Origin: Methanothrix soehngenii GP6
Lineage (GTDB): Archaea; Halobacteriota; Methanosarcinia; Methanotrichales; Methanotrichaceae
DNA: 64,000 nucleotides
Assembly: GCF_000204415.1 (NCBI RefSeq)
Contig: NC_015416.1
Span: forward strand, 2,604,001 to 2,668,000
Direction of reading: 5' to 3'
Position 1 is the first letter of the stretch, and each line of letters begins with the position of its first letter. The notes under the pieces were generated by a model. It saw only the letters and a list, made by a program, of their open reading frames with translations, had not been told where the DNA came from and made no database searches. Of the stretch, positions 1 through 64,000 are shown piece by piece. A program made the position numbers and the translations under genes.

Positions 1-708
1 GAAGCTGAGCAGGGAGAATACGATTAGCAGAGATAAAAATCCAGGGTTCTTCAGCACCACTGCCAGCCTCCCGATGGACTGGCTCAATGTACCGGTATAT
101 CTTGTATTTAGCGTCTCCACCAGGGCCAGGCTACCTGATAGAGCGACAAATCCTATGACTCCCAGGACCACAAACACTCCTCTCCAGGATGTGAACCCTA
201 AGAGGAGCGCTCCCAAGACTGGTGCCGCCATGGGTGATATGAGGACCATGGAGGAGACCCAGGCCAGGATCATCTCCCGGTTGCGGCTGTCGTACACATC
301 CTTTATCATTGCCATGGCCACCGCGGAGGCTGAGCTTCCTCCAATAGCCTGGAGGATGCGAAACGCGATGAGTTGATTGATATCCTGGGAGATGGCACAG
401 AGGAATCCTGCCAGAGAATAGATGGCAAGGCCAGCTATCAGAATGGGGCGCCGGCCGTATTTATCGCTCAGGGGCCCCCAGAAGAGCATCCCCGCGGCAA
501 AAACGATGAAGAAGAATATCAGCGTGAGATTGACCTGCTCGGCTGATACCTGGAAATATTTGGACATGCCGGGCAGGGCAGGAAGATAGAGATCAGTAGA
601 TAGGGGAACGAATGCGCTCAGAAATGCGATGAGGGCGATAAGGCCCCTGTTGCCCAGATATTTCTGTCTCCTGCCCCCGGAGACAAAGGCTGATTGGGAA
701 TCCGTCAT
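1..708 (-). CDS. Bcr/CflA-type MFS drug exporter (partial)
   Basis: This gene runs off the left edge; about 236 N-terminal residues are visible, starting at the ATG at 706-708. They form hydrophobic helices typical of the 12-helix major facilitator superfamily. The loop after helix 2 reads GPLSDKYGRRP, the MFS motif A, and helix 1 carries the STDLYLPALP motif typical of the Bcr/CflA drug:H+ antiporter subfamily. The inferred role is proton-driven efflux of small toxic compounds across the cytoplasmic membrane; the substrate cannot be read from the sequence. It stands alone, with the iron-sulfur flavoprotein behind it on the same strand. The C-terminal half is not seen, so an intact gene cannot be confirmed. 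Confidence 0.88.
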   Translation of the reverse strand, partial: MTDSQSAFVSGGRRQKYLGNRGLIALIAFLSAFVPLSTDLYLPALPGMSKYFQVSAEQVNLTLIFFFIVFAAGMLFWGPLSDKYGRRPILIAGLAIYSLAGFLCAISQDINQLIAFRILQAIGGSSASAVAMAMIKDVYDSRNREMILAWVSSMVLISPMAAPVLGALLLGFTSWRGVFVVLGVIGFVALSGSLALVETLNTRYTGTLSQSIGRLAVVLKNPGFLSLLIVFSLLSF

Positions 709-818
709 CTCTTGGGCAATCTCCAGCCCAAAATCCTAATCCATGGCATCTCTGTGCTCGATATCCGAATGACGGACATCCAAGCGGCCGGAATTATTAC
801 ATTCAATTGCAAGAGGCT

Positions 819-1406
819 TCAGTCTCCCTTGATGGTCCCATCATACTCCTTTTTCAAGAGCAATAGATCGCACAGCTTATTGGCACTGGCCACCACAGTC
901 TTTCTGCCGATGCGGTCCTCTGCTGCTGGCCGAACGGCAATGCCTCCAAAATGAGCATCATCACCAACCACTATCATTCCCTGGATGTGCATCCAGGCGT
1001 GAATGCTCTCCAGGGTCTTCTCCTGGCCGCCGTTTCTGGAGCCACCAACGGCTATCGCGCAGCCAATCTTATTCCTGAGCCTGAAGCCCTGCCTGCGGAG
1101 GGGAATGGTCCGGTCGAAGATCGCCTTGAGCTGGGCAGTGACGTTTCCGAAGTAGACGGGCGAGGCCACAATTATGCCTTCTGCCTCTTGCATTGCCCTC
1201 AGGACCTTGTGCATATCATCTTTATTGGGACAGGGTTTGCCTTTGCTGCAGTCTCCGCAGTCGCTGCAAAAATCAAAATTCAGCTCTGAGCAGAGCAGCC
1301 TTTCCGTCTGAAAGCCATATTCAGCAGCTACCGCCAGTGCCTCGTTTAGCAAGAACTCGGTGTTGCCGGCCTTCCTGGGACTGCCTGAGATGCCTACTAT
1401 TTTCAT
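819..1406 (-). CDS. Iron-sulfur flavoprotein (Isf/NADPH-dependent FMN reductase family)
   Basis: This is a flavodoxin-fold protein of about 195 residues. The N-terminus KIVGISGSPRKAGNTE is the FMN phosphate-binding loop, and ASPVYFGNVTAQLK is the second flavin-contact motif. Between them sits a compact cysteine motif, C-x2-C-x2-C-x5-C (CSDCGDCSKGKPC), which in Methanosarcina Isf binds a [4Fe-4S] cluster next to FMN. The likely role is cytosolic electron transfer between ferredoxin and small acceptors, including oxygen-stress defence; this follows from the family. An in-frame GTG at 1418 would add four residues, but the ATG at 1406 matches the usual family start. No clear operon partner is visible. 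Confidence 0.87.
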   Translation of the reverse strand: MKIVGISGSPRKAGNTEFLLNEALAVAAEYGFQTERLLCSELNFDFCSDCGDCSKGKPCPNKDDMHKVLRAMQEAEGIIVASPVYFGNVTAQLKAIFDRTIPLRRQGFRLRNKIGCAIAVGGSRNGGQEKTLESIHAWMHIQGMIVVGDDAHFGGIAVRPAAEDRIGRKTVVASANKLCDLLLLKKEYDGTIKGD

Positions 1407-1516
1407 TATTTCTTTCACAGTTCAGTAGATTGCAGGAGACGAATATATGCTTTTGCGGTTCGACCTGCCGATGGCAAAGTTAATATCTAATACCCTAATT
1501 TTATTATGGGATTAAA

Positions 1517-1777
1517 ATGAATGCTGAGATCACATCGCTTCTGGAACAGGATGTCTATACTCAGAAAGGCATCTATGTGGGCAGGGTGGACGATGCCGTC
1601 TTAGATCCTGACAACGGGGTGGTAAGCGGACTGGCTTTGGGAGACGTCAACCGGGATCTTTTCGATAGCAAGGGCAAAGGGATCGTCATCCCTTACCGCT
1701 GGGTCACTGCTGTCGGCGACATCATAATAATCAGGCACCTGAGTAGAAATGCAAAGGCTGAGCCAAAAGTCAGCTAA
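1517..1777 (+). CDS. PRC-barrel domain protein
   Basis: This 86-residue protein is a single PRC-barrel: an N-terminal strand with the VYTQKGIYVGRVDDAVLD pattern, an acidic loop (PDNG), and a C-terminal strand ending IPYRWVTAVGDIIII. Small stand-alone PRC-barrel proteins are widespread in euryarchaea; links to RNA metabolism or cell division have been proposed but no reaction is known. Its last 29 bases overlap the start of the Thg1-like gene in another frame, which suggests translational coupling of the two. The start is the first ATG after a weak GGGAT ribosome-binding element. Confidence 0.85.
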   Translation: MNAEITSLLEQDVYTQKGIYVGRVDDAVLDPDNGVVSGLALGDVNRDLFDSKGKGIVIPYRWVTAVGDIIIIRHLSRNAKAEPKVS

Positions 1778-2450
1778 CTGGGAGATCTATTCCGGTCTTC
1801 GGGCCCGTCCCCCTCTGGTAGCAAGGGCAGATGGCCGGGGCTTCAAGAATATCCTGGCTGGATTCAAGAAGCCTTACGATGCAGGCTTCGCGAGCGCAAT
1901 GGCATCCTCAGCCAGCGGCTTGTTCGAGGATTCGGGGCTCAGTCCTCTCCTGGCATTCATGTTCTCCGATGAGATCAATCTCATCTTCCTGGCTGCTCCC
2001 TTTGGGGGACGGATAGAGAAGATAGATTCCCTGGTCGCGGGCTCATTATCTGCTGCTCTCTCTCTCCAGCTAGCAAAGCCCGTCTCAATGGACTGCCGGA
2101 CCATTCCCCTGTGCAAGGCCGAGATCAGAGAATACCTAATTGAGCGGCAGAACGAGACCTGGAGAAACCATGTCTTCTCTTATGGATTTTATATGCTGCA
2201 GGATGAAGGAATCGATCCGGCCGGAGCCATGGAGAGGCTGCGGGGAATGAAAGAGCATGAGATTCATGAGCTGGTCTTCCAGAGAGGAATAAACCTGGCC
2301 AAGACTCCTTCCTGGGAGAGAAGGGGAATAATGATCTATCGCGATGAAAGAAGAATCTTGCAGGATTGGGAGCTGCCTCTCTTCTCTTCTCGAAAAGGGG
2401 AGGAGCTGCTGGCCCGGATTATCATCAGTCGCTCTGGGAGAGAAGGGTGA
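1749..2450 (+). CDS. Thg1-like tRNA 3'-5' nucleotidyltransferase
   Basis: This 233-residue protein belongs to the Thg1/TLP family, which adds nucleotides in the 3'-to-5' direction to tRNA 5' ends (G-1 addition to tRNA-His, or template-dependent 5' repair). The N-terminal YSGLRARPPLVARADGR segment holds the first metal-binding aspartate, and FSDEINLIF holds the second acidic pair of the palm domain. The length fits archaeal TLPs. The reading frame is open throughout, with no in-frame UAG of the kind reported in Methanosarcina thg1. It overlaps the PRC-barrel gene upstream, and its 3' end overlaps the convergent membrane-protein gene by 26 bp. Confidence 0.88.
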   Translation: MQRLSQKSANWEIYSGLRARPPLVARADGRGFKNILAGFKKPYDAGFASAMASSASGLFEDSGLSPLLAFMFSDEINLIFLAAPFGGRIEKIDSLVAGSLSAALSLQLAKPVSMDCRTIPLCKAEIREYLIERQNETWRNHVFSYGFYMLQDEGIDPAGAMERLRGMKEHEIHELVFQRGINLAKTPSWERRGIMIYRDERRILQDWELPLFSSRKGEELLARIIISRSGREG

Positions 2451-3321
2451 AGTAATTCTTTATAATCTCTCTATTCTCAGGAGGAAGGCTCTCAATATAG
2501 AGTTCTGACGGCACTGCTGCTGCCTCTCCTGCTTGAGACTGCTGAAAGACCCTCTCCACGGGTTTGGTATTTGTGGGGATGGAGCCCGCGCCCGTTCCAG
2601 GAGATAGGACTAAAGGAAGCTTATTCTCGTTCAGGACGGCGAGAGATGGATTGCCAAATAGGTTTTCGCTCAGATTCATGTTTTGGCTTATATCCGGCTG
2701 GGGTTTATCCTCCTGGAAGATGCCGGCGGCTCTGTCCTTCAGCTCGATGATCGACTGGAGATCTGCGGTCTCGACAAGATTTCCCTGCGCTAAGAGCGCC
2801 ACCACTGCTGAAAGGAGGATGGCAGTCATCACTCTTCCGCTCAGCTGTCTTCTATCCAGAATCTGGGAGGGTTTGATTCCTGCCAAACTCAGTTTGAGCT
2901 CCTCGGCCAGGCTCTGCATGGGAAGAGAATCAAGATCTTTGTTGTCAAAGGCGGTTTTAGCTTTCTCAGATAATTCCGAGCCTAAAAGCGGAAAGACATC
3001 AGCCTTCTTGCGTCTCTTGAAAAAGGTGGCTAGAGCAACTCCTGAAATTATGGAGACAATGGCAGGCAATGCCGATAGGATAAAGCTATCCTGATAGTAG
3101 AATTTCATAAGAGTGGTCAATCCCAGATACTGCATGAGGGCATAGATCGCGATGGCGATTATAATGGCGTTGAGAGCCCATACTGTTCGCTCAAAACGAC
3201 GATATTCCCTCATCAGTCGAGCCAATGGTCGTAGGAACTCATAGTGCCCATTCACATAGTTTAATCTGATGATGCGGATAAGTAGTTTTTGGAAGTTCAG
3301 TCTGCCCTCCCCCCTGGTCAT
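2425..3321 (-). CDS. Predicted membrane protein, unknown function
   Basis: I do not recognise this 298-residue protein. It has a basic N-terminus of about 45 residues, a hydrophobic helix near 48-68 (ALNAIIIAIAIYALMQYLGL), a second near 80-98 (ILSALPAIVSIISGVALATF), a cytosolic-looking middle, a third helix near 164-180 (VMTAILLSAVVALLAQG), and a long polar, Pro/Asn-rich tail. The tail is presumably outside the cell if all three helices span the membrane. It starts at an ATG without a clear Shine-Dalgarno site. Its 3' end overlaps the convergent Thg1-like gene by 26 bp. Confidence 0.75.
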   Translation of the reverse strand: MTRGEGRLNFQKLLIRIIRLNYVNGHYEFLRPLARLMREYRRFERTVWALNAIIIAIAIYALMQYLGLTTLMKFYYQDSFILSALPAIVSIISGVALATFFKRRKKADVFPLLGSELSEKAKTAFDNKDLDSLPMQSLAEELKLSLAGIKPSQILDRRQLSGRVMTAILLSAVVALLAQGNLVETADLQSIIELKDRAAGIFQEDKPQPDISQNMNLSENLFGNPSLAVLNENKLPLVLSPGTGAGSIPTNTKPVERVFQQSQAGEAAAVPSELYIESLPPENREIIKNYFTLLSQSD

Positions 3322-3499
3322 CGGATGAGCAAGGGAGTGATAAGAGTTTAGGGCTGGGAAAATTCATCTGCGGACAAGAGCGGCCGATTTGTTTGGATTA
3401 GATGTTTGAGGATGCGTGTTTTTCTCCCGATGCCATGGTCCTGTCATGGTTCTGTCATGCTCACCCAACTTCACGATGCGGCTTGAATTGCCGATGGAA

Positions 3500-3546
3500 G
3501 AGAAACATCAAATATATGCAATGGCCTAAATGGAGAATCGGAAGGT
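3500..3546 (+). promoter_or_regulatory. RuBisCO promoter and ribosome-binding site
   Basis: A purine-rich stretch (GAGAAAC, 3500-3506, BRE-like) precedes AAATATAT at 3510-3517, a good archaeal TATA box. Transcription would be expected about 25 bases on, near 3538-3540. GGAAGGT at 3540-3546 is a Shine-Dalgarno site 7 bases before the ATG at 3554. This arrangement argues against the upstream in-frame ATG at 3530, which would lie before the transcript start. Confidence 0.6.
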
Positions 3547-3553
3547 TTTTTCA

Positions 3554-4981
3554 ATGATTCAAGAAGAACTCTCAAAAACGCTCAATCCGAAGCAGGTCCA
3601 GTACATGAGGATGGATCTTCCTGATCCGAGGAACGGCGAGTATCTTCTGGCTGTGTTTCACCTGATCCCCAGCGGCGAGCTCAACATTATGCAAGCCGCA
3701 GCCGAGGTCGCAGCTGAGAGCTCAACAGGCACCAATTTTGCCGTGAAGACCGAGACTCCCTTCTCAAGGGTGATGAACGCCCTCGTCTACAAGGTTGACA
3801 TCGAGAAGAACCTGGTCTGGATCGCCTATCCCTGGCGCCTGTTCGATAGAAACGGCAACGTCCAGAACATCATGACCTACATCGCCGGGAACGCCCTCGG
3901 CATGAAGGAGATCAAGGCTCTCAAGCTCCTGGACATCTGGTTCCCCCCCTCCATGCTGGAGCAGTACGACGGCCCAAGCTATACACTCGACGACATGAGA
4001 ACCTACCTCAATGTGCACGACAGGCCGATACTCGGGACCATAATCAAACCCAAGATGGGGCTCACCTCTTCGGAGTACGCCGAGGTCTGCTATGACTTCT
4101 GGGTGGGCGGAGGCGACTTCGTCAAGAACGACGAGCCCCAAGCCGACCAGGACTTCTGCCCCTACGACAAAATGGTCAAGTATGTCAAGATGGCAATGGA
4201 CAAGGCGGTCAAGGAGACGGGGAAGAAGAAGGTCCACTCGTTCAACGTATCCTCGGCCGATTTCGACACCATGATCGAAAGGTGCGAGATGATCAGGGAG
4301 GCGGGCTTCGAGCCGGGTTCATACGCCTTCCTCATAGACGGCATCACCGCCGGGTGGATGGCGGTGCAGACGCTGAGACGGAGGTATCCGGATGTCTTTT
4401 TGCACTTCCACAGGGCAGGCCACGGTGGCTTTACCAGGCCGGAGAACCCCATTGGCTTCTCAGTGCTAGTGCTCTCCAAGTTTGCCAGGTTGGCAGGCGC
4501 ATCAGGTATCCACACCGGGACGGCAGGCGTCGGCAAGATGGCAGGCAGTCCCGAGGAGGACGTAACTGCGGCGAGGAACATCCTGAAAGTCGAGGGAAAG
4601 GGTCACTTCTTCACCCAGAACTGGGGAAGGATCCCGCCGCAGGACGACGATGCCATCAAGATGGTCGAGATGGACGATGCTCACCACGTTGTCCTGGAGG
4701 ACGACTCCTGGCGCGGCCTCAAGAAATGCTGCCCGATCATCTCTGGAGGACTAAACCCGACGCTCCTCGAGCCTTTCATCGATGTCATGGGAGGAATCGA
4801 TTTCATTACGACCATGGGCGCGGGTTGCCACGCTCACCCGAGAGGAACACGCGCTGGTGCGATGGCCCTTGTGCAGGCATGCGAAGCCTACAAGAATAAG
4901 ATCGACATCGCGGACTATGCGAAGGATCACAGAGAACTCGCCGAGGCGATCGAGTTCTTCAGCAAGAAGAAAAAGAAGTGA
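3554..4981 (+). CDS. rbcL: Ribulose-bisphosphate carboxylase, form II/III
   Basis: This is the RuBisCO large subunit, about 475 residues, which carboxylates ribulose 1,5-bisphosphate to two 3-phosphoglycerates. The catalytic parts are present: GTIIKPKMGL, the carbamylated lysine in VKNDE (K191, D193, E194), HFHRAGHG, loop 6 with GVGKM, and SGGLNP. By recall it is closest to Methanococcoides burtonii RuBisCO, the form II/III type, including the DIWFPPSMLEQYDGPSYT segment. In archaea the enzyme usually salvages pentoses from nucleotides rather than running a Calvin cycle. Codon use is strongly GC-ending, as in highly expressed genes. The AMP phosphorylase and ribose-1,5-bisphosphate isomerase partners are not in this window. 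The start at 3554 is chosen from the TATA box and Shine-Dalgarno site; 3530 is the longer alternative. Confidence 0.97.
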   Translation: MIQEELSKTLNPKQVQYMRMDLPDPRNGEYLLAVFHLIPSGELNIMQAAAEVAAESSTGTNFAVKTETPFSRVMNALVYKVDIEKNLVWIAYPWRLFDRNGNVQNIMTYIAGNALGMKEIKALKLLDIWFPPSMLEQYDGPSYTLDDMRTYLNVHDRPILGTIIKPKMGLTSSEYAEVCYDFWVGGGDFVKNDEPQADQDFCPYDKMVKYVKMAMDKAVKETGKKKVHSFNVSSADFDTMIERCEMIREAGFEPGSYAFLIDGITAGWMAVQTLRRRYPDVFLHFHRAGHGGFTRPENPIGFSVLVLSKFARLAGASGIHTGTAGVGKMAGSPEEDVTAARNILKVEGKGHFFTQNWGRIPPQDDDAIKMVEMDDAHHVVLEDDSWRGLKKCCPIISGGLNPTLLEPFIDVMGGIDFITTMGAGCHAHPRGTRAGAMALVQACEAYKNKIDIADYAKDHRELAEAIEFFSKKKKK

Positions 4982-4982
4982 T

Positions 4983-5017
4983 CTTTTATATCCAGTTGAT
5001 ATTTTTTATTTTTCCTT
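4983..5017 (+). terminator. T-rich terminator after RuBisCO
   Basis: The RuBisCO stop is followed directly by T-rich runs (TTTTATATCC, then TTTTTTATTTTTCC). Oligo-T tracts without a hairpin are a common intrinsic termination signal in euryarchaea. Confidence 0.5.
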
Positions 5018-5022
5018 TTTCA

Positions 5023-5304
5023 TTAAGCCACAATATCGCAAAGCCCAGAAGCCAAGCCGTTAGGAGTAAGTTTGTAGATCTTACCACCTAAATCAACTGT
5101 TACATGATTTTCATGCGGGGTTGCGTCGAAATTATGAGTAACAAGATAAAAAGCCAGATCCTTAACACCCATGCTCGGATCGTCGAAGCCGGATATCAAC
5201 GAATTCAGACTAGATAATGAATCATTCGATGCACTCACCAATGACATGCTCGCCGCAAATGTGAACAAGATGAAACTTATTGCACATATATTCCTCCTGG
5301 GCAT
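5023..5304 (-). CDS. Small secreted protein, unknown function
   Basis: This 93-residue protein has a clear signal peptide: a short basic start (MPRRN), a hydrophobic core (ISFILFTFAASMSLV), and a likely cut after VSA near residue 25. The mature part of about 68 residues has Ser/Leu/Asp followed by HNFDATPHENHVTVDLGG and a single cysteine near the end. I do not recognise the family; it is probably exported and may be surface-associated. The codons for residues 3-4 form an AGGAGGA sequence, which would be a perfect Shine-Dalgarno site for a start just downstream, but no good in-frame start follows it. It is transcribed toward RuBisCO. Confidence 0.65.
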   Translation of the reverse strand: MPRRNICAISFILFTFAASMSLVSASNDSLSSLNSLISGFDDPSMGVKDLAFYLVTHNFDATPHENHVTVDLGGKIYKLTPNGLASGLCDIVA

Positions 5305-5540
5305 AGCTGCATCTAAAAACTCGATAAGTCATATAGACGATTGCATCCATTTTTCAGTCAAAATTAACGGATTTGACCAATGCTCGGTAGTATGTCGATT
5401 CTTCTGTAAATTGGCTGGCCCTGTTATCCCACAAGTCAATCCGCATGGATCATGACCAAGCAATGCCGAAATATTCTTATGAAAATAGCCCGCATAGATA
5501 GACATCCAATATGCATCCCCGCACTTATGGAGAATTTATC

Positions 5541-6422
5541 ATGAGAATTGCTGCTTTAGCCCGTATGGTAGCTTTGATGTCTCTATCGGTCTTAGCTGCC
5601 ATTACCTTATGTATAGCTTCCGATCAGACCGCTTCGGCGGACGAGGTTATCGCCTTTTTGGATGAAGCTGTAGCTTATGTGGACAACAATGGTATGGAGA
5701 ACGCTCTCCAAGAGTTCAACGATCCAACTGGATCTTTTGTTCGGGGAGATCTCTACATCTTCGCATATGATTTCAATGGAACCTGCCTCGCCCATCCTAT
5801 CAATCCTGAATTGGTCGGCCAAACCAGCCTGTTGGATATCAATGATGTGGATGTGGTAGGCCGCGAGATTGCATTGGCTAAGAGAGGCGGCGGAACTATG
5901 TATATCGTCTTCCCGAATCCATCTCATGAAGGCAAGGAGGAGCTAAAACAACTCCATCTTGAGAGTGTTAATGATAGCATGTACCTTGGATCTGGGCGGT
6001 ACCTTTCTGACATTCAGGCATCATTCGATCAGGGGGAAAGAGATGAGCTTGTAGATTTTGTGAATGAAGCCTTGAAGTACGCCCAGGAGAATGGCAAAGA
6101 GAAAGCTCTTCAGGCATTCAACGATCCAGAAGGCAATTTCGCCCGAGACGGACTTTACATCTTTGCCTACGACTATGAGGGACAGAACTTGGCGCTTTCC
6201 CATCAGCCTGAGCTGGTCGGCACAAACCGCATCGATGCTCAGGATCCCAATGGAGTATATTTCATTCAGCAGATCACAGATATGGCCAAAAATGGAGATG
6301 GCTTTGCCTATTACGTCTACCCAGACCCATCTAACAACATGACCCAAGAATTGAAGCTCAGCTACGTTATGGATGTCGATGGTACCTGGTTCCTGGGATC
6401 GGGCATCTATTCAAGCGATTAG
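5541..6422 (+). CDS. Secreted double-Cache domain protein
   Basis: This protein of about 293 residues has a signal peptide (hydrophobic segment MVALMSLSVLAAITLCIA) followed by two similar Cache-type sensory modules. They are visible as a repeated pattern: ALQEFNDPTGSFVRGDLYIFAYD then about 130 residues later ALQAFNDPEGNFARDGLYIFAYD, each followed by a PELVG motif and a closing LGSGRY or LGSGIY. This matches single-Cache (sCache_2) domains that bind small ligands outside the cell. No transmembrane signalling or methyl-accepting domain follows, so it would be a free or loosely attached binding protein. The start is the ATG at 5541, preceded by GGAGA at a good distance; an earlier in-frame ATG at 5511 lacks one. 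Confidence 0.83.
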   Translation: MRIAALARMVALMSLSVLAAITLCIASDQTASADEVIAFLDEAVAYVDNNGMENALQEFNDPTGSFVRGDLYIFAYDFNGTCLAHPINPELVGQTSLLDINDVDVVGREIALAKRGGGTMYIVFPNPSHEGKEELKQLHLESVNDSMYLGSGRYLSDIQASFDQGERDELVDFVNEALKYAQENGKEKALQAFNDPEGNFARDGLYIFAYDYEGQNLALSHQPELVGTNRIDAQDPNGVYFIQQITDMAKNGDGFAYYVYPDPSNNMTQELKLSYVMDVDGTWFLGSGIYSSD

Positions 6423-6846
6423 GATTCAAGCTGCGGGGGGAGAGCTCAGCCCCCTCAGTATCCTTCAACAGTGGCATCTATAGTCCCAACCTACCTCGAT
6501 TCAATGCGAGCCCCTCCTGCAAAGCAAAACCGATTAGGTCACATCCTCCTGCCAATGGTGACGTTCTCAAATGCCTTTTTCATAATTCCCATTCCATGGG
6601 ACGACAGGAGACTGTGGCACGGTCACGAATCGCCATTGAGAATAATATTAATAAATTATATAATTATAATAATAGCCTGGATTAAACTTAAATAGTCGAA
6701 TAGCATACCTGGCTGCAGGAGGTTTTTCCAAAAATTTGGGAGTATTAAGCCCCAATTATTCTGACATACAGATCATTATTGAAAAATTGTAATATATTAG
6801 TCAGAGATTTTTTTGAATCTGGATCAAAATTTGCGGAAGTGAGAGA
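6423..6846. other. Intergenic region with hairpin and promoter
   Basis: A GGGGG-N9-CCCCC hairpin lies just behind the Cache gene (about 6437-6456) and may end its transcript. The segment 6635-6695 is very AT-rich. AATATATT at 6791-6798 is a TATA box placed to start transcription near 6820 for the alkylsulfatase-like gene. I see no convincing gene here. Confidence 0.5.
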
Positions 6847-8817
6847 ATGAAGTTATGCTCAAAGGCCGTTTTTGCGGCTGCCATTTTATTGATTGCGTTT
6901 AGCGAGATTTCAGTTATCTATGCAGAATCTGCCGATACGAGGAATGATGCGACCGAATACACCATTGCTGCCAACCTGCTGGCCAACAATTCTCCCGCCT
7001 GGAGCAACAACCAGGAAGACTTCGATTTTGCCAATAGAGGGTTCATCGCTACCGATAGTCCCCTGATCATCCCCTCTCTCTATCCGGGTTTCACCTCCTG
7101 GAATATGGAAGAGTTCTCCTTCCTGGACAATGCGACCTGTCCGGATACAATAAACCCCCTTCTCTACAGGCATGCAAAGCTGAACAAGATCAACGGTCTA
7201 TTCGAGGTCGTAGCTGGCATCTACCAGGTCAGAGGATACGATCTCACATCAATGAGCCTCATCAAAAGCGATACCGGCTGGATAATCATAGATCCCATGA
7301 TGACTGTGGAGACCGCCAGGGCGGCCATGGACCTGGTTAACAGAACACTGGGATACTATCCGGTCAAGGCAGTCATCTATTCTCACCCTCATGTGGATCA
7401 TTACCAGGGAGTGAAGGGAGTGATCACTGAGAAGCAGGTTGCATCGGGTGAGGTTGAGGTCATAGCCCCTGCTGGATTCATGGACCATGCAATCAGCGAG
7501 AATGTCTATGCTGGGACGGCTATGCAAAGGCGGGGCATGTACATGTACGGAGGCCTCCTTCCTCATGATGAGAAGGGTCTTGTGGATAACGGTCTGGGAA
7601 AACGAACCCCATTTGGATCGGCATCCCTCATCGCTCCGACGATCGATATCACCGAGACCGGCCAGAACCTGACCATCGACGGAGTCGATATGCAGTTCCA
7701 TTACTGCACCAATACGGAAGCTCCCGTGGAGATAGACATCTGGTTCCCAGATCACAAAGCGCTTTTCATGGCTGAGAATTGCGTGGCAACGCTGCATAAC
7801 ATTCTGACTCTGCGGGGAGCACAGATCAGGGATCCTCTCTCCTGGGCAGAATGCCTGGATGAGGCACGAAGGCTTTACGGAGACCAGGCAGAGGTGGTGT
7901 TTACCGCCCACAACTGGCCCAGGTACGGTAACGATAAGGTCATTGAGCTTTTAGAAAACCAGCGGGATATGTACAAGTACATCAATGATCAGACCCTGAA
8001 CCTCATCAACAAGGGCTATACCATGGATGAGATCGCAAATATGATCGTTCTTCCCCAATCCCTGCAGAAGTACTGGTATACTCATGGATTCTACGGCCAG
8101 ATATACATGGGTGTAAAGGCCACATATCAGAAATACCTGGGATTCTACGATGCCAATCCCATCAACCTGAAACGGCTTCCTCCTGAGGAGTTTGCCCGAA
8201 ATATAACCGAGTACATGGGAGGGGCAGATGCTGTCCTGGAGAGGCTGGCCAGAGATTATGACGCTGGCAACTATCAACTGGTGGCCACTATCGCCAATTA
8301 CCTGGTCTTTGCTGATCCCGACAATATAAAGGCCCGTGAGATGGAGGCTGCTGCCCTGGAGCAGCTTGGATATCAGGCGGAATCTGGACCGGCCCGGAAT
8401 GCCTATCTGGTGGGAGCTATGGAGCTTCGCAGCAAAGAGCCAGTGCAGGCAATGAACATGATATCTGCAGATGTGATATCTGCCATGTCAATCAACCAGC
8501 TCTTAGACTACATAGCAGTGAGGCTGAATAGCCAGAAGGCGGACGGCGAGGACTTCAGGATGAACATGATAATCAATGATACCGGCGAGAGCGCACTGAT
8601 TCAGGTCAATAACAGCGTGCTGGTCTACTGGATCGATGAGCACTCAGATGAAGCTGCCCTCACTGTCCATATGCCGCGCAAGACTCTTGAACAGCTGGCG
8701 CTCGATCCATCCGTTCCACCGGCAAATGTGACCATTGAAGGAGATGCCTCGGTGTTTGAGGGATTTGTTGGGGTGCTGGACCTATTTGATCCCTCATTCA
8801 ACATTATCCTTCCCTAA
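6847..8817 (+). CDS. Secreted alkylsulfatase-type metallo-beta-lactamase protein
   Basis: This 656-residue protein has a signal peptide (MKLCSKAVFAAAILLIAFSEI, likely cut after YA). Next comes a metallo-beta-lactamase domain with the zinc motif H180-P-H182-V-D184-H185, followed by E310 (MAEN) and H355 (FTAHNW). This order and the long linker match SdsA1/Pseudomonas-type linear alkylsulfatases, which cleave sulfate esters such as dodecyl sulfate. Beyond about residue 410 lies a helical dimerisation region, and the last 130 residues look like an SCP2-type lipid-binding domain. The gene is alone, with its own TATA box and a GTGAGAGA site before the ATG. A secreted alkylsulfatase is unexpected in an acetoclastic methanogen; horizontal gain from bacteria is possible. 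The true substrate is not proven. Confidence 0.87.
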   Translation: MKLCSKAVFAAAILLIAFSEISVIYAESADTRNDATEYTIAANLLANNSPAWSNNQEDFDFANRGFIATDSPLIIPSLYPGFTSWNMEEFSFLDNATCPDTINPLLYRHAKLNKINGLFEVVAGIYQVRGYDLTSMSLIKSDTGWIIIDPMMTVETARAAMDLVNRTLGYYPVKAVIYSHPHVDHYQGVKGVITEKQVASGEVEVIAPAGFMDHAISENVYAGTAMQRRGMYMYGGLLPHDEKGLVDNGLGKRTPFGSASLIAPTIDITETGQNLTIDGVDMQFHYCTNTEAPVEIDIWFPDHKALFMAENCVATLHNILTLRGAQIRDPLSWAECLDEARRLYGDQAEVVFTAHNWPRYGNDKVIELLENQRDMYKYINDQTLNLINKGYTMDEIANMIVLPQSLQKYWYTHGFYGQIYMGVKATYQKYLGFYDANPINLKRLPPEEFARNITEYMGGADAVLERLARDYDAGNYQLVATIANYLVFADPDNIKAREMEAAALEQLGYQAESGPARNAYLVGAMELRSKEPVQAMNMISADVISAMSINQLLDYIAVRLNSQKADGEDFRMNMIINDTGESALIQVNNSVLVYWIDEHSDEAALTVHMPRKTLEQLALDPSVPPANVTIEGDASVFEGFVGVLDLFDPSFNIILP

Positions 8818-8853
8818 ACTTTTTCCGGGGCAACCATTCTGAGGGAGACAAAT

Positions 8854-8871
8854 CCTTTTTTCTTTTTTTAT
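8854..8871 (+). terminator. Oligo-T terminator
   Basis: A long T tract broken by a single C (CCTTTTTTTCTTTTTTTA) lies about 40 bases behind the alkylsulfatase-like gene and is a typical archaeal intrinsic terminator. Confidence 0.6.
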
Positions 8872-9060
8872 ATCTTCAATCCAAGAGCTTTTGCTATTCG
8901 CGTTGTTTTTCGGTATATTTTAGCCTTCTTGGCGTCGGATACTCCGGCCGGAGTAGAGAAATACATGGTTGGGACAGACTGGAAGCGAGATCGTGACTCT
9001 CTGGCAAACATCGCGTGAGGGCATCCGTCCCCCCAGTTACCTATCTCTTATATCAGCTTC

Positions 9061-9255
9061 CTACCCGTGGATCCTCGCCACCCGCCCCACCTGGCCGTCG
9101 GCGAGACGGACCTTGATCCCGTGAGGGTGGAAAGAAGAGTTCGTCAGGATCTGCGCTACCACTCCCTCGGTCCTCTTCCCCGTCCTCTGGTCCTTCTTGA
9201 GGACTATCTCCACCTTCAGCCCCGGCTTTATGTCCTTCCTATTCTTCCCGTCCAT
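9061..9255 (-). CDS. YwbE family protein
   Basis: This 64-residue basic protein matches the YwbE (DUF2196) family, with its conserved core IKPGLKVEIVLKKDQRTGK, a GVVAQILT strand and the closing HPHGIKVRL-GQVGRV. The family is small, conserved in bacteria and archaea, and looks like a nucleic-acid-binding beta barrel; its function is unknown. It starts 29 bases behind the stop of an FKBP-like stub on the same strand. Confidence 0.85.
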   Translation of the reverse strand: MDGKNRKDIKPGLKVEIVLKKDQRTGKRTEGVVAQILTNSSFHPHGIKVRLADGQVGRVARIHG

Positions 9256-9284
9256 GCTCTTCCTTTCCCTTTCATATGTGAGCT

Positions 9285-9383
9285 TCAGCGTCCGTGGGTC
9301 TTGGAGGTGTCGAAGACCATCTCTTCATCGAGCCTGCCAGCGTATCGGACAGGCACGGAGTCGCCGGCCTTTGCCCCATCCAT
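9285..9383 (-). pseudogene. Truncated FKBP-type prolyl isomerase (32 codons)
   Basis: A short open frame has its own Shine-Dalgarno (GGGAGGCCCGGAG) and ATG and encodes AKAGDSVPVRYAGRLDEEM-VFDTS, the N-terminal signature of FKBP peptidyl-prolyl isomerases (usual pattern G-D-x-V-x-V-x-Y-x-G-x-L, then VFDTS). It stops after 32 codons, before the flap and active-site core, so it cannot be a working enzyme. A neighbouring frame (DPRTLKLTY) continues for a few codons in an FKBP-like way, suggesting a frameshift followed by loss of the rest of the gene and fusion of the scar to the ywbE leader. Confidence 0.55.
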
Positions 9384-9501
9384 CTCCGGGCCTCCCGGAT
9401 GATAGTCATAGATCCGATAGATATTTAGATGGCGGTTTATCCCTGGAATGGGACTGGATGAAATGGAATGATCTGATGTCGCTTATAGTGGGCCGAGCCG
9501 A

Positions 9502-9846
9502 TCACGTCACATCCTTGTAGCCGGTGGTGACGTTCTCGAAGAGCTCCCTTAATCTGCCTGCAATCTCCGGCGAGAGCCTTCTTTCAACCGCATCCAAGAA
9601 GACCTCCGCACATTGCGGTGCAATGCACAACAGGCATTCCGAGCCGTCCATGGCCCTCTCCGCCAGATACTTGAGATCCTCATCAGGCAGCTTATCCAGC
9701 CTGAACAGAAAATCCTCCCTATCGGTTATATAGTATCTGGAGATGGATGCAAGCAAGCTGCCCGCTTCTCCTTTTTCCAGCTCTTCGATGTGCGGCTTGA
9801 CCAACTTTTTCAATATGTGAATATCCTTTCGGTTGAGCTTCTTCAT
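9502..9846 (-). CDS. Conserved small protein, unknown function
   Basis: This helical, charged protein of about 114 residues has no transmembrane segment. It contains LVKPHIEELEKGEAGSLLAS, a SECLLCIAPQC segment with three cysteines in a C-x2-C-x4-C arrangement, and an acidic C-terminus. I do not recognise the family. The start at 9846 (MKKLNRKD) is chosen because AGGTGAT lies 4 bases upstream; several longer in-frame starts (up to 9867) lack such a site. The cysteines could bind a metal, but this is not shown. Confidence 0.65.
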   Translation of the reverse strand: MKKLNRKDIHILKKLVKPHIEELEKGEAGSLLASISRYYITDREDFLFRLDKLPDEDLKYLAERAMDGSECLLCIAPQCAEVFLDAVERRLSPEIAGRLRELFENVTTGYKDVT

Positions 9847-9926
9847 CCACATCACCTGCACCATCAATTGTTACCTTTCCTTATATTCCTATGCTAATCG
9901 ATGCAAAAAATATGGCATAATCAGGA

Positions 9927-10061
9927 ATGAGAAGCAGCAATGCAGAGCAACTGCCCGGGATATCCGTAAAGGAGGCCAAGATCTTGCTGAATTCTGCTGG
10001 AACGAAGATCCAAAAAGGCGCTAAAATGCCCGCAGAGGTCCGTTCGGTCCAGGCAATCTGA
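9927..10061 (+). CDS. Possible small ORF (44 aa)
   Basis: An ATG-started frame encodes a 44-residue basic peptide with the segment ISVKEAKILLNSAGTKIQKG, which looks like a protein helix-turn-strand rather than random sequence. The ribosome-binding site is poor (AGGA directly before the ATG). It lies alone in an otherwise gene-free stretch (9847-10263). It could be a real short gene or a remnant; no family is recognised. Confidence 0.25.
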   Translation: MRSSNAEQLPGISVKEAKILLNSAGTKIQKGAKMPAEVRSVQAI

Positions 10062-10263
10062 GAGTCACAAGGCGAGAAAGATCATAATAAAAGAAACCTC
10101 ATGATCCGATGCTTCATCTTATTTCGCATTTCCACCGACAGGTATATCAACCGGATTGATCACTCAAGAGACGTTACATTTTCATCGATTCAAAGAGATT
10201 TGTTGAGATGTCTTTTGTAGCGAGTTCGATTCTTTGAATCGATCCAAATGGTACGTGAATAAA

Positions 10264-10470
10264 ATGTTTGAGAGAAAATACGAAAACAGAGGTAGCTCCG
10301 GCGGAAGCCGCGGTGGCTACAACAGCGGTCCGAGAGAAATGACAGATGTAACTTGCTCAGAATGCGGCAAGCAAACCCAGGTCCCATTCAAACCGGATGG
10401 ATCCAGGCCGGTTTACTGCAGCGAGTGCTACCAGAAGCACAGGCCTGCCAGGTCTTCTGGAAGGTACTGA
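10264..10470 (+). CDS. CxxC-x17-CxxC zinc-ribbon small protein
   Basis: This 68-residue protein has a disordered, Gly/Ser/Arg-rich N-terminus (RGSSGGSRGGYNSG) and a C-terminal zinc ribbon: C-x2-C (CSECGKQTQVPFKPDG) followed 17 residues later by C-x2-C (YCSECYQKH). This pattern matches small CxxC-x17-CxxC proteins common in methanogens and some bacteria, thought to bind nucleic acid through the RGG-like tail. The start at the ATG at 10264 excludes an upstream extension with no ribosome-binding site. Confidence 0.8.
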   Translation: MFERKYENRGSSGGSRGGYNSGPREMTDVTCSECGKQTQVPFKPDGSRPVYCSECYQKHRPARSSGRY

Positions 10471-10618
10471 ACAATATCTGTTCTAGTCGAATTACATCTA
10501 TAAATCGGCTAGTTGGGGCGTCATCCTGCCCTTCAGATTCCAACTTTTTCGCAGCGTGCAGCGTCACCTGATGCACGAGATATTAAGACCTTTGAGGATG
10601 GAAAGGAGCTAAAGGGTT

Positions 10619-11092
10619 TTGACTGAGCACAAGCAGACCGCAATTCACGATCCTGCATCAGACACGATGATCGAGGTGGACGAACGAATAGCACCACTGC
10701 TGGAAGCCATCTGGGACTGCGGTATCATCACCTGCAATTCCTGTCAAGAAAATAAGCCGGGCATCATATGGATCGAGTTTCTCGCTGCCGAAGATGCAGA
10801 GGCGCTTTTGGCACGCATAGTATCGGGTCTTGATCCCATCAACGACCCAGAAGCTAACAACTGGCTGTACTCCAGAATAATGGGCTCAAATGGAGGCTGG
10901 CAATATGCTGGTCATCCTCATGATGCAAGAGAGTACATTGACCAGGAATCCGGTACAGTAGAATTGAATCCCTCCCAAGCATGCGGACTTACGTTATCCA
11001 TATCCATCCGCTTTCCTGTGAGCGATTATGAGATACTGTGCGATCTTCTCCGCACAAAACAGCAATGCTTAATTGCTGCCGAAGGTCTATAG
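10619..11092 (+). CDS. Conserved hypothetical protein
   Basis: This 157-residue soluble protein is acidic and has no membrane segment. A TTG start at 10619 follows GGAG and AAAGGG. A C-x-x-C pair lies near residue 39 (CNSCQENKPG), a WDCGIITCNSC motif links the N-terminal helix to a beta strand, and the C-terminal half is an alpha/beta sheet (LTLSISIRFPVSDYEILC). Similar short proteins occur scattered in bacteria and archaea without known function. It may be transcribed with the next small gene 54 bases on. Confidence 0.7.
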   Translation: MTEHKQTAIHDPASDTMIEVDERIAPLLEAIWDCGIITCNSCQENKPGIIWIEFLAAEDAEALLARIVSGLDPINDPEANNWLYSRIMGSNGGWQYAGHPHDAREYIDQESGTVELNPSQACGLTLSISIRFPVSDYEILCDLLRTKQQCLIAAEGL

Positions 11093-11146
11093 ATAGCTTG
11101 GGATAGTTTAATTAATTAATCCCGTTAACCAAAATAGGGCGCTGAA

Positions 11147-11401
11147 ATGAACTGTGATCTTTGTACTAGGGCACCAGTGGGTGCATGCGTGGGCGAGGCG
11201 TACTGTGCATCTCTGCATTTGACGGATGAGGACGCTTGCAGGCTAGCTGCTGAAGCCTGCCTCTCCTGGTGGCAGGAGAGAGATGAAGTGACCGAGGCGG
11301 ACGATATTCTCTGGCGCATGTCGGAAGACCGAATTAATGAATTGGCTTGTGATCCCTGGAAGGCCAGGGCGTATCTGGCCGAGAGGAGGTCAGAGAGCTG
11401 A
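11147..11401 (+). CDS. Small cysteine-rich protein, unknown function
   Basis: This 84-residue acidic protein has six cysteines, four of them in the first 20 residues (C3, C6, C14, C20), then C31 and C38, suggesting a small metal site or cluster. The C-terminal half is helical and tryptophan-rich (SWWQERDEV, DILWRM). No family is recognised. It starts at an ATG after GGGCGCTGAA. Confidence 0.6.
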   Translation: MNCDLCTRAPVGACVGEAYCASLHLTDEDACRLAAEACLSWWQERDEVTEADDILWRMSEDRINELACDPWKARAYLAERRSES

Positions 11402-11539
11402 TTAGCTCCTCGTAATACTATTAATTCTTGCCTTCAGTTCTTGTCATTTGTTCGCCTGCATTCTCTCTCTTATGCTTTTCTGACAGGTGAGGACTTGTGC
11501 GGGTATGGTTGTTAAGTACTCTGCAGTCGAATACACATC

Positions 11540-11842
11540 CTATCCAGAGGTTGCCTTCACATGAGTCTCAAGCTGTTCCAAGGCCCAGGCCATTAAGAAC
11601 ATCCAGAAGGATTATGTCGTGGCCCATGGCCGGTGACGGGGTGAGCGATGCTCCTGGTGTCGCTCCAGCGGATGTGAGAATTACCATGGCCCCGGCACAG
11701 ATGCAACGGTTGAGTCGACAGACATAAAATGCTGGTCAGGGACGATCCAAAAGATGTGATAGACATGGCGGGTCAGTCGAAGAAGACCGGAAGGAAGCAT
11801 GACCCTGAACCGGATCTACGCGACAGGCTTCTGAAGATGTGA
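11540..11842 (+). pseudogene. Remnant of a heavy-metal P-type ATPase (C-terminal part)
   Basis: Three reading frames, joined by frameshifts, spell the end of a P1B-type ATPase. The first gives KNIQKDYVV. A shift leads to MAGDGVSDAPGVAPADV, the hinge motif (family: GDGxNDAPAL-ADVG). A further shift gives GPGTDATVESTDIK, and another gives MLVRDDPKDVID, which matches the segment before the last helix. At least three frame changes and loss of everything upstream make this a dead gene. It fills most of an otherwise empty 463-bp gap. Confidence 0.78.
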
Positions 11843-11864
11843 TTCTAACGATTGAGGTTGATGG

Positions 11865-12257
11865 GTGCTTGAGATGATAAGAACTGAGAGGGTTTACAGT
11901 GCTCCTGCAAGCGGCGGATTCAGAATACTGGTGGATAGGCTCTGGCCCAGGGGCTTGGCCAAAGATGAGACACGAATCGATCTCTGGATGAAGGACATAG
12001 CTCCCAGCAATGAGCTTAGAAAATGGTTTGGCCACGATCCAGGCAAATGGGAGGAGTTCAAAGAGAGATTCTTCAGAGAACTTGACTTGAAGGCGGAGCT
12101 TGTGGATCAGCTAATTTCCAAAGCAGAGGAATCTGATCTGATCTTTTTATATGCGGCAAAAGATGCCGAGCACAATAACGCAGTGGCATTGAAAGAATAT
12201 CTTGAGGCCAGAATGAAAATGCCTGGTTCGTTGCCTCTGGATCATCATAGCATCTGA
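11865..12257 (+). CDS. DUF488 family protein (YeaO-like)
   Basis: This 130-residue protein has the full DUF488/YeaO pattern: [21 protein letters not shown] near the N-terminus, then [20 protein letters not shown], and a C-terminal [18 protein letters not shown]. The family is small and soluble, found in bacteria and archaea, with no proven function. A GTG at 11865 is taken as the start because GAGGT lies 6 bases upstream; the ATG at 11874 is the alternative. The decayed P-type ATPase is immediately upstream, so the two may have been gained together; that is a guess. Confidence 0.85.
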
Positions 12258-12592
12258 ATCAAATCGCCTCGGGGAGCAAGATTATGCCCAAACCACATAT
12301 TCTGTGCCGGGCAGGACGATCTCATCAATGTCGAATGGCATGTACATTCGTCGGTCGATCAAGATAAAAAAAGAAAAAATGCATACTGTTTAATTATATC
12401 CTTTTCATGATATAATGATCAGGATGAAATGAACCCATCCATCGAGCAAACGTATATATTCATGCTTAGTAGTGACATATTGGTGAAAGGAGGCTAACCA
12501 GACTGGCTACCATCTCTGGCGCAGACTGGATAAATGAGATCGAAGGCTTAGCGGAGATTCAAAGCAAAACCGGATAGACAAGAGGTATAGAA
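12258..12592 (+). promoter_or_regulatory. Leader and promoter of the NuoE/NuoF/FrhB module
   Basis: GTATATATT at 12452-12460 is a strong TATA box; transcription would begin near 12482. At 12487-12493 lies AAGGAGG, a perfect Shine-Dalgarno site, but no ATG, GTG or TTG follows at usable distance in an open frame. A CTG at 12503 would open a 24-codon frame ending at 12577, just before the nuoE site (GAGGT, about 12582). No other gene is seen in this 335-bp gap. Confidence 0.45.
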
Positions 12593-13054
12593 ATGCAGGA
12601 TAACGAGCATAAGAGGCTGGTGGAGATGATAGATGGATACAAAGGCAAAGAGGGGTCTCTCATTCAGCTTCTTTTGGACCTGCAAAGCGAGTTCAACTGG
12701 ATCTCAAAAGATGCCCTCCAAGAGATATCCGAGAGACTGAAGATCCCACCCAGCCGGATATACAGAATAGCAAGCTTCTATGAGGCCATAAGCCTCAAGC
12801 CCATTGGGAAGCACAAAATAAGCGTCTGCATGGGCACAGCCTGCCAGGTGCGAGGCTCTGGAATGATACTGGACAGGACTGAATCTAAGCTGAAGATAAA
12901 ACAGGGCGGGACTACCCCGGATATGAGATTCACTCTGAAACGAGTCAACTGCCTGGGATGCTGCGCCATAGGTCCTGTAATGGTCGTGGATGACGACTAC
13001 CATGGCCGGCTCACATCGGACAGAGTGGAAAGGATAATCAAGAAGTACGATTGA
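12593..13054 (+). CDS. NuoE-like [2Fe-2S] subunit
   Basis: This 153-residue protein is the thioredoxin-like [2Fe-2S] subunit found in complex I (NuoE), HndA and HoxE. An N-terminal helical bundle (residues 1-75, with IPPSRIYRIASFYEAISLKP, a family hallmark) precedes the ferredoxin fold, whose four cluster ligands are C-x4-C (CMGTAC) and C-x3-C (CLGCC). It passes electrons between the flavin of NuoF and other clusters. It is the first gene of the module NuoE, NuoF, NuoG/FrhB, all on the same strand, 129 bp ahead of nuoF. Confidence 0.92.
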   Translation: MQDNEHKRLVEMIDGYKGKEGSLIQLLLDLQSEFNWISKDALQEISERLKIPPSRIYRIASFYEAISLKPIGKHKISVCMGTACQVRGSGMILDRTESKLKIKQGGTTPDMRFTLKRVNCLGCCAIGPVMVVDDDYHGRLTSDRVERIIKKYD

Positions 13055-13183
13055 GCATAAAGCAGATGAATCTGGGCCTGAAGCTGGAAATAGGATGGAT
13101 ATCAAGTTGCGCACAACGAGTCAGCAGGAATTGCTATAAAGCAAGAATGACCACTTCCATCAGGAATCAGGGCGTGTAGCAGG

Positions 13184-15070
13184 ATGGTGAGGCTCAGATC
13201 AATTGAGGGGCTTGAACAGCTCAGATCAGATATTCTGTCCAGCAGAGACAGCACAAAGCCCCTGGTCGCAATCTGCGCCGGAACGGGCTGCTTGACCCTC
13301 GGCGCCAGACTAGTGGTCAGGGCCTTTCAAGAATACTTGATCAAAAAGGGCCTGGAAAAGGAGATAGAGATCAAGGAGACCGGTTGCCCTGGCTTTTGCG
13401 AAAAAGGAACTTTAGTGGTGGTCTACCCCAGAGGTGTCTACTATATTGGTGTCCACCAGGATGATGTCCCTGATATCGTGGAGGAGACGATACTCAAAGG
13501 CAACCTGGTCGACCGCCTTCTCTACAAGGATCCAGAAACGGAAGAGAATGCCGTCGTTGAGAGCGAAATTCCTTTTTATAAATACCAGATGAGGCATCTT
13601 ATAAAAAATAACATAAAAATAAATCCTAGAAATATAGAAGATTATATAGCTCTGGGCGGATACAGTGCCCTGGCCAGAGCTCTATCCGAGATGACCCCGG
13701 AAGAGGTGATCGAGGAGGTGAAGAGATCAAACCTCCGGGGCAGAGGTGGTGGCGGATTTCCCACCGGACGAAAATGGAAATCGACCCGAGAGGCCCCAGG
13801 AGAGCCCAAATATGTGATCGTCAACTGCGATGAAGGCGATCCAGGAGCATTTATGGACCGGGCTCTCATGGAGGGTAATCCTCATAGCGTCCTGGAGGGG
13901 CTGATCATCGCCGCCTACGCCATGGGATCGCATAAGGGCTTCATCTATGTGCGCATGGAATACCCTCTAGCGGTCCAGAATGCCACGCTCGCCCTCCAAC
14001 AGGCCCGGGAGTACGGCCTCTTGGGTGAGAATATTCTGGGCACTGGCTTTGATTTTGATGTGAGCATTCATAGGGGTGCCGGCTCCTTTGTCTCCGGAGA
14101 GTCGACCGCTCTGATGAACGCCCTGGAGGGATGGGTGGGCGAGCCCAGGCCCAAGTACGTCCACACCTCTCAAAAAGGCCTCTGGGGCCGGCCGAGCGCC
14201 CTGAACAACGTTGAGACCTTTGCCAATGTGCCTTTGATCATAGAGCACGGTGCAAAATGGTTCAACTCCATTGGAACCGAGAGGAGCAAAGGGACCAAGA
14301 TCTTCTCTCTGGTAGGCAAGGTCAATAACACCGGTCTGGTGGAGGTCCCTATGGGCATGACCCTGGCCGATATAATATACAAGATTGGAGGGGGAATTCC
14401 CGGGAACAAGAAGCTCAAAGGGGTGCAGACCGGAGGGCCGTCTGGTGGGATAATTCCGGCCAGGTATCTGAATACGCCAGTGGACTTTGATGAATTGACC
14501 AGTCTTGGCTCTATGATGGGTTCGGGGAGCATTATCGTCATCGATGAGGATACCTGTGCAGTCGATCTGGCCCGTTACTTTGTGGACTTCCTCTGCAGCG
14601 AGTCCTGCGGCAAATGCCTACCCTGCCGGGAGGGGCTGAAACGGATGAGAGAGATTCTTGATGCAATCGAGTCCGGCCGGGGGACGGAGACGGATATCCA
14701 GACCCTGCAGGAGATTGCAGAATTGATGAGAACGGCATCGCTCTGCGCCCTGGGGCGAACGGCAGTCAATCCGGTCCTGAGCACTATTCGTTATTTCCGA
14801 GAGGAGTATGATGCCCATATCAAAGATAAGAGATGTCCCGCCCTATCCTGCAAGTCTCTTGTGTCTTATTCCATCGATCCTGAGATCTGCATAGGCTGCG
14901 ACCTGTGCCGGGAGAACTGTCCTCAGGGGGCGATCTATAAGGACGACGGAGGATTCGCGGTTGTTGATCAATCGAAATGCATGCGATGCGGGATATGCTT
15001 TGAGATCTGCCCCAAAAAGGTTAGAGCTGTCGTAAGAGAGTCTAAAGGCCTCCCAGGAGGGAAGAGATGA
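13184..15070 (+). CDS. NuoF/HydB-like NAD(P)-binding flavoprotein subunit
   Basis: This 628-residue multidomain subunit has residues 1-100 forming a second thioredoxin-like [2Fe-2S] domain (CAGTGC and GCPGFC). Then comes the NuoF core with RGRGGGGFPTGRKW (FMN/NAD(P)H site), NCDEGDPGAF and GAGSFVSGESTALM, an SLBB segment, and the N3-type [4Fe-4S] motif SESCGKCLPCREG. The last 60 residues carry two [4Fe-4S] ferredoxin motifs (CIGCDLCRENCP and CMRCGICFEICP). This is the architecture of HydB/HndC subunits of soluble, often electron-bifurcating, NAD(P)-dependent enzymes. No hydrogenase subunit is nearby; instead an F420-type domain follows, so it likely joins NAD(P)(H) to F420 or ferredoxin. Confidence 0.93.
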   Translation: MVRLRSIEGLEQLRSDILSSRDSTKPLVAICAGTGCLTLGARLVVRAFQEYLIKKGLEKEIEIKETGCPGFCEKGTLVVVYPRGVYYIGVHQDDVPDIVEETILKGNLVDRLLYKDPETEENAVVESEIPFYKYQMRHLIKNNIKINPRNIEDYIALGGYSALARALSEMTPEEVIEEVKRSNLRGRGGGGFPTGRKWKSTREAPGEPKYVIVNCDEGDPGAFMDRALMEGNPHSVLEGLIIAAYAMGSHKGFIYVRMEYPLAVQNATLALQQAREYGLLGENILGTGFDFDVSIHRGAGSFVSGESTALMNALEGWVGEPRPKYVHTSQKGLWGRPSALNNVETFANVPLIIEHGAKWFNSIGTERSKGTKIFSLVGKVNNTGLVEVPMGMTLADIIYKIGGGIPGNKKLKGVQTGGPSGGIIPARYLNTPVDFDELTSLGSMMGSGSIIVIDEDTCAVDLARYFVDFLCSESCGKCLPCREGLKRMREILDAIESGRGTETDIQTLQEIAELMRTASLCALGRTAVNPVLSTIRYFREEYDAHIKDKRCPALSCKSLVSYSIDPEICIGCDLCRENCPQGAIYKDDGGFAVVDQSKCMRCGICFEICPKKVRAVVRESKGLPGGKR

Positions 15071-15138
15071 TCCGGAAGAGCCGAGTTGTGCGTCTGGATA
15101 AGAGCGGCGAGAAGCACGAGATGAGATTTGAGGTATGA
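15067..15138 (+). CDS. Possible 23-codon ORF linking nuoF and the FrhB fusion
   Basis: An ATG overlaps the nuoF stop (ATGA at 15067-15070) and opens a 23-residue basic frame (MIRKSRVVRLDKSGEKHEMR and three more residues) that stops 3 bases before the TTG start of the next gene. It may be a translated coupling peptide, or a remnant of an N-terminal extension. Nothing else supports it. Confidence 0.25.
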   Translation: MIRKSRVVRLDKSGEKHEMRFEV

Positions 15139-15141
15139 GAG

Positions 15142-16566
15142 TTGAGATTCTGGATCGATGATCAGCAGTTAGAAGCCCAGACCTCCAGCACCATTCTTGA
15201 GGCTGCCCTGTCTGCAGGAATTAAAATTCCCACTCTGTGCCATCATCCCGCACTTGAATCCTATGGGTCTTGCAGGCTCTGTACGGTGGAGATTGAAAAG
15301 AATGGAAAGAAGAGGTTCGTCACCGCCTGCAACTATCCGATAGAAGACGGTCTGGTGGTCAGGACTGCCACCCCTGCGGTCCTGGATATCCGGCGGATGA
15401 TCGCTGAGCTCTTATTGTCCAGATGCCCGAAAGAGAAGCAGATCCAGGACCTGGCCAGAGAGTATGGAGTCATTGAGCCTCGATTTAAGCTCGAAGAGGA
15501 GAAATGCATTCTCTGCGGGCTTTGTTGCCGGGTATGTGGTGAGATGGTGGGTGTATTCGCCATCAATTTCCAAAACAGGGGAACAGATAGGAGTGTGGGC
15601 GCGCCGTATGGAGAGCTCTCGGAGGACTGCATAGCCTGTGGTGCCTGCTCTCTGGTATGCCCCACCAGTGCCATATCCGCTCAGAGAAACATCTTCCCGC
15701 TCACTGCAGAAGATATCATCGGGATCGAAGAGGAGCATCTGTCCGGCGAAAGGGATGTGGATCTGGGAGTGTATAGCGAGCTTTTCGCCGCCAGAACAGA
15801 GATCCAGGGACAGGATGGAGGGGTTGTCACCTCCCTTCTTGCTCGATGCCTGGATAAAGGCGTCATTGATGCTGCTGTGGTAGTTTATCAAAGGGAGAAT
15901 AATGGAGGAAGAGCGGCAGCGGTAGACGATATTGAAGGAGTGATAAAGGCCAAGGGGACAAAATATGTGCGCGTATCCGCTCTGGCGCCGCTGATTGATG
16001 CTTTGAGAGGAGGAAAGAGAAGGGTTGCTGTGGTTGGCACTCCCTGCCAGATCAGAGTGATCAGAAAATTGGAGCAACTGGATTACTTCAAGGACGAGTT
16101 TCCAGATGCAGAGATCTTTCTCGTTGGCCTGTTTTGCTTCGAGAGCTTCGATTACAGAAGACTGAGAGATCATGCTAAAGGGCTTTTGGGCATAGATATA
16201 GAGGATGCGGATAAAATTCAGATCGCAAAAGGGAGATACATTGCGACTCTGGATGGAATGGAGCACTCCTGCAGCGTGCGGGAGCTGGAAAATGACATCC
16301 GTGAAGGATGCCGGTTTTGCGGCGATCTGGTCTCAAGGCTGGCCGATATCTCCATAGGCTCAGTGGGAAGCGCGGAAGGATACTCCTCAGTGATCGTCAG
16401 ATCGGAAAAGGGGAAGAAGTTGCTGGATTGGCTATCGTTTTGCAGAGAAAAGGCAGTTCGAGAGGACATCGTGAAGCTGGCCAGGATGAAGAGGCGAAAT
16501 GCAGACCGCAATCTTGAGAGGATCAGAAAAGGAGTGGAGTGCTCTCAATCGACCAAGTCTCCTTGA
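15142..16566 (+). CDS. Fusion of NuoG-type ferredoxin head with F420-reducing FrhB domain
   Basis: This 474-residue protein joins two families. Residues 1-75 are a [2Fe-2S] ferredoxin (C33, C44, C47, C63) as at the N-terminus of NuoG and HydC. Residues 118-178 carry two [4Fe-4S] motifs (C122-x2-C-x2-C-x3-C132 and CIACGACSLVCP). From about 200 the protein is an FrhB/FpoF-type coenzyme F420 hydrogenase/dehydrogenase beta subunit: GQDGGVVTSLLARCL, VVGTPCQIRVIRKL, and GCRFCGDLVSRLADISIGSVG. FrhB domains hold FAD and react with F420. The start is TTG with GAGGT 7 bases upstream. Together with NuoE and NuoF, the inferred activity is electron exchange among NAD(P)(H), F420 and possibly ferredoxin. 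Confidence 0.9.
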   Translation: MRFWIDDQQLEAQTSSTILEAALSAGIKIPTLCHHPALESYGSCRLCTVEIEKNGKKRFVTACNYPIEDGLVVRTATPAVLDIRRMIAELLLSRCPKEKQIQDLAREYGVIEPRFKLEEEKCILCGLCCRVCGEMVGVFAINFQNRGTDRSVGAPYGELSEDCIACGACSLVCPTSAISAQRNIFPLTAEDIIGIEEEHLSGERDVDLGVYSELFAARTEIQGQDGGVVTSLLARCLDKGVIDAAVVVYQRENNGGRAAAVDDIEGVIKAKGTKYVRVSALAPLIDALRGGKRRVAVVGTPCQIRVIRKLEQLDYFKDEFPDAEIFLVGLFCFESFDYRRLRDHAKGLLGIDIEDADKIQIAKGRYIATLDGMEHSCSVRELENDIREGCRFCGDLVSRLADISIGSVGSAEGYSSVIVRSEKGKKLLDWLSFCREKAVREDIVKLARMKRRNADRNLERIRKGVECSQSTKSP

Positions 16567-16941
16567 TCAGACAAAAGCCTCTATATCCTGTCTGGGCATG
16601 GGATAATCAGATGGGCTGAACCCCTGATGCTTCCCCTGGGCGCAGTATGCGGCTATCTCATCCAGGCGGACCAATAGGGCATACTCTTTTATATGCCAGT
16701 CCTTTCTCCTCCTATCAGTCTCTCGAATCTCGATCCAGCCCTTTCTCCAAAATGATAACAGCATATCAAATCCACCCTTTTCCACATTATAGTGTCCGGT
16801 ATCGAGTTCACTGCAATCCATTCCATTCATACTGTAGAAGCTGTCTATCATCCTCAATATATTGTGGAGCTCTCCCATTTTTTGCAGATATTCGATAAAC
16901 TCCCTAAATCCACTATCCAGTAACTTTGCTCTCCCCTTCAT
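16567..16941 (-). CDS. Hypothetical soluble protein
   Basis: This 124-residue protein is not recognised. It is rich in aromatic and charged residues, with a helical N-terminus (SGFREFIEYLQKMGELHNIL) and a middle segment (GGFDMLLSFWRKGWIEIRET) that could be a small winged-helix-like unit followed by a helix. Its stop directly abuts the stop of the convergent FrhB fusion gene. Its start is preceded by GGGATGGAAA, and the upstream 100 bases are very AT-rich, fitting a promoter. Confidence 0.62.
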   Translation of the reverse strand: MKGRAKLLDSGFREFIEYLQKMGELHNILRMIDSFYSMNGMDCSELDTGHYNVEKGGFDMLLSFWRKGWIEIRETDRRRKDWHIKEYALLVRLDEIAAYCAQGKHQGFSPSDYPMPRQDIEAFV

Positions 16942-17129
16942 TTTCCATCCCCTTTATCGCCTGTTAATCCCTTCTAACATCTATAAATATTTTTTTAATT
17001 ATGTACAGTTTTATTTTTTCTTTTCATATATCTCGTTCATCTCGTTGAGAGAACGATGCTGCCATTAATTACATAACAAACAAAAGTTATTAATATAATG
17101 AATACATATCCTCCATCGGAGTAGCAGAA

Positions 17130-17693
17130 ATGGAAGAAAATGATCAAGAGTTCTTGCGCGCACTTCATGAGGAGAAGATAAGAACCCAGAATGAACGCGC
17201 AAAGCTAATCACCATGAAGCTGGCTTTTATTACCGTCCTCTTTGGAGTAAGTTCAGTGGATGTCAAGATTGAGATTGCCAGGATCTTCTGGCTGATTTAT
17301 TTCGTCCCTCTGGTGGCGATAAGCTACGATCTATACATCATGTCCGCCGATTCCAGGATCAAGCGCATAGGTGTATTTCTGGGCAGGCACCCTATCTCCC
17401 TAGCGGGAAAGGCGGAGCAAGAATGGGAGCGCTTCTGCACCTCTTATCGGGATAGCCTGGCACCATCTGCCAATATGTTCTTCTCGGTGATTGTAACCCT
17501 GGGAGCAGCAGCCTTTATTCATTCTCAGCAGAGCTGGACGGAGCATCTAATGAAGTTGTGGTTTGCGGTCTGGCTGGTAATATCCCTGGGAGTGATCATC
17601 GCCCTTTGGATGAGGCATCAGGCCCTCATAAAGAACATTGGCAATTATACACCCAATGATAATAAAAATAAAAAGAGATATATGGGATTGTGA
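17130..17693 (+). CDS. Membrane protein, unknown function
   Basis: This 187-residue protein has a charged N-terminal helix of about 28 residues and then four hydrophobic segments arranged as two pairs: about residues 31-44 (LAFITVLFGVSSV) and 50-68 (IFWLIYFVPLVAISYDLYIM), then about 118-132 and 144-160. A polar, conserved-looking loop (RIKRIGVFLGRHPISLAGKAEQEWERF) lies between the pairs. I do not recognise it. It has its own AT-rich promoter region and a hairpin behind it. Confidence 0.65.
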   Translation: MEENDQEFLRALHEEKIRTQNERAKLITMKLAFITVLFGVSSVDVKIEIARIFWLIYFVPLVAISYDLYIMSADSRIKRIGVFLGRHPISLAGKAEQEWERFCTSYRDSLAPSANMFFSVIVTLGAAAFIHSQQSWTEHLMKLWFAVWLVISLGVIIALWMRHQALIKNIGNYTPNDNKNKKRYMGL

Positions 17694-17698
17694 CGATT

Positions 17699-17728
17699 AT
17701 GGGATGTGAGAAAGATGTCTCATCCCAT
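17699..17728 (+). terminator. Hairpin behind the membrane protein gene
   Basis: ATGGGATGTGAGA and TCTCATCCCAT form an 11-pair stem with one bulged base and a 6-base loop, directly after the stop at 17693. It is a candidate terminator or RNA-stabilising hairpin; the following T run is weak. Confidence 0.45.
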
Positions 17729-17880
17729 TTGGGGATCAATGATTGCGATATCTCAATCTTTTATAATTCATCGACAATTATCGTTATAAAAAACCTTAAT
17801 TATAGCCTGTGCTAAGCACTCAAGATAAATTTCCAGAAAAATTGTCAGTGCACGATTAACGCTGAGGAACGGTGGGGTTT

Positions 17881-18714
17881 ATGTTGACTTTAAAAGAGAG
17901 AGAGATAAAAAGAGCAGTTAAAGAAGGATACGCTCGTATTGCCAAGCAGGCAACATCCGACTATGCCTCACGGTGCTGCTCAGGGGATGCTGATATTCCA
18001 GAGGAGCTGAGCAAGAGGATGGGCTACACTGAGGAGGAGATCCAGGCAGCTCCGCCGGAGTCAAACCTCGGCCTGGGCTGCGGCAACCCAGTAGCTCTGG
18101 CATCGTTATCCGAGGGGGAGATCGTCCTGGACATGGGCTCAGGAGCGGGATTTGACTGTTTCCTGGCATCCGACAGGGTTGGGCCATCAGGCAAGGTAAT
18201 TGGTGTTGACATAACCTCTGAGATGGTGGAAAAGGCCAGGGCGAACTCCCGAAAGGGCGGCTATGCTAACATCGACTTCCGGCAGGGAGACCTTGAAAAT
18301 ATGCCGGTGGCGGACAACTATGTGGATGTGGTCATCTCCAACTGCGTGATCAACCTCATCCCCAATAAGAGAATGGCATTCAGGGAGGCCTTCAGGGTTT
18401 TAAAGCCAGGAGGAAGGCTGGCAGTCTCTGATGTGGTGCTGCTCAAGGAGCTGCCGGAGTTTGTCAAGAGCTCCACAGAAGCTTATATCGGCTGCCTGGC
18501 AGGTGCCATCATGAAGGATGATTACCTGGATATCATAAAGAGCATAGGCTTCAGAGATGTGCGGGTTGTGGCAGAATCCAGATTTCCTGTCGAGTCTCTG
18601 ATCTCCGAGAGATCTGGCTGCAGCACACCTACAGATCCCGCGATCACCCCTGAGCAGCAGAAGAAGGTTGCGGATTCCGTCTTGAGCATAAAGATATGTG
18701 CGATCAAGCCCTAA
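17881..18714 (+). CDS. arsM: Arsenite S-adenosylmethionine methyltransferase
   Basis: This protein of about 277 residues methylates As(III) in the cytosol using S-adenosylmethionine. The SAM fold shows motif I as VLDMGSGAGFDCFLA and GVDITSEMVEKAR. The arsenic-binding cysteines are present: C32-C33 (SRCCSG), C67 (GLGCGNP), C155 (SNCVIN) and C205 (IGCLAG); the 50-residue spacing of the last two fits characterised ArsM. The ATG at 17881 is used; a GTG at 17872 would add three residues. No ArsR regulator is adjacent. Methanogens often carry arsM for detoxification and volatile arsenic formation. Confidence 0.92.
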   Translation: MLTLKEREIKRAVKEGYARIAKQATSDYASRCCSGDADIPEELSKRMGYTEEEIQAAPPESNLGLGCGNPVALASLSEGEIVLDMGSGAGFDCFLASDRVGPSGKVIGVDITSEMVEKARANSRKGGYANIDFRQGDLENMPVADNYVDVVISNCVINLIPNKRMAFREAFRVLKPGGRLAVSDVVLLKELPEFVKSSTEAYIGCLAGAIMKDDYLDIIKSIGFRDVRVVAESRFPVESLISERSGCSTPTDPAITPEQQKKVADSVLSIKICAIKP

Positions 18715-18780
18715 AATCAGCACCTCTGAGAGCATCAAGGCATTGGATAGGGATCTTGAGGACTATTGCATTGGATGGAT

Positions 18781-19296
18781 TCAGAACTCCTGCAAAGCCT
18801 CCTGATAGCATTTGAACGTCCTATGGTTGAAGCAGACGGCTATTATATCACCTGCGTTTTTGTCCTCTAGATTGCGCCTCATCTCCCAGATAGCAATACG
18901 ACAGGCCCGCTCTATGGGAAAGCCATAAGCCCCTGTGCTTATGGCTGGGAAGGCTATGCTCTTTATTTCGTACTTCTCTGCCAGGGCAAAGCAGCTCTGA
19001 TAGCATCTGGCGAGAAGCTGATCCTCGCCCTCTGATCCACCCCTCCAGACCGGCCCAACGGTGTGAATGACAAAGCGAGCGGGAAGCCTATAGCCCCTGG
19101 TGATGCGCGCCTCTCCCACCGGACAGCCGCCGATCTGCCTGCATTCTCCCAAGAGCTCCGGTCCTGCTGCCTTGTGAATGGCGCCGTCGACCCCGCCTCC
19201 TCCCAGCAGAGAGCTGTTGGCGGCATTGACAATGGCATCGACCTTTAATGTGGTGATATCGGCCATGAGCAGTTTTATTTTCTGTCCGATCTTCAT
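18781..19296 (-). CDS. Macro-domain ADP-ribose hydrolase (YmdB-like)
   Basis: This 171-residue protein is a stand-alone macro domain. The ADP-ribose pocket is plain: VDAIVNAANSSLLGGGGVDGAIH near the start (the asparagine and glycine loop of the catalytic type), then VIHTVGPVWRGG and FPAISTGAYGFP. Members such as bacterial YmdB deacetylate O-acetyl-ADP-ribose or remove ADP-ribose from proteins. It is convergent with arsM and divergent from the histidine kinase. A Shine-Dalgarno-like GGAGGAATG sits directly before the start. Confidence 0.92.
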   Translation of the reverse strand: MKIGQKIKLLMADITTLKVDAIVNAANSSLLGGGGVDGAIHKAAGPELLGECRQIGGCPVGEARITRGYRLPARFVIHTVGPVWRGGSEGEDQLLARCYQSCFALAEKYEIKSIAFPAISTGAYGFPIERACRIAIWEMRRNLEDKNAGDIIAVCFNHRTFKCYQEALQEF

Positions 19297-19383
19297 TCCT
19301 CCTATCCGCCAATTGGCTATCCATATCTAAGAGAAATTAACCTTTCCATAATCATCTCGCTGCATCATAATCTTTTTAAAAAA

Positions 19384-22300
19384 ATGTATACCTATTATAT
19401 TCCACCGAAAGCTTTTTTTCCTTTAGCAGCTTCACTAATGCCGATAGTGGTCAGGTGGATTGTGGTTAAAATAATAAGATCTGCAAAGCGCTTACAGGCT
19501 CCAATATTTCTCCCAGCGGCTATCATATCTATCCTTATTTTGTTATTTCAGACCATTCTAATAGAGGTGATAGATGATAAAAGGTCGATCCTGTTCATGA
19601 ATAATCTTCTTTCCACCTCAAGCTCAATAGTCGCCTTTCTATGTTTATTATATGCGGCAAATAATATGGAAGGGAGGTCCAAGAAAGCCTGGTTGATGAT
19701 GGCTGTTGCCATGCTTTTTAATTCTTTTGGAGAGGGAACCTGGGCATTTATAGAGTTCGTTTTGCAGGAAGATCCATTCCCATCTGTGGCAGACTTCGGC
19801 TATCTGATGTTCTATCCTCTCTTTGCAGCAGGTATTTTTCTGTTGCCCAATGCCCCTCTTTCTCCTCGGGAGAGGCTCGGGGTCATCCTGGATTCGGCAA
19901 TTGTAATAATATCAGCTGCTCTGGTATTTTGGATCTTCTTCTTCGCCCCTGTAGTATCATCATTGAATACGATCACTTTGGAATTGACGATTTCTTTAGC
20001 CTATTCTATGATGGATATCGTCCTCTTCGTTGCCCTTGTGCGACTGGTCTTGAGCAAGCTTGATGCTTCAACCATTACCCCTGCCCTTTTTCTGGCTGCT
20101 GGAATGGCTATAGTACTGGTCGCAGATGCGGTGTTCAGCATTCAAACACAAAAAGGGACTTACATCTCAGGCGGTCATCTGGATACGTTCTGGATCTCAA
20201 GCAACCTTTTTATGGCATTGGCAGGACTGTTGCAGGCAAATCCTTATCCCTTTGATCCATTAAAAACTCTGAGCAGAAGGATTTGCAGCAAATCCACTAT
20301 TATGCCCTATCTGCCATACCTGGGAATTGGAGCCACATTCTCTCTTCTCATCTGGGGATATGAATACTCCCGAGCAATCAACCAATCCATAATAGCAGCC
20401 TGCGTAGGGCTGGTCATGGGGCTGATGCTCGTTCGCCAGAAGATAGTCTTCGATGAGAGGAATCAACTGCTCACCACAACGCTTACCGAGATTGAAGAAC
20501 GCAAGCGCGTAGAGAAGTCATTGCGCGAATCAGAGCAGGAGAAGGCGGCAATTCTGGGCGGTTTGAAGAATGTCGCTGTCGAGTATCTCGATCCTTTTAT
20601 GCGACTAATCTGGATCAATGATAACCTGCAAGAATCAATCGGCCTCTCTGCTGATGAAATGCTTGGCGCTCGTTGTTATGAGGCGGTATTCGGTCGCAGT
20701 GAGCCCTGTTCAGGCTGTACAGTGGCACGAGCTATCAATATGGGCGCATCCCAGGAGGGCGATCTGATCACTCCGGACGGGAGGACCTGGATCTCTCGTA
20801 GCAGTCCTCTCAAGGATGCAGATGGCAAGATCATCGGGGTAGTCCATGTGCTGATAGATATCAGCGCCCGCAAGAGTGCAGAGCGAGCTCTGAAGGAGTC
20901 TGAGCGTCGGCTGGCGGATATCATCGAATTTCTGCCTGACGCCACATTTGTGGTTGACAAAAATGGCAAGGTGATTTCCTGGAACCGCGCCATTGAGAAG
21001 ATAACCGGTGTTAAGGCCGAGTTGATCCTGGGCAAGGGAGACTATGAATATTCTCTGCCATTTTACGGAGAACGAAGGCCTACACTGATAGATATGGCAA
21101 AAGGAATTGATCCAAAGATCGATCCGGAATTTGAAAAGAAATATGAGAACCTAAAGAGAGATGAGGAGAATAACTTGCTGGTTGGCGAGGCCTACATGCC
21201 CCTGCAGGGAAAAGGCGATGCATACCTCCTGGGAAGCGCATCTGCGCTCTATGACTCAAATGGAGATTATTGGGGAGCGATCGAATCGATACGTGATATA
21301 ACAGATCGAAAGCGTGTGGAAGAGGAGCTCCAAAGGTCCAAGGAGATGGCTGAATCAGCCACCCGGGCAAAGTCCGAGTTCCTGGCCAACATGAGCCACG
21401 AGATCCGGACGCCAATGAATGCTGTTATCGGTCTTACAGAACTGCTCATGGATGAGAAGGATGAGAAGCTGACTTCGGCGCAAAGGGAATGCGTCGAGAT
21501 GATCCGCATCAGCGGGGATACTCTCCTCTCTATCATCAATAATATCCTCGATCTCACCAAGATCGAGGCGAACATGACAGAGCTGGAGCACCGGCCAATC
21601 GATGTTAAGGGTTGCATTGAATCCTCTATGGATCTCGTGTCCGGGAGCGTCGGCGATAAAAGAATAAAATTTTCATATAAAATCGAAGAGAACGTCCCCC
21701 AATTTATCATGGGAGATCCCACAAGGCTCTGTCAGATCCTGATAAACCTGCTCAATAATGCAGTGAAGTTCACCGAGCAAGGCGAGATTGCAGTCTCTGT
21801 ATCAAACACCAATCTGGATGATGGCGGATATGAGATTCATTTTGCGGTGAAGGATACTGGAATAGGAATCCCTGAAGACAAGATGTCCCGCCTATTTCGA
21901 TCTTTCAGCCAGGTTGATGCCTCGACGGCACGCAAGTATGGCGGCACTGGATTGGGCCTTGCCATAAGCAAGAAGCTCACAGAGATGATGAATGGACGAA
22001 TGTGGGTAGAGAGCGCTGTTGGAGTGGGTTCAGTATTTCATTTTACAATTCGGGCGGATCCTATCATCGGCGAACCCTTAGATCTGTCAAAGCCGGACAA
22101 CTTGTACGCACACGGGAAGCAGAAGATCAAGGATCTGGAGAGATCTAATTCCGAATTGAATATCCTGCTAGCAGAGGACAACGTAGTCAATCAGATAGTC
22201 ACAAAGAAGATGCTCAGTAAGCTGGGCTATAATGCGGATGTAGCGTCCAGCGGCATCGAGGCCCTGAAAGCGCTGGAGAAGAAGAGATACGATTTGATAT

Positions 22301-22518
22301 TCATGGACGTGCAGATGCCGGAGATGGACGGCCTGGAGGCAGCGAGGGAGATACGCCGTCGCTGGCCTGAGGGAGGCCCGAAGATAATAGCAGTAACTGC
22401 ATCTGCTTTTAAAGGAGATCAGGAGATGTGTCTGGCGGCTGGAATGGACGGCTATATAATGAAGCCCACCAAGATAGAGGCTATAAGAGAAGCCCTGCAA
22501 GCTGTGGCAAAGGACTAA
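19384..22518 (+). CDS. Hybrid sensor histidine kinase, membrane bound
   Basis: This 1044-residue protein has about nine or ten transmembrane helices in the first 350 residues, resembling a MASE-type sensory membrane domain (for example FPSVADFGYLMFYPLFAAGI). Two PAS domains follow (about 385-500 and 510-640), the second with IEFLPDATFVVDKNGKVISW. Next come HisKA with H672 (NMSHEIRTPMNAVIGL), HATPase_c (N box NLLNNAVKF, DTGIGIP, GGTGLGLAI), and a C-terminal receiver with phospho-acceptor D975 (FMDVQMPEMDG). Phosphate would pass from H672 to D975; no output domain or partner regulator is adjacent. The exact start is uncertain because the ATG at 19384 has no Shine-Dalgarno and may be leaderless. 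Confidence 0.93.
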   Translation: MYTYYIPPKAFFPLAASLMPIVVRWIVVKIIRSAKRLQAPIFLPAAIISILILLFQTILIEVIDDKRSILFMNNLLSTSSSIVAFLCLLYAANNMEGRSKKAWLMMAVAMLFNSFGEGTWAFIEFVLQEDPFPSVADFGYLMFYPLFAAGIFLLPNAPLSPRERLGVILDSAIVIISAALVFWIFFFAPVVSSLNTITLELTISLAYSMMDIVLFVALVRLVLSKLDASTITPALFLAAGMAIVLVADAVFSIQTQKGTYISGGHLDTFWISSNLFMALAGLLQANPYPFDPLKTLSRRICSKSTIMPYLPYLGIGATFSLLIWGYEYSRAINQSIIAACVGLVMGLMLVRQKIVFDERNQLLTTTLTEIEERKRVEKSLRESEQEKAAILGGLKNVAVEYLDPFMRLIWINDNLQESIGLSADEMLGARCYEAVFGRSEPCSGCTVARAINMGASQEGDLITPDGRTWISRSSPLKDADGKIIGVVHVLIDISARKSAERALKESERRLADIIEFLPDATFVVDKNGKVISWNRAIEKITGVKAELILGKGDYEYSLPFYGERRPTLIDMAKGIDPKIDPEFEKKYENLKRDEENNLLVGEAYMPLQGKGDAYLLGSASALYDSNGDYWGAIESIRDITDRKRVEEELQRSKEMAESATRAKSEFLANMSHEIRTPMNAVIGLTELLMDEKDEKLTSAQRECVEMIRISGDTLLSIINNILDLTKIEANMTELEHRPIDVKGCIESSMDLVSGSVGDKRIKFSYKIEENVPQFIMGDPTRLCQILINLLNNAVKFTEQGEIAVSVSNTNLDDGGYEIHFAVKDTGIGIPEDKMSRLFRSFSQVDASTARKYGGTGLGLAISKKLTEMMNGRMWVESAVGVGSVFHFTIRADPIIGEPLDLSKPDNLYAHGKQKIKDLERSNSELNILLAEDNVVNQIVTKKMLSKLGYNADVASSGIEALKALEKKRYDLIFMDVQMPEMDGLEAAREIRRRWPEGGPKIIAVTASAFKGDQEMCLAAGMDGYIMKPTKIEAIREALQAVAKD

Positions 22519-23265
22519 GCAGGAGAAGGGCTGGGAGATCTTCTGAGCATAGGATCAAGATTCAGGCGGATCGGAAATGAATCGCCCCACTTCAATTGGA
22601 GGAACCTGGTATCCTGGTGGTGGCCGATCCGCCTGAATCTTGGCTGTGGCGCCGAACACGAGGCAGCACAACACCGAATCGCACAATCCCCTCAGGGATC
22701 CCACAGAATCTCACTTTGTGGCTACATCTCGATTTCGGCATCATCTTGATCTGGTGCCGCCTCATGTCCCGACTGTGTATTGGCACGAGATCTCAGGCAG
22801 ATTGCTGTGCCAATCACGGGACGCAATTCTTTTTCATCCTGCCTGTTATCCCGCAGGCGCGCAACCGAATGCAATTACCTCGACGGCATGCATCATCTGC
22901 ATCACGGATTAATGTACCTGCTCCCAGGAGCGGCACGAATTTTTGCTCGCAGGAAGAGGCAAATCAATGGCCAGATTCAGCAGATCACTGTCGGATGCGT
23001 TTTGGCCCACAGTACGCCCGCCAGACCCTTTCATGAGACGGCAATCTATCTATATAATCATTATAGATATTTGTAGTTTTCGGTCGGGACTACACAGTCA
23101 AGACTGCAATAGGGACTGGAGTGCAGAATCCTGGACGCATTTCGCACCCATATTAGCTCAAACAAAATTGAATTAAGGGTTCATCGATTGACCATCTATT
23201 TAAATGATGGCCCGCCAGCTATGATCAACAAATCATAAAATGTTAAAAAACAAGGAGTCCTTAAG
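22519..23265. other. Long intergenic region with an inverted repeat and aspB-like promoter
   Basis: No gene is recognised in these 747 bases on either strand; open frames present look random. They hold a perfect 19-bp inverted repeat (22556-22642), a small AT palindrome at 23048-23068 (ATCTATA-N7-TATAGAT), and TATTTAAA at 23197-23204, a TATA box suited to a start near 23228 for the aminotransferase gene. Confidence 0.5.
22556..22642. repeat. Perfect 19-bp inverted repeat
   Basis: CAAGATTCAGGCGGATCGG at 22556-22574 recurs exactly as its reverse complement at 22624-22642, with 49 bases between. It follows the histidine kinase stop by 37 bases. It could fold as a long-stem transcript end, or be a remnant of a small mobile element; there is no T tract after it. 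Confidence 0.75.
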
Positions 23266-24558
23266 ATGAACCTGCAAAAGCACGTCAGCCTGAATATCAA
23301 CGTTCGCGGCCTGGGCGAATCACCGACCCTCGCTATCAATGAGAGGGTAAAGCTATTGCAGGGACAGGGGAAAAAGATCTACAACTTCGGACTGGGTCAA
23401 TCCCCTTTCCCTGTGCCGGCGCCGGTGGTCGAGGCTCTGCGGCTGCATGCTCATGAAAAAGATTATCTGCCCGTCAAAGGCCTTTCTGCCCTCAAAGAAG
23501 CTGTGGCTGGATTCCACAGACAAAAAGATCTGGTGGAGGCTAACTCTGATTGCGTCCTTGTGGGCCCTGGCTCAAAGGAGCTCATGTTCTTGCTGCAGCT
23601 GGTATTCTATGGTGAGATCATCGTGCCCACACCCTGCTGGGTCTCCTATGTCCCTCAGGCTCAGATCTTGGGAAAAAAGATAAGCCTGCTTCATACCTCT
23701 TTTGAGGATAAATGGCACATAAGTGCTGATCGCCTCCGCCAGCATCTGGAAGGGGAGCAGGATCTATACCGTCCAAGGATATTGGTTCTAAACTATCCTG
23801 GAAATCCTGATGGCCTCACCTATACCGCAGATGAGCTCAAAGAGATCGCCAGGGTTGCCCGGGAGTATGAGATCATCCTCCTCTCTGACGAGATCTATGG
23901 GCAGCTTCATCACAAGGGCGGTCATGTCTCAGTTGCCCGCTACTATCCAGAGGGGACCATAATCAGCTCCGGCCTGTCCAAGTGGTGCGGTGCTGGTGGC
24001 TGGAGGTTGGGAACATTCACCTTTCCTCAGAGCCTGGACTGGCTGATGGAGTCGATGGCAGCTGTAGCCAGCGAGACGTACACCTCGGTGAGCGCACCCA
24101 TCCAGTATGCCGGTGTGCAGGCATTCCGGGGATCAATGGCCATCGAGCGCTACCTCTGGAACGCCCGCCGTATCCTTTCCGTCCTGGGACAAAGGTGCTA
24201 CCGAAATTTGGCAGATGCTGGGGTCAGGGTCCATGCGCCCGAGGGTGCATTCTACATGTTCCCGGATTTCTCTCCCTTCTCCAGAAGGCTCGCTAAGAAG
24301 AATGTGCTGAACAGCACCATGCTCTGCGAGAGGCTGCTGCAGGAAAAAGGCGTTGCTATGCTGCCGGGAAGAGCGTTCGAGAGGCCCCATGAGGAGCTCA
24401 CTGCCCGGATATCCTACATCAATTTTGTCGGCAACAGATCCCTGGCAGCGGGAGAGACCATTCCCCCTCACCAGGAGCTTCCAGCTGATTTCATCCAGGC
24501 TCACTGCGAAGATACCCTTGCAGGCATAGAGGCGATCGTCGACTGGCTGGAAGAGTAG
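23266..24558 (+). CDS. Class I/II aminotransferase (aspartate aminotransferase-like)
   Basis: This 430-residue PLP enzyme is of fold type I. Visible are the substrate-side glycines (NFGLGQSPFPVP), NYPGNPDGLTY (the PLP-ring Asn), LSDEIYGQLHHKG (the Asp that pairs with the PLP nitrogen) and SSGLSKWCGAGGWRLG with the Schiff-base lysine. An arginine near the end (ARISYINF) binds the substrate carboxylate. Substrate choice cannot be read. It has a good ribosome-binding site (AAGGAGT) and its own TATA box. The convergent KamA-like gene follows; a shared amino-acid pathway is possible but not shown. Confidence 0.9.
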   Translation: MNLQKHVSLNINVRGLGESPTLAINERVKLLQGQGKKIYNFGLGQSPFPVPAPVVEALRLHAHEKDYLPVKGLSALKEAVAGFHRQKDLVEANSDCVLVGPGSKELMFLLQLVFYGEIIVPTPCWVSYVPQAQILGKKISLLHTSFEDKWHISADRLRQHLEGEQDLYRPRILVLNYPGNPDGLTYTADELKEIARVAREYEIILLSDEIYGQLHHKGGHVSVARYYPEGTIISSGLSKWCGAGGWRLGTFTFPQSLDWLMESMAAVASETYTSVSAPIQYAGVQAFRGSMAIERYLWNARRILSVLGQRCYRNLADAGVRVHAPEGAFYMFPDFSPFSRRLAKKNVLNSTMLCERLLQEKGVAMLPGRAFERPHEELTARISYINFVGNRSLAAGETIPPHQELPADFIQAHCEDTLAGIEAIVDWLEE

Positions 24559-24606
24559 CCAGTCCCGATTTTTTTAGGCCATCCATTGTGTCGCATAACG
24601 ATCCTC

Positions 24607-26403
24607 TTAATAATAATACCATATGCTTCTGTAATCCTCCGGGTTCTCGCCTCTTTTGATCAGCCTCTGAAGGTATCGGTGAATGGAGACATCCGTGTAG
24701 ATGTAGGGCAACACCCTGGCTATGTTCTTCTCCCAGGGAAGGAAGGAGTATACCCTTCGCCCCTCAGAGGTAATGCCAATCAGCTCATGATTCTGCCAGG
24801 CCCGAAGGTGGTCCTTGCCCAGCCCCGGGACATTGAATACCGGCTCATCGGTGCGGAATATGCCCGGAAGCAGCCTTGCCTCTTCCTTGCGCTCCTGCAG
24901 GATGCGAGCTATGGGAACAGCATAGTCCTCCATCTCCGTCTTGCCCTTCATATTAAAGGTATAATAGGGGTCCACTCCGATCTGTTTCAAGATAATCCTC
25001 AGAGACGACGTCTCAAATTTGCGGCTGTTGGCAAAGGTGAAGACCTGCTGGTTATAGATCTCAATTCCCGTCTTCTTCACCCTTATTATCGCGGCCAGCG
25101 TCTCTGGTGTCACCTCATAGGGATGCATGAAATGAGTCACCAGGCAGAGGTTTCTCCTTCCAAGCTCCTGGTAGCTGCCCAAGATCTCGCAGAGCTCTTC
25201 GGTGAGCCTCTGGGGGACAGTAGCTGGCGTCCTGCTGGCCACTCTTATGCTCTTCAGGTGAGGGATCTGGGAGAGCCTGTTCAGGATCCTGTCGATCAAC
25301 GAGTCATCCATCACCAGGGGGTCTCCACCGGTTAGAAGGACATCCATCATCTCTTCATGCTCATAAAACCAATCTATTGCCGCCTCGATCTTCTCCATTG
25401 GAGCGAGGGCGGAGGCCATGAGAGGAGAAGAGATCTCCCAGTTGCGCTGGCAGTAGACGCAGATCTGCGGGCAAGACTCATAGGGCTTAACAATGGCCAC
25501 CCGGGGGTAGCGTCGGGTTATCAGATCTATGGGAGAAGTGTCCCTCTCCCTCATGAAGTCGAAGGCCCACTTCTTGTCCTTTCTGTGGGCGATCATATTC
25601 TCCACATAGCTGAGCGGAGGAAAGACCTGCCTGCGAACAGCATAATCCATGTCAGAGGGCTCTTTGTCCATTAGATGGAGATAATGGGGAGTAACGCCGA
25701 AAGGCACATGGTTCTCCAGGGCCAGTCTGATGGATGCTTCATGCTCTTCGTCTAATTTTATTGCTCTTTTGATTGTTTCTAATCCCTGAATATCTTTAAA
25801 AACATGCCGAAATTGCCATCGCCAATCCTGCCAATCATCCTCGTTGGAGTTGAGGATATCCAGGATCCTCCTTCTATTCTCATCTCGCTTTTCGATAATG
25901 CCCGGATCGAGGCCCGATTTATACCTTGACAGGTATCTGTCCATTCGCTCTCCCATTTGGTCCAGGTAATCGGAGCGCATCACTCCTGCGGTCCGGCCCT
26001 CAAATTCATCGAAATTCGGTATGTCTATTCCTTCCATCAATCGGGAAGGATATACATCCGCCTTCATTTTCAGCGCTTTAAAGAAATGGGCGAACTCATC
26101 GATGAAGTCGTCACCAACGTCAGAATCACCATCGGTGGCCGCCTTCCAGAGGTTTTCCAGGGAAGAGGTGCCGGAGATGCGTTCATTTTTCGGAGATATT
26201 ACATTCTTGAGTGTTCGTATGGCTTCTTTGAAAAGAACGTAATCCCATGTCTCGATCTCACTTACATCGCATGCATAAGTCCATTCTCTGGCCTCGATGT
26301 ATCGAGCCACCTTATTGCGGGCGCTTTCTAACGATTTGCTCTCCTTGAGCAGCACATACAGCTCTGGTGCTGCGTCCCAGCATGTATCCCATCTCGCAGT
26401 CAT
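24607..26403 (-). CDS. KamA-family radical SAM aminomutase-like protein
   Basis: This 598-residue protein has a radical SAM core with C-x3-C-x2-C (SCPQICVYCQRN) near residue 315, then LLTGGDPL and the KamA-type PLP-lysine region. Overall it resembles lysine 2,3-aminomutase (about 420 residues) with an extra helical N-terminal domain of about 200 residues; the core starts near TPHYLHLMDKEPSDMDYAVR. True AblA makes beta-lysine for the osmolyte N-epsilon-acetyl-beta-lysine together with the acetyltransferase AblB. No ablB is adjacent, and this longer form may act on another amino acid. A MITE copy lies upstream, about 140 bp before the start codon. Confidence 0.87.
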   Translation of the reverse strand: MTARWDTCWDAAPELYVLLKESKSLESARNKVARYIEAREWTYACDVSEIETWDYVLFKEAIRTLKNVISPKNERISGTSSLENLWKAATDGDSDVGDDFIDEFAHFFKALKMKADVYPSRLMEGIDIPNFDEFEGRTAGVMRSDYLDQMGERMDRYLSRYKSGLDPGIIEKRDENRRRILDILNSNEDDWQDWRWQFRHVFKDIQGLETIKRAIKLDEEHEASIRLALENHVPFGVTPHYLHLMDKEPSDMDYAVRRQVFPPLSYVENMIAHRKDKKWAFDFMRERDTSPIDLITRRYPRVAIVKPYESCPQICVYCQRNWEISSPLMASALAPMEKIEAAIDWFYEHEEMMDVLLTGGDPLVMDDSLIDRILNRLSQIPHLKSIRVASRTPATVPQRLTEELCEILGSYQELGRRNLCLVTHFMHPYEVTPETLAAIIRVKKTGIEIYNQQVFTFANSRKFETSSLRIILKQIGVDPYYTFNMKGKTEMEDYAVPIARILQERKEEARLLPGIFRTDEPVFNVPGLGKDHLRAWQNHELIGITSEGRRVYSFLPWEKNIARVLPYIYTDVSIHRYLQRLIKRGENPEDYRSIWYYY

Positions 26404-26540
26404 GTCATGTGTTCTTCTTGCCGCATTTTACTTTAATTTTTCTTAGATATGGAGTCTTTAAGAAAGCATCATATTTATATAAAAATTCATATGCAATGCC
26501 CGACCAAGGCCAAGAAGATCAAGTAAAGATCACATTTTTG

Positions 26541-26700
26541 GGCTCCTCGCTATCTAGAATGGGTGAACTTGAATCGCAAAAACTCTATGTCTCAGTGCCT
26601 CTATGGTAAACCGCGATGCTCTAACCCAACCACAGAGACACAGAGGAACAGAGGCTATAATCTCTGCCCGGACCTCACCCACATAATTCAGCGAAGAGCC
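26541..26700. mobile_element. MITE copy 1, with 8-bp target duplication
   Basis: This 160-bp element has imperfect terminal inverted repeats: GGCTCCTCGCT at the left and GGCTCTTCGCT (reverse complement) at the right, with similarity continuing through TGGGTGA to about 30 bases. It is flanked by perfect 8-bp direct repeats CATTTTTG at 26533-26540 and 26701-26708. The interior has no open frame of note and carries CCACAGAG/CACAGAGG motifs shared with the copies at 32264, 43876 and 47380. These are the hallmarks of a non-autonomous transposon. The GGCTCTTC ends and AT-rich 8-bp target recall ISL3-family elements (inference). Confidence 0.88.
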
Positions 26701-26750
26701 CATTTTTGCAGCCCGGAGTCATTCGCTCCCGATGTGGTTAATGAATATTT

Positions 26751-27755
26751 TCATTTATGCTCAAAAGGGGAATGATCAAAAGATGAATTATCGAGAGACG
26801 AATGATCTATAGATGATCTCTGAAGGCCAGTATCAGGAAACCTGGCTATTTCGATGCTCTCCGAAGCTATTCTTATTCCTTCTGATCTCTGTATCTCCTC
26901 CAGGATTCTTCTGCTGATTTTGGTTCTTAAGATCCTTCTCTGCCTGGCTGGAGCCACATATCTTGCCGTCAATTCGATCCAGTTGTCAGTGAGCTTAAAG
27001 AAGATCCCCGGATCGGTTGAGCTTTTTAAGATGTAATACTTTCTTTGCATATGGGATATCTCCTCTTCAGCGTACTCTTTCATCATATGCGTCTCCTGGA
27101 TGACGATATCCATGATCAATGATTCAGCAGCTCTCCAATCGCTGTCATAGCTTATTGGGAGGGTTATCTCATCCCACACAAAGCTAAAGTCTTTAGTATA
27201 ATTATTCACAGCATTGGATAATACCAGAAAGTTGGGCAGAGAGGAGAGCCTGCCGGTATGCTGATCTGAGGAAACCCATTCGCTCATCTCCATGATGGTG
27301 GTATGGAGCAAATTGATATCTATTACATCCCCTTTCTTTCCTGCTACCTCTATCCTATCTCCAACTTTATAGATGCTATTGAACATGATCACCAGCCCAC
27401 CCACTAGGTTCTTTGCCACATCCTGAATGGAGATGGTAAATGCGGCTGCCACCAGGCCGAATCCTAGCAGCAGAGTTCTTATATCTTCCACCCAAATAAT
27501 CCAAATAATAATAAAATTAATTAATAAATATATGGAATAGAGCATCTTTGAGAAATAATATCTTTTATCGGTGGAGGTGAAATTTTTGATGATACGATCT
27601 TCCAGAAGTACTCGGAATACGATATAGATCATCAAAATCGCTATGATAGTGATGATTGTGCGGTTGATATAGCTACTCTGATAAATAAATGTAGTAAGCC
27701 ACAGCACAAATGCGAAGACCGCCAGGGATGCGGGGATAAACCAGCTTCGAGCCAT
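26751..27755 (-). CDS. MscS-type mechanosensitive channel
   Basis: This 334-residue protein has three to four hydrophobic helices in the first 130 residues and a pore-lining helix followed by the MscS core (LVAAAFTISIQDVAKNLVGG, VGDRIEVAGKKGDVIDI, LPNFLVLSNAVNNY), then the cytoplasmic vestibule. The last 18 residues are a Ser/Asp/His-rich tail. It opens under membrane tension and lets ions out on osmotic downshock. It lies 90 bp behind trkH on the same strand, so potassium uptake and emergency release may be expressed together. Confidence 0.92.
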   Translation of the reverse strand: MARSWFIPASLAVFAFVLWLTTFIYQSSYINRTIITIIAILMIYIVFRVLLEDRIIKNFTSTDKRYYFSKMLYSIYLLINFIIIWIIWVEDIRTLLLGFGLVAAAFTISIQDVAKNLVGGLVIMFNSIYKVGDRIEVAGKKGDVIDINLLHTTIMEMSEWVSSDQHTGRLSSLPNFLVLSNAVNNYTKDFSFVWDEITLPISYDSDWRAAESLIMDIVIQETHMMKEYAEEEISHMQRKYYILKSSTDPGIFFKLTDNWIELTARYVAPARQRRILRTKISRRILEEIQRSEGIRIASESIEIARFPDTGLQRSSIDHSSLDNSSFDHSPFEHK

Positions 27756-27845
27756 GAGGATATCGTCCTTGACTATTTTAAGAGGATCAAAGTATATATC
27801 AGTATCATCTCTATCCTCATCCAGTCTATTCCTTCCTATACCTCT

Positions 27846-29453
27846 CTAATCCGACCAGGTCTCGGGCAAGAACATCAGTACCACGGGAAGGATCTCCAGC
27901 CGGCCGATGTACATACAAAACGTGGCCAGAACCTTTCCGGATTCGGATATAGCATTGAAATCCATTGCCACCACCCCGAATCCCGGACCCACAACACCAA
28001 GACAGCATGCTGCTGCGGAAATAGCAGATAAGGAACCAAACTGGGGGTTTGATGCCTCGGTGATGGAAAAGGCAACGGCTGCAAGGATGAAGATCATTAC
28101 ATACAGCTGAATAAAAAGAATAACGGACTTGACTGTATTCTCCTTGACCACCTTATCTGCCATCCTTATGGTGATAACTGCCTTTGGGTGGAGGCTTCGG
28201 ATCAGCTCAGCGTGCACATATTTCAGGACTATCAGCACCCTTCCCACCTTCATTCCTCCTCCTGTCGATCCTGTGCATCCACCAATTATCATCAATAGCA
28301 TCAGGACGAGCTTTGCTGCCAGGGACCAGGAGTCATAATTGAAGTTGTTCACAAAGCCGGTGGTGGTCATAGTGGTGATCACCTGAAATACGGATGAGCG
28401 AAGGGCATCGAAGAAGCCTCCCGGTATTTGCCCGAAGATCATCAATATAATAATCGAAATAAACACTATTATGATATAGAACCTGAACTCTGCATCTCTG
28501 ATCAGATAATTTAAATTTTTCTTTAGTATAATCTGATGATATATGATGAAATTGGTTCCTCCGAGCAAGAGAAAGATGCAGATGATGGCCTCCACCAGAA
28601 TGCTATTGTATTCCGCAATACTGTAGGCCCTTGGGGAAAAACCTGCAGTTGAAATGCTTGAAAATGATGTGCATAGGGAGTCATAGACCGGGAGGCCTGC
28701 TGCCACTAGCAGCAGAGCTTCCATTCCTGTCAATCCAAGATAAATCCCCCAGAAGGCTTTAGCCGTGCTCTTAACCCTGGGTGTCAGCGCCTCTTTCATA
28801 AGGCCCAGGCCCTCAACGGAATAAAGCTCTCTTCCTGCCACGCCCAGATTGGGAAGAATGGCGATGAACAGCAGGATTATACCCATACCGCCCAGGAACT
28901 GGGAGAAAGATCTCCAGAATAGAAGGCCGAAGTAGGTTTCCTTTATAGTGAGAAGATCGATAAAATTCAGTGTCAGGCCGAAATCGAGCTCGATTATCCC
29001 TATAGGGGACCAGTGGATAAGCTGATGTGTGGTTCTCTCTACGAGTGCATAGGCCAGGCTGCTATGCACTGCCTCCTTGCTTAGAGTCCAATAGTGCTGT
29101 GAATCATACTCGCTGAGGATGGTAGCTCCCGTTGTAGTAAAACCGGACATCGATTCAAAGAATGCATCGACCAGCCCCAATCCCAGCAGCAAGTAGGGAA
29201 GAGCTCCGATCAGCCCTGCCATGAGCCAGCCGAATGAGACGGCAGCAAATGCATCCTTACGTCCCATATCGGATTTCTCCCCAAAATGCTTCAGGATCAG
29301 GCCGACGATAATTGCCAGAAGAGAGCTGATGCCAAAGGCCACCACCCCCAGGGGCTCCTTGTAGATGGCGGAGACGATTCCTGGTATGAGCATAAGTGTA
29401 CCCAGCAGCATAGCCAGCATGCCCAGGATCCTCAGGATGATCCTTATCTTCAT
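27846..29453 (-). CDS. trkH: TrkH-type potassium uptake channel subunit
   Basis: This membrane subunit of a Trk/Ktr potassium transporter has about 535 residues. Four pore-loop repeats are visible, among them MSGFTTTGATIL, SISTAGFSP, TTMTTTGFVNN and AAACCLGVVGPGF, corresponding to the selectivity-filter glycines. The start at 29453 (MKIRIILRILGM) follows the family; in-frame starts exist upstream at 29495 (ATG) and 29513 (TTG). The regulatory TrkA subunit is not in this window. The MscS gene follows directly. Confidence 0.9.
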   Translation of the reverse strand: MKIRIILRILGMLAMLLGTLMLIPGIVSAIYKEPLGVVAFGISSLLAIIVGLILKHFGEKSDMGRKDAFAAVSFGWLMAGLIGALPYLLLGLGLVDAFFESMSGFTTTGATILSEYDSQHYWTLSKEAVHSSLAYALVERTTHQLIHWSPIGIIELDFGLTLNFIDLLTIKETYFGLLFWRSFSQFLGGMGIILLFIAILPNLGVAGRELYSVEGLGLMKEALTPRVKSTAKAFWGIYLGLTGMEALLLVAAGLPVYDSLCTSFSSISTAGFSPRAYSIAEYNSILVEAIICIFLLLGGTNFIIYHQIILKKNLNYLIRDAEFRFYIIIVFISIIILMIFGQIPGGFFDALRSSVFQVITTMTTTGFVNNFNYDSWSLAAKLVLMLLMIIGGCTGSTGGGMKVGRVLIVLKYVHAELIRSLHPKAVITIRMADKVVKENTVKSVILFIQLYVMIFILAAVAFSITEASNPQFGSLSAISAAACCLGVVGPGFGVVAMDFNAISESGKVLATFCMYIGRLEILPVVLMFLPETWSD

Positions 29454-29656
29454 TATGTCGAGAGATCGGTTAAGGATGTTAATAACAATTGCCATATCCG
29501 TCTGATATAACAAAGGAGAAGAGAAGGAGACCGTATAAGAATTCCTGATCTTGGATTATTTTTTTAAAGGATTGCAACCATAGCGCGGAAAGGCCTTTCA
29601 TCGGGCAAGGTCTTTTCTAATTGGATATATAAAAAAGATTTTAAAATTCAATTTAC

Positions 29657-30064
29657 TTAGGCTCTTCTCAGAGCTATGAAGGCTACAGCCAGGAATCCTA
29701 AGGCGGCAAGCGCTGCTGCAAATCCTGGTACCTTTTCTGCTGCTTCCTCTGCCTTCTGGGCAGCCTCATCTACCTTTTCTGCTGCTTGGCTAGCTTCTTC
29801 GGCTTTCTGCTCGACCTTCTCTGCTGCTTTAGTTATGTTTTCTGCTGCAGTGGTGTTGGCGGTCAGATTCTCCACATGCTCAGCGGCAGATTTGAGATCT
29901 GCTGTTGCGTTCTCCGTTAGCTGTGCCGCTATTTCCACCTGTTTTGCAGACTCTTCCACTTGCATAGCTGCCTCAGCAACTTTGTCAGTCTCCTCTGCGC
30001 TTGCAGTTGTAACTGCAACCAACAGCATTAATGCTGCTGCTAAGATCACCACAACATTCTTCAT
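29657..30064 (-). CDS. PGF-CTERM secreted coiled-coil protein
   Basis: This 135-residue protein has a signal peptide (MKNVVVILAAALMLLVAVTT, cut near ASA), an Ala/Glu/Lys/Val-rich amphipathic helix of about 90 residues with a heptad-like pattern and N-glycosylation-type NAT/NTT sites, then PGFAAALAALGFLAVAFIALRRA-type tail. The PGF motif, hydrophobic stretch and terminal arginines form the PGF-CTERM signal, which archaeosortase A cleaves to attach the protein to the membrane lipid. It should be an abundant surface-exposed coiled coil; its partner is unknown. Confidence 0.8.
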   Translation of the reverse strand: MKNVVVILAAALMLLVAVTTASAEETDKVAEAAMQVEESAKQVEIAAQLTENATADLKSAAEHVENLTANTTAAENITKAAEKVEQKAEEASQAAEKVDEAAQKAEEAAEKVPGFAAALAALGFLAVAFIALRRA

Positions 30065-30753
30065 GCTTTTGCCTCAGTGTTTTGCGCGAAACCACGAAGA
30101 CGGTTGTATATATATCTAATGAATGATGTATGCTCAAAGTTTGGACTGGAGTTATTTTTATTAGATAAATATATTTTATTGTGGGCTTTTATGTTAAATT
30201 TTCTTGGTAGAAGCAGGTGGAAACAAGGCATTTATTTTGCCAGAAAACCTTAGGCTCATGGGAATGCCATCCAATAGAGTTTATTTTTAATTTTTATATA
30301 CATATAGATTAATCTCAGCCTGCTCGCTGCGTCAAAGAGAGGATGGGCCATATTCCTGAGAAGGACAGACTGAGGATAAGAATAAGGATGAGAATAAAAC
30401 CAGCCTTGAGGAAATGGGGATTAATGCGCAAAAAAGACATCCTGCGCATATCTTGATACCCTCGTGCATATACTGCTCACATTTGAACATCGCGAAAGCA
30501 AGAGGATCGGATCTTCCTTTATGGAGATGGAATGATATGATGCAAAAGTGATGGAATTTGCTTATGCAACAGGGTGATGGATATTGTTTACGGAACAGAG
30601 AGATGGAGATTAGTGATGCAGCAGAGTGACGGAACAGGTTGATGGAGCTAGGGCTCTGGCAATGGAAATCAGCCTTTTGAGCAGATAGGGCCGAATCGCC
30701 GATCACTCAATCCAGGAGGAGATTTGGGCCGGTCGGCCTCTCTTATTATGATT
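30065..30753. other. Gene-free stretch containing a tandem repeat
   Basis: These 689 bases hold no recognised gene. The part next to the PGF-CTERM gene (30100-30310) is AT-rich and holds its promoter. The part 30524-30651 consists of degenerate 26-bp tandem repeats. An open frame on the minus strand across 30332-30706 has an amino-acid make-up unlike real proteins and is not called. Confidence 0.5.
30548..30651. repeat. Degenerate 26-bp tandem repeat, four units
   Basis: Units starting at 30548, 30574, 30600 and 30626 share the pattern GTGATGGA(N)TT-GC-N-AACAG with exact 26-base spacing; a weaker unit precedes near 30522. Because 26 is not a multiple of three, the repeat is not coding in one frame. 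Confidence 0.65.
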
Positions 30754-31215
30754 TCAATCATAATTCCTGGCAAATTCCTCATCTGACATGGTGAAAAGGA
30801 TGATAGCATCATATATGCTAAGAGCGAGTGTTATGGCAAATCCGATTGCCGTCAGGCTAATCAGGATATATATTATTCCCATCTTTATGCTTCCAAGATA
30901 GAACTTATGCGCTCCAGCTATCCCCAAAAACAGGGCAAGCAATGCGGCAGTGATTCTGCTTCGTCCCTCATTGGCCGGGCGGGGGAGATGCTTTATCCGC
31001 AGGCCGCAAATGGGGCATATCTTGGCCGCATTATCGATGCAGGATTTGCATTCAGGACAAATCATTGCAGTCTTGACAAGAATCTTCTCTCCTCCGGCAT
31101 TCTCTCCATCTTCAGAGCCACCAATATTCTCGCTGTCTTCATTCAAGGCCACAACCTCATCTGCACGGATGATCTGATTTCTCCTTCTCCGCCTAAATAT
31201 GTTGCTGCTGGACAA
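30754..31215 (-). CDS. Zinc-ribbon and TM2-domain membrane protein
   Basis: This 153-residue protein has a charged N-terminus, a zinc ribbon near 53-73 (CPECKSCIDNAAKICPICG), then the TM2 domain: a first helix (ITAALLALFLGIAGAHKFYLG) with the characteristic GAHKFYLG turn, and a second helix. TM2 proteins are small membrane proteins without known reaction. It is divergent from the zinc metallopeptidase gene, with a shared 112-bp region. Confidence 0.85.
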   Translation of the reverse strand: MSSSNIFRRRRRNQIIRADEVVALNEDSENIGGSEDGENAGGEKILVKTAMICPECKSCIDNAAKICPICGLRIKHLPRPANEGRSRITAALLALFLGIAGAHKFYLGSIKMGIIYILISLTAIGFAITLALSIYDAIILFTMSDEEFARNYD

Positions 31216-31327
31216 GCCGCTGTACTGGCTCCATTATTTCAGCGAAAGCATCATTTATTATCATTCATCGATGAGATCATTTAAGAGCATCCAATATCAT
31301 TTGAGGTAGTTTGCAGGAGATTGATGA

Positions 31328-32188
31328 ATGAAGTGGCGCACGGGCAGAAAGAGCGAGAATATTGAGGATCGCAGATCCTCTGGAATTTCTGGCAAGGCTG
31401 CAGGGGGCATCGGAGGTCTTGGGATTTTGTTGCTCCTTCTCATATCCATGTTTTTAGGAGTGGATCCCGGTCAGATCATCCAGGGAATAGACTCAACCGG
31501 AGCCTCAAGTCAGGGGTCACAGATGTCGACGGAGGAGCAGAACGAGAGTGCTGAGTTCGTATCTCTAGTCCTGGGCGATACAGAAGCTACCTGGAGCGAT
31601 ATCTTTGCCGAGGACCTGGGCCGAACCTACATAGAACCAAAGCTGGTTCTATTTTCCGGCGGTGTGCAGTCTGCTTGCGGACAGGCTAGCTCTCAGGTGG
31701 GGCCATTTTACTGTCCCAGCGACCAGAAGGTCTATCTCGATCTTGAATTTTTAAAAGAACTCCAGGATAGACTGGGAGCTACAGGAGACTTTGCTCAGGC
31801 CTATGTCATATCTCATGAGGTCGGCCACCATGTTCAGACCCTCACTGGCACCCTGCAATACGTGGATACGATGAATAAGAGGGTGAGCCAGAAGGAGGCC
31901 AATGAGCTATCGGTAGCCTTGGAACTCCAGGCTGACTGTTATGCCGGTGTTTGGGCCAATCGCGCATCCCAGCAGGACCTCATTCTTGAGCCAGGGGATA
32001 TCGAAGAGGGCCTCAACGCCGCCAGCGCCGTAGGAGACGACCGCCTGCAGAAGCAGTCACAGGGATATGTGGTGCCTGACTCCTTCACCCATGGCACATC
32101 TGCCCAGCGGGTGGCATCCTTCAGAAAAGGACTTGAGTCTGGGGATTTATTTGCATGTGACAGCTCTCTGCTTCCGCCGGTAAAATAA
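31328..32188 (+). CDS. Neutral zinc metallopeptidase, YpfJ family
   Basis: This 286-residue protein has one N-terminal membrane helix (about 32-45, GGLGILLLLLISMFLG) and an external domain with the HExxH motif in VISHEVGHHVQ and a downstream ELQADCYAGVW, the third-ligand glutamate region. The pattern, including FYCPSDQKVYLDL, is that of the YpfJ/putative neutral zinc metallopeptidase family, common in bacteria and rare in archaea, so transfer is likely. It may clip surface proteins. A truncated MITE follows its stop by about 75 bp. Confidence 0.88.
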   Translation: MKWRTGRKSENIEDRRSSGISGKAAGGIGGLGILLLLLISMFLGVDPGQIIQGIDSTGASSQGSQMSTEEQNESAEFVSLVLGDTEATWSDIFAEDLGRTYIEPKLVLFSGGVQSACGQASSQVGPFYCPSDQKVYLDLEFLKELQDRLGATGDFAQAYVISHEVGHHVQTLTGTLQYVDTMNKRVSQKEANELSVALELQADCYAGVWANRASQQDLILEPGDIEEGLNAASAVGDDRLQKQSQGYVVPDSFTHGTSAQRVASFRKGLESGDLFACDSSLLPPVK

Positions 32189-32263
32189 GAGCATGAGGAG
32201 AGATCAAAATAAGAGAGGGATGAAATTCGAGCCCTCCTGATTTCTTTTTTTCTTTTGTCTTAA

Positions 32264-32379
32264 GGCCTCTGTTCCTCTGCGCCTCTGCTGTTGGGTCAGA
32301 GCATCGCGTTTCACCACTAAGGCGAAGAGATACAGAGATTTTGCGATTCAGGTTCACCCATGCTAAATGGCGAGGAGCC
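32264..32379. mobile_element. MITE copy 2, truncated
   Basis: From GGCCTCTGTTCCTCTG onward this 116-bp stretch matches MITE copies 1 and 4 closely, through TTGGGTCAGAGCATCGCG and GAGATACAGAGATTTTGCG to the terminal repeat ATGGCGAGGAGCC. The opposite end (GGCTCTTCGCTGAATTAT) is absent, so no target duplication can be found. It is in the same orientation as the copy at 47380 and reversed relative to the one at 26541. Confidence 0.8.
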
Positions 32380-32450
32380 GTTCCATAAGCCAAGCTGCCG
32401 TGAGCTACAGAGAACGGACCTGCAGTGCTGGGGCGCAGGGGTAGAGAGGG

Positions 32451-33674
32451 CTCCGGTCTTCAGGCCGGAGATGAATCGTACCCCGCCCTAAGCTATGAAC
32501 CTTAATATACTATAACAGCGTAGAACTGTACATGCTTAAGGCTTGCAAGTTCAGGCTTTATCCCACAAAGTCTCAGATAACCAAGATGGAGCGAACGCCG
32601 AACTTGTGCCGATGGACATACAACCAGACTCTAGCATACAGAAAGAACGCCTGGGAGAATGAAGGCAAATCAGTTTCCAAATATGAAACGAACGCTCTTC
32701 TTCCTGGTTGGAAAGAGGATAAACCCGAACTGAGAGACGTATATGCTCAGACCCTTCAGAATGTTCAGGAGCGGGTAGATCTAGCCTTTAAAGCCTTTTT
32801 CAGAAGGGTTAAGGCGGGAGAAGAACCCGGATATCCCAGATTCCGAGGGAAGGGTTGGTACGATTCATTTACTTATCCACAACCTGAGAAGGGCGGCAAT
32901 CTTGTTAACGGCATGGTACGTCTTCCCAAGATAGGCGATATCAAGATCAAGCTCCATCGCCAGATAGAAGGCAAGATCAAACGGCTGACCGTCAGAAGGA
33001 CAGCCACAGGCAAATGGTTTGCATGCTTCTCCGTCGAAACGGAAGATGTTCCTCTCCCCCCCTGGAAAGATGGGGCTGTAGTAGGTATTGATGTCGGCCT
33101 TGAGAGCTTCGCCACCTTTTCCAATGGTGAGACGATAGCTAATCCTCGATTCTTCCGAGAAGAAGAACACGAGTTAGCTAGAGCCCAAAGGAAACTCTCT
33201 AAGGCTCCTAAAGGAACTCCAGATCGCAAGAAAGCTCTTAAGGTTGTTGAGCGAGTCCATGAGCGGATAGCTAACAAGCGATATGAGTTTGCCCATCAGG
33301 TTAGTCATAACTTGGTAGATAGATTTGGTCTAATATCTTTTGAAGATCTTAACATCAAAGGCATGGTTCATAATCATTGCCTGGCTAAAAGCATCTCAGA
33401 CGTAGCTTGGAACATGCTAGTGACTTTAACCTCTTACAAGGCTGCAAGTGCCGGTTCGGTGGTGGTCCTGGTAGATCCAAGGAATACGTCTAAGATGTGT
33501 TCCAGGTGTGGTACTCTCATTGAAAAGTCGCTGTCCGATAGAGTCCATAACTGCACTCAGTGCGGGCTGTCGATGGACCGGGATTGGAACGCAGCGATAA
33601 ATATTCTCAGATTGGGATTGCAATCTGTCGGCACAGGAAGCCGTGGAAGCCCCGCTCTTTAGGGCGGGGAGCAG
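32451..33674 (+). mobile_element. IS200/IS605-type element carrying only tnpB
   Basis: The left end has the hairpin CTCCGGTCTTCAGGCCGGAG at 32451-32470 and the right end the hairpin CCCGCTCTTTAGGGCGGG at 33651-33668, which includes the tnpB stop codon. Such subterminal hairpins are the ends of IS605-group elements. No tnpA (Y1 transposase) is present, so it depends on one elsewhere. The right end reaches the stop codon of rpo11, so the element sits exactly in the gap downstream of that gene. Exact outer ends are uncertain by some tens of bases on the left. Confidence 0.75.
32532..33662 (+). CDS. tnpB: TnpB RNA-guided endonuclease (IS605 group)
   Basis: This 376-residue protein has the full TnpB layout: an N-terminal helical segment (MLKACKFRLYPTKSQ), a wedge/REC region, and a split RuvC domain with D187 (VVGIDVGLESF), E271 (SFEDLNI) and D351 (DRDWNAAIN), and a four-cysteine zinc ribbon (CSRCGTLIEKS, NCTQCGLS). 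All catalytic residues are present, so it may cut DNA guided by an RNA (reRNA/omegaRNA) made from the element's 3' end. Family members help keep the element in place after excision. Confidence 0.93.
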   Translation: MLKACKFRLYPTKSQITKMERTPNLCRWTYNQTLAYRKNAWENEGKSVSKYETNALLPGWKEDKPELRDVYAQTLQNVQERVDLAFKAFFRRVKAGEEPGYPRFRGKGWYDSFTYPQPEKGGNLVNGMVRLPKIGDIKIKLHRQIEGKIKRLTVRRTATGKWFACFSVETEDVPLPPWKDGAVVGIDVGLESFATFSNGETIANPRFFREEEHELARAQRKLSKAPKGTPDRKKALKVVERVHERIANKRYEFAHQVSHNLVDRFGLISFEDLNIKGMVHNHCLAKSISDVAWNMLVTLTSYKAASAGSVVVLVDPRNTSKMCSRCGTLIEKSLSDRVHNCTQCGLSMDRDWNAAINILRLGLQSVGTGSRGSPAL

Positions 33675-33950
33675 TCACTTTACCGCTTCTGCGTACTTGC
33701 TGGAAAACTCATCGCACTGATCTATTATTCTGGACGTGGCCTCTTTCAGAGCAATAATGGGATCGGCCCCATTGGTTACGAGGCGGAAGACGGGGTTGTC
33801 CATTACCGGAAACTTTGTGTCATATGTTGCCATGAGGACTCTCTTGTCCTTCAACAGCTCCGTTCGGAGCAAGTTGAGAATGGTATGACCCTCTCCCACG
33901 AACTCAATGACTGCCTCATTCTCGGTCTTGGATATTATCTTCAGGTTCAT
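33675..33950 (-). CDS. rpo11: RNA polymerase subunit Rpo11 (RpoL)
   Basis: This 91-residue protein is the small archaeal RNA polymerase subunit homologous to eukaryotic Rpb11, which pairs with Rpo3 to start enzyme assembly. The core GEGHTILNLLRTELLKD and the YDTKFPVMDNPVFRLVTNG strand pair are typical. It begins at the base after the csl4 stop codon, so both are surely co-transcribed. Its 3' end abuts the TnpB element. Confidence 0.96.
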   Translation of the reverse strand: MNLKIISKTENEAVIEFVGEGHTILNLLRTELLKDKRVLMATYDTKFPVMDNPVFRLVTNGADPIIALKEATSRIIDQCDEFSSKYAEAVK

Positions 33951-34511
33951 CTACACTACCCCCAGCCCATAGGCGGAGCTCATCTTTCGCGTCTCGTTGT
34001 TGCCGCAATTGGGGCAGATGAGCTTTCCCTCCTTTCGCATCAAGCCGGTAAGACAGCGGTTGCAGTAAGCCTTTATCACTCCCAGATCCTCGTCTCCAGT
34101 CGAGAGCCTCATCTGCCGCTCATCGACGATCTTTGCCTTGAGGATGTCGCGCATGGAAAAGAGCGAGCGCAGATCCTTGACATAAGAGTTCTTCACATTG
34201 GATATGTGAATGGTGGCCTCCTCATCTGAGATTGGCCGGTCCTCGTAGCCTTTCTTGAAGGCCAGGGATACTATCACCAGGCTGTCTTTGAGATCGATTA
34301 CCTCGCCCACTACTATATCGCCGTGGTTAAGCTTGACTGGGGCGTTGGTCTTGGGTATGACACTGGCAGACCTGGTCTTGGGATCGACCTTAACCAGGCC
34401 GGCAGTGGTGGCAAATATCATTCCTTCCCTGGCATAGGTGTAGTCTCCAGGAACGAACTCCTCCAAAGATCCCACCGTATCGCCGGGAAGCACAAAGCTA
34501 TCTTCCATCAT
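33951..34511 (-). CDS. csl4: Exosome subunit Csl4
   Basis: This 186-residue cap protein of the archaeal RNA exosome has an N-terminal barrel (residues 1-60, VLPGDTVGSLEEFVPGDYTY), an S1 RNA-binding domain in the middle (HGDIVVGEVIDLKDSLVIV), and a C-terminal zinc ribbon with CNRC and CPNC. It would sit on the Rrp41/Rrp42 ring (encoded at 53364-54894 in this window) and bind substrates or DnaG. The last codon is followed at once by rpo11. Confidence 0.95.
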   Translation of the reverse strand: MMEDSFVLPGDTVGSLEEFVPGDYTYAREGMIFATTAGLVKVDPKTRSASVIPKTNAPVKLNHGDIVVGEVIDLKDSLVIVSLAFKKGYEDRPISDEEATIHISNVKNSYVKDLRSLFSMRDILKAKIVDERQMRLSTGDEDLGVIKAYCNRCLTGLMRKEGKLICPNCGNNETRKMSSAYGLGVV

Positions 34512-34649
34512 TTATTCCTCTGTAAATTCAATATACGGCTCGAGAATCGCCGCATCATTTCCGTCTCTTTTTTCATCGCTATGGCTCAATTAGAAATTAC
34601 TAGTATCTAAAGCCTGGTATAAAGGCTTGGTCTCAAAAGCTTGGCTCCT

Positions 34650-35246
34650 CTAGGAATGCTGGCAGGTTATTCTGTATAGCTCAACCTCAATGACCTTGAT
34701 GTCCTTGCTGTGAAACTCGAAGCATCTCTTCAAAGGAAATGGGATGCAATAGACCTCCTGCACCACATTGGGAAATATATATTTTTTAATGAAATCATGG
34801 CTTCCCCGGTTGTGCAGAGTATAAATATTCCGAGCGATCCTCTGAGCAGTGGAGAGGAAAGCGCGATCTCCCTCGCTGGCCTTCTGAGCTCCAAAGGGGG
34901 GATTCATGATCACTGTATCTATGCCTTCAAGCTCCAGCTTTCTCACGTCCGCCCGGATGAAGTCTACATGCACGCCCAGATTTTCTGCATTTTTTCTCGC
35001 CGTGGCCAGGGCATCTTTATCGATCTCCACTCCTACCGCCCTTGCACCCATGAGCGCCGCGCCGATGGCAAGAACGCCCGTCCCACATCCCAGGTCGCAT
35101 ACCGTACCCAGATCATTGCGCAGAGCAGCTAAGAAGAGAATCTCCGCCGCCACTGAGGCGGGCGTTGCATACTGCTCTCTAATAAATGAGGGCTCGGAAA
35201 AGCCCTCCAGTCGTTCCAGGGTCATCTCAAGCTGCTTCTTTTTCAT
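34650..35246 (-). CDS. METTL5-like rRNA/DNA adenine methyltransferase
   Basis: This 198-residue SAM-dependent methyltransferase has motif I DLGCGTGVLAIGA, VGVEIDKDAL, and the N6-adenine catalytic motif NPPFG (VIMNPPFGAQK). An early EQYATPASVAAEILFLA segment is typical of the METTL5 group, which methylates one adenine of small-subunit rRNA with a Trm112-like partner. Its start lies 24 bp after the end of the TPR gene on the same strand. Confidence 0.9.
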   Translation of the reverse strand: MKKKQLEMTLERLEGFSEPSFIREQYATPASVAAEILFLAALRNDLGTVCDLGCGTGVLAIGAALMGARAVGVEIDKDALATARKNAENLGVHVDFIRADVRKLELEGIDTVIMNPPFGAQKASEGDRAFLSTAQRIARNIYTLHNRGSHDFIKKYIFPNVVQEVYCIPFPLKRCFEFHSKDIKVIEVELYRITCQHS

Positions 35247-35270
35247 CTCGATAGAGGATTCCCGCTCAGC

Positions 35271-37631
35271 CTATATCAAATATAGCACCGCCTCAACCGC
35301 CAAGAGAATGATCACCAGCACGCTCATGGCCTTGATCAGCATTACCGCCTTTTCCTGGCTGAATAGACCGCTGCCATAGCTGGAGGTTGATTCCTTAAAC
35401 TCCGGTACTGCCTCGCGAAAGTCTGGACCAGAATCCTCAAGCCCTCTCTCCGGCCACTCCCCCCCCTGCATTCCGCCAAGATCATGGCGGTTTAGCTCTT
35501 CTATCAGCCCAGTATCTATGACCCCCTCGATCTTTTCGATATCATCCTCTGGCTTCTCCAGGTGGTCAAAGCCCTTGGCTCCATAAAATTGTGCCTGCCT
35601 CCAGGAATTAAAGCCAATTGGATTTTCTTTCTTGCAGGGAGTACTAGCCATGACAGGAACAAGCCAGCTGTCTTCTGGATGCATTATCTCTGAGACATAT
35701 AGCTCAGAGGGCTCCACGGTGCCGTCAGTCAAAATCATGTTCCTGGCCCGCGCCCCATCCTCTGAGATCTCCAGATCCGGCAGCCCATCGAAATCCTCTT
35801 CCAGATCGGACTCGATCAGTTCATCCATCCCATCGATGATATCTGGCTGTATCCTCTTCTCACTGGAAATCAGATTCAGCGATTCATCCCAGGTGAGAAC
35901 CTCCCGGGTATCATCTATCAGCTCCAGCAGGCTGTTGGCCATGGCCCCAGCGATTAGCAGTAACGCATCTTTCTCCGGACCGAAGCCCAACTCATTGCGG
36001 CGCGGCCCCTCCTCGCTGGCAGTGTCATCCCCTACCATCTGCCCTTCCAGTATCGCTGCTGCCTCGATCAATCTGCGGGCATCTCTCTCTTTTGGATCCT
36101 TTTCCAGAGATGAAAGGTGCTTTCCAGAGTGGCGCAGGTCCCCCGCAGCTGCGTGGAGCTTAGCTATCGGATCTTCAGTCTTTCTCTCAGCAGTCATGCT
36201 TGCCTTGAGGTTCTCCAGAGCGGAGACGAAGCTGGTGTCGACAATCGTGGCATTGCATTCCCTGGCACCTGCCAGCAGATGCTCGATTGAGCTGCTGACT
36301 GCCTTTGCCAATCGCCAGGGCTCGTCTCCCAGCAGGCCTATCGACCTTGCCTCTCTCATCCCGGATACGGCCTTCGCCAGACCTCTGATTCCGGCCTTTT
36401 TAGTCTCAGCTGCATTCTCTGCAGCCATATCCAGCGATGACAGAGCCTTCTGTGCAATTTCCACTGCCTCCTGGTCAGAGGTGTATCCGGATATCCTGGC
36501 AAGATAGGACCGACATTTAGCAATCTCTGACTTTGTTTTTATATCCGCCTGCATCTTGGGAAGAGAGGAAGCTAGCTCTAGGAAGCGATCTGATGCCCGG
36601 CCGAAATTCTTGGATGCCTCTTGCCTTTGCAGGCGGCCTGAGCCCAGACCCAGGTCCTCATTATCCTCTGCCTCTTCCAAAGAGCCCTTTGCCAGGGTGC
36701 TGTAAGCCGCGGCCAGTGAGGACAGAGCATTCTGATAACCAGGTTGGGCATTGCGGCTTATGAGATGGATGGCCTTTTCCAAAGATTCGCGAGCAGAAGA
36801 TGCATCTCCCTTCTCTAGCTGCATCCGTCCCATATTAGAGAGGACGATCCCCTTGCTTTGGGTCTGGCCATACTCTTCGAACAGGTCGAGGCTCTGGCTG
36901 AAGTAGCTCTTAGCGCTATCCCAGTCGTATCTGTCGCTGGCAATCCGTCCCATCCTATCCATAATCCAGGCAGCGCTCTTCTTGTCGCCGAGCCTCTGGA
37001 AATCCTCGAGGCTTTTCTCAAAGTATCGAGTTGCCAGATCCCTCTCTCCCATGTCCGCATAGATCCTTCCAAGGCTCCCAGTCATCTGGGCAATGCCGAG
37101 ATCATCACCCTGTTCCTCAAAGGTCTTCAGACTGCGGTAGCAGTACTCTATGGCCCGATCCCAATCCCGGTTCTGACGGTAGGCAGATCCCAGGTTTCCC
37201 AGGACATGGGCAAGGCCTAGGAGATCCTCTGATTTTTCAAAGCAACAAGCGGATTTTTTGTAGTAGAAGGCTGCTCGGGCCAAATCTCCCTGGCGGGCAT
37301 AGGCTTGACCGAGATTGTTTTGAAGAACCGGCCTCAAAACCGGATCGCTGCAGAGAGATAAGGCCCGGTTATAAGCGCTTATGGCAAGGGAATATAATCC
37401 GGTGCTGCGACAGATATCGCCCAGCCGCTTGATCTCGTAGATATCCTCAAGGCAGCCGGAAAGCTGGCGACAGATATCCTCATCGATCTCGCCATTCTTG
37501 GCGCTTTCCAGCAGCTTGGCGGTCAGCTCCGGGCAACTCCCCTCGATAGCCTTGCTGCTGATCTTTTGCAGGCCATCCCCTCCCTTGGAAAACGATTCAT
37601 AGATCTCCTGGAGAACGACTAATTGATCCAT
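35271..37631 (-). CDS. Large TPR-repeat protein with C-terminal membrane anchor
   Basis: This 786-residue protein has at least six tetratricopeptide repeats in the first 300 residues (for example GLAHVLGNLGSAYRQNRDWD and GIAQMTGSLGRIYADMGERD, about 40 residues apart), as in the LGN/Pins type of TPR array. A helical region and an acidic linker follow, with one hydrophobic helix at the very C-terminus (LIKAMSVLVIILLAVEAVL). It should be tail-anchored with the TPR part in the cytosol, acting as a protein-binding scaffold. Its partners are unknown. Confidence 0.87.
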   Translation of the reverse strand: MDQLVVLQEIYESFSKGGDGLQKISSKAIEGSCPELTAKLLESAKNGEIDEDICRQLSGCLEDIYEIKRLGDICRSTGLYSLAISAYNRALSLCSDPVLRPVLQNNLGQAYARQGDLARAAFYYKKSACCFEKSEDLLGLAHVLGNLGSAYRQNRDWDRAIEYCYRSLKTFEEQGDDLGIAQMTGSLGRIYADMGERDLATRYFEKSLEDFQRLGDKKSAAWIMDRMGRIASDRYDWDSAKSYFSQSLDLFEEYGQTQSKGIVLSNMGRMQLEKGDASSARESLEKAIHLISRNAQPGYQNALSSLAAAYSTLAKGSLEEAEDNEDLGLGSGRLQRQEASKNFGRASDRFLELASSLPKMQADIKTKSEIAKCRSYLARISGYTSDQEAVEIAQKALSSLDMAAENAAETKKAGIRGLAKAVSGMREARSIGLLGDEPWRLAKAVSSSIEHLLAGARECNATIVDTSFVSALENLKASMTAERKTEDPIAKLHAAAGDLRHSGKHLSSLEKDPKERDARRLIEAAAILEGQMVGDDTASEEGPRRNELGFGPEKDALLLIAGAMANSLLELIDDTREVLTWDESLNLISSEKRIQPDIIDGMDELIESDLEEDFDGLPDLEISEDGARARNMILTDGTVEPSELYVSEIMHPEDSWLVPVMASTPCKKENPIGFNSWRQAQFYGAKGFDHLEKPEDDIEKIEGVIDTGLIEELNRHDLGGMQGGEWPERGLEDSGPDFREAVPEFKESTSSYGSGLFSQEKAVMLIKAMSVLVIILLAVEAVLYLI

Positions 37632-37873
37632 GGATTATAAGATAACTTATATCTTTATATAGTTTTTGAATAGATCAAATTTTGCCATTTCTATTGACTG
37701 ATTTTAAGACTACTGATTAATTGGAAAAATTTGATAAATTGAGTAATTATTTCAGCCAAATCTGACTAGTATTATTAAGATAGTAATAATTGGTGCCTCC
37801 CTTTGAAAATCCAGAATCGAAAAAAATTTTCCTCCAAATCAAGGATTATCATCCGAAATCCTTTTGAAGAAGC

Positions 37874-37881
37874 CTTTTATA
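37874..37881 (+). promoter_or_regulatory. TATA box of the aRF1 gene
   Basis: CTTTTATA lies about 28 bases ahead of GGAGA (37903-37907), the ribosome-binding site of the ATG at 37917. This makes the in-frame upstream start at 37803 unlikely. Confidence 0.55.
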
Positions 37882-37916
37882 CCTTGATCCAGGAGCAATT
37901 TTGGAGATCGGCTAGA

Positions 37917-39158
37917 ATGGAGTTTACAGCGCAGGAAAGGTATGAATTTAAGCGTCTTCTTGACGGCCTCCGGAGCAAGAAGGGCAGGGGCACAGAGCTC
38001 ATTTCCCTGTATATCCCTCCTGATAAGCAGATATCTGATGTTACCAGTCAGTTGCGGGAGGAATACGGGCAAGCATCCAATATAAAGTCGAGAGTGACAA
38101 GGCTTAGCGTCCAGGGCTCCCTCGAGTCAGCCATGTCCAGGCTCAAGCTCATACCAAAACCTCCGGAGAATGGCGTCGTCCTATTTATCGGTAGCGTGGA
38201 CATAGGGGCCAATCGCACAGAGCTCTTCAGCGCAGCTTTAGAGCCGCCTGATCCCATAGTAACCTACAGATATCACTGCGACTCCTCCTTTTATCTCGAG
38301 CCTTTGGAGGAGATGCTGGCAGACAAGAGGACCTTTGGTCTCATCGTCCTGGACAGGCGCGAGGCTGCAATTGGCCTATTGAAAGGGAAATATATCGAGT
38401 CCCTCAAGACCCTGACATCTACCGTTCCAGGCAAGCAGAGAAAGGGCGGCCAGTCCAGCCACAGGTTCCAGCAGCTTCGTCTGATTGCCATTCACGATTT
38501 CTATAAAAGAATAGGTGAGTCGGCCAATGACGCATTTCTGCCCATTGATCCCAAGGACCTTGAAGGAATCCTGATCGGTGGGCCTTCTCCCACCAAAGAG
38601 GAGTTTGTGGAAGGAGGCTTTCTGCACCATGAGCTGCAGCGAAAGGTCCTGGCGGCGTTGGATGTCTCCTACACCGATGAGTCAGGTCTGTATGAGCTGG
38701 TGGATACTGCTCAAGAGCAGCTCGCGGACCTGGAGGTCACCCAGGATAAAGAGATAATGCGCCGGTTCATGAAGGAGCTGGTATCAGATAAAGGCCTGGC
38801 GGCATACGGGGAAAAGGAGGTCCGCCACAACCTGGAGCTTGGGGCGGTTGATGTTCTTCTCCTATCCGAGGACCTCAGAAAGACCAGGGCCAAGATCGTT
38901 TGCACCAATCGCAGTTGCGACTATACCGACAGCCAGACCAGGAGTGGCTCATCTGAGCCGGTAGGAACCTGCTTGAAATGCTCCAGCCCGCTGACCATTG
39001 AGGAAGAGGTGGATATAGTGTCCGACCTGTCCAAGCTGGCAGAGCTGAGCGGGGCAGAGGTCAAGATCATCTCTACTGAATTTGAGGAAGGAGCACAGCT
39101 CTTCCGGGCCTTTGGCGGCATAGCTGCTATCCTCAGATACAAGACCAGCCACATATAG
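37917..39158 (+). CDS. prf1: Peptide chain release factor aRF1
   Basis: This protein of about 413 residues is the archaeal class I release factor. The stop-codon reading motif NIKS (SNIKSRVTRLSV) is in domain 1, the GGQ loop (RKGGQSSHRF), which triggers peptide release at the ribosomal centre, in domain 2, and a zinc-like C-terminal part (CTNRSC, CLKC) in domain 3. The start is the ATG at 37917, supported by GGAGA and the TATA box. It heads a run of close-set genes through sepS. Confidence 0.96.
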   Translation: MEFTAQERYEFKRLLDGLRSKKGRGTELISLYIPPDKQISDVTSQLREEYGQASNIKSRVTRLSVQGSLESAMSRLKLIPKPPENGVVLFIGSVDIGANRTELFSAALEPPDPIVTYRYHCDSSFYLEPLEEMLADKRTFGLIVLDRREAAIGLLKGKYIESLKTLTSTVPGKQRKGGQSSHRFQQLRLIAIHDFYKRIGESANDAFLPIDPKDLEGILIGGPSPTKEEFVEGGFLHHELQRKVLAALDVSYTDESGLYELVDTAQEQLADLEVTQDKEIMRRFMKELVSDKGLAAYGEKEVRHNLELGAVDVLLLSEDLRKTRAKIVCTNRSCDYTDSQTRSGSSEPVGTCLKCSSPLTIEEEVDIVSDLSKLAELSGAEVKIISTEFEEGAQLFRAFGGIAAILRYKTSHI

Positions 39159-39163
39159 GGGCG

Positions 39164-39664
39164 ATGAGAACGATCGAGGTCACAGTCTATTCAGCCGTTC
39201 AGCTTACGGAAAGGGTTGATAGGGTAGTCTTGGCGATTGAGAACATCTTTCCCGGTCTGATAATGGACATTCGCACCGATCGTATCGACGCTTATGATGG
39301 CCCTCAATCCTTGAGAAGATTGCATCGCCTCCTGAGAAGCCAGGAGATTCTGGATGCTGCCAGGTCTGTTTTAGAGCGAGGCCGAAGCTGCAATATAATC
39401 CATTTTCAGCTCAGCAAGCAGGCAGCCTATATGGGAATGGTGAGCTTTCCCCCTCAAGAGGAGTCCCTGGGTTCATTGCATATCCAGATTCAGGCCACAG
39501 ATCCAGAGAGGGTCATCGACTGGCTGGCACCTGTCACGGAGAATGGAGTGGCAGTCGAGGAGATCGATTTATTCGAAGGCACATCGGATAGTGCATCAAA
39601 TAGCAGCGCAATAGATAGCCCGTTAGATGGCGCATCAAATGGTGCGATGGAGGAGGATGTTTAG
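39164..39664 (+). CDS. UPF0201 family RNA-binding-like protein
   Basis: This 166-residue protein has the archaeal UPF0201 fold in its first 130 residues: a V-x-V-Y-S strand, AIENIFPGLIMDI, LRRLHRLLRSQEILDAAR and SFPPQEESLGSLHIQI. The fold resembles ribosomal protein L5. The C-terminus (SDSASNSSAIDSPLDGASNG) is low-complexity. It starts 5 bases after aRF1 and its end overlaps the next gene by 8 bp. A distant relative lies at 49611-50027. Confidence 0.82.
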   Translation: MRTIEVTVYSAVQLTERVDRVVLAIENIFPGLIMDIRTDRIDAYDGPQSLRRLHRLLRSQEILDAARSVLERGRSCNIIHFQLSKQAAYMGMVSFPPQEESLGSLHIQIQATDPERVIDWLAPVTENGVAVEEIDLFEGTSDSASNSSAIDSPLDGASNGAMEEDV

Positions 39665-40433
39665 CTTTTCGTCCAGCAAGCTGGTGGACCGGCCCTTTGA
39701 CTGGGCCTACCAGCTGGAGGATCTGGGATATAGCGGCTGGGAGATAGTCAACGAAGGAAGACAGAGGTTGACTGAGGGAAATCTCCCCGAGGCCAGGAAG
39801 ATCGTAGAGACGACAGGACTGGTCATAACCATTCACCTGCCCTACTCGGACCTGAATTTAGCCTCAGTCAACCAGCCCATATGGGAGGAGACGGTGCGAC
39901 AGATGAAGACCTGCCTGGACCTGGCAAGCGATTTTGCCCGCCTGGCGGTGGTTCATCCCGGCCACTTCTCTCCCCTGGGAATGCATATGCCAGACGCTGC
40001 CTGGCTGCAGAACATAAAGGGAATCCAGGAGATCTGCGATCATGCCTCGAATCTGGACATGAGAGTGGCAGTCGAGAATATGGTGAACATGCCTGCAATC
40101 CTGGGGAGGCGCCCGGAGGAGATCGAAGGCATAATTGAGACTGTGGACCGGGATAACCTCGGATTCATCTTCGATGTGGGACATGCCAATACCAATGGAA
40201 ATGTAGAGGATTTTTTGAGGCTTAAGGATATGATGATCCACATCCATGCCCATGACAACCATGGGGAGAGAGACGAGCATCTGCCGGTGGGAAATGGCAC
40301 TGTACCCTGGAAGAAGGTGCTGGCTGCTCTGAACGGCTACAGTGGCCGGATAGTAACCGAATCGCGCTCTTTGGAAGAGGGCCAGAGATCGGTCAAGAGG
40401 CTCAAAAGGCTGCTGGATGATACCCGGAAATGA
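39657..40433 (+). CDS. Sugar phosphate isomerase/epimerase family TIM-barrel protein
   Basis: This protein of about 258 residues belongs to the xylose isomerase-like/AP endonuclease family 2 superfamily. Metal-binding positions are visible: VVHPGHFSP, VAVENMVNMP, FIFDVGHANT, HIHAHDNHGERDEHLPVGNG and the final VTESRS. This matches divalent-metal TIM barrels that isomerise sugars or cut DNA at abasic sites; which one cannot be said. The ATG at 39657 follows GGAGGAGG and overlaps the preceding gene, indicating coupling. Confidence 0.85.
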   Translation: MFSFSSSKLVDRPFDWAYQLEDLGYSGWEIVNEGRQRLTEGNLPEARKIVETTGLVITIHLPYSDLNLASVNQPIWEETVRQMKTCLDLASDFARLAVVHPGHFSPLGMHMPDAAWLQNIKGIQEICDHASNLDMRVAVENMVNMPAILGRRPEEIEGIIETVDRDNLGFIFDVGHANTNGNVEDFLRLKDMMIHIHAHDNHGERDEHLPVGNGTVPWKKVLAALNGYSGRIVTESRSLEEGQRSVKRLKRLLDDTRK

Positions 40434-40463
40434 TATCTTCTTTAGGAATAAGAGACTGGGATT

Positions 40464-41090
40464 ATGTCCGGACCGTCCACATTTGAGAACATCTCTGAGG
40501 GATTGCTCAGAAGCTTCGATGACAAAGACCGGGCTCGCGAGGAGGCTCTGTCCCTCTCCCGGAGGGTGATACGCCTGTGCTCTTCATCAATCAGATCGAT
40601 GCACAGAAACGAATTTCCCGCGGCAAAGAGGCTGGTCGATGAGGCAGCAGAAGAGCTGGAGAAGATCCGGGAGCTTTTAGGGAACCATCAGGATGTACGC
40701 TATGCAGGCTTTGTGGACGGAGCAGAGCAGGAGTACGCCGAGGCCATCTCCGTCTACTCCATCATCACCAGAAATGAGATCCTCACCCCGGCTGAGGTGG
40801 GTGTGGAATTGGCGAACTATCTGGCGGGTTTGGGCGACGTGTGCGGTGAGCTTCGCCGTCATATTCTGGACCTCATTCGCTCCGGCAGGGCAAAAGATGG
40901 CGAATACTTCCTGGAGGTCATGGAAGAGATCTATTATCTGCTGATGCTATTCGACTATCCGGATGCTATAACCAGGGGTCTGCGGAGGAAGAGCGATCTT
41001 GCCAGGTCCATGCTGGAAAGGACCCGAGGGGACCTCACCAATGCCCTGGAGATATCCAGAATGGAATCATTATTTCTTAAAACAAAATAA
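40464..41090 (+). CDS. Archaeal translin family protein
   Basis: This 208-residue all-helical protein matches the archaeal translin/TRAX family, with SLSRRVIRLCSSSIRSMHRNEF, AEEELEKIRELL-type helices, and the late YFLEVMEEIYYLLMLFDYPDA. The acidic residues of the last motif match those that make TRAX-type octamers single-strand RNA nucleases. It lies between the TIM-barrel gene and sepS. Confidence 0.87.
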   Translation: MSGPSTFENISEGLLRSFDDKDRAREEALSLSRRVIRLCSSSIRSMHRNEFPAAKRLVDEAAEELEKIRELLGNHQDVRYAGFVDGAEQEYAEAISVYSIITRNEILTPAEVGVELANYLAGLGDVCGELRRHILDLIRSGRAKDGEYFLEVMEEIYYLLMLFDYPDAITRGLRRKSDLARSMLERTRGDLTNALEISRMESLFLKTK

Positions 41091-41131
41091 ACTCAAAAAG
41101 CCTTAAATCAATAGATCATGGAGTTTAAGTC

Positions 41132-42742
41132 ATGAAGTTCGATCCCAATCAGATCCGGGAGGCGGCCCGGAAGGATTTCGATAAGACCTGGCAGGAAGGA
41201 AGAGAGTACCTTGGCCGGCCATCCTTGAATGAGAGATATCCGCGAAATAGCTATTCCTTCGGCTCAGTTCATCCTATCTTCGATACCGTTCAGAAGCTAC
41301 GAGAGGCCTATATTCGCCTCGGCTTCAATGAGGCCATGAATCCGGTGATGGTCGAGGCCCAGGATGTCTACCGCCAGTTCGGCTCCGAGGCTCTTGCCGT
41401 TCTGGACAGGTGCTTTTATCTCGCCGGCCTTCCCCGGCCGGACATCGGCATATCGGACGAGAGGATCGCCCAGATAAACGCCCTCCTGGGTCGGGAGCTC
41501 TCGGCAGAGGAGGTGGAGGCGCTCCGTCAGATCCTCCATTCCTACAAAAAGGGGAAGGTTGAGGGCGACGACCTGGTGGGAGAGATCGCTCATGCCCTTT
41601 CTGCTCACGATGCTCTGATAGGCACTGTCCTGGAGAAGGTGTTTCCGGAGTTCAAAGGACTGAAAGCAGAGGCCACCAGTCGCACCTTGAGAAGCCATAT
41701 GACAAGTGGCTGGTTTCTGTCCCTCTCCAACCTCCATTACCGCCAGAGGCTGCCCATCAGACTCTTCTCTGTGGACCGATGCTTCCGCCGGGAGCAGGCG
41801 GAGGATGCCGCCCGCCTGATGAGCTACTATTCGGCCAGCTGTGTGATCATGGATGAGGATGTATCCATAGAAGATGGGAAGGCGGTTGCAGACGGCCTCC
41901 TCAGCCAGTTCGGTTTCCAGAAGTTCCAGTTCCGACCGGATGACAAGAGGAGCAAGTACTACGTTCCCGGAACTCAGATCGAGGTCTATGCTTATCATCC
42001 GGGACTGGTCGGCTCGGCCACCAAGTACAGCAGCGGCTGGGTTGAGGTGGCTACATTCGGCATCTACTCGCCCACTGCCCTGTCCCAATATGATATCCCC
42101 TATCCGGTCATGAACCTGGGGCTGGGAGTGGAGCGGATCGCCATGATTCTGCATAACTCTCAGGATGTGAGAGCTCTCTCCTACCCCCAGTTCCAGGCCA
42201 ATTGGGAGCTCACTGCCCGGGAGATGGCCCAGATGATCGCTGTTGAAATGACCCCCAGCACGCCAGAGGGGCAGGCGATAGCCGAATCTGTGATCGGGGT
42301 GTGCCTTGAGCATGGTGATGCCGCCTCTCCCTGCGAGTTTCCTGCCTGGGAGGGAGAGCTCTTCGGAAGGCATATTCAGGTCTGGGTGGTCGAGCCGGAG
42401 GAGAACACCAAGCTCTGCGGCCCGGCTGCCCTCAATGAGATCGTGGTCCATAAGCAGAACGTCATGGGCATCCCCCGCACCTCCCGCTGGGAGGAGGCGT
42501 TCAATGAGGGAGTGAGCACAGGCATTCGATTCATCGATTCCTTTGCTGCTCTTTCTGCCTATGAGATCGAGGCGGCGGCAATGAAAGGCAATGAGTCTGA
42601 GACCAGAGCGAGGATTGTGAGAAGCCCGGCGGATATAAACATCAAGATTCACCCAGCTCTCGAGAGGTACATCACCAGCTACAAGCACAAGATCGACCTG
42701 AGGGGACCGGTCTTCACCACGGTGAAGAGCAAGCTGCTCTGA
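41132..42742 (+). CDS. sepS: O-phosphoseryl-tRNA synthetase (SepRS)
   Basis: This 536-residue class II synthetase charges tRNA-Cys with O-phosphoserine, which SepCysS then turns into Cys-tRNA. The N-terminal FDPNQIREAARKDFDKTW and class II motifs are seen: motif 2 around FSVDRCFRREQAEDA and motif 3 around NLGLGVERIAMIL. The enzyme marks methanogens and relatives. It starts at an ATG after GGAGTTTAAGTC. The large open frame on the opposite strand is only a shadow of this GC-rich coding sequence. Confidence 0.97.
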   Translation: MKFDPNQIREAARKDFDKTWQEGREYLGRPSLNERYPRNSYSFGSVHPIFDTVQKLREAYIRLGFNEAMNPVMVEAQDVYRQFGSEALAVLDRCFYLAGLPRPDIGISDERIAQINALLGRELSAEEVEALRQILHSYKKGKVEGDDLVGEIAHALSAHDALIGTVLEKVFPEFKGLKAEATSRTLRSHMTSGWFLSLSNLHYRQRLPIRLFSVDRCFRREQAEDAARLMSYYSASCVIMDEDVSIEDGKAVADGLLSQFGFQKFQFRPDDKRSKYYVPGTQIEVYAYHPGLVGSATKYSSGWVEVATFGIYSPTALSQYDIPYPVMNLGLGVERIAMILHNSQDVRALSYPQFQANWELTAREMAQMIAVEMTPSTPEGQAIAESVIGVCLEHGDAASPCEFPAWEGELFGRHIQVWVVEPEENTKLCGPAALNEIVVHKQNVMGIPRTSRWEEAFNEGVSTGIRFIDSFAALSAYEIEAAAMKGNESETRARIVRSPADINIKIHPALERYITSYKHKIDLRGPVFTTVKSKLL

Positions 42743-42794
42743 CCGGATGGATTGCGGGAATTTTGAGAGGAAATAAAGGGGAATTGAGAGGAGC

Positions 42795-43493
42795 ATGAAG
42801 GACGCATCATCCAATTCCGCTGCCAAGAAGGCGGCAGGTGAGGCAGCGGCAGAGCTGGTCAGGAACGGTATGGTGGTTGGCCTGGGCACGGGCTCCACTG
42901 TGGCCTGGACGATAAAGAGGCTGGGAGAGAGGGTCAGAGAGGAGGATCTGGACTTTTGTGGCGTTCCCACCTCTTTTCAGGCCGAACAGCTGGCCATAGA
43001 ATCAAATATAAGGCTCACCAGCTTAAACCAGCATCCAGTTCTTGATCTGGCCATCGACGGGGCAGACCAGGTGGACATAAACCTGATGGTGATCAAGGGC
43101 GGCGGAGCGGCGCATACCCGGGAGAAGGTGGTATCCTGCTCGGCCAAGTGGTTCGTGATCGTTGCCGATCAGTCCAAGTTTGTAGAAAGACTAACCTGGC
43201 CGGTGCCTGTGGAGGTGATTCCCATCGCCTTTAGGCTAACAGGAAGGAGGCTGGAGGAACTGGGAGGCAAGCCGGTGCTGCGACAGGGATTGAGGAAGGA
43301 CGGGCCGGTGATCACCGATAACGGGAATTTCGTTATGGACGTGGACTTCGGGACCATCGAGGATCCCAGGTCTCTTGCGGCCAAGATCAGCCTCATTCCT
43401 GGAGTGGTGGAGCACGGCATATTCGATAACTTGGATGAGCTTTATCTCGCCCGGGCGGGAGGTATGGAAAGAATTAAAAGAGCTCTTCGCTGA
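42795..43493 (+). CDS. rpiA: Ribose-5-phosphate isomerase A
   Basis: This 232-residue enzyme interconverts ribose 5-phosphate and ribulose 5-phosphate. Signature segments are [34 protein letters not shown] and [13 protein letters not shown], with the catalytic aspartates and glutamate in place. The last four codons and stop (GCT-CTT-CGC-TGA) fall inside the terminal repeat of the mobile repeat at 43481, so its final residues come from the insertion. It could feed ribulose 5-phosphate toward RuBisCO, if a kinase is present elsewhere. Confidence 0.95.
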
Positions 43494-43974
43494 ATTATGT
43501 GGGTGAGTTCAAGCAGAGCTTTTCTCATAAGAAAGACCTGCGTATCATCAAGCTGAACGGTAATTTCGCTTGCTATCGCAGCAGCAACCGACTTCTTGTG
43601 AATATCCAGTCCACCACCTTTATCTAACTCTTTAGCCATAACTGATGCTGTCCTGATATGGGCAGATGACACAATCCCTCGTGGGACAAATTTTCCATTC
43701 GCGTTCAAGACGCATGCTTGTCTACGAGAGGTAAACATGGTTAGTTTGTGGGTTGGAATCAGAGTTCCAATGAGGCAGCAGCCTTCACTGCCCATATCAA
43801 GCATAACAGGGATACCAGGCTTATCACAGTTTTCATCCTGCTTGTATGATCCCTGTCCTGAGGATCATTCGAGTTTGTGGAAAGCCGCTATGCTCTGACC
43901 CAACCTCAGAGGCACAGAGGAATAAAAGGCAATATTCTCTGCCTGAACTCACTCAGATAATTCAGCGAAGAGCT
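43481..43974. repeat. Composite repeat: MITE ends in inverted orientation
   Basis: AGCTCTTCGCTGAATTATGTGGGTGAGTT... (43481-43518) recurs as its reverse complement at 43937-43974, 35 of 38 bases equal. Both are the same (left) end of the MITE family. The right half also holds about 100 bp of MITE interior (43876-43974). No 8-bp flanking repeat is found (ATTAAAAG against GGAATAGA). This is either a rearranged pair of MITEs or a longer element of 494 bp. The first bases supply the end of rpiA. Confidence 0.75.
43519..43639 (-). pseudogene. Possible IS110-type transposase N-terminal fragment
   Basis: A minus-strand frame starting at an ATG at 43639 reads MAKELDKGGGLDIHKKSVAA, resembling the RuvC-like start of IS110-family transposases (G-x-D-I/V-H-K). 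After about 25 codons the similarity ends and the frame runs into the MITE end. If right, the 200 bases upstream would be the leader of that element. The match is short and could be chance. Confidence 0.35.
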
Positions 43975-43984
43975 GGAATAGATC

Positions 43985-44260
43985 TGCAATACGAAGAGAC
44001 TAATTTTATAGCATTACTGATTGTGTCATAGCAATAGATCCTCAACCTCCCCAGCCATCAGACCGGCTGATATTGCCCGCCCTGGAATTGACAGCCGACC
44101 GGCAGCCAGAATTCGTTGCCTGTCGCAGCGGAACCGGTCTGAAGGGGAGAATGCTGAGTAGAATGAGGCAAGCCTTTTGACCCTGGACAGAGAACGATGA
44201 AAAACGGTGGGAAAAGGTTTTGTTCGACGGTCTTGGAGAGCATAAAGAGGTGCGACTAAA
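43985..44260. other. Intergenic stretch before the cupin gene
   Basis: No gene is recognised on either strand. GAGGTGCG at about 44246 is the ribosome-binding site of the following cupin gene. Overlapping open frames on the minus strand have no protein-like features. Confidence 0.4.
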
Positions 44261-44596
44261 ATGACGGAAACTGAAAACGAGAAGGCTGCGCCCAGAGTCA
44301 AGAGGCTGGAGGACCTGGTGGCATACCAGGACGGCTCCGTGGTCAGCCGGGAGATAATCCACAAGAGCACGGGAACGGCTACCATCTTCGCCTTCGACAT
44401 CGGCCAGGGGCTGAGCGAGCATACTGCCCCCTTTGACGCCCTGGTGAACATCGTCGATGGTGAGGTTGAGATCACAATATCGGGAAAAGCCTATAGACTG
44501 GCAAAAGGAGACTGCATAATCCTGCCTGCGGGCGAGCCCCATGCCCTCAAGGCAATCAGCAGATTCAAGATGCTGTTGGTGATGATCAGATCCTGA
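44261..44596 (+). CDS. Cupin domain protein
   Basis: This 111-residue protein is a single cupin barrel: motif 1 around HTAPFDALVNIVDGEVEITI and motif 2 LPAGEPHALKAI, giving a metal-type site with the His of HTAPFD, the Glu of GEV and the His of PHAL. Small cupins of this kind serve as dioxygenases, isomerases or binding proteins; which one is unknown. It has a good site (GAGGTGCG) and lies 24 bp ahead of the MBL hydrolase gene. Confidence 0.88.
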   Translation: MTETENEKAAPRVKRLEDLVAYQDGSVVSREIIHKSTGTATIFAFDIGQGLSEHTAPFDALVNIVDGEVEITISGKAYRLAKGDCIILPAGEPHALKAISRFKMLLVMIRS

Positions 44597-44620
44597 GAAG
44601 CAATATCATAAGGTAATGCA

Positions 44621-45364
44621 ATGAGCCTCAAAGTTACTCTCCTTGGCACCGGCGTTGGCATCCCCCAGCCCGGCCGCTCTCAGGCAGCGATATTGATAGA
44701 GAATGATCTGCCTCTGCTCCTCGATTGCGGTGCGGGCACCCTCTTGCGCCTGGATCAAGTGGGAGCAGGCCCAGAAGCGATTGACACTGTAGTGCTCAGC
44801 CATCTTCACCTGGACCATGTCCACGATCTTCTCGCCCTGGCCAATGGGCGCTACCTATCCGGCCTTCAGGGATTATCGATCTTCGGCCCCGCGGGCACGA
44901 GAGAATGGTTCGAGAGCCTCCAGGCCGCCTATCCAAACCTGGAGAGGATGGAGTCTCATGTGCAGGAGCTCAAGGCCATGGACTCCTTCTCCATCAAGGG
45001 CTTTGACATCTTTGCCGAGGAGGCGCTCCACAGCGTTACTGCTCTCGCCTATCGCCTGGAAGCGGAGGAGAGGGTGATCGTCTATTCCGGTGACACCGAG
45101 CCCTCTGCCCGGGTGGCAGCTTTAGCCGATGGCTCAGATCTGCTCATTCACGAGTGTTCGTTTCCCGAGCCCTTCGATGTCACCAACCATACCACTCCAT
45201 TGAAGCTGGGAAATATGCTCAGCAATCATGATCTGAAAAGGGTGGTCCTCACCCATCTATATCCCCAGGCAGAGGGGCATGAGGACGAGATGGCTCAGCA
45301 GGTGATAGAGCTATCTGGAGCGCCCACCATTGTGGGATGGGATATGATGATCATGGAGATCTGA
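44621..45364 (+). CDS. MBL-fold hydrolase (RNase Z-like)
   Basis: This 247-residue metallo-beta-lactamase-fold protein has zinc motif HLHLDH (SHLHLDHVHDLLALA), the early GTGVGIPQPGRSQA loop and the late YSGDTEPS and HLYPQAEG segments, as in RNase Z/arylsulfatase-like proteins of the ElaC group. It lacks the flexible exosite arm of true tRNase Z as far as can be judged, so tRNA 3' processing is uncertain. It is the middle gene of cupin, MBL, phosphoglycolate phosphatase, all closely spaced. Confidence 0.87.
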   Translation: MSLKVTLLGTGVGIPQPGRSQAAILIENDLPLLLDCGAGTLLRLDQVGAGPEAIDTVVLSHLHLDHVHDLLALANGRYLSGLQGLSIFGPAGTREWFESLQAAYPNLERMESHVQELKAMDSFSIKGFDIFAEEALHSVTALAYRLEAEERVIVYSGDTEPSARVAALADGSDLLIHECSFPEPFDVTNHTTPLKLGNMLSNHDLKRVVLTHLYPQAEGHEDEMAQQVIELSGAPTIVGWDMMIMEI

Positions 45365-45380
45365 TGGAAATGGAGAACCA

Positions 45381-46076
45381 ATGATAAAAGCAATAGCAGT
45401 CGATATCGACGGCACCCTGACCGATATGAACCGGGTGCTTTGTCCGGAATCCCTGCTGGCCATAAAAAGGCTGTTTGTGCCTGTGATTTTGAGCACAGGA
45501 AACACCCATTGCTTCTCCAGAACGGTCTCCGTTATCCTGGGCACCCCACGCATATTCATCGCTGAGAACGGAGGAGTTCTGTCCTACTCCGAGGATGAGC
45601 TGGAGATCCTGGCAGATCAGCAGGTCTGCGAGGATGCTTTTTTGAGGCTGTCGGAGGAGTTCATCCTGAAAAAGTACGACTCCTCCCGGCACAAGTACCG
45701 CTTCACCGATGTCATCCTGGAGAGGAACTTCGACCTGGGAGCGCTGGTCAGGCGTGCGGATGAGCTCGGCCTGCCAGTGGATATCGTGGACACTGCCTTT
45801 GCGGTGCACATCAAGGATCGAAGGGTGAACAAGGGAACAGGCCTGACCAGAATTGCCCAGCATTTGAATCTGGACCCGATGGATTTTGCTGCCATTGGAG
45901 ACAGCATGAGCGACCGGCCCATGTTCGAGGTGGCGGGCTTTCGGGCCTCCGTGGGCAATGGCCGCCCGGGGCTGAAGGAGATCTCCGACTATGTGGCCAA
46001 AAAGGATTTTGGCGCGGGGTTCGCCGAGATTGTAGATTATATGATAGAAGAGGAAATGCTCTCAGACAGCCTTTAG
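45381..46076 (+). CDS. Phosphoglycolate phosphatase, archaeal HAD type
   Basis: This 231-residue HAD-superfamily phosphatase is of the Cof/TA0175 type. Motif I is VDIDGTLTD, motif II LSTGNT, motif III the lysine in KGTGLTRI, and motif IV IGDSMSDRPMF. It dephosphorylates 2-phosphoglycolate, a by-product of RuBisCO oxygenation or of DNA 3'-end repair. GGAGA precedes the start. Its last 4 bases overlap the convergent cysteine-cluster gene. Confidence 0.9.
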   Translation: MIKAIAVDIDGTLTDMNRVLCPESLLAIKRLFVPVILSTGNTHCFSRTVSVILGTPRIFIAENGGVLSYSEDELEILADQQVCEDAFLRLSEEFILKKYDSSRHKYRFTDVILERNFDLGALVRRADELGLPVDIVDTAFAVHIKDRRVNKGTGLTRIAQHLNLDPMDFAAIGDSMSDRPMFEVAGFRASVGNGRPGLKEISDYVAKKDFGAGFAEIVDYMIEEEMLSDSL

Positions 46077-46747
46077 CCATCCTTTTTTGGCGGAGCCTTT
46101 CCGGACTCCTCCATCCTGGCCAAGAGCCTCGCCCAGTTGTTCTCGCAGATGATCCACCACTCCAGTGTCTCCTTGGCAAAGAGGCGGGCGGCGGGGCAGA
46201 AGGCGTCCACCGCCAGATTGTAAGGCAGCTGGGCCAGAGGGGGATGAAGAGGATACTTGCGGCAGGTTAGGGGTCTGATCTCATAGATCTTGCAGCCTCT
46301 TTTGGCATGATCATAAAACGGGCAGGGCTGCTTGAGAATCCAGCCGTCCAGAGCTCTGTCAAATCTGGAAAGCCTTTCTAGCTTCCTCTTCCCGATCTTC
46401 GCAGCGATCCGGTCGAAATCCTCCTTTTCGAGCAGCAGTCCCGCTCCCGGGGTAAAGCAGCACAGGCCACACTGCTGGCAACGAAACCGCTCCCAGAAAA
46501 GCTCGACCCCCTGGTTTGAGCCCTCCTCACCATCTCTGGCCGGCAGGGGGAGGGAGATGTCAAAGGGCACCTTCTCTCCCCGATCTATCTGGCGGAACTG
46601 CTCTGCCTTTTTCAACACCGACCAGTGGGCGCGATTCCGCAGCAGTTCTTTATGGCGTTCCTGTCTCTTATCCTCAATGCATGAGCTGCGACAGAGCTGG
46701 TGGCAGAGCCTGCGAACCTGGTCTATCCGATCGCTGGGTTTTTTCAT
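46073..46747 (-). CDS. YkgJ-type cysteine cluster protein
   Basis: This 224-residue protein is built around the YkgJ zinc/iron-cluster fold: CQQCGLCCFTPGAG, then CPFYDHAKRGCKIYEIRPLTCRKYP with conserved cysteines. An N-terminal helical extension of about 85 basic residues precedes it. The family is common in methanogens; its role is unknown but the cysteines probably bind Fe-S or zinc. It is transcribed alone, toward the phosphoglycolate phosphatase gene. Confidence 0.87.
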   Translation of the reverse strand: MKKPSDRIDQVRRLCHQLCRSSCIEDKRQERHKELLRNRAHWSVLKKAEQFRQIDRGEKVPFDISLPLPARDGEEGSNQGVELFWERFRCQQCGLCCFTPGAGLLLEKEDFDRIAAKIGKRKLERLSRFDRALDGWILKQPCPFYDHAKRGCKIYEIRPLTCRKYPLHPPLAQLPYNLAVDAFCPAARLFAKETLEWWIICENNWARLLARMEESGKAPPKKDG

Positions 46748-46889
46748 CTCTGATCTTCCAGTCCCTCTCTGTTTTTTCTGCTATTAATACCGTCTTGGAT
46801 ACTTTCGCCCCGCGCGGCTTGCCTTTATCTTTCTCCAGATGGATGGCGTTACCATCCTGTGATTGATAATCCAGATTTTGGTGATATAG

Positions 46890-47354
46890 ATGTCCAAGAA
46901 TCCAGAGATTGCCCGGCTTGCATCCGGCCTTGCCGCCTATCAGGATGCCATTCGATCTGCCAATGAGGATCTGATCAAGCTCTCCCAGAGGTTTGGGAGG
47001 ATGATGCCCCGGCTGCAGAAGCTCGATTCCTCCTCCATCCTCCTGTGGCTGGGCTTGTACAACAAGATCAAGGATGCGGCAAAGAGGACGGAAGATGAGG
47101 CCTCAGATCTGCTGAATAGCGATCTCGCCACTGCCAACCCCGTTCTGCAGCTGCAGGTCAATTATTACCAGGCCCAAAGCCAGAGGCTCTATGCCAAGAT
47201 GGAGATAATGGATGATGTTCTGAACGGCATGATGGAGGACCTTCTGGAGAATGGAGAGTTCGAGCAGACACAGAAAGAAGAGATGAGAGTCGCATTGGAG
47301 GGGACCATGAAAAAGAGTCTCAACCGCTCAGATGCAGCTTCGGTATCGGCCTGA
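46890..47354 (+). CDS. Helical hypothetical protein
   Basis: This 154-residue protein of unknown function is almost wholly alpha-helical, with long amphipathic stretches (AAYQDAIRSANEDLIKLSQRF and YYQAQSQRLYAKMEIMDDVL), likely forming a coiled-coil bundle. It has no cysteines or membrane segments. A ribosome-binding site GGTGAT lies 5 bases before the ATG. A MITE is inserted 25 bp after its stop. Confidence 0.65.
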   Translation: MSKNPEIARLASGLAAYQDAIRSANEDLIKLSQRFGRMMPRLQKLDSSSILLWLGLYNKIKDAAKRTEDEASDLLNSDLATANPVLQLQVNYYQAQSQRLYAKMEIMDDVLNGMMEDLLENGEFEQTQKEEMRVALEGTMKKSLNRSDAASVSA

Positions 47355-47379
47355 TATGATTCAGGCCAGTGCTATATTT

Positions 47380-47538
47380 GGCACTTCGCTGAATTATCTG
47401 GGTGAGTTCAGGCAGAGAATATGGCCTCTGTTCCTCTGTGCCTCTGTGGTTGGGTCAAAGAATAGTGGCTTTCCACAGAGGTGAAAAGATACAGAGAATT
47501 TCCGCTTCAAGTCCACCCATGCCAAATAGCGAGGAGCC
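47380..47538. mobile_element. MITE copy 4, with 8-bp target duplication
   Basis: This 159-bp element of the same family as 26541-26700 is in the opposite orientation. The left end reads GGCACTTCGCTGAATTAT, the right end GCCAAATAGCGAGGAGCC. Perfect 8-bp direct repeats CTATATTT flank it at 47372-47379 and 47539-47546. The interior carries GCCTCTGTTCCTCTGTGCC and TTGGGTCA as in the other copies. There is no coding capacity. Confidence 0.9.
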
Positions 47539-47750
47539 CTATATTTTATGAGTGTGCTATAATTTATTGTGGAACTAATAAGAAAGTAAATTAATTTAAA
47601 TTAGTAGTATGATTAATTCTGGCTGCGCGATGTTTCTTATTGTCGATTTTTATGGTTTATAAGATGGATTTGCACAGTGTTCTGATCAGAATGAACGTAA
47701 TCGTCTATTTAATTCCAGGTGGCTCATCAATGCAGCGAGGTTGAAGCTAA

Positions 47751-48023
47751 ATGAACCAGAAGAGAAGAACCAATGACATAATCGCTTCAGAGATCCTGAA
47801 GCTATGCATGAATGGCGCGAGCAAGACCCGGATCATTCATAAGGCAAATCTGAATTTCTTGAGCGCTAAATCCCACATCGAAAGTCTGATGAATAATGGG
47901 CTGATGGAGGCCGTTCCCACTGGCTCAAAAGTCATCTACCGCACCACCCCTAAAGGAGCGGAGCTATCTCGGGTATTCGGTCAGTTCCATAGCGAGATCG
48001 ACAAGCTATTTTCATATGCTTGA
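47751..48023 (+). CDS. Winged-helix transcriptional regulator
   Basis: This 90-residue protein is a single winged helix-turn-helix of the small archaeal type: SEILKLCMNGASKTRIIHKANLN (helices 1-2), LNFLSAKSHIESLMNNGLME (recognition helix), wing VIYRTTPKGAEL, then a dimerisation helix. Such proteins act as local regulators in methanogens. GAGGTTGA precedes the start. The gene it controls is not known; the next gene lies 43 bp downstream. Confidence 0.88.
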   Translation: MNQKRRTNDIIASEILKLCMNGASKTRIIHKANLNFLSAKSHIESLMNNGLMEAVPTGSKVIYRTTPKGAELSRVFGQFHSEIDKLFSYA

Positions 48024-48066
48024 ACCTTCAGCAAGCCTCATATGCAATGATTGAAATTCCAGCATT

Positions 48067-48909
48067 ATGTTCAAGCTGGGAGAATATTATGAAGAAGAAG
48101 CCACTCGCGTCGCCAACTATCTGAGGGATGCGGGCTTCAAGGTGGATGTCAAAGGCCTGGTCACTGCCCAATCGGAGTTTGTGGCCTTTCTGCAAGGCAA
48201 AGCCAGCGAGCTTAGAGAGCGGAACAGAATATTAGAGAGGCATGAGAAATTTATCTCCGCCATGAAGGCCGTGCTGGAAAAGGCATCCAATGATGAGGAG
48301 CTCATGGATCTGTATCTGGCTGAGCTGGACCCGGATTGGAGAACCAAGAGAGAGAGGATGAACGAGAAGGATTTGGAGGAGGCGGACGAAAAAACCAGAG
48401 ATGAGTTATTCGAATCCTTGGCATACTCAATAGTGGCTCTGGATTTCGCCAAGGATCTCTACAATCTCAACGATATCAAGCCGGGTGAGCCAATAGGTGA
48501 CCTGCTGGATGATCCTGTGATCAATATTCATCTGAAATCCCAAGAGGCAGATCCCGAGGATCCTCTGCTCAATGAGCGATTGGAGGTGGATCTGGAAAAA
48601 ATGTATGTGGTCAGCATAGATGAGTCCTCCTCAGCGCTCTTCCGGGATATCGATGAGGATTTTCAGGAGAATTATTACCAGGAGTATCAACTGATCACGG
48701 CTCTGGGATTGGTGGTGGAGGATCTATTGGAGTGCCCAGAGAAGGGAAAGATGGATATCGAGGATTTTGCCGAAAGGTGCATTCTTGATGTTGGCAGTAG
48801 ATTCACCATGAGCGTTGACGCCAGCCTGGTGGCAGAGGAGATAGCCCGCTCCCTGGAAAAAAGGGGAATGCTGAAGATCAAGGGCAACACCATAAAGTGG
48901 AAGGCATAG
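48067..48909 (+). CDS. Acidic hypothetical protein
   Basis: This 280-residue protein is acidic, helical and without membrane segments. The N-terminus (GEYYEEEATRVANYLRDAGF) has the look of a small alpha/beta fold that senses position, as in proteins that begin with a shared-residue core; a middle acidic coiled coil follows, and the C-terminus (AEEIARSLEKRGMLKIKGNTIKWK) resembles a winged-helix unit. I do not recognise the family. It lies 43 bp after the regulator gene. Confidence 0.7.
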   Translation: MFKLGEYYEEEATRVANYLRDAGFKVDVKGLVTAQSEFVAFLQGKASELRERNRILERHEKFISAMKAVLEKASNDEELMDLYLAELDPDWRTKRERMNEKDLEEADEKTRDELFESLAYSIVALDFAKDLYNLNDIKPGEPIGDLLDDPVINIHLKSQEADPEDPLLNERLEVDLEKMYVVSIDESSSALFRDIDEDFQENYYQEYQLITALGLVVEDLLECPEKGKMDIEDFAERCILDVGSRFTMSVDASLVAEEIARSLEKRGMLKIKGNTIKWKA

Positions 48910-49026
48910 CTCGAGACGAATGATTGGGGATGATCGATCCTGGCAAACCTTTATCTTCTATCAGCCATTCTCCCCCTCTAGTTCCGGAATGTGACCATTA
49001 GGTCGAACCGGCCAAGGTGAAGATAG

Positions 49027-49614
49027 ATGAGATCTTTTTACAGCTATATCGGCGATGCCTGGTCCTCTCCTCGAGAGGGATACGTGGGCGCGCTGAGGCA
49101 GGACAGGCTCAAGGCCTGGCGCCAGGAGAGCACAGTGCAAAAGATCGAGCGGCCCACCAGACTGGACAGGGCGCGGGCACTCGGCTATAAGGCCAAGCAG
49201 GGCATAATCGTGGCGCGTGTCAAGGTAAGAAGGGGCGGCAGAAGAAAGTCCCGCTATGAGAGAAACAGAAAGACCAGCAAGATGGGAGTAAACACCATCA
49301 CCATGGCCAAGTCCATCCAGAGGATCGCCGAGGAGCGAGCGGGCAGAAGGTACCGCAACATGGAGGTCCTGAACTCTTACTGGGTGGCAGAGGACGGCAA
49401 ACAGAAGTTCTATGAGGTCATCTTGGTAGATCCCCACTCCACCTCCATCAAGAGCGACAAGGACCTCTGCTGGGTCGCAGACAACGTCCACCGGGGCAGA
49501 GCGGTGCGTGGCAAGACCAGCGCTGGCCGCAAGGGCAGGGGCCAGAGGCACAAGGGCTTTGGCACTGAGAAGACCAGGCCCGGCATCAGAGCCCACGATG
49601 GCAGAGGTAAGTGA
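49027..49614 (+). CDS. rpl15e: Ribosomal protein L15e
   Basis: This 195-residue basic protein matches archaeal/eukaryotic L15e along its length ([54 protein letters not shown]). It heads the exosome superoperon. A TATA-like CCTTTATCTT at 48948-48957 and the site AGGTGA precede it; its GTGA end overlaps the next gene. Confidence 0.97.
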
Positions 49615-50027
49615 TCGATAAAATCTCTATTCGGGCCTTTGTGGCAGTGACGGAGGACGAGGGGCGTGTGCGCGAAGCTCTGAGCATCTTCGTCCCTCTG
49701 GACCATATATCCTCCCAGACTGCTTTAGGCCATTTCGGAAATGAGATCAAAATCCTCGAGGCTTCTCTGAGAAGAAAGGAGGCTCAGGCTTTCTTTCAAA
49801 TTTTGCATGAGCAGCTGCCCTCAGAGGACAGCTTTCGCCTTCACCATGAGATACCAGAGCGGCTGGAGGGAGCGAGCCACTTCCATCTTCGCTTGGACAA
49901 GCAGGCCGCCTACAAAGGCCTCTTCCGCCTGACGGAATCCAAGGACGCTCTGGACATCTGCGCTCTGGTCAAGACCTATCCCTCCAATCGCCAGCAGGCC
50001 ATCAAGATCCTAAGTGAGCTCATATGA
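49611..50027 (+). CDS. DUF54-type RNA-binding protein of the exosome operon
   Basis: This 138-residue protein is the small RNA-binding protein ([37 protein letters not shown]) regularly found between L15e and Rnp3 in archaea; its fold resembles L5 and the UPF0201 protein at 39164. The start is a GTG overlapping the L15e stop (GTGA), with GAGGT just upstream. It may bind RNA for the exosome or RNase P. Confidence 0.85.
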
Positions 50028-50701
50028 GCTACTTTGAGTGCCTGAGAGCCTATCCTGAAGGATCGTCCTCCGCCAGCCGCATGGCATTGAAGGCAAAAAG
50101 CCTGGGCTACGGGGGAATCATAATATGCAACACAGCCCCCGGCAATCTCTTCCGGCCAGAAGCAGCAGAGAGGATAAGAGGGATTGAGGTTGCCATCGGG
50201 GCGGAGGTGATGGCAAAGGATGTCAAATCCCTTCGCAGCAGGATTACATCTCTTCGGCCGAGATACCATCTCCTCCTGATTCGGGCTGCAACGGAGGAGC
50301 TGGTGCGCACAGCCAGCGAGGACCCCAACGTCGACGTATTAATCCCCTCATATAGCAGCCGCCGGCCGCTGGGCATAGCTGCCGCCCGCGCCGCCAAGCT
50401 AAACCAGGTGGCAATAGGATTTGACCTCGGTCCTTTCTTTCGTCTATCGGGTCGGCATCGCTCCAGATGGCTTGAGTCACTGGGACGGAACCTGCAGCTA
50501 GCACGCAAGTTCGATCTGCGCCTTCTGCTCACAGTCGGGGCCAGGTCCCACCTGGACCTTCGTTCTCCCCGTGACATCATCGCCCTGGCGGAGGTGATGG
50601 GCTTCGAGCACCAGGAGGCCTGCCGGGCCCTGTCCCTGGCCGGTGATATCATGGCTCTGAATCGCAGATGCTGGCCTTCCCCGGGGGTAGAGCTACTTTG
50701 A
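50024..50701 (+). CDS. rnp3: RNase P protein component 3 (Rnp3, p30)
   Basis: This 225-residue TIM-barrel-like protein subunit of archaeal RNase P is the homologue of eukaryotic Rpp30. It pairs with Rnp2 (next gene) and helps the catalytic RNA cut tRNA 5' leaders. Typical segments are GYGGIIICNTAPG, VDVLIPSYSSRRPLGIAAARAAK and LRSPRDIIALAEVMGF. It starts as ATGA overlapping the previous stop, and ends as TTGA overlapping the next start. Confidence 0.93.
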   Translation: MSYFECLRAYPEGSSSASRMALKAKSLGYGGIIICNTAPGNLFRPEAAERIRGIEVAIGAEVMAKDVKSLRSRITSLRPRYHLLLIRAATEELVRTASEDPNVDVLIPSYSSRRPLGIAAARAAKLNQVAIGFDLGPFFRLSGRHRSRWLESLGRNLQLARKFDLRLLLTVGARSHLDLRSPRDIIALAEVMGFEHQEACRALSLAGDIMALNRRCWPSPGVELL

Positions 50702-51237
50702 GAAGCAGACTGCCCGTCCTCCGGATGAGGAGGAGATATATGATATTCCAGCTGGAGGCAGAAGGAGAGATAGAGGGCAAGGATTTGATCAAAGAGATCA
50801 TAGCCAGCCAGCATACCCTCTTCGGCGATATCGGCAGCGCAAAAAACAGGCTCCATCTGATCTCCTTCGATGGCCGCCAGGGCATATTGCGCTTTCATCA
50901 TAAGCACATGGACCAGGCCAGGGCCACTTTAGCCTCAATTCATTCCATCCAGGGAACTAGAGCGGCTCTGCAGGCAAAAGGGGTCTCGGGGACGATTAAA
51001 TCGGCCACAGAAAAGTATTTACCACGTCTATGTAAAATAAACGGTGATTGCGACAGAAGAAGAATCGAGCTGAAAGAAGTTTCCGGGTGCATTATTCGCA
51101 CCCAAGGCCTAGAGGTCGATCTCTGTCCAGATGACAGCGAATGGACCCGAGGTTCAGATACCAGATATCTGGGACTGACCTCTTTCGATTTATGTGGAGG
51201 ACACGAGGATGCAGATGGCACCGCAGATGGGTTATGA
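50698..51237 (+). CDS. rnp2: RNase P protein component 2 (Rnp2, Pop5)
   Basis: This protein of about 179 residues is the Pop5 homologue and the direct partner of Rnp3. The start is the TTG at 50698, which overlaps the rnp3 stop (TTGA) and gives the expected N-terminus ([19 protein letters not shown]). The last 60 residues, beyond the usual Pop5 end, are an acidic extension ([16 protein letters not shown]). Its stop lies inside the psmA gene (overlap of 29 bp). Confidence 0.9.
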
Positions 51238-51982
51238 TAGGGCTATTACTGTATTCAGCCCTGATGGCAGACTATTTCAAGTTGAATATGCCCGCGAGGC
51301 AGTCCGTAGAGGAACTACGGCAGTAGGCATTAAGGTAAAGGACGGCGTAGCTGTGCTGGTGGATAAAAGAATCACTAGCAGGCTAATGGAACCCAAATCG
51401 ATTGAGAAGATATTCCAAATTGACAGCCACATCGGCGCAGCCACATCTGGCCTGGTAGCCGATGCCAGGGTGCTGATTGACCGGGCCAGGGTTGAAAGCC
51501 AGATCAACCGCCTGGTTTATGACGAGCCGATAGGGGTTGAGGCCCTGGCCAAGAAGATCTGCGACTTCAAGCAGCAGTACACCCAGTACGGCGGTGTGCG
51601 TCCCTTCGGAACCGCCCTTCTCATCATCGGCGCAGAAGAGGACAGGGCCCGGCTCTTTGAGACCGACCCCTCTGGAGCTCTGCTGGAGTACAAAGCCACA
51701 GGCATCGGAGCAGGCAGATCCTCAGTGATGGAGGTCTTCGAGGAGAAGTACAGAGAAGACCTGACCATGGACGAGGCGGTCCTCCTGGGCTTGGAGGCTC
51801 TTCACAGAGCAGCTGAAGGCAAGGTGGAGGCATCAACCACTGAGATCGGCATCATCAAGCTCTCTGATAAGCTATTTTATAAGTTGACAGAGAAAGAGGT
51901 CAGCGACTACGTAGAACGCATGAAGGCAATAGTCGCCTCCAATAAGGTCGAACCAGGCAAGGGAGAGGAAGGAGAGGCATAA
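51209..51982 (+). CDS. psmA: Proteasome alpha subunit
   Basis: This protein of about 257 residues is the outer-ring subunit of the 20S proteasome. The N-terminal gate helix [15 protein letters not shown] and the [13 protein letters not shown]-like segment identify it; the HbYX-binding pocket lysine lies in [12 protein letters not shown]. The ATG at 51209 is used because GGAGG lies 8 bases upstream; a GTG at 51194 would add five residues. Confidence 0.97.
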
Positions 51983-51984
51983 GG

Positions 51985-52683
51985 ATGGTCAGACTGGATG
52001 ACGCAGTACCTGCCAGGCTGAAGACCCACGGAACCACCTTTGAGGTTTTGGTAGACCCGGACGGAGCGCTTGCCCTGAAGAGAGGCGATAGCGTCAACCT
52101 GGAAGACATCCTGGCGGTGGAGGATGTCTTCGAGAATGCCTCTCGGGGAGACAGAAGCCCGGAAGAAGATCTGCAAAAGGCCTTCGGAACCACTGATCCC
52201 CTCTCCATCGCTCCCGTCATCATCAAGAAAGGAGAGATAAGCCTTACCGCTGATCAGAGGAAGAGGTTCTTGGAGAACAAAAGGCGGCAGGTCATTGAGG
52301 TCATTGCCAGAAATGCCATCAATCCCCAGACAAAAACCCCTCATCCACCAGGCCGGATCGATCAGGCCATGACCGAGGCCCGCGTCAACATCGATCCCAC
52401 CAAATCCACCGACGAGCTGGTCAAGATAGTGATGAAGGCCATTCGTCCTCTCATTCCCATAAGATTCGAGGAGGTGGAGGTGGCGGTCAAGGTTCCGCCT
52501 GAATTTGCTCCCAAGGCCTACGGAGAGATCTCCGCCTTTGGCAGACTAACTCGGGAAGCCTGGCAGAACAACGGCGCCTGGATCGGCGTGGTTCAGATAC
52601 CTGCGGGCATGCAGACGGAGTTTTACGACCTGGTCAACCGGCTAACTAAAGGCGAGGCCGAGACGAAGCTTCTTAAGCATTAA
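51985..52683 (+). CDS. SBDS ribosome maturation protein
   Basis: This 232-residue protein is the archaeal homologue of Shwachman-Bodian-Diamond protein/Sdo1. The N-terminal FYSH-type domain includes VLVDPDGALALKRGDSVNLEDILAVEDVF, then three helices and a ferredoxin-like C-terminal domain. It helps free the 60S-type subunit from its assembly factor. It starts 2 bases after the psmA stop. Confidence 0.95.
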   Translation: MVRLDDAVPARLKTHGTTFEVLVDPDGALALKRGDSVNLEDILAVEDVFENASRGDRSPEEDLQKAFGTTDPLSIAPVIIKKGEISLTADQRKRFLENKRRQVIEVIARNAINPQTKTPHPPGRIDQAMTEARVNIDPTKSTDELVKIVMKAIRPLIPIRFEEVEVAVKVPPEFAPKAYGEISAFGRLTREAWQNNGAWIGVVQIPAGMQTEFYDLVNRLTKGEAETKLLKH

Positions 52684-52701
52684 GAATGGAGTAGGAAGCG
52701 C

Positions 52702-53367
52702 ATGGATCGCAAGGTGGTAGTACCAGGTGATCTTCTCTCTGAGGATGCCAAGAGATCGGGCGAGGGGACTTACATTAAAGATGGAAGCGTCTACTCCTTG
52801 CTTTACGGACTTGCGAACTACAGGGATAAGATAAATGTCATACCTCTGGCGGGAAAGTATATGCCTGCGCCAGGGGATAATGTCATAGGAGTGGTGAAGG
52901 ACATAACCTTCTCCAACTGGATCGTGGACATCAATTCGCCATATGACGGGCTTTTGCACATCTCGGAGTTTCCCAAGAGGATCGAATCGGATGAGATGTC
53001 TAAATATCTGCGCATCGGCAGCTCGATTATGACCCGGGTAAAGGATGTGGACCCCACGATGAAGGTGGAGCTAACCTTAAACGACCGAAAGCTGGGCCCG
53101 ATCAGGACAGGACAGGTCATAGAGATCAGCCATACCCGGGTACCCAGGCTGATAGGCAAGGGCGGCTCCATGATCAGCATGCTGAAAAAAGAGGTAAACT
53201 GCAGCATATTCGTTGGCCAGAACGGCAGAATCTGGATCAACGGCTGTGCAGACGATACGGATCTGGCACTCAAGACGATTGCCCTGATAGAGAGAGAAGC
53301 CCATACCAATGGCCTGACGGACAGGATTGTGAGCTTCCTTAAGGCAGAGAAAGAGGCCAGAAGTTGA
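52702..53367 (+). CDS. rrp4: Exosome subunit Rrp4
   Basis: This 221-residue cap subunit has an N-terminal barrel ([21 protein letters not shown]), an S1 domain ([23 protein letters not shown]) and a KH domain with [13 protein letters not shown]. It binds and threads substrate RNA into the Rrp41/42 ring. Its stop overlaps the TTG start of rrp41. Confidence 0.96.
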
Positions 53368-54125
53368 TCGCTATGGATGAGAATGATATATCATTTTTCA
53401 AAGACGGACTCCGCCTGGACGGCCGGCGAGCCGACGAGCTCAGGCCGGTGAAGATAGAGGTGGGGATCCTGGCCAGAGCTGATGGCTCGTGTTACATCGA
53501 GATGGGAGGAAATAAGGTAATAGCTGCAGTATATGGGCCCAGAGAGGTCCACCCCAGACATCTGCAGGAGGTAACGAGAGCCATCGTGCGCTACAGATAC
53601 AACATGGCATCCTTCTCCGTGGAGGAGAGAAAGCGTCCCGGGCCGGATCGACGGTCTTACGAGCTCTCCAAGGTGAGCCGGGAGGCGCTGGAGCCGGTGA
53701 TCCTGACCTCATTTTTCCCCCGTTCGGTGATCGACGTCTTCGTGGAGGTTCTTCAGGCGGATGCAGGAACGAGGACCGCGGGCATAAATGCTGCGGCTGT
53801 AGCTCTTGCGGATGCGGGAATTCCTATGAAGAGCATGATATCCTCCTGTGCGGCAGGAAAGGTAGGAGATACCATTGTCCTGGACCCAATGAAAGAGGAG
53901 GACAACTTCGGACAGGCCGATCTGCCCATCGCCATGACCCCCAATGGCGATATCACCCTGATGCAGATGGATGGCAACCTGACGCCGGACGAGTTCGGAC
54001 AAGCAGTAACGATGGCCATGAAAGGGGCAAAGGACATCTATGAGCTGCAACGGAGGGCTTTAGTGGCAAAGTATAGCCAGATCTCAACAGACTCAGCTCG
54101 AGAGGAGGTGCATCTCTGTGAGTAG
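53364..54125 (+). CDS. rrp41: Exosome catalytic subunit Rrp41
   Basis: This 253-residue RNase PH-type phosphorolytic subunit has substrate RNA sites [32 protein letters not shown], and the catalytic region [15 protein letters not shown] with [15 protein letters not shown] (catalytic Asp). The TTG at 53364 overlaps the rrp4 stop (TTGA), with GAGG 7 bases upstream; the ATG at 53373 is the alternative. It forms the hexameric ring with Rrp42. Confidence 0.96.
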
Positions 54126-54894
54126 CGTCATCTCCGAGATCAAGAAGGATTTCATATACAATCTCCTTATCAAGGGGGAGAGGATCGATGGCAGGAAATT
54201 CGATCAATACCGGGAGATCTCTATTGAGAGGGATGTCATTCGCAAGGCTGAGGGAAGCGCTCTGGTGAAGCTGGGATCCAGCCAGGTCCTGGTAGGAGTG
54301 AAGATGCAGCCCGGAGAGCCCTTCCAGGATTCTCCCAACCGGGGAGTCATAATCACCAATGCAGAGCTTGTGCCCCTGGCCTCGCCCTCTTTCGAGCCTG
54401 GGCCGCCCAATGAGGTGGGAATCGAGCTGGCCCGGTTGGTGGATCGGGGGGTGCGCGAATCGAAGGCGGTGGACCTTGAAGCTCTCTGCATCGAGCCGGG
54501 AAAGAAGGTCTGGATAGTGTTCATCGATGTGCATATTCTGGATGACTGCGGAAACATTCTCGATGCAGCCTCGCTGGGGGCAATATCTGCCCTTTTATGC
54601 ACCAAGGTACCTGCATCCAGGTTTGGCCTGGGCGAGGATTATATCCTGCCCATAAGGGACATTCCCATAGCCACGACCGCGATTGAATTTTCCGATGTGC
54701 TGATGTTCGATCCCGGAGTGGAAGAGGAGGCGATAGCCAACACCAAGCTCACAGTCATCACCACCACAAACGGAGATATCTGCGGAATGCAGAAGAGCGG
54801 CACAGGAATGCTGAATCCAGAGCAGGTCTACCGCATCATTGATATAGCATGTGAGAAGGCGAAAGAAATCCGGGAAAAGTTTCTGGAAGCTTAA
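54118..54894 (+). CDS. rrp42: Exosome subunit Rrp42
   Basis: This 258-residue non-catalytic RNase PH-fold partner of Rrp41 shows [31 protein letters not shown] and the [15 protein letters not shown] region. The start is GTG at 54118 with GAGGAGG 8 bases ahead, overlapping rrp41 by 8 bp. Confidence 0.96.
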
Positions 54895-54909
54895 ACGGAA
54901 GTAAAGATC

Positions 54910-55191
54910 ATGGCAAAGCAGACTACAAAGGGAAAGAAGAGCAGATCGGCAGCCAGGTTTGGCGCGAGATACGGCCGCAAGTCGAGGAAGCTCGTGGCCG
55001 ATCTGGAGGAGAAGAGCAAGGCCTCTTATGATTGCCCCCAGTGTGGAAGGAATAAGGTAAAAAGGACAAGCACAGCCATATGGAGCTGCAGAAAATGTGG
55101 ATATACCTTCGCAGGCGGGTCCTTTTTGCCCGAGACCTCTTTAGGCCGCTCTGTCTTGCGGTCTCTCAAGAAGAGCCTTGAGGCGGATTAA
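54910..55191 (+). CDS. rpl37ae: Ribosomal protein L37Ae
   Basis: This 93-residue basic protein has a zinc ribbon (YDCPQCGRN...WSCRKCGYTFAG) and the RFGARYGRKSRKLVADLE helix, as in archaeal L37Ae (eL43). It lies 15 bp behind rrp42 and 3 bp ahead of rpo12. Confidence 0.96.
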   Translation: MAKQTTKGKKSRSAARFGARYGRKSRKLVADLEEKSKASYDCPQCGRNKVKRTSTAIWSCRKCGYTFAGGSFLPETSLGRSVLRSLKKSLEAD

Positions 55192-55194
55192 AGG

Positions 55195-55332
55195 ATGGCC
55201 TACAAGTGTACCAGATGCAAGAAGATCGTGGAGATTGACTACGAGTACAGCGGCATACGCTGTCCTTACTGCGGCCATAGGATCCTTATGAAGGAGCGGC
55301 CCACCACGGTCAAGAAGATGAAAGCCGTCTGA
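55195..55332 (+). CDS. rpo12: RNA polymerase subunit Rpo12 (RpoP)
   Basis: This small gene encodes 45 residues: [14 protein letters not shown], then [12 protein letters not shown], and a basic tail ending KAV. The C-x2-C and C-x2-C zinc ribbon is that of archaeal Rpo12/eukaryotic Rpb12, which stabilises Rpo3-Rpo10-Rpo11 assembly. AAGG precedes the ATG; the TGATG junction couples it to the Brix gene. Confidence 0.95.
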
Positions 55333-55742
55333 TGCTGGTCACCACCGCGCGAGACCCTTCTTCCAAAGCGAGAAGGTTTGGGCGGGCGCTAGCGGCCTTC
55401 CTCTCCGTCCCCTATCTCAACCGGGGAAAGCATAGCTCTGGAGGAGAGGATACCTGGCTGGTGGTGGTGGAGGATCATGGCAACCCCCGGGGCCTGGTCA
55501 AGCGTTCTATAGCAGGAGAAGAATTGCTTGCCTTTCGGCTGCTGGGCGAGCCGCTGGCGGGACGGCTGAAGAAGGATGTGCCTGTGGTTACGGGACGGTC
55601 GACTGAATCAAAAGCGATTGCTCAGTTCTTTGAGCTGAGGTGGTCGCATCTTCCCGATCCAGAGGCGAGAACGATTTCCGTGGCATCTGGCAGGATAGAT
55701 TTCATGGATGAAGGCGCGACCAGGTTCAGTCTGAGGCTATGA
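55332..55742 (+). CDS. Brix-domain rRNA biogenesis protein
   Basis: This 136-residue protein is the short archaeal Brix/Imp4-like factor (LVTTARDPSSKARRFGRALA, YLNRGKHSS, HGNPRGLV). It is thought to act in large-subunit rRNA maturation. The ATG shares bases with the rpo12 stop (TGATG), and its own end overlaps pcc1 (ATGA). Confidence 0.92.
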   Translation: MLVTTARDPSSKARRFGRALAAFLSVPYLNRGKHSSGGEDTWLVVVEDHGNPRGLVKRSIAGEELLAFRLLGEPLAGRLKKDVPVVTGRSTESKAIAQFFELRWSHLPDPEARTISVASGRIDFMDEGATRFSLRL

Positions 55743-55966
55743 AGGGCTGGACAGAGCTGGTCATAGAGACGCCTCATTCCCAGGAGATCTATGAGGCGCT
55801 GGCACCGGAGTTGAACGATGAGATCCACCGGTCGAATATCGAGTTGGTCGAAGGACCTGGCTTTGTTCGATTGAAGATCCTGGGCGAGGATGTGGTCTCC
55901 CTTCGGGCAGCCTTAAATACCTGGATAAGGTTGGTCAAGATCGCAATTGAGATGGTGAGTTTATGA
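55739..55966 (+). CDS. pcc1: KEOPS complex subunit Pcc1
   Basis: This 75-residue protein has the two-strand, two-helix Pcc1 fold (AELVIETPHSQEIYEALAPEL-type N-terminus, FVRLKILGEDVVSLRAALNTWIRL). In the KEOPS complex it dimerises and holds Kae1, which makes the tRNA N6-threonylcarbamoyladenosine modification. ATGA overlaps join it to the genes on both sides. Confidence 0.93.
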   Translation: MKGWTELVIETPHSQEIYEALAPELNDEIHRSNIELVEGPGFVRLKILGEDVVSLRAALNTWIRLVKIAIEMVSL

Positions 55967-56325
55967 GTGGCGAATTGCCTCCGCAGATACAAAACCAGTT
56001 GGCTCAGCTTCAGCAGCTTCAGCAGCAGGCTCAGGCTGTTATGACTCAGAAGACCCAGATAGAGGGTCTGATCAGAGAGACCGAAGCAGCGCTAAAAGAG
56101 CTGGAGAAGAGCGCAGACGACGCTGTTATATACAAGAGCGTCGGCGAACTTCTATTCAGAGCGGACAAATTGAAGCTGACTGAGGAATTGAAAGAGAGAA
56201 AGGACATGATGGATATCAGGCTTAAGACGATGGCAAAGCAAGAAGAGCGCATTCAAGGGCGCTTTACACAGCTTCAGGAACAGCTTAAGCAGTCATTAGG
56301 TCAGATGCCGCCCAAGGGCGGCTAA
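55963..56325 (+). CDS. pfdB: Prefoldin subunit beta
   Basis: This 120-residue protein is two long coiled-coil helices (LPPQIQNQLAQLQQLQQQA and the later KTMAKQEERIQGRFTQLQEQ) joined by a hairpin (AVIYKSVGELLFRADKLK), the prefoldin beta fold. With alpha it captures unfolded proteins for the thermosome. It is the last protein gene of the superoperon, ending 10 bases before tRNA-Arg. Confidence 0.95.
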   Translation: MSGELPPQIQNQLAQLQQLQQQAQAVMTQKTQIEGLIRETEAALKELEKSADDAVIYKSVGELLFRADKLKLTEELKERKDMMDIRLKTMAKQEERIQGRFTQLQEQLKQSLGQMPPKGG

Positions 56326-56335
56326 ACAAACTCGC

Positions 56336-56410
56336 GGACCCGTGGCTTAGCCAGGATATAGCACCGGGCTTCTAACCCGGGGGTCGCGGGTTCGAATCCC
56401 GCCGGGTCCG
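56336..56410 (+). tRNA. tRNA-Arg (UCU)
   Basis: A complete 75-nt cloverleaf: acceptor stem GGACCCG/CGGGTCC, discriminator G, D arm GGCTTAGCC, anticodon stem CCGGG/CCCGG around loop CTTCTAA (anticodon TCT), and T arm GCGGGTTCGAATCCCGC. The 3' CCA is not encoded. It follows pfdB by 10 bases. Confidence 0.95.
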
Positions 56411-56431
56411 TTTTATATTTTTTGAGGATAT

Positions 56432-56617
56432 ATGTGCGAACTGACGGTTTATACCCTGAAAGGTGGAGTCCGGGAAAAGGTCATGGAGAGCGTGGTCAGA
56501 CTGATGGTCCATGACGGCAAGGTGATCCTGGAAGGCATATTCGGCGATTCCATGGAAGTTGAGGGAAGGATCTCCGAAGTGAATATAATGTCCCAATCGG
56601 CCACCATAATCGGATGA
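56432..56617 (+). CDS. cooT: CooT-type nickel-binding protein
   Basis: This 61-residue protein begins MCELTVYTLKG and ends with the MEVEGRISEVNIM-type strand; residue Cys2 is the nickel ligand in characterised CooT, which helps load nickel into CO dehydrogenase. The GDSMEVEGRI segment is typical. It lies just behind the tRNA gene. Confidence 0.87.
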   Translation: MCELTVYTLKGGVREKVMESVVRLMVHDGKVILEGIFGDSMEVEGRISEVNIMSQSATIIG

Positions 56618-56659
56618 AGATCCCAATTCGGCTCATAAAGCTTATGGACTTGAAAATGG

Positions 56660-57241
56660 ATGAGAAAAGCTATGAGACCAATTGAGACCATTTGTGTGCT
56701 GTCCATATCCCTGCTTTTAGCATCGATAATGGGCTGCCTGGCAGAGGATAGCACTGGTTCCCTTGAAGGCAATCCGGATATTCCAAAAACGATGCTGCCG
56801 GATGGATTCGAGCTGTTGGCTGCCCTCCCTGAGATGGACTCCAATGTGAATATGACCGATTATATAACCGAGTTCTATGGAGAAAAAGAGATCAAGCCGA
56901 TCAATATCTCTGTAGGAATATATCAATGGGAGGCCAAGGAAGGCGGCCAGCCCTATGATGCCAAGGTCACATATATCCGATTGCCTGATCAGGAACAGGC
57001 ACTAGCAGCCATCAATAACTTCAGGTCCCAGGAGGATTACGCCGATCAGATCGCCAGAGGCCTTAAGATATTCGGAAATGCCACAATCAACGACCACGAT
57101 GCTCTGGAGATAAGACACATCCAAAATAGCAACAGCTACAAATATATTTATCTCTGGAACAATTTAGATCTGGTGGTACTGGTCGAAGGCAACAATGATA
57201 AAAATCAGAGCCTGCAGCTTGCTTCTGCCACAGGCCTCTGA
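56660..57241 (+). CDS. Predicted lipoprotein, unknown function
   Basis: This 193-residue protein has a signal peptide with lipobox SIMGC at residues 22-26 or so (cysteine as the lipid anchor). The remaining external domain is acidic with FRSQEDYADQIARGLKIF and many potential N-glycosylation sites (NMT, NIS, NAT). It shows no recognised domain. Its 3' end is 10 bp from the convergent DHS-like gene. Confidence 0.8.
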   Translation: MRKAMRPIETICVLSISLLLASIMGCLAEDSTGSLEGNPDIPKTMLPDGFELLAALPEMDSNVNMTDYITEFYGEKEIKPINISVGIYQWEAKEGGQPYDAKVTYIRLPDQEQALAAINNFRSQEDYADQIARGLKIFGNATINDHDALEIRHIQNSNSYKYIYLWNNLDLVVLVEGNNDKNQSLQLASATGL

Positions 57242-57251
57242 AAATCTTTTT

Positions 57252-58277
57252 TTACCTGTAGTTCAGCTCGAGATCTCCCTCGCGCCAGTTGTAAACCGGA
57301 TAGCTCTTTCTCCTATGGCCCGATGCCTGCAATGCCTGCACCACCAGGGGCACAGTGATGGTGGCATCGGAGAAGACCTGCACCTTGCTTGCCTCCTTTT
57401 TCACCTTGCCCCAGGAGACCGCCTCCTCAAATGTGCAGCCTGATAGCCCTCCCCAATGGGGAGAGTCAGCGGTATACTGAATGGCATAGCTATGCCCTCC
57501 GGAGTAGTTGCCTATGAGCTCCGCTATGACCTCGGTCTGCTGGATGAAGTTCTTGGGGACCCCGCCACCGATATATATCACACCAGTCTGGGCGGACCTC
57601 TCCACTATCCTTGTGATCTCATCCACATCCTTGATCTGATCGACCAAAACCCTGCAGCCTTCGCGCAGGGCAATAACCATCCCAATGCCCCAGGAGCTAT
57701 CTCCCAGAGCAGGAACGAATATGGGGACACCAGCTTTATGGGCAGCACCGAGGATGGTGGTATCGGGCAGCCCCTTGCCCACCATCTCCATCAGCTCGCG
57801 GGAGGAGTAGCGGCGGTCCTGGTCTAAGCCCTTAACGAAATCCGATATGTAGTTGTCTGCCTTATGCAACTCGATCTCCGAGACGAATACATCGTATATC
57901 CGGTCGATCTTGCATTCGTTCAGGTAGGCGTCGTCAGCACACGAGCTCCCCCGAAAGTGAATTATCCCCAATCCCTCGCACAGATCATGGAATAGATTGG
58001 CCCCAGTGCTTACCAGACAGTCAACCTTCCTCTCCCTCAATAGATATGCAATGAACTCCCCGAGCCCCGCTGGGACCATAGCTCCCGCCAGTCCCAGGAA
58101 GATGGTTACATCCTCGTCCATCATCCTCTCCCAGACGCGCAGAGATGCGCCAAGCTGGCCACCCTGAAAGCCCATCCTGCCCATATCTCCAACCAGCTCA
58201 GCGACGCCCCGGTCCTTCATGGGGATCGTCGTCCTCTCTTTATTGCATATCAAATCATGACCGTGACTATGTTCCAT
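57252..58277 (-). CDS. Deoxyhypusine synthase family protein
   Basis: This 341-residue protein belongs to the DHS family, with NAD-site segments LGLAGAMVPAGLGEFI, VSTGANLFHD and IYIGGGVPKNFIQQTEV; the last holds the lysine that forms the enzyme-substrate intermediate (normal DHS: GGGVVKHHI). The changed sequence GGGVPKNFIQQT marks the DHS-like branch, which in some organisms makes homospermidine or acts with agmatine rather than spermidine. True hypusine formation on aIF5A is possible but not assured. It points away from speA, with a TnpB element between. Confidence 0.87.
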   Translation of the reverse strand: MEHSHGHDLICNKERTTIPMKDRGVAELVGDMGRMGFQGGQLGASLRVWERMMDEDVTIFLGLAGAMVPAGLGEFIAYLLRERKVDCLVSTGANLFHDLCEGLGIIHFRGSSCADDAYLNECKIDRIYDVFVSEIELHKADNYISDFVKGLDQDRRYSSRELMEMVGKGLPDTTILGAAHKAGVPIFVPALGDSSWGIGMVIALREGCRVLVDQIKDVDEITRIVERSAQTGVIYIGGGVPKNFIQQTEVIAELIGNYSGGHSYAIQYTADSPHWGGLSGCTFEEAVSWGKVKKEASKVQVFSDATITVPLVVQALQASGHRRKSYPVYNWREGDLELNYR

Positions 58278-58343
58278 TCTATCCCTCTTCAGCCTCTGGT
58301 TATAAATCGGACTGGAGACTCTTAAAGATTATCCACTCGTCAA

Positions 58344-59453
58344 CTACCCCTCCCTGAAGGGATGGGCTTGTAGCTCCGCAAAAAGTCGGGCCACGATGGG
58401 CATATTGACTGATACCCTTGCCGCAATATTCCGCGCTGCGATTGTGTCAGCCGGACCAGAGAAGCCGCAGCAGACACACGAAAATTCGTCCCTTGTAGGA
58501 CGGTTGGATCGAGATATAAGATGACAGATAGGGCATTCCTGGGAAGTATAAGCAGGATCAATGCAGATCAAGGGCACACCAGCTATGGCAGCCTTGTAGT
58601 CGATATATTGCCTGAGTTGATAGAAGCTCCAGTTATGCTGTTTGCGCCTCTGAGCCTTTGGAACCGTTATCCTCTCTCTTATGCCATAAAGATCTTCCAA
58701 CACGATAGCAGACGAGGTGTCTATGGCCTTCGCAACCAGCTTCTTAGAGATGCAATGATTAACGTCTCTATGGAACCTAGCTTCTTTACCGGAAAGCTTC
58801 TTCAGATGACGTTTTGCGCTATCTGTTCCACAGCTCTGAAGATCGGCTTTGAGGTTATCGATTTTGGATCTAACCTTTTCAATCTTCTCACCAGAGAACT
58901 CTTCACCCGAAGAATCTACTGCAATATTCTTGATTCCAAGATCAACACCAAGAACATTTTGAGGAACAGACTTCTTTGGCTCGGGAACATCTACCACAAC
59001 ACAAAGATAGAATGTCCCATTCTGGAAGATGAGATCGGCCTGACCTCGGATTCTGTCAAGCCTTGGAGCATGGTAATCACAGATCACGACAGGCAGCTTA
59101 ATTCTGCCATCGAGCGTCAGCAAGGATACCCTATCGAGTCCCTTCCAGGACATGATTCTCTGATCATAGATAACAGCTCCATTGGGATCAAATTTGGGCT
59201 TAATGGACTTATCTCTCTTGTAGGCTTCGCAGGACTTGGATATGGCCCTAACAGCCATCTGAGCAGAGATGCCAAACATTTCCCGAATATCACGATAAAC
59301 AATCTTCTGCAATTCGATTTTGTTGGCTGTATGGAGTTCAAAAGCCTTTTCCCCCACGTAATTGCAGGCGGCGTTGAACTGATGCATAGTCTCAAGGAGC
59401 GCACGGTTATTTTCAGCCGAGGTATCCAGTTTGACTTTGAGGGTTTGCATCAT
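58344..59453 (-). CDS. tnpB: TnpB RNA-guided endonuclease (second copy)
   Basis: This protein of about 370 residues has the RuvC parts VLGVDLGIKNIAV (Asp), AIVLEDLYGIR (Glu), a four-cysteine zinc ribbon (CPICHLISRSNR, CVCCGFSG) and PADTIAARNIA (Asp), all present. It differs strongly in sequence from the copy at 32532 and so belongs to another subgroup. The start is MMQTLKVKL; an upstream frame to 59507 is the element's left end rather than coding. The stop lies at the edge of the right-end hairpin. Confidence 0.92.
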   Translation of the reverse strand: MMQTLKVKLDTSAENNRALLETMHQFNAACNYVGEKAFELHTANKIELQKIVYRDIREMFGISAQMAVRAISKSCEAYKRDKSIKPKFDPNGAVIYDQRIMSWKGLDRVSLLTLDGRIKLPVVICDYHAPRLDRIRGQADLIFQNGTFYLCVVVDVPEPKKSVPQNVLGVDLGIKNIAVDSSGEEFSGEKIEKVRSKIDNLKADLQSCGTDSAKRHLKKLSGKEARFHRDVNHCISKKLVAKAIDTSSAIVLEDLYGIRERITVPKAQRRKQHNWSFYQLRQYIDYKAAIAGVPLICIDPAYTSQECPICHLISRSNRPTRDEFSCVCCGFSGPADTIAARNIAARVSVNMPIVARLFAELQAHPFREG

Positions 59454-59522
59454 TGCATAGATAATAACGATCCATATACATATAGAACTTTCGGCATTCC
59501 TCCCCACCCTGAAGGACGGGGG
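58347..59522 (-). mobile_element. IS200/IS605-type element carrying only tnpB (second)
   Basis: Hairpins CCCTCCCTGAAGGGATGGG (58348-58366, right end) and CCCCACCCTGAAGGACGGGG (59502-59521, left end) bracket the tnpB gene, as in IS605-group elements. No tnpA. It separates the DHS-like gene from speA. The outer limits are uncertain by some tens of bases. Confidence 0.72.
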
Positions 59523-59720
59523 CTCCTGCCGAATTGAGGTGAAGTATTATATACCTATAGGATCTCTTAAGCAAGGTTCGAAGAGAACGGGCTCCGCATC
59601 ACGAGAATGCAGAGTCTAAATGCTAGATGATTGTGATTTTGACTGGCAGGCAGGGGATGGCAGCAGATGAAGGCATACAGGGATCTGGGGGCAGACAGCA
59701 GATGAAGAAGGCGGAGATCT

Positions 59721-61679
59721 ATGTGGAAAGCTGAGGATTCTATTGAGCTCTACGGAATAGAAAAATGGGGGAACGGCTATTTTTCTGTTAACGAGAAGGG
59801 AAATGTCGTCGTTCTTCCCAATAAGAATTTGTATCAATCCGTGGATATCATGGATCTCATTGAGGAGATAGAGAAATCCAGGGATCTGGAGTTCCCCGTC
59901 CTCCTCCGCTTTCCCCAGATGCTGGAGGACCGGATAGATGAGATCACAGGCGCATTTATGGGAGCTATAGAGGAGTTCAATTATTCCGGCACTTATCAGC
60001 CCATCTTTCCCATGAAGGTCAACCAGAGAAAAGAGGTCATCGAGTATATCATCAAATACGGAGCCAAGCATAAGATCGGTATGGAGGTGGGAACCAAGGC
60101 AGAGCTACTGGCCGCTCTCTCTTTAGGCCTGCCAAGATATGCTCCCCTGATCTGCAATGGCTACAAGGATGAGGATTATCTCCGCCTCGCCCTGAGCATT
60201 CACAATCTGAACAATATAATCATAGTGGTAGACCTTTTCGAGGAGATCTACGACATCCTGAAGTACGCCGATGCCATGGGCGTGGTGCCAAGAGTCGGGA
60301 TGAGGGTGAAGCTCTTTGCCCGCGGCTCCGGCCGGTGGGTGGAGTCGGGTGGGGAGTCTGCCAAGTTCGGCCTCTCTACCAGCGAGGCCCTGGAATTGAT
60401 GAGAATCCTCGAGGAGAGAGGGCTTACTAGCAGCCTGAAGATGCTCCACTTCCATATCGGCTCGCAGATCACCGACATCCGGACGGTCAAGAACGCAATG
60501 AACGAGGCTGCGAGGGTTTATGCCAAAGCGCGAAAGATGGCAGATATCGAGTATCTGAATGTGGGCGGCGGCCTCTCTGTGGACTACAACGGCTCGAACA
60601 CCGCTACCCCTTCCAGCGCCAACTATTCTCTGCAGGAGTACGCGAACGACATCGTCTATACGGTGCAGAAGATCTGTGATGATGAGGAGGTCCCCTGTCC
60701 CACCATAGTCTCCGAGAGTGGAAGGGCCATCGCCGCCTACCACAGCATGCTCATCTTCAAGATAATCGGCAGAAAGAACGCCAAAAGCTCCCCTCTCCGG
60801 CCCCCGGATGATGAGGCACCCATGCAGATCGATGACCTCTGCAGCGCCTTCAAAGAGATCAACATCGATAACTACAAGGAGCACTACCATGATGCTCTGC
60901 AGTATAGAGACGAGCTTTACGACTCCTTCAATCTGGGGAACATCGGCCTTGAGGAGAGGGCTAAGGGCGAGACCCTATTCTGGATGGTCTGCAAAAAGGC
61001 GGCATTCCTGGCCAAGGAGGCAGGGGACGAGTCCGATGAGTTTTTAGAGCTGAAAAAGCTGGTCAGCCAGAAGTATATCGGCAACTTCTCTCTCTTCCAG
61101 TCCGTTCCAGACATGTGGGGGGTGGAACAGATATTCCCAACCATTCCTCTGCACCGCCTGGATGAGATGCCCAGCGAACGGGGCAGGATCGTGGATATCA
61201 CCTGCGATTCAGACGGGGAGATCAAGAGGTATGCTGGAGACAGCGAGGGCCTGGAGTACCTGGAGATGCATCCCCTGCTGGAGAACCAGGACTATTATCT
61301 GGGCATCTTCCTCCTGGGAGCATATCAGGATACCCTGGGAGATTTTCATAACCTTCTGGGCTGCGCTCATGAGGTGCATGTCATGGCAGAGGATGGCGAG
61401 TGGTATATCTGCCAGAAGGTGGAGGGCGACACCTGCAAAAAATTGCTGGATTTCTTCAACTACGAGACCAAGGACTACATCTGGGAGATCATGGACCGCT
61501 GCGTGACCAGAAAAGAGAGCATCCGCAAGCGAGAGCTGGAGCAGATCGAAGCAGAGCTGAACCGCACCCTCAAGGGTTATACCTACTTCATCACCCGTCC
61601 CCCGCGGCAGTCGAAGAAGAAGAAGAAAGAGACGGAAAGGGATCTGGGTCAGCGGCGTCCTGAAGCACTGAAAGGCTGA
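59721..61679 (+). CDS. speA: Biosynthetic arginine decarboxylase SpeA
   Basis: This 652-residue PLP enzyme of the alanine-racemase fold decarboxylates arginine to agmatine. Visible are FPMKVNQRKEVIE (the PLP lysine region), HFHIGSQITD, LNVGGGLSVDYNG and the SESGRAIAAYHS segment. The C-terminus ends in a lysine-rich tail. Most euryarchaea use the pyruvoyl-dependent enzyme instead, so this bacterial-type SpeA is notable. The start has GGAG five bases ahead. Confidence 0.94.
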   Translation: MWKAEDSIELYGIEKWGNGYFSVNEKGNVVVLPNKNLYQSVDIMDLIEEIEKSRDLEFPVLLRFPQMLEDRIDEITGAFMGAIEEFNYSGTYQPIFPMKVNQRKEVIEYIIKYGAKHKIGMEVGTKAELLAALSLGLPRYAPLICNGYKDEDYLRLALSIHNLNNIIIVVDLFEEIYDILKYADAMGVVPRVGMRVKLFARGSGRWVESGGESAKFGLSTSEALELMRILEERGLTSSLKMLHFHIGSQITDIRTVKNAMNEAARVYAKARKMADIEYLNVGGGLSVDYNGSNTATPSSANYSLQEYANDIVYTVQKICDDEEVPCPTIVSESGRAIAAYHSMLIFKIIGRKNAKSSPLRPPDDEAPMQIDDLCSAFKEINIDNYKEHYHDALQYRDELYDSFNLGNIGLEERAKGETLFWMVCKKAAFLAKEAGDESDEFLELKKLVSQKYIGNFSLFQSVPDMWGVEQIFPTIPLHRLDEMPSERGRIVDITCDSDGEIKRYAGDSEGLEYLEMHPLLENQDYYLGIFLLGAYQDTLGDFHNLLGCAHEVHVMAEDGEWYICQKVEGDTCKKLLDFFNYETKDYIWEIMDRCVTRKESIRKRELEQIEAELNRTLKGYTYFITRPPRQSKKKKKETERDLGQRRPEALKG

Positions 61680-61743
61680 AAAGCCATTGCCGCATCCCAG
61701 GTGGCAATAATCTTAAGTTCCTGACGGCTTTATCAGGTTGCTG

Positions 61744-63627
61744 ATGCAATCCACGTCCCGGGTCAGCAGCCCTTTACTGGCCATTCCTGGAGTTCTGGCC
61801 AGCATTTTTTCTCTGGCCATAGGTCTGGTGGCTCTCTTGACCTCCCTTGCCTCCTTTGGCCGCCAGGCAGAGTATGGATATCTCATCTCCCCCGGAGCAG
61901 GCGGAATTCTGTTCATTCATCTCGCTATTGCAGGAATGGTGGGAATGGCCATCTATCTGGAGCAGGAGAAGGGGGCAAGATGTCTCCAGATCTCAATAGC
62001 TCTGGGCGGTCTACCATCCCTTATCATCTTTGCATACTTTCGGGAGTGGCTAGGCGGCATCTTCTTGATTGCTATCGCTGCTGCGGTCTATTATTCGTCC
62101 CAAAGAATGAGCAGCGCACCCTTGCTCCTCTTTTCCGGCCTGGTCGGCTTTCTGGTCGCCCAGCTGGCCATAACCACCCTCCCTTATGGCTGGAAGGCCT
62201 GGGCCATCCCCGGGGTGCTCTTCGTCCTTGCCGGACTGATCGTTCTGCTGAATGGCTATCTGGCTCTCCTTCCCACTGGCCGGGGCCGGGGAGCAAGGTT
62301 TGGCAGCCGGCTTCTCTATGCCCTCTTTTTTTCCCTGGTCGCATTCGGGGCCATCGCTCTGCTCATGCAGGTTCCTCATGATGCTGGTGGGAGAATTTCA
62401 AATGCTTGTGGCTGCAACGGCTCGAATCTCTCTGCGTCCGGCACCGCTGTATCCCTGGATCCAGGATCCTCCCAAGACCTTCGAGAGGAGATCATCGCGC
62501 CGGAGGATGTGCGGACATTTCCTCAGGAGGAGAGCATACTCTTTCAAGCTAAAGCCTGCGAGAATGAGCCATGTCAGTATCTCTGGTGGTCTGACCGGGA
62601 CGGCATCCTGGACAGCAATCAGTCCTTTTCCCGCAGGGGCATGACAGCTGGATGGCATTCCGTCACTCTCACCGTCACCGACGGATCCGGCTGCGCCAGC
62701 CGGGATTCCATAGAGTTGGGAGTGGCCCCACCATCGGCCTGCAGCGATGTGTCTCCTCTGCCCAGATACTATCCGGTGGACACCCCCTGCCGGGATATCT
62801 GGCCCAATGGAACTGAATCCTGCCAGGAGATCGAGGTCTGCCATCCCGACCTGGACTACATCGTGCTGGACGCTGTGCGCTGCTGTAACGGTACCGCCTC
62901 CAGCCCGGCCTGCGCCTGGGCGCGCGCCCATGCCGATGGCGACAATAAGAGATGCAGGGGGCTTTACATCATTCGCGCCTTCGGGCCGGACGCGGTTTAT
63001 ATGCAGGGTTATGCACTTTTCAAGGCCTGCTGCTCCGGCTATCCGGAATGCACCCGCACCTCCTGGCCGAGCCTCGCCGGGACAGTATCCTTCCGGGAGG
63101 GGTTCAACCAGAATGTAGCTAACCTCTCCTGTCGGCAGGAGGAGTGGGGAGTTTCCGCCTGGCGCTCAGACACGAATATGAGCGAGAACAGTGCTGTGCT
63201 GGGGCTCTTTCCCGCCCATGCCACAGTCAATATCCTGCAGACTGGAGTGTGCGTGGATTATGCCGCCGCTCTGACCACTGCCCTGCGCAAAGCGGGCTAC
63301 AACAAGAGCGAGGCCATGGTTGCCGCCAGCCTGGGATATGATCTGCCCTTGCTGGGAGACCATCCCGGCCATGCCTATAACCTGGTGAAGCTTCCCGGAG
63401 AGGAGGGATATCATATCGTGGACACCACCGGCAACGGGGAGGGCATAAATCCGGAGGGATTGCCGCATTACTTCTGGTTTGTGGGGAACTTCATGAACCA
63501 GCCTGTCCGGATCCGGGTCTTTGACTGGTGGGTGGGCTACTGCAGCAAGATCTCGCCCTATGGATTCAATGATCTGGGCAGCGTGAAGGCGCCCGCGAGC
63601 GCGGAGATCTGCGGATGTCCGGGCTGA
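61744..63627 (+). CDS. Membrane protein with PKD-like and transglutaminase-like domains
   Basis: This protein of about 627 residues has about seven transmembrane helices in the first 210 residues, then an external part of about 400 residues: a PKD-like beta domain (LWWSDRDGILDSNQ, GWHSVTLTVTDGSGC), a cysteine-rich segment, and a transglutaminase-like domain with catalytic triad C503 (TGVCVDYAAAL), H543 (GHAYNLVKL) and D560 (VDTTG). It could crosslink or cut surface proteins. The ATG at 61744 has AGGT 5 bases ahead. Its 3' end overlaps the convergent IorA-like gene. Confidence 0.87.
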   Translation: MQSTSRVSSPLLAIPGVLASIFSLAIGLVALLTSLASFGRQAEYGYLISPGAGGILFIHLAIAGMVGMAIYLEQEKGARCLQISIALGGLPSLIIFAYFREWLGGIFLIAIAAAVYYSSQRMSSAPLLLFSGLVGFLVAQLAITTLPYGWKAWAIPGVLFVLAGLIVLLNGYLALLPTGRGRGARFGSRLLYALFFSLVAFGAIALLMQVPHDAGGRISNACGCNGSNLSASGTAVSLDPGSSQDLREEIIAPEDVRTFPQEESILFQAKACENEPCQYLWWSDRDGILDSNQSFSRRGMTAGWHSVTLTVTDGSGCASRDSIELGVAPPSACSDVSPLPRYYPVDTPCRDIWPNGTESCQEIEVCHPDLDYIVLDAVRCCNGTASSPACAWARAHADGDNKRCRGLYIIRAFGPDAVYMQGYALFKACCSGYPECTRTSWPSLAGTVSFREGFNQNVANLSCRQEEWGVSAWRSDTNMSENSAVLGLFPAHATVNILQTGVCVDYAAALTTALRKAGYNKSEAMVAASLGYDLPLLGDHPGHAYNLVKLPGEEGYHIVDTTGNGEGINPEGLPHYFWFVGNFMNQPVRIRVFDWWVGYCSKISPYGFNDLGSVKAPASAEICGCPG

Positions 63628-64000
63628 TCGGCTGATGATTGGACAAATCAGAGGCGTATCTGGGGCAGATCCCCCGCGCCACGATGGCTGAGGGCCCATT
63701 TCTGGCCAGCTCCTCCTGGAGGATCTGTTCCGCCTCCTGGACCGTTGCAGGAAGATCGAAGCCTCGCGTGGGCAGCAATCCCTCTAAAAGGGCAGTGAGA
63801 TCCGGCACCTCCTGGCCTCCGGTCATGGCCGCCACATCGTTCTTTAAGACGACCGCCAATAGATCCCGCTTCTGCCAGAGGGCATTGATCAGGCCCTGCA
63901 GCCCGGAATGGGCCAGGGCGTAATCACCCACCAGGGCGATCCCCTTGGTACTGAAGCCAGAGGCCACTCCAATCGAGGAGCCCAGGCCGTATACCACATC
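63566..64000 (-). CDS. Indolepyruvate ferredoxin oxidoreductase alpha-like, C-terminal part (partial)
   Basis: This gene enters from the right edge; about 144 C-terminal residues are visible. They form the TPP-binding domain: VVYGLGSSIGVASGFS, IALVGDYALAHSGLQ and LKNDVAAMTGGQEVP, closest to IorA, which oxidises indolepyruvate and other aryl-pyruvates to acyl-CoA. The usual C-terminal ferredoxin part with two [4Fe-4S] motifs is missing; after ARGICPRY come about 32 polar residues. The last 62 bases overlap the convergent transglutaminase gene. Confidence 0.8.
   Translation of the reverse strand, partial: DVVYGLGSSIGVASGFSTKGIALVGDYALAHSGLQGLINALWQKRDLLAVVLKNDVAAMTGGQEVPDLTALLEGLLPTRGFDLPATVQEAEQILQEELARNGPSAIVARGICPRYASDLSNHQPISPDIRRSPRSRAPSRCPDH

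Follow-up and report, generated by a model that had tools for sequence, protein, structure and literature searches.

What moves a gene-less 160-bp element, flanked on both sides by the same octamer, in the chromosome of the methanogen Methanothrix soehngenii GP6 is the question raised by this locus. The element lies in a 64,000-nucleotide stretch of DNA that was analysed as a whole (the window), carried by the 3,008,626-bp chromosome of an assembly that also includes a second contig and totals 3,026,645 bases. It is, with high confidence, a non-autonomous ISL3-type MITE, very probably mobilised by a transposase that a resident full-size ISL3 element supplies.

Structure of the element and its copies in the window

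The copy at 26541-26700 (copy 1) starts with GGCTCCTCGCTAT and finishes with TCAGCGAAGAGCC. It lies downstream of an mscS-like gene, and further downstream comes a lysine 2,3-aminomutase-like (kamA-like) gene; both genes are on the minus strand and are named from their translations. The initial annotation had placed a 160-bp element here, between perfect octamers, and its coordinates proved exact. The imperfect inverted repeats that it described at the ends were also recovered (left GGCTCCTCGCTATCTAGAATGGGTGAACTT; right, as complement, GGCTCTTCGCTGAATTATGTGGGTGAGGTC). In the family, these terminal repeats measure about 25-31 bp, and the whole MITE, of about 160 bp, has no transposase gene inside. 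It forms a long imperfect hairpin (DNA fold z = -2.2), which corresponds to no catalogued RNA, a tRNA being the sole match in an Rfam scan of the window. The features are as follows:

26533..26540, no strand: left 8-bp target-site duplication CATTTTTG, based on the sequence and genome-wide statistics
26541..26700, plus strand: complete MITE copy 1, 160 bp, without a gene
26541..26571, plus strand: left terminal repeat of copy 1, resembling the ISL3 end upstream of the transposase gene (GGCTCCTCGCTATT...GGGT)
About 26582-26608: degenerate inverted copy of the interior motif in copy 1
26628..26655, plus strand: interior motif AACCACAGAGACACAGAGGAACAGAGGC of copy 1, common to foldback repeats of many phyla
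26670..26700, minus strand: right terminal repeat of copy 1 (GGCTCTTCGCTGAATTATGTGGGTGAG on the minus strand), resembling the ISL3 3' end
26701..26708, no strand: right 8-bp target-site duplication CATTTTTG
32260..32379, minus strand: truncated MITE copy, right end lost, without duplication
43482..43973, no strand: rearranged MITE copy without duplication, overlapping the 3' end of an rpiA-like gene
47372..47379, no strand: left 8-bp duplication CTATATTT of the second complete copy
47380..47538, minus strand: second complete MITE copy of the window
47539..47546, no strand: right 8-bp duplication CTATATTT of the second complete copy

The four loci initially counted in the 64 kb thus comprise two complete copies, with one of the other two being truncated and one rearranged. 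The latter, at 43482-43973, consists of two outward-facing right ends that enclose unrelated DNA and a MITE remnant. We considered this 492-bp copy as a gene-bearing master element and rejected it: its longest frame gave no family match in Pfam or NCBIfam, and the copy is therefore taken as a rearranged remnant. A frame inside it contains GLDIHKKSV, which is reminiscent of the start of an IS110 transposase, with no family match. The final codons of the rpiA-like gene at this site come from the MITE repeat.

Copies and target duplications in Methanothrix genomes

A BLAST search of the host genome with the element gave 41 listed matches, with 40 of 106 candidates scored. Pattern searches allowing up to 3 mismatches found 76 right ends and 58 left ends, while a reversed control pattern had zero matches. 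By pairing left and right ends in the genomic DNA examined, 56 near-complete copies were delimited in the 3.03-Mb genome, in agreement with the many genomic copies anticipated from the window. Flanking octamers were identical in 25 of the 56, and at least 7 of the 8 flank bases matched in 32, against 0.4 expected from mispaired flanks. In this control, where the left flanks of copies were combined with right flanks taken from different copies, 0.13% of the pairs were identical and 0.75% matched at 7 or more positions. None of the 56 copies had an exact flank match over 9 or 10 bases; therefore, the duplication is 8 bp long. These figures uphold the reading of the octamers as the product of transposition.

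The octamers are 79% A+T, compared with 50% in the genomic DNA examined and 54% in the neighbouring flanks, which bears out the AT-rich 8-bp target proposed at the outset. Only 8 of the 32 duplication-flanked copies lie within a long open frame, as opposed to 87% of random window positions. The targets of the MITE are, accordingly, AT-rich and mostly intergenic. Mean pairwise identity among the host copies is 83%, and they lie about 10% from the consensus, which indicates that most of them are old. Composite forms, found on the chromosome at 412214-412581, 996168-996637 and 2771310-2771667, are made up of a MITE, a foldback ending in ACCACAAAG and a second full or partial MITE, in this order. 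Each composite is flanked as a whole by octamers matching at 7/8 or 8/8 positions; thus, the MITE family can carry passengers.

We searched 26 Methanothrix genomes for the MITE and obtained matches in 14 of them (E <= 0.001), several in the interior only. In a sister species (G003), the MITE is present at 15 different sites, with 95-100% identity of the copies to a reference copy. Perfect 8-bp duplications border 13 of these copies, while another matches at 7/8 positions and the remaining one is cut at a contig end. The MITE has, therefore, been amplified recently in this species. In a related species (G005), the two genes that neighbour copy 1 (kamA-like and mscS-like) are found in synteny, and the shorter intergenic region between them lacks the element and contains a single CATTTTT. 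A relative without the element at the syntenic site was, thus, found, its intergenic DNA being too diverged to define a base-exact empty octamer.

The resident ISL3 partner and the probable mobilising enzyme

The initial annotation had noted that the ends fit the ISL3 family and had pointed to an ISL3 element of the same genome as a candidate mobiliser. A PF01610 search of the host genome retrieved three full ISL3-family transposases, belonging to three intact and essentially identical elements of 1302 bp. Their 417-aa frame contains the zinc ribbon, HTH and DDE domains of ISL3, with PF01610 (256 bits), PF13542 and PF14690 above cut-off, and scores 339 bits against the NCBIfam profile for ISL3 family transposases (NF033550; cut-off 180). 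The elements end in GGCTCCTCGCTATTCTCTGTGGGTAG and GGCTCCTCGCTGTTTCATGTGGGTAA, following the patterns GGCTCCTCGCTATT...GGGTA and GGCTCCTCGCTG...ATGTGGGTA, and are flanked by the 8-bp duplications GTTTATTG, AAATTCCA and TAATTTAG. The resident ISL3 element and the MITE, therefore, have in common their terminal 24-31 bp, an AT-rich 8-bp duplication and a left/right asymmetry, the A versus G after CGCT in the MITE mirroring that of ISL3. They differ in that the ISL3 element has a gene and a different interior, no interior sequence being common to both. The comparison of terminal repeats proposed at the outset, thus, came out in favour of this partner. The G003 genome has an ISL3 element with its own 8-bp duplication (GAAAAGGA), whose ends agree with 24/31 and 27/31 positions of the MITE consensus (the latter for the right terminal repeat), a closer fit than that of the host's own ISL3 ends.

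In the proposed mechanism, the ISL3-family transposase from a full-size element in the same cell would recognise the two unequal terminal repeats of the MITE, excise or copy it and insert it between genes at AT-rich targets, the octamer duplication then arising from repair of the 8-bp stagger. Given that the overlap between ISL3 and the MITE covers only about 24-31 terminal bases, we infer the binding of the transposase to the MITE, as well as the trans-mobilisation and its chemistry.

The same short overlap would leave room for a transposase of another family, also producing 8-bp duplications, to move the MITE, with the likeness to ISL3 ends being coincidental; the comparison of ends, moreover, was centred on ISL3. 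However, both ends, their left/right differences and the duplication length all match ISL3, and the co-occurrence of ISL3 and the MITE is repeated in G003 with even closer ends, which makes such an enzyme very unlikely. It is also conceivable that mobility resides in the interior ACCACAGAG motif, as part of a cross-phylum foldback family, and that the ISL3-like ends are passengers. The motif does genuinely match repeats found in about 18 phyla, and related foldbacks are present in the host genome. Nevertheless, the 8-bp duplications abut the ISL3-like ends rather than the motif, and the cross-phylum foldbacks have convergent ends and no duplication, whereas the motif pair of the MITE is divergent. 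The position of the duplications largely refutes this explanation, whose probability we consider minimal.

A static palindromic repeat (REP-like, terminator-like or regulatory), spread by recombination and bordered by octamers by chance, would account for the hairpin and the intergenic position. This scenario is contradicted by the duplications themselves, given the excess of matching octamers over the mispaired control, and by the roughly 15 near-identical copies of G003, placed at different sites and nearly all with perfect duplications; its probability is practically nil. Mobilisation of the MITE by the ISL3 transposase is, hence, the reading that we retain.

Elements of this kind have been described before. 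A MITE of 179 bp (IR 22, 6 copies) has been tied to ISMac21, of the ISL3 family, in Methanosarcina acetivorans, with a listed duplication of 7 bp (PMC3852290, Table 4), and many archaeal MITEs likewise have only their ends in common with the partner element (PMC3852290). Compared by description rather than by sequence, the ISMac21 MITE resembles the present one in its archaeal methanogen host, ISL3-type ends and similar duplication, and differs in copy number (6 versus the 56 delimited here) and in the listed duplication length (7 versus 8 bp). The MITE is, therefore, a fresh example of an already known kind of element. Regarding the novelty initially claimed for the family, a search of the literature, with ISfinder outside its scope, found no paper on this MITE; the claim stands to that extent and does not hold for the kind of element.

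The interior motif and the GxxExxY genes

The interior of the MITE does not come from ISL3. It contains ACCACAGAGRCACAGAGG, with at least 18 bases exactly matching foldback repeats of bacteria and archaea. Public genomes contain at least 118 stretches (L128-L245) with an exact copy of this motif preceded by one more A, and the matches listed span about 18 phyla, judged by record title. Among these matches, an inverted partner in convergent orientation lies within 1.5 kb of 109 of the 142 exact motif copies, usually at a distance of 27-250 bp, while a divergent partner accompanies only 11 of the 142. The flanks of these foldbacks showed no direct duplications and no strong excess of inverted flanks. 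The motif, thus, forms the convergent outer ends of the foldbacks, without target duplication, in contrast to the MITE, where the ACCACAGAG pair is internal and divergent; for this reason the MITE falls outside the foldback group. Since its interior holds a divergent pair of the cross-phylum motif, the MITE is chimeric, combining ISL3 ends with another repeat.

A literature search for the motif sequence found no description of a ACCACAGAGRCACAGAGG foldback repeat, which is apparently unnamed. Among 247 genomes of the phylum, two concentrate the motif (54 and 185 copies), a patchy distribution of the sort that characterises mobile DNA. The archaeal genome that holds 185 of them includes a locus (L329, G088:C1:108827-109019) built from a 35-bp unit that contains ACCACAGAGGCACAGAGG and is repeated six times in tandem. 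In cyanobacteria (L180, L195 and L207), the ACCACAGAG motif was seen by eye inside other palindromic repeats, such as AGGACTTACGCA...TGCGTAAGTCCT, a placement that resembles its position inside the ISL3 MITE.

Motif foldback loci (L278 263-777, L233 3964-4387, L236 7325-7772 and L167 2570-3049) sometimes enclose a GxxExxY (PF13366-like) gene. Five such genes were detected in the motif loci listed, all between two convergent motif copies, in two beta proteobacteria, one Bacteroidota, one Verrucomicrobia and one Diapherotrites; three of the genes, carried by elements of about 420-480 bp, are intact. The same arrangement is found in another Methanothrix genome (G023). Sequence identity among the GxxExxY proteins of bacteria and archaea amounts to 54-74%, and a D...ExK signature is retained. 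Of 29 GxxExxY genes in a broader set of archaea, 5-7 are accompanied by the motif at the anticipated position, compared with about 1 expected. GxxExxY was rejected as a general partner of the motif, since most of these archaeal genes lack a motif nearby and 95 viral-contig loci that carry the motif contained foldbacks but no GxxExxY gene. The association between GxxExxY and the motif is, therefore, real but partial.

Tentatively, the MITE interior might derive from an undescribed cross-phylum mobile element with ACCACAGAGRCACAGAGG inverted-repeat ends and no target duplication, although we regard this reading as a whole as rather doubtful. Its gene-bearing form, of about 420-480 bp, would encode only the GxxExxY protein, with its PD-(D/E)XK-like motif, which would move both this form and the common one, a gene-less foldback of 50-250 bp.

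The MITE offers a clean archaeal case of trans-mobilised elements, in which both partners are present and the duplications are exact; together with the fresh burst in the sister species, this makes ISL3 transposition testable in a methanogen. The interior repeat is a more novel lead than the MITE itself: a motif of at least 18 bases, nearly invariant over about 18 phyla and sometimes bracketing the same small gene, deserves a study of its own because no known enzyme accounts for it. Should the GxxExxY protein indeed move it, the element would represent a new class of tiny transposon.
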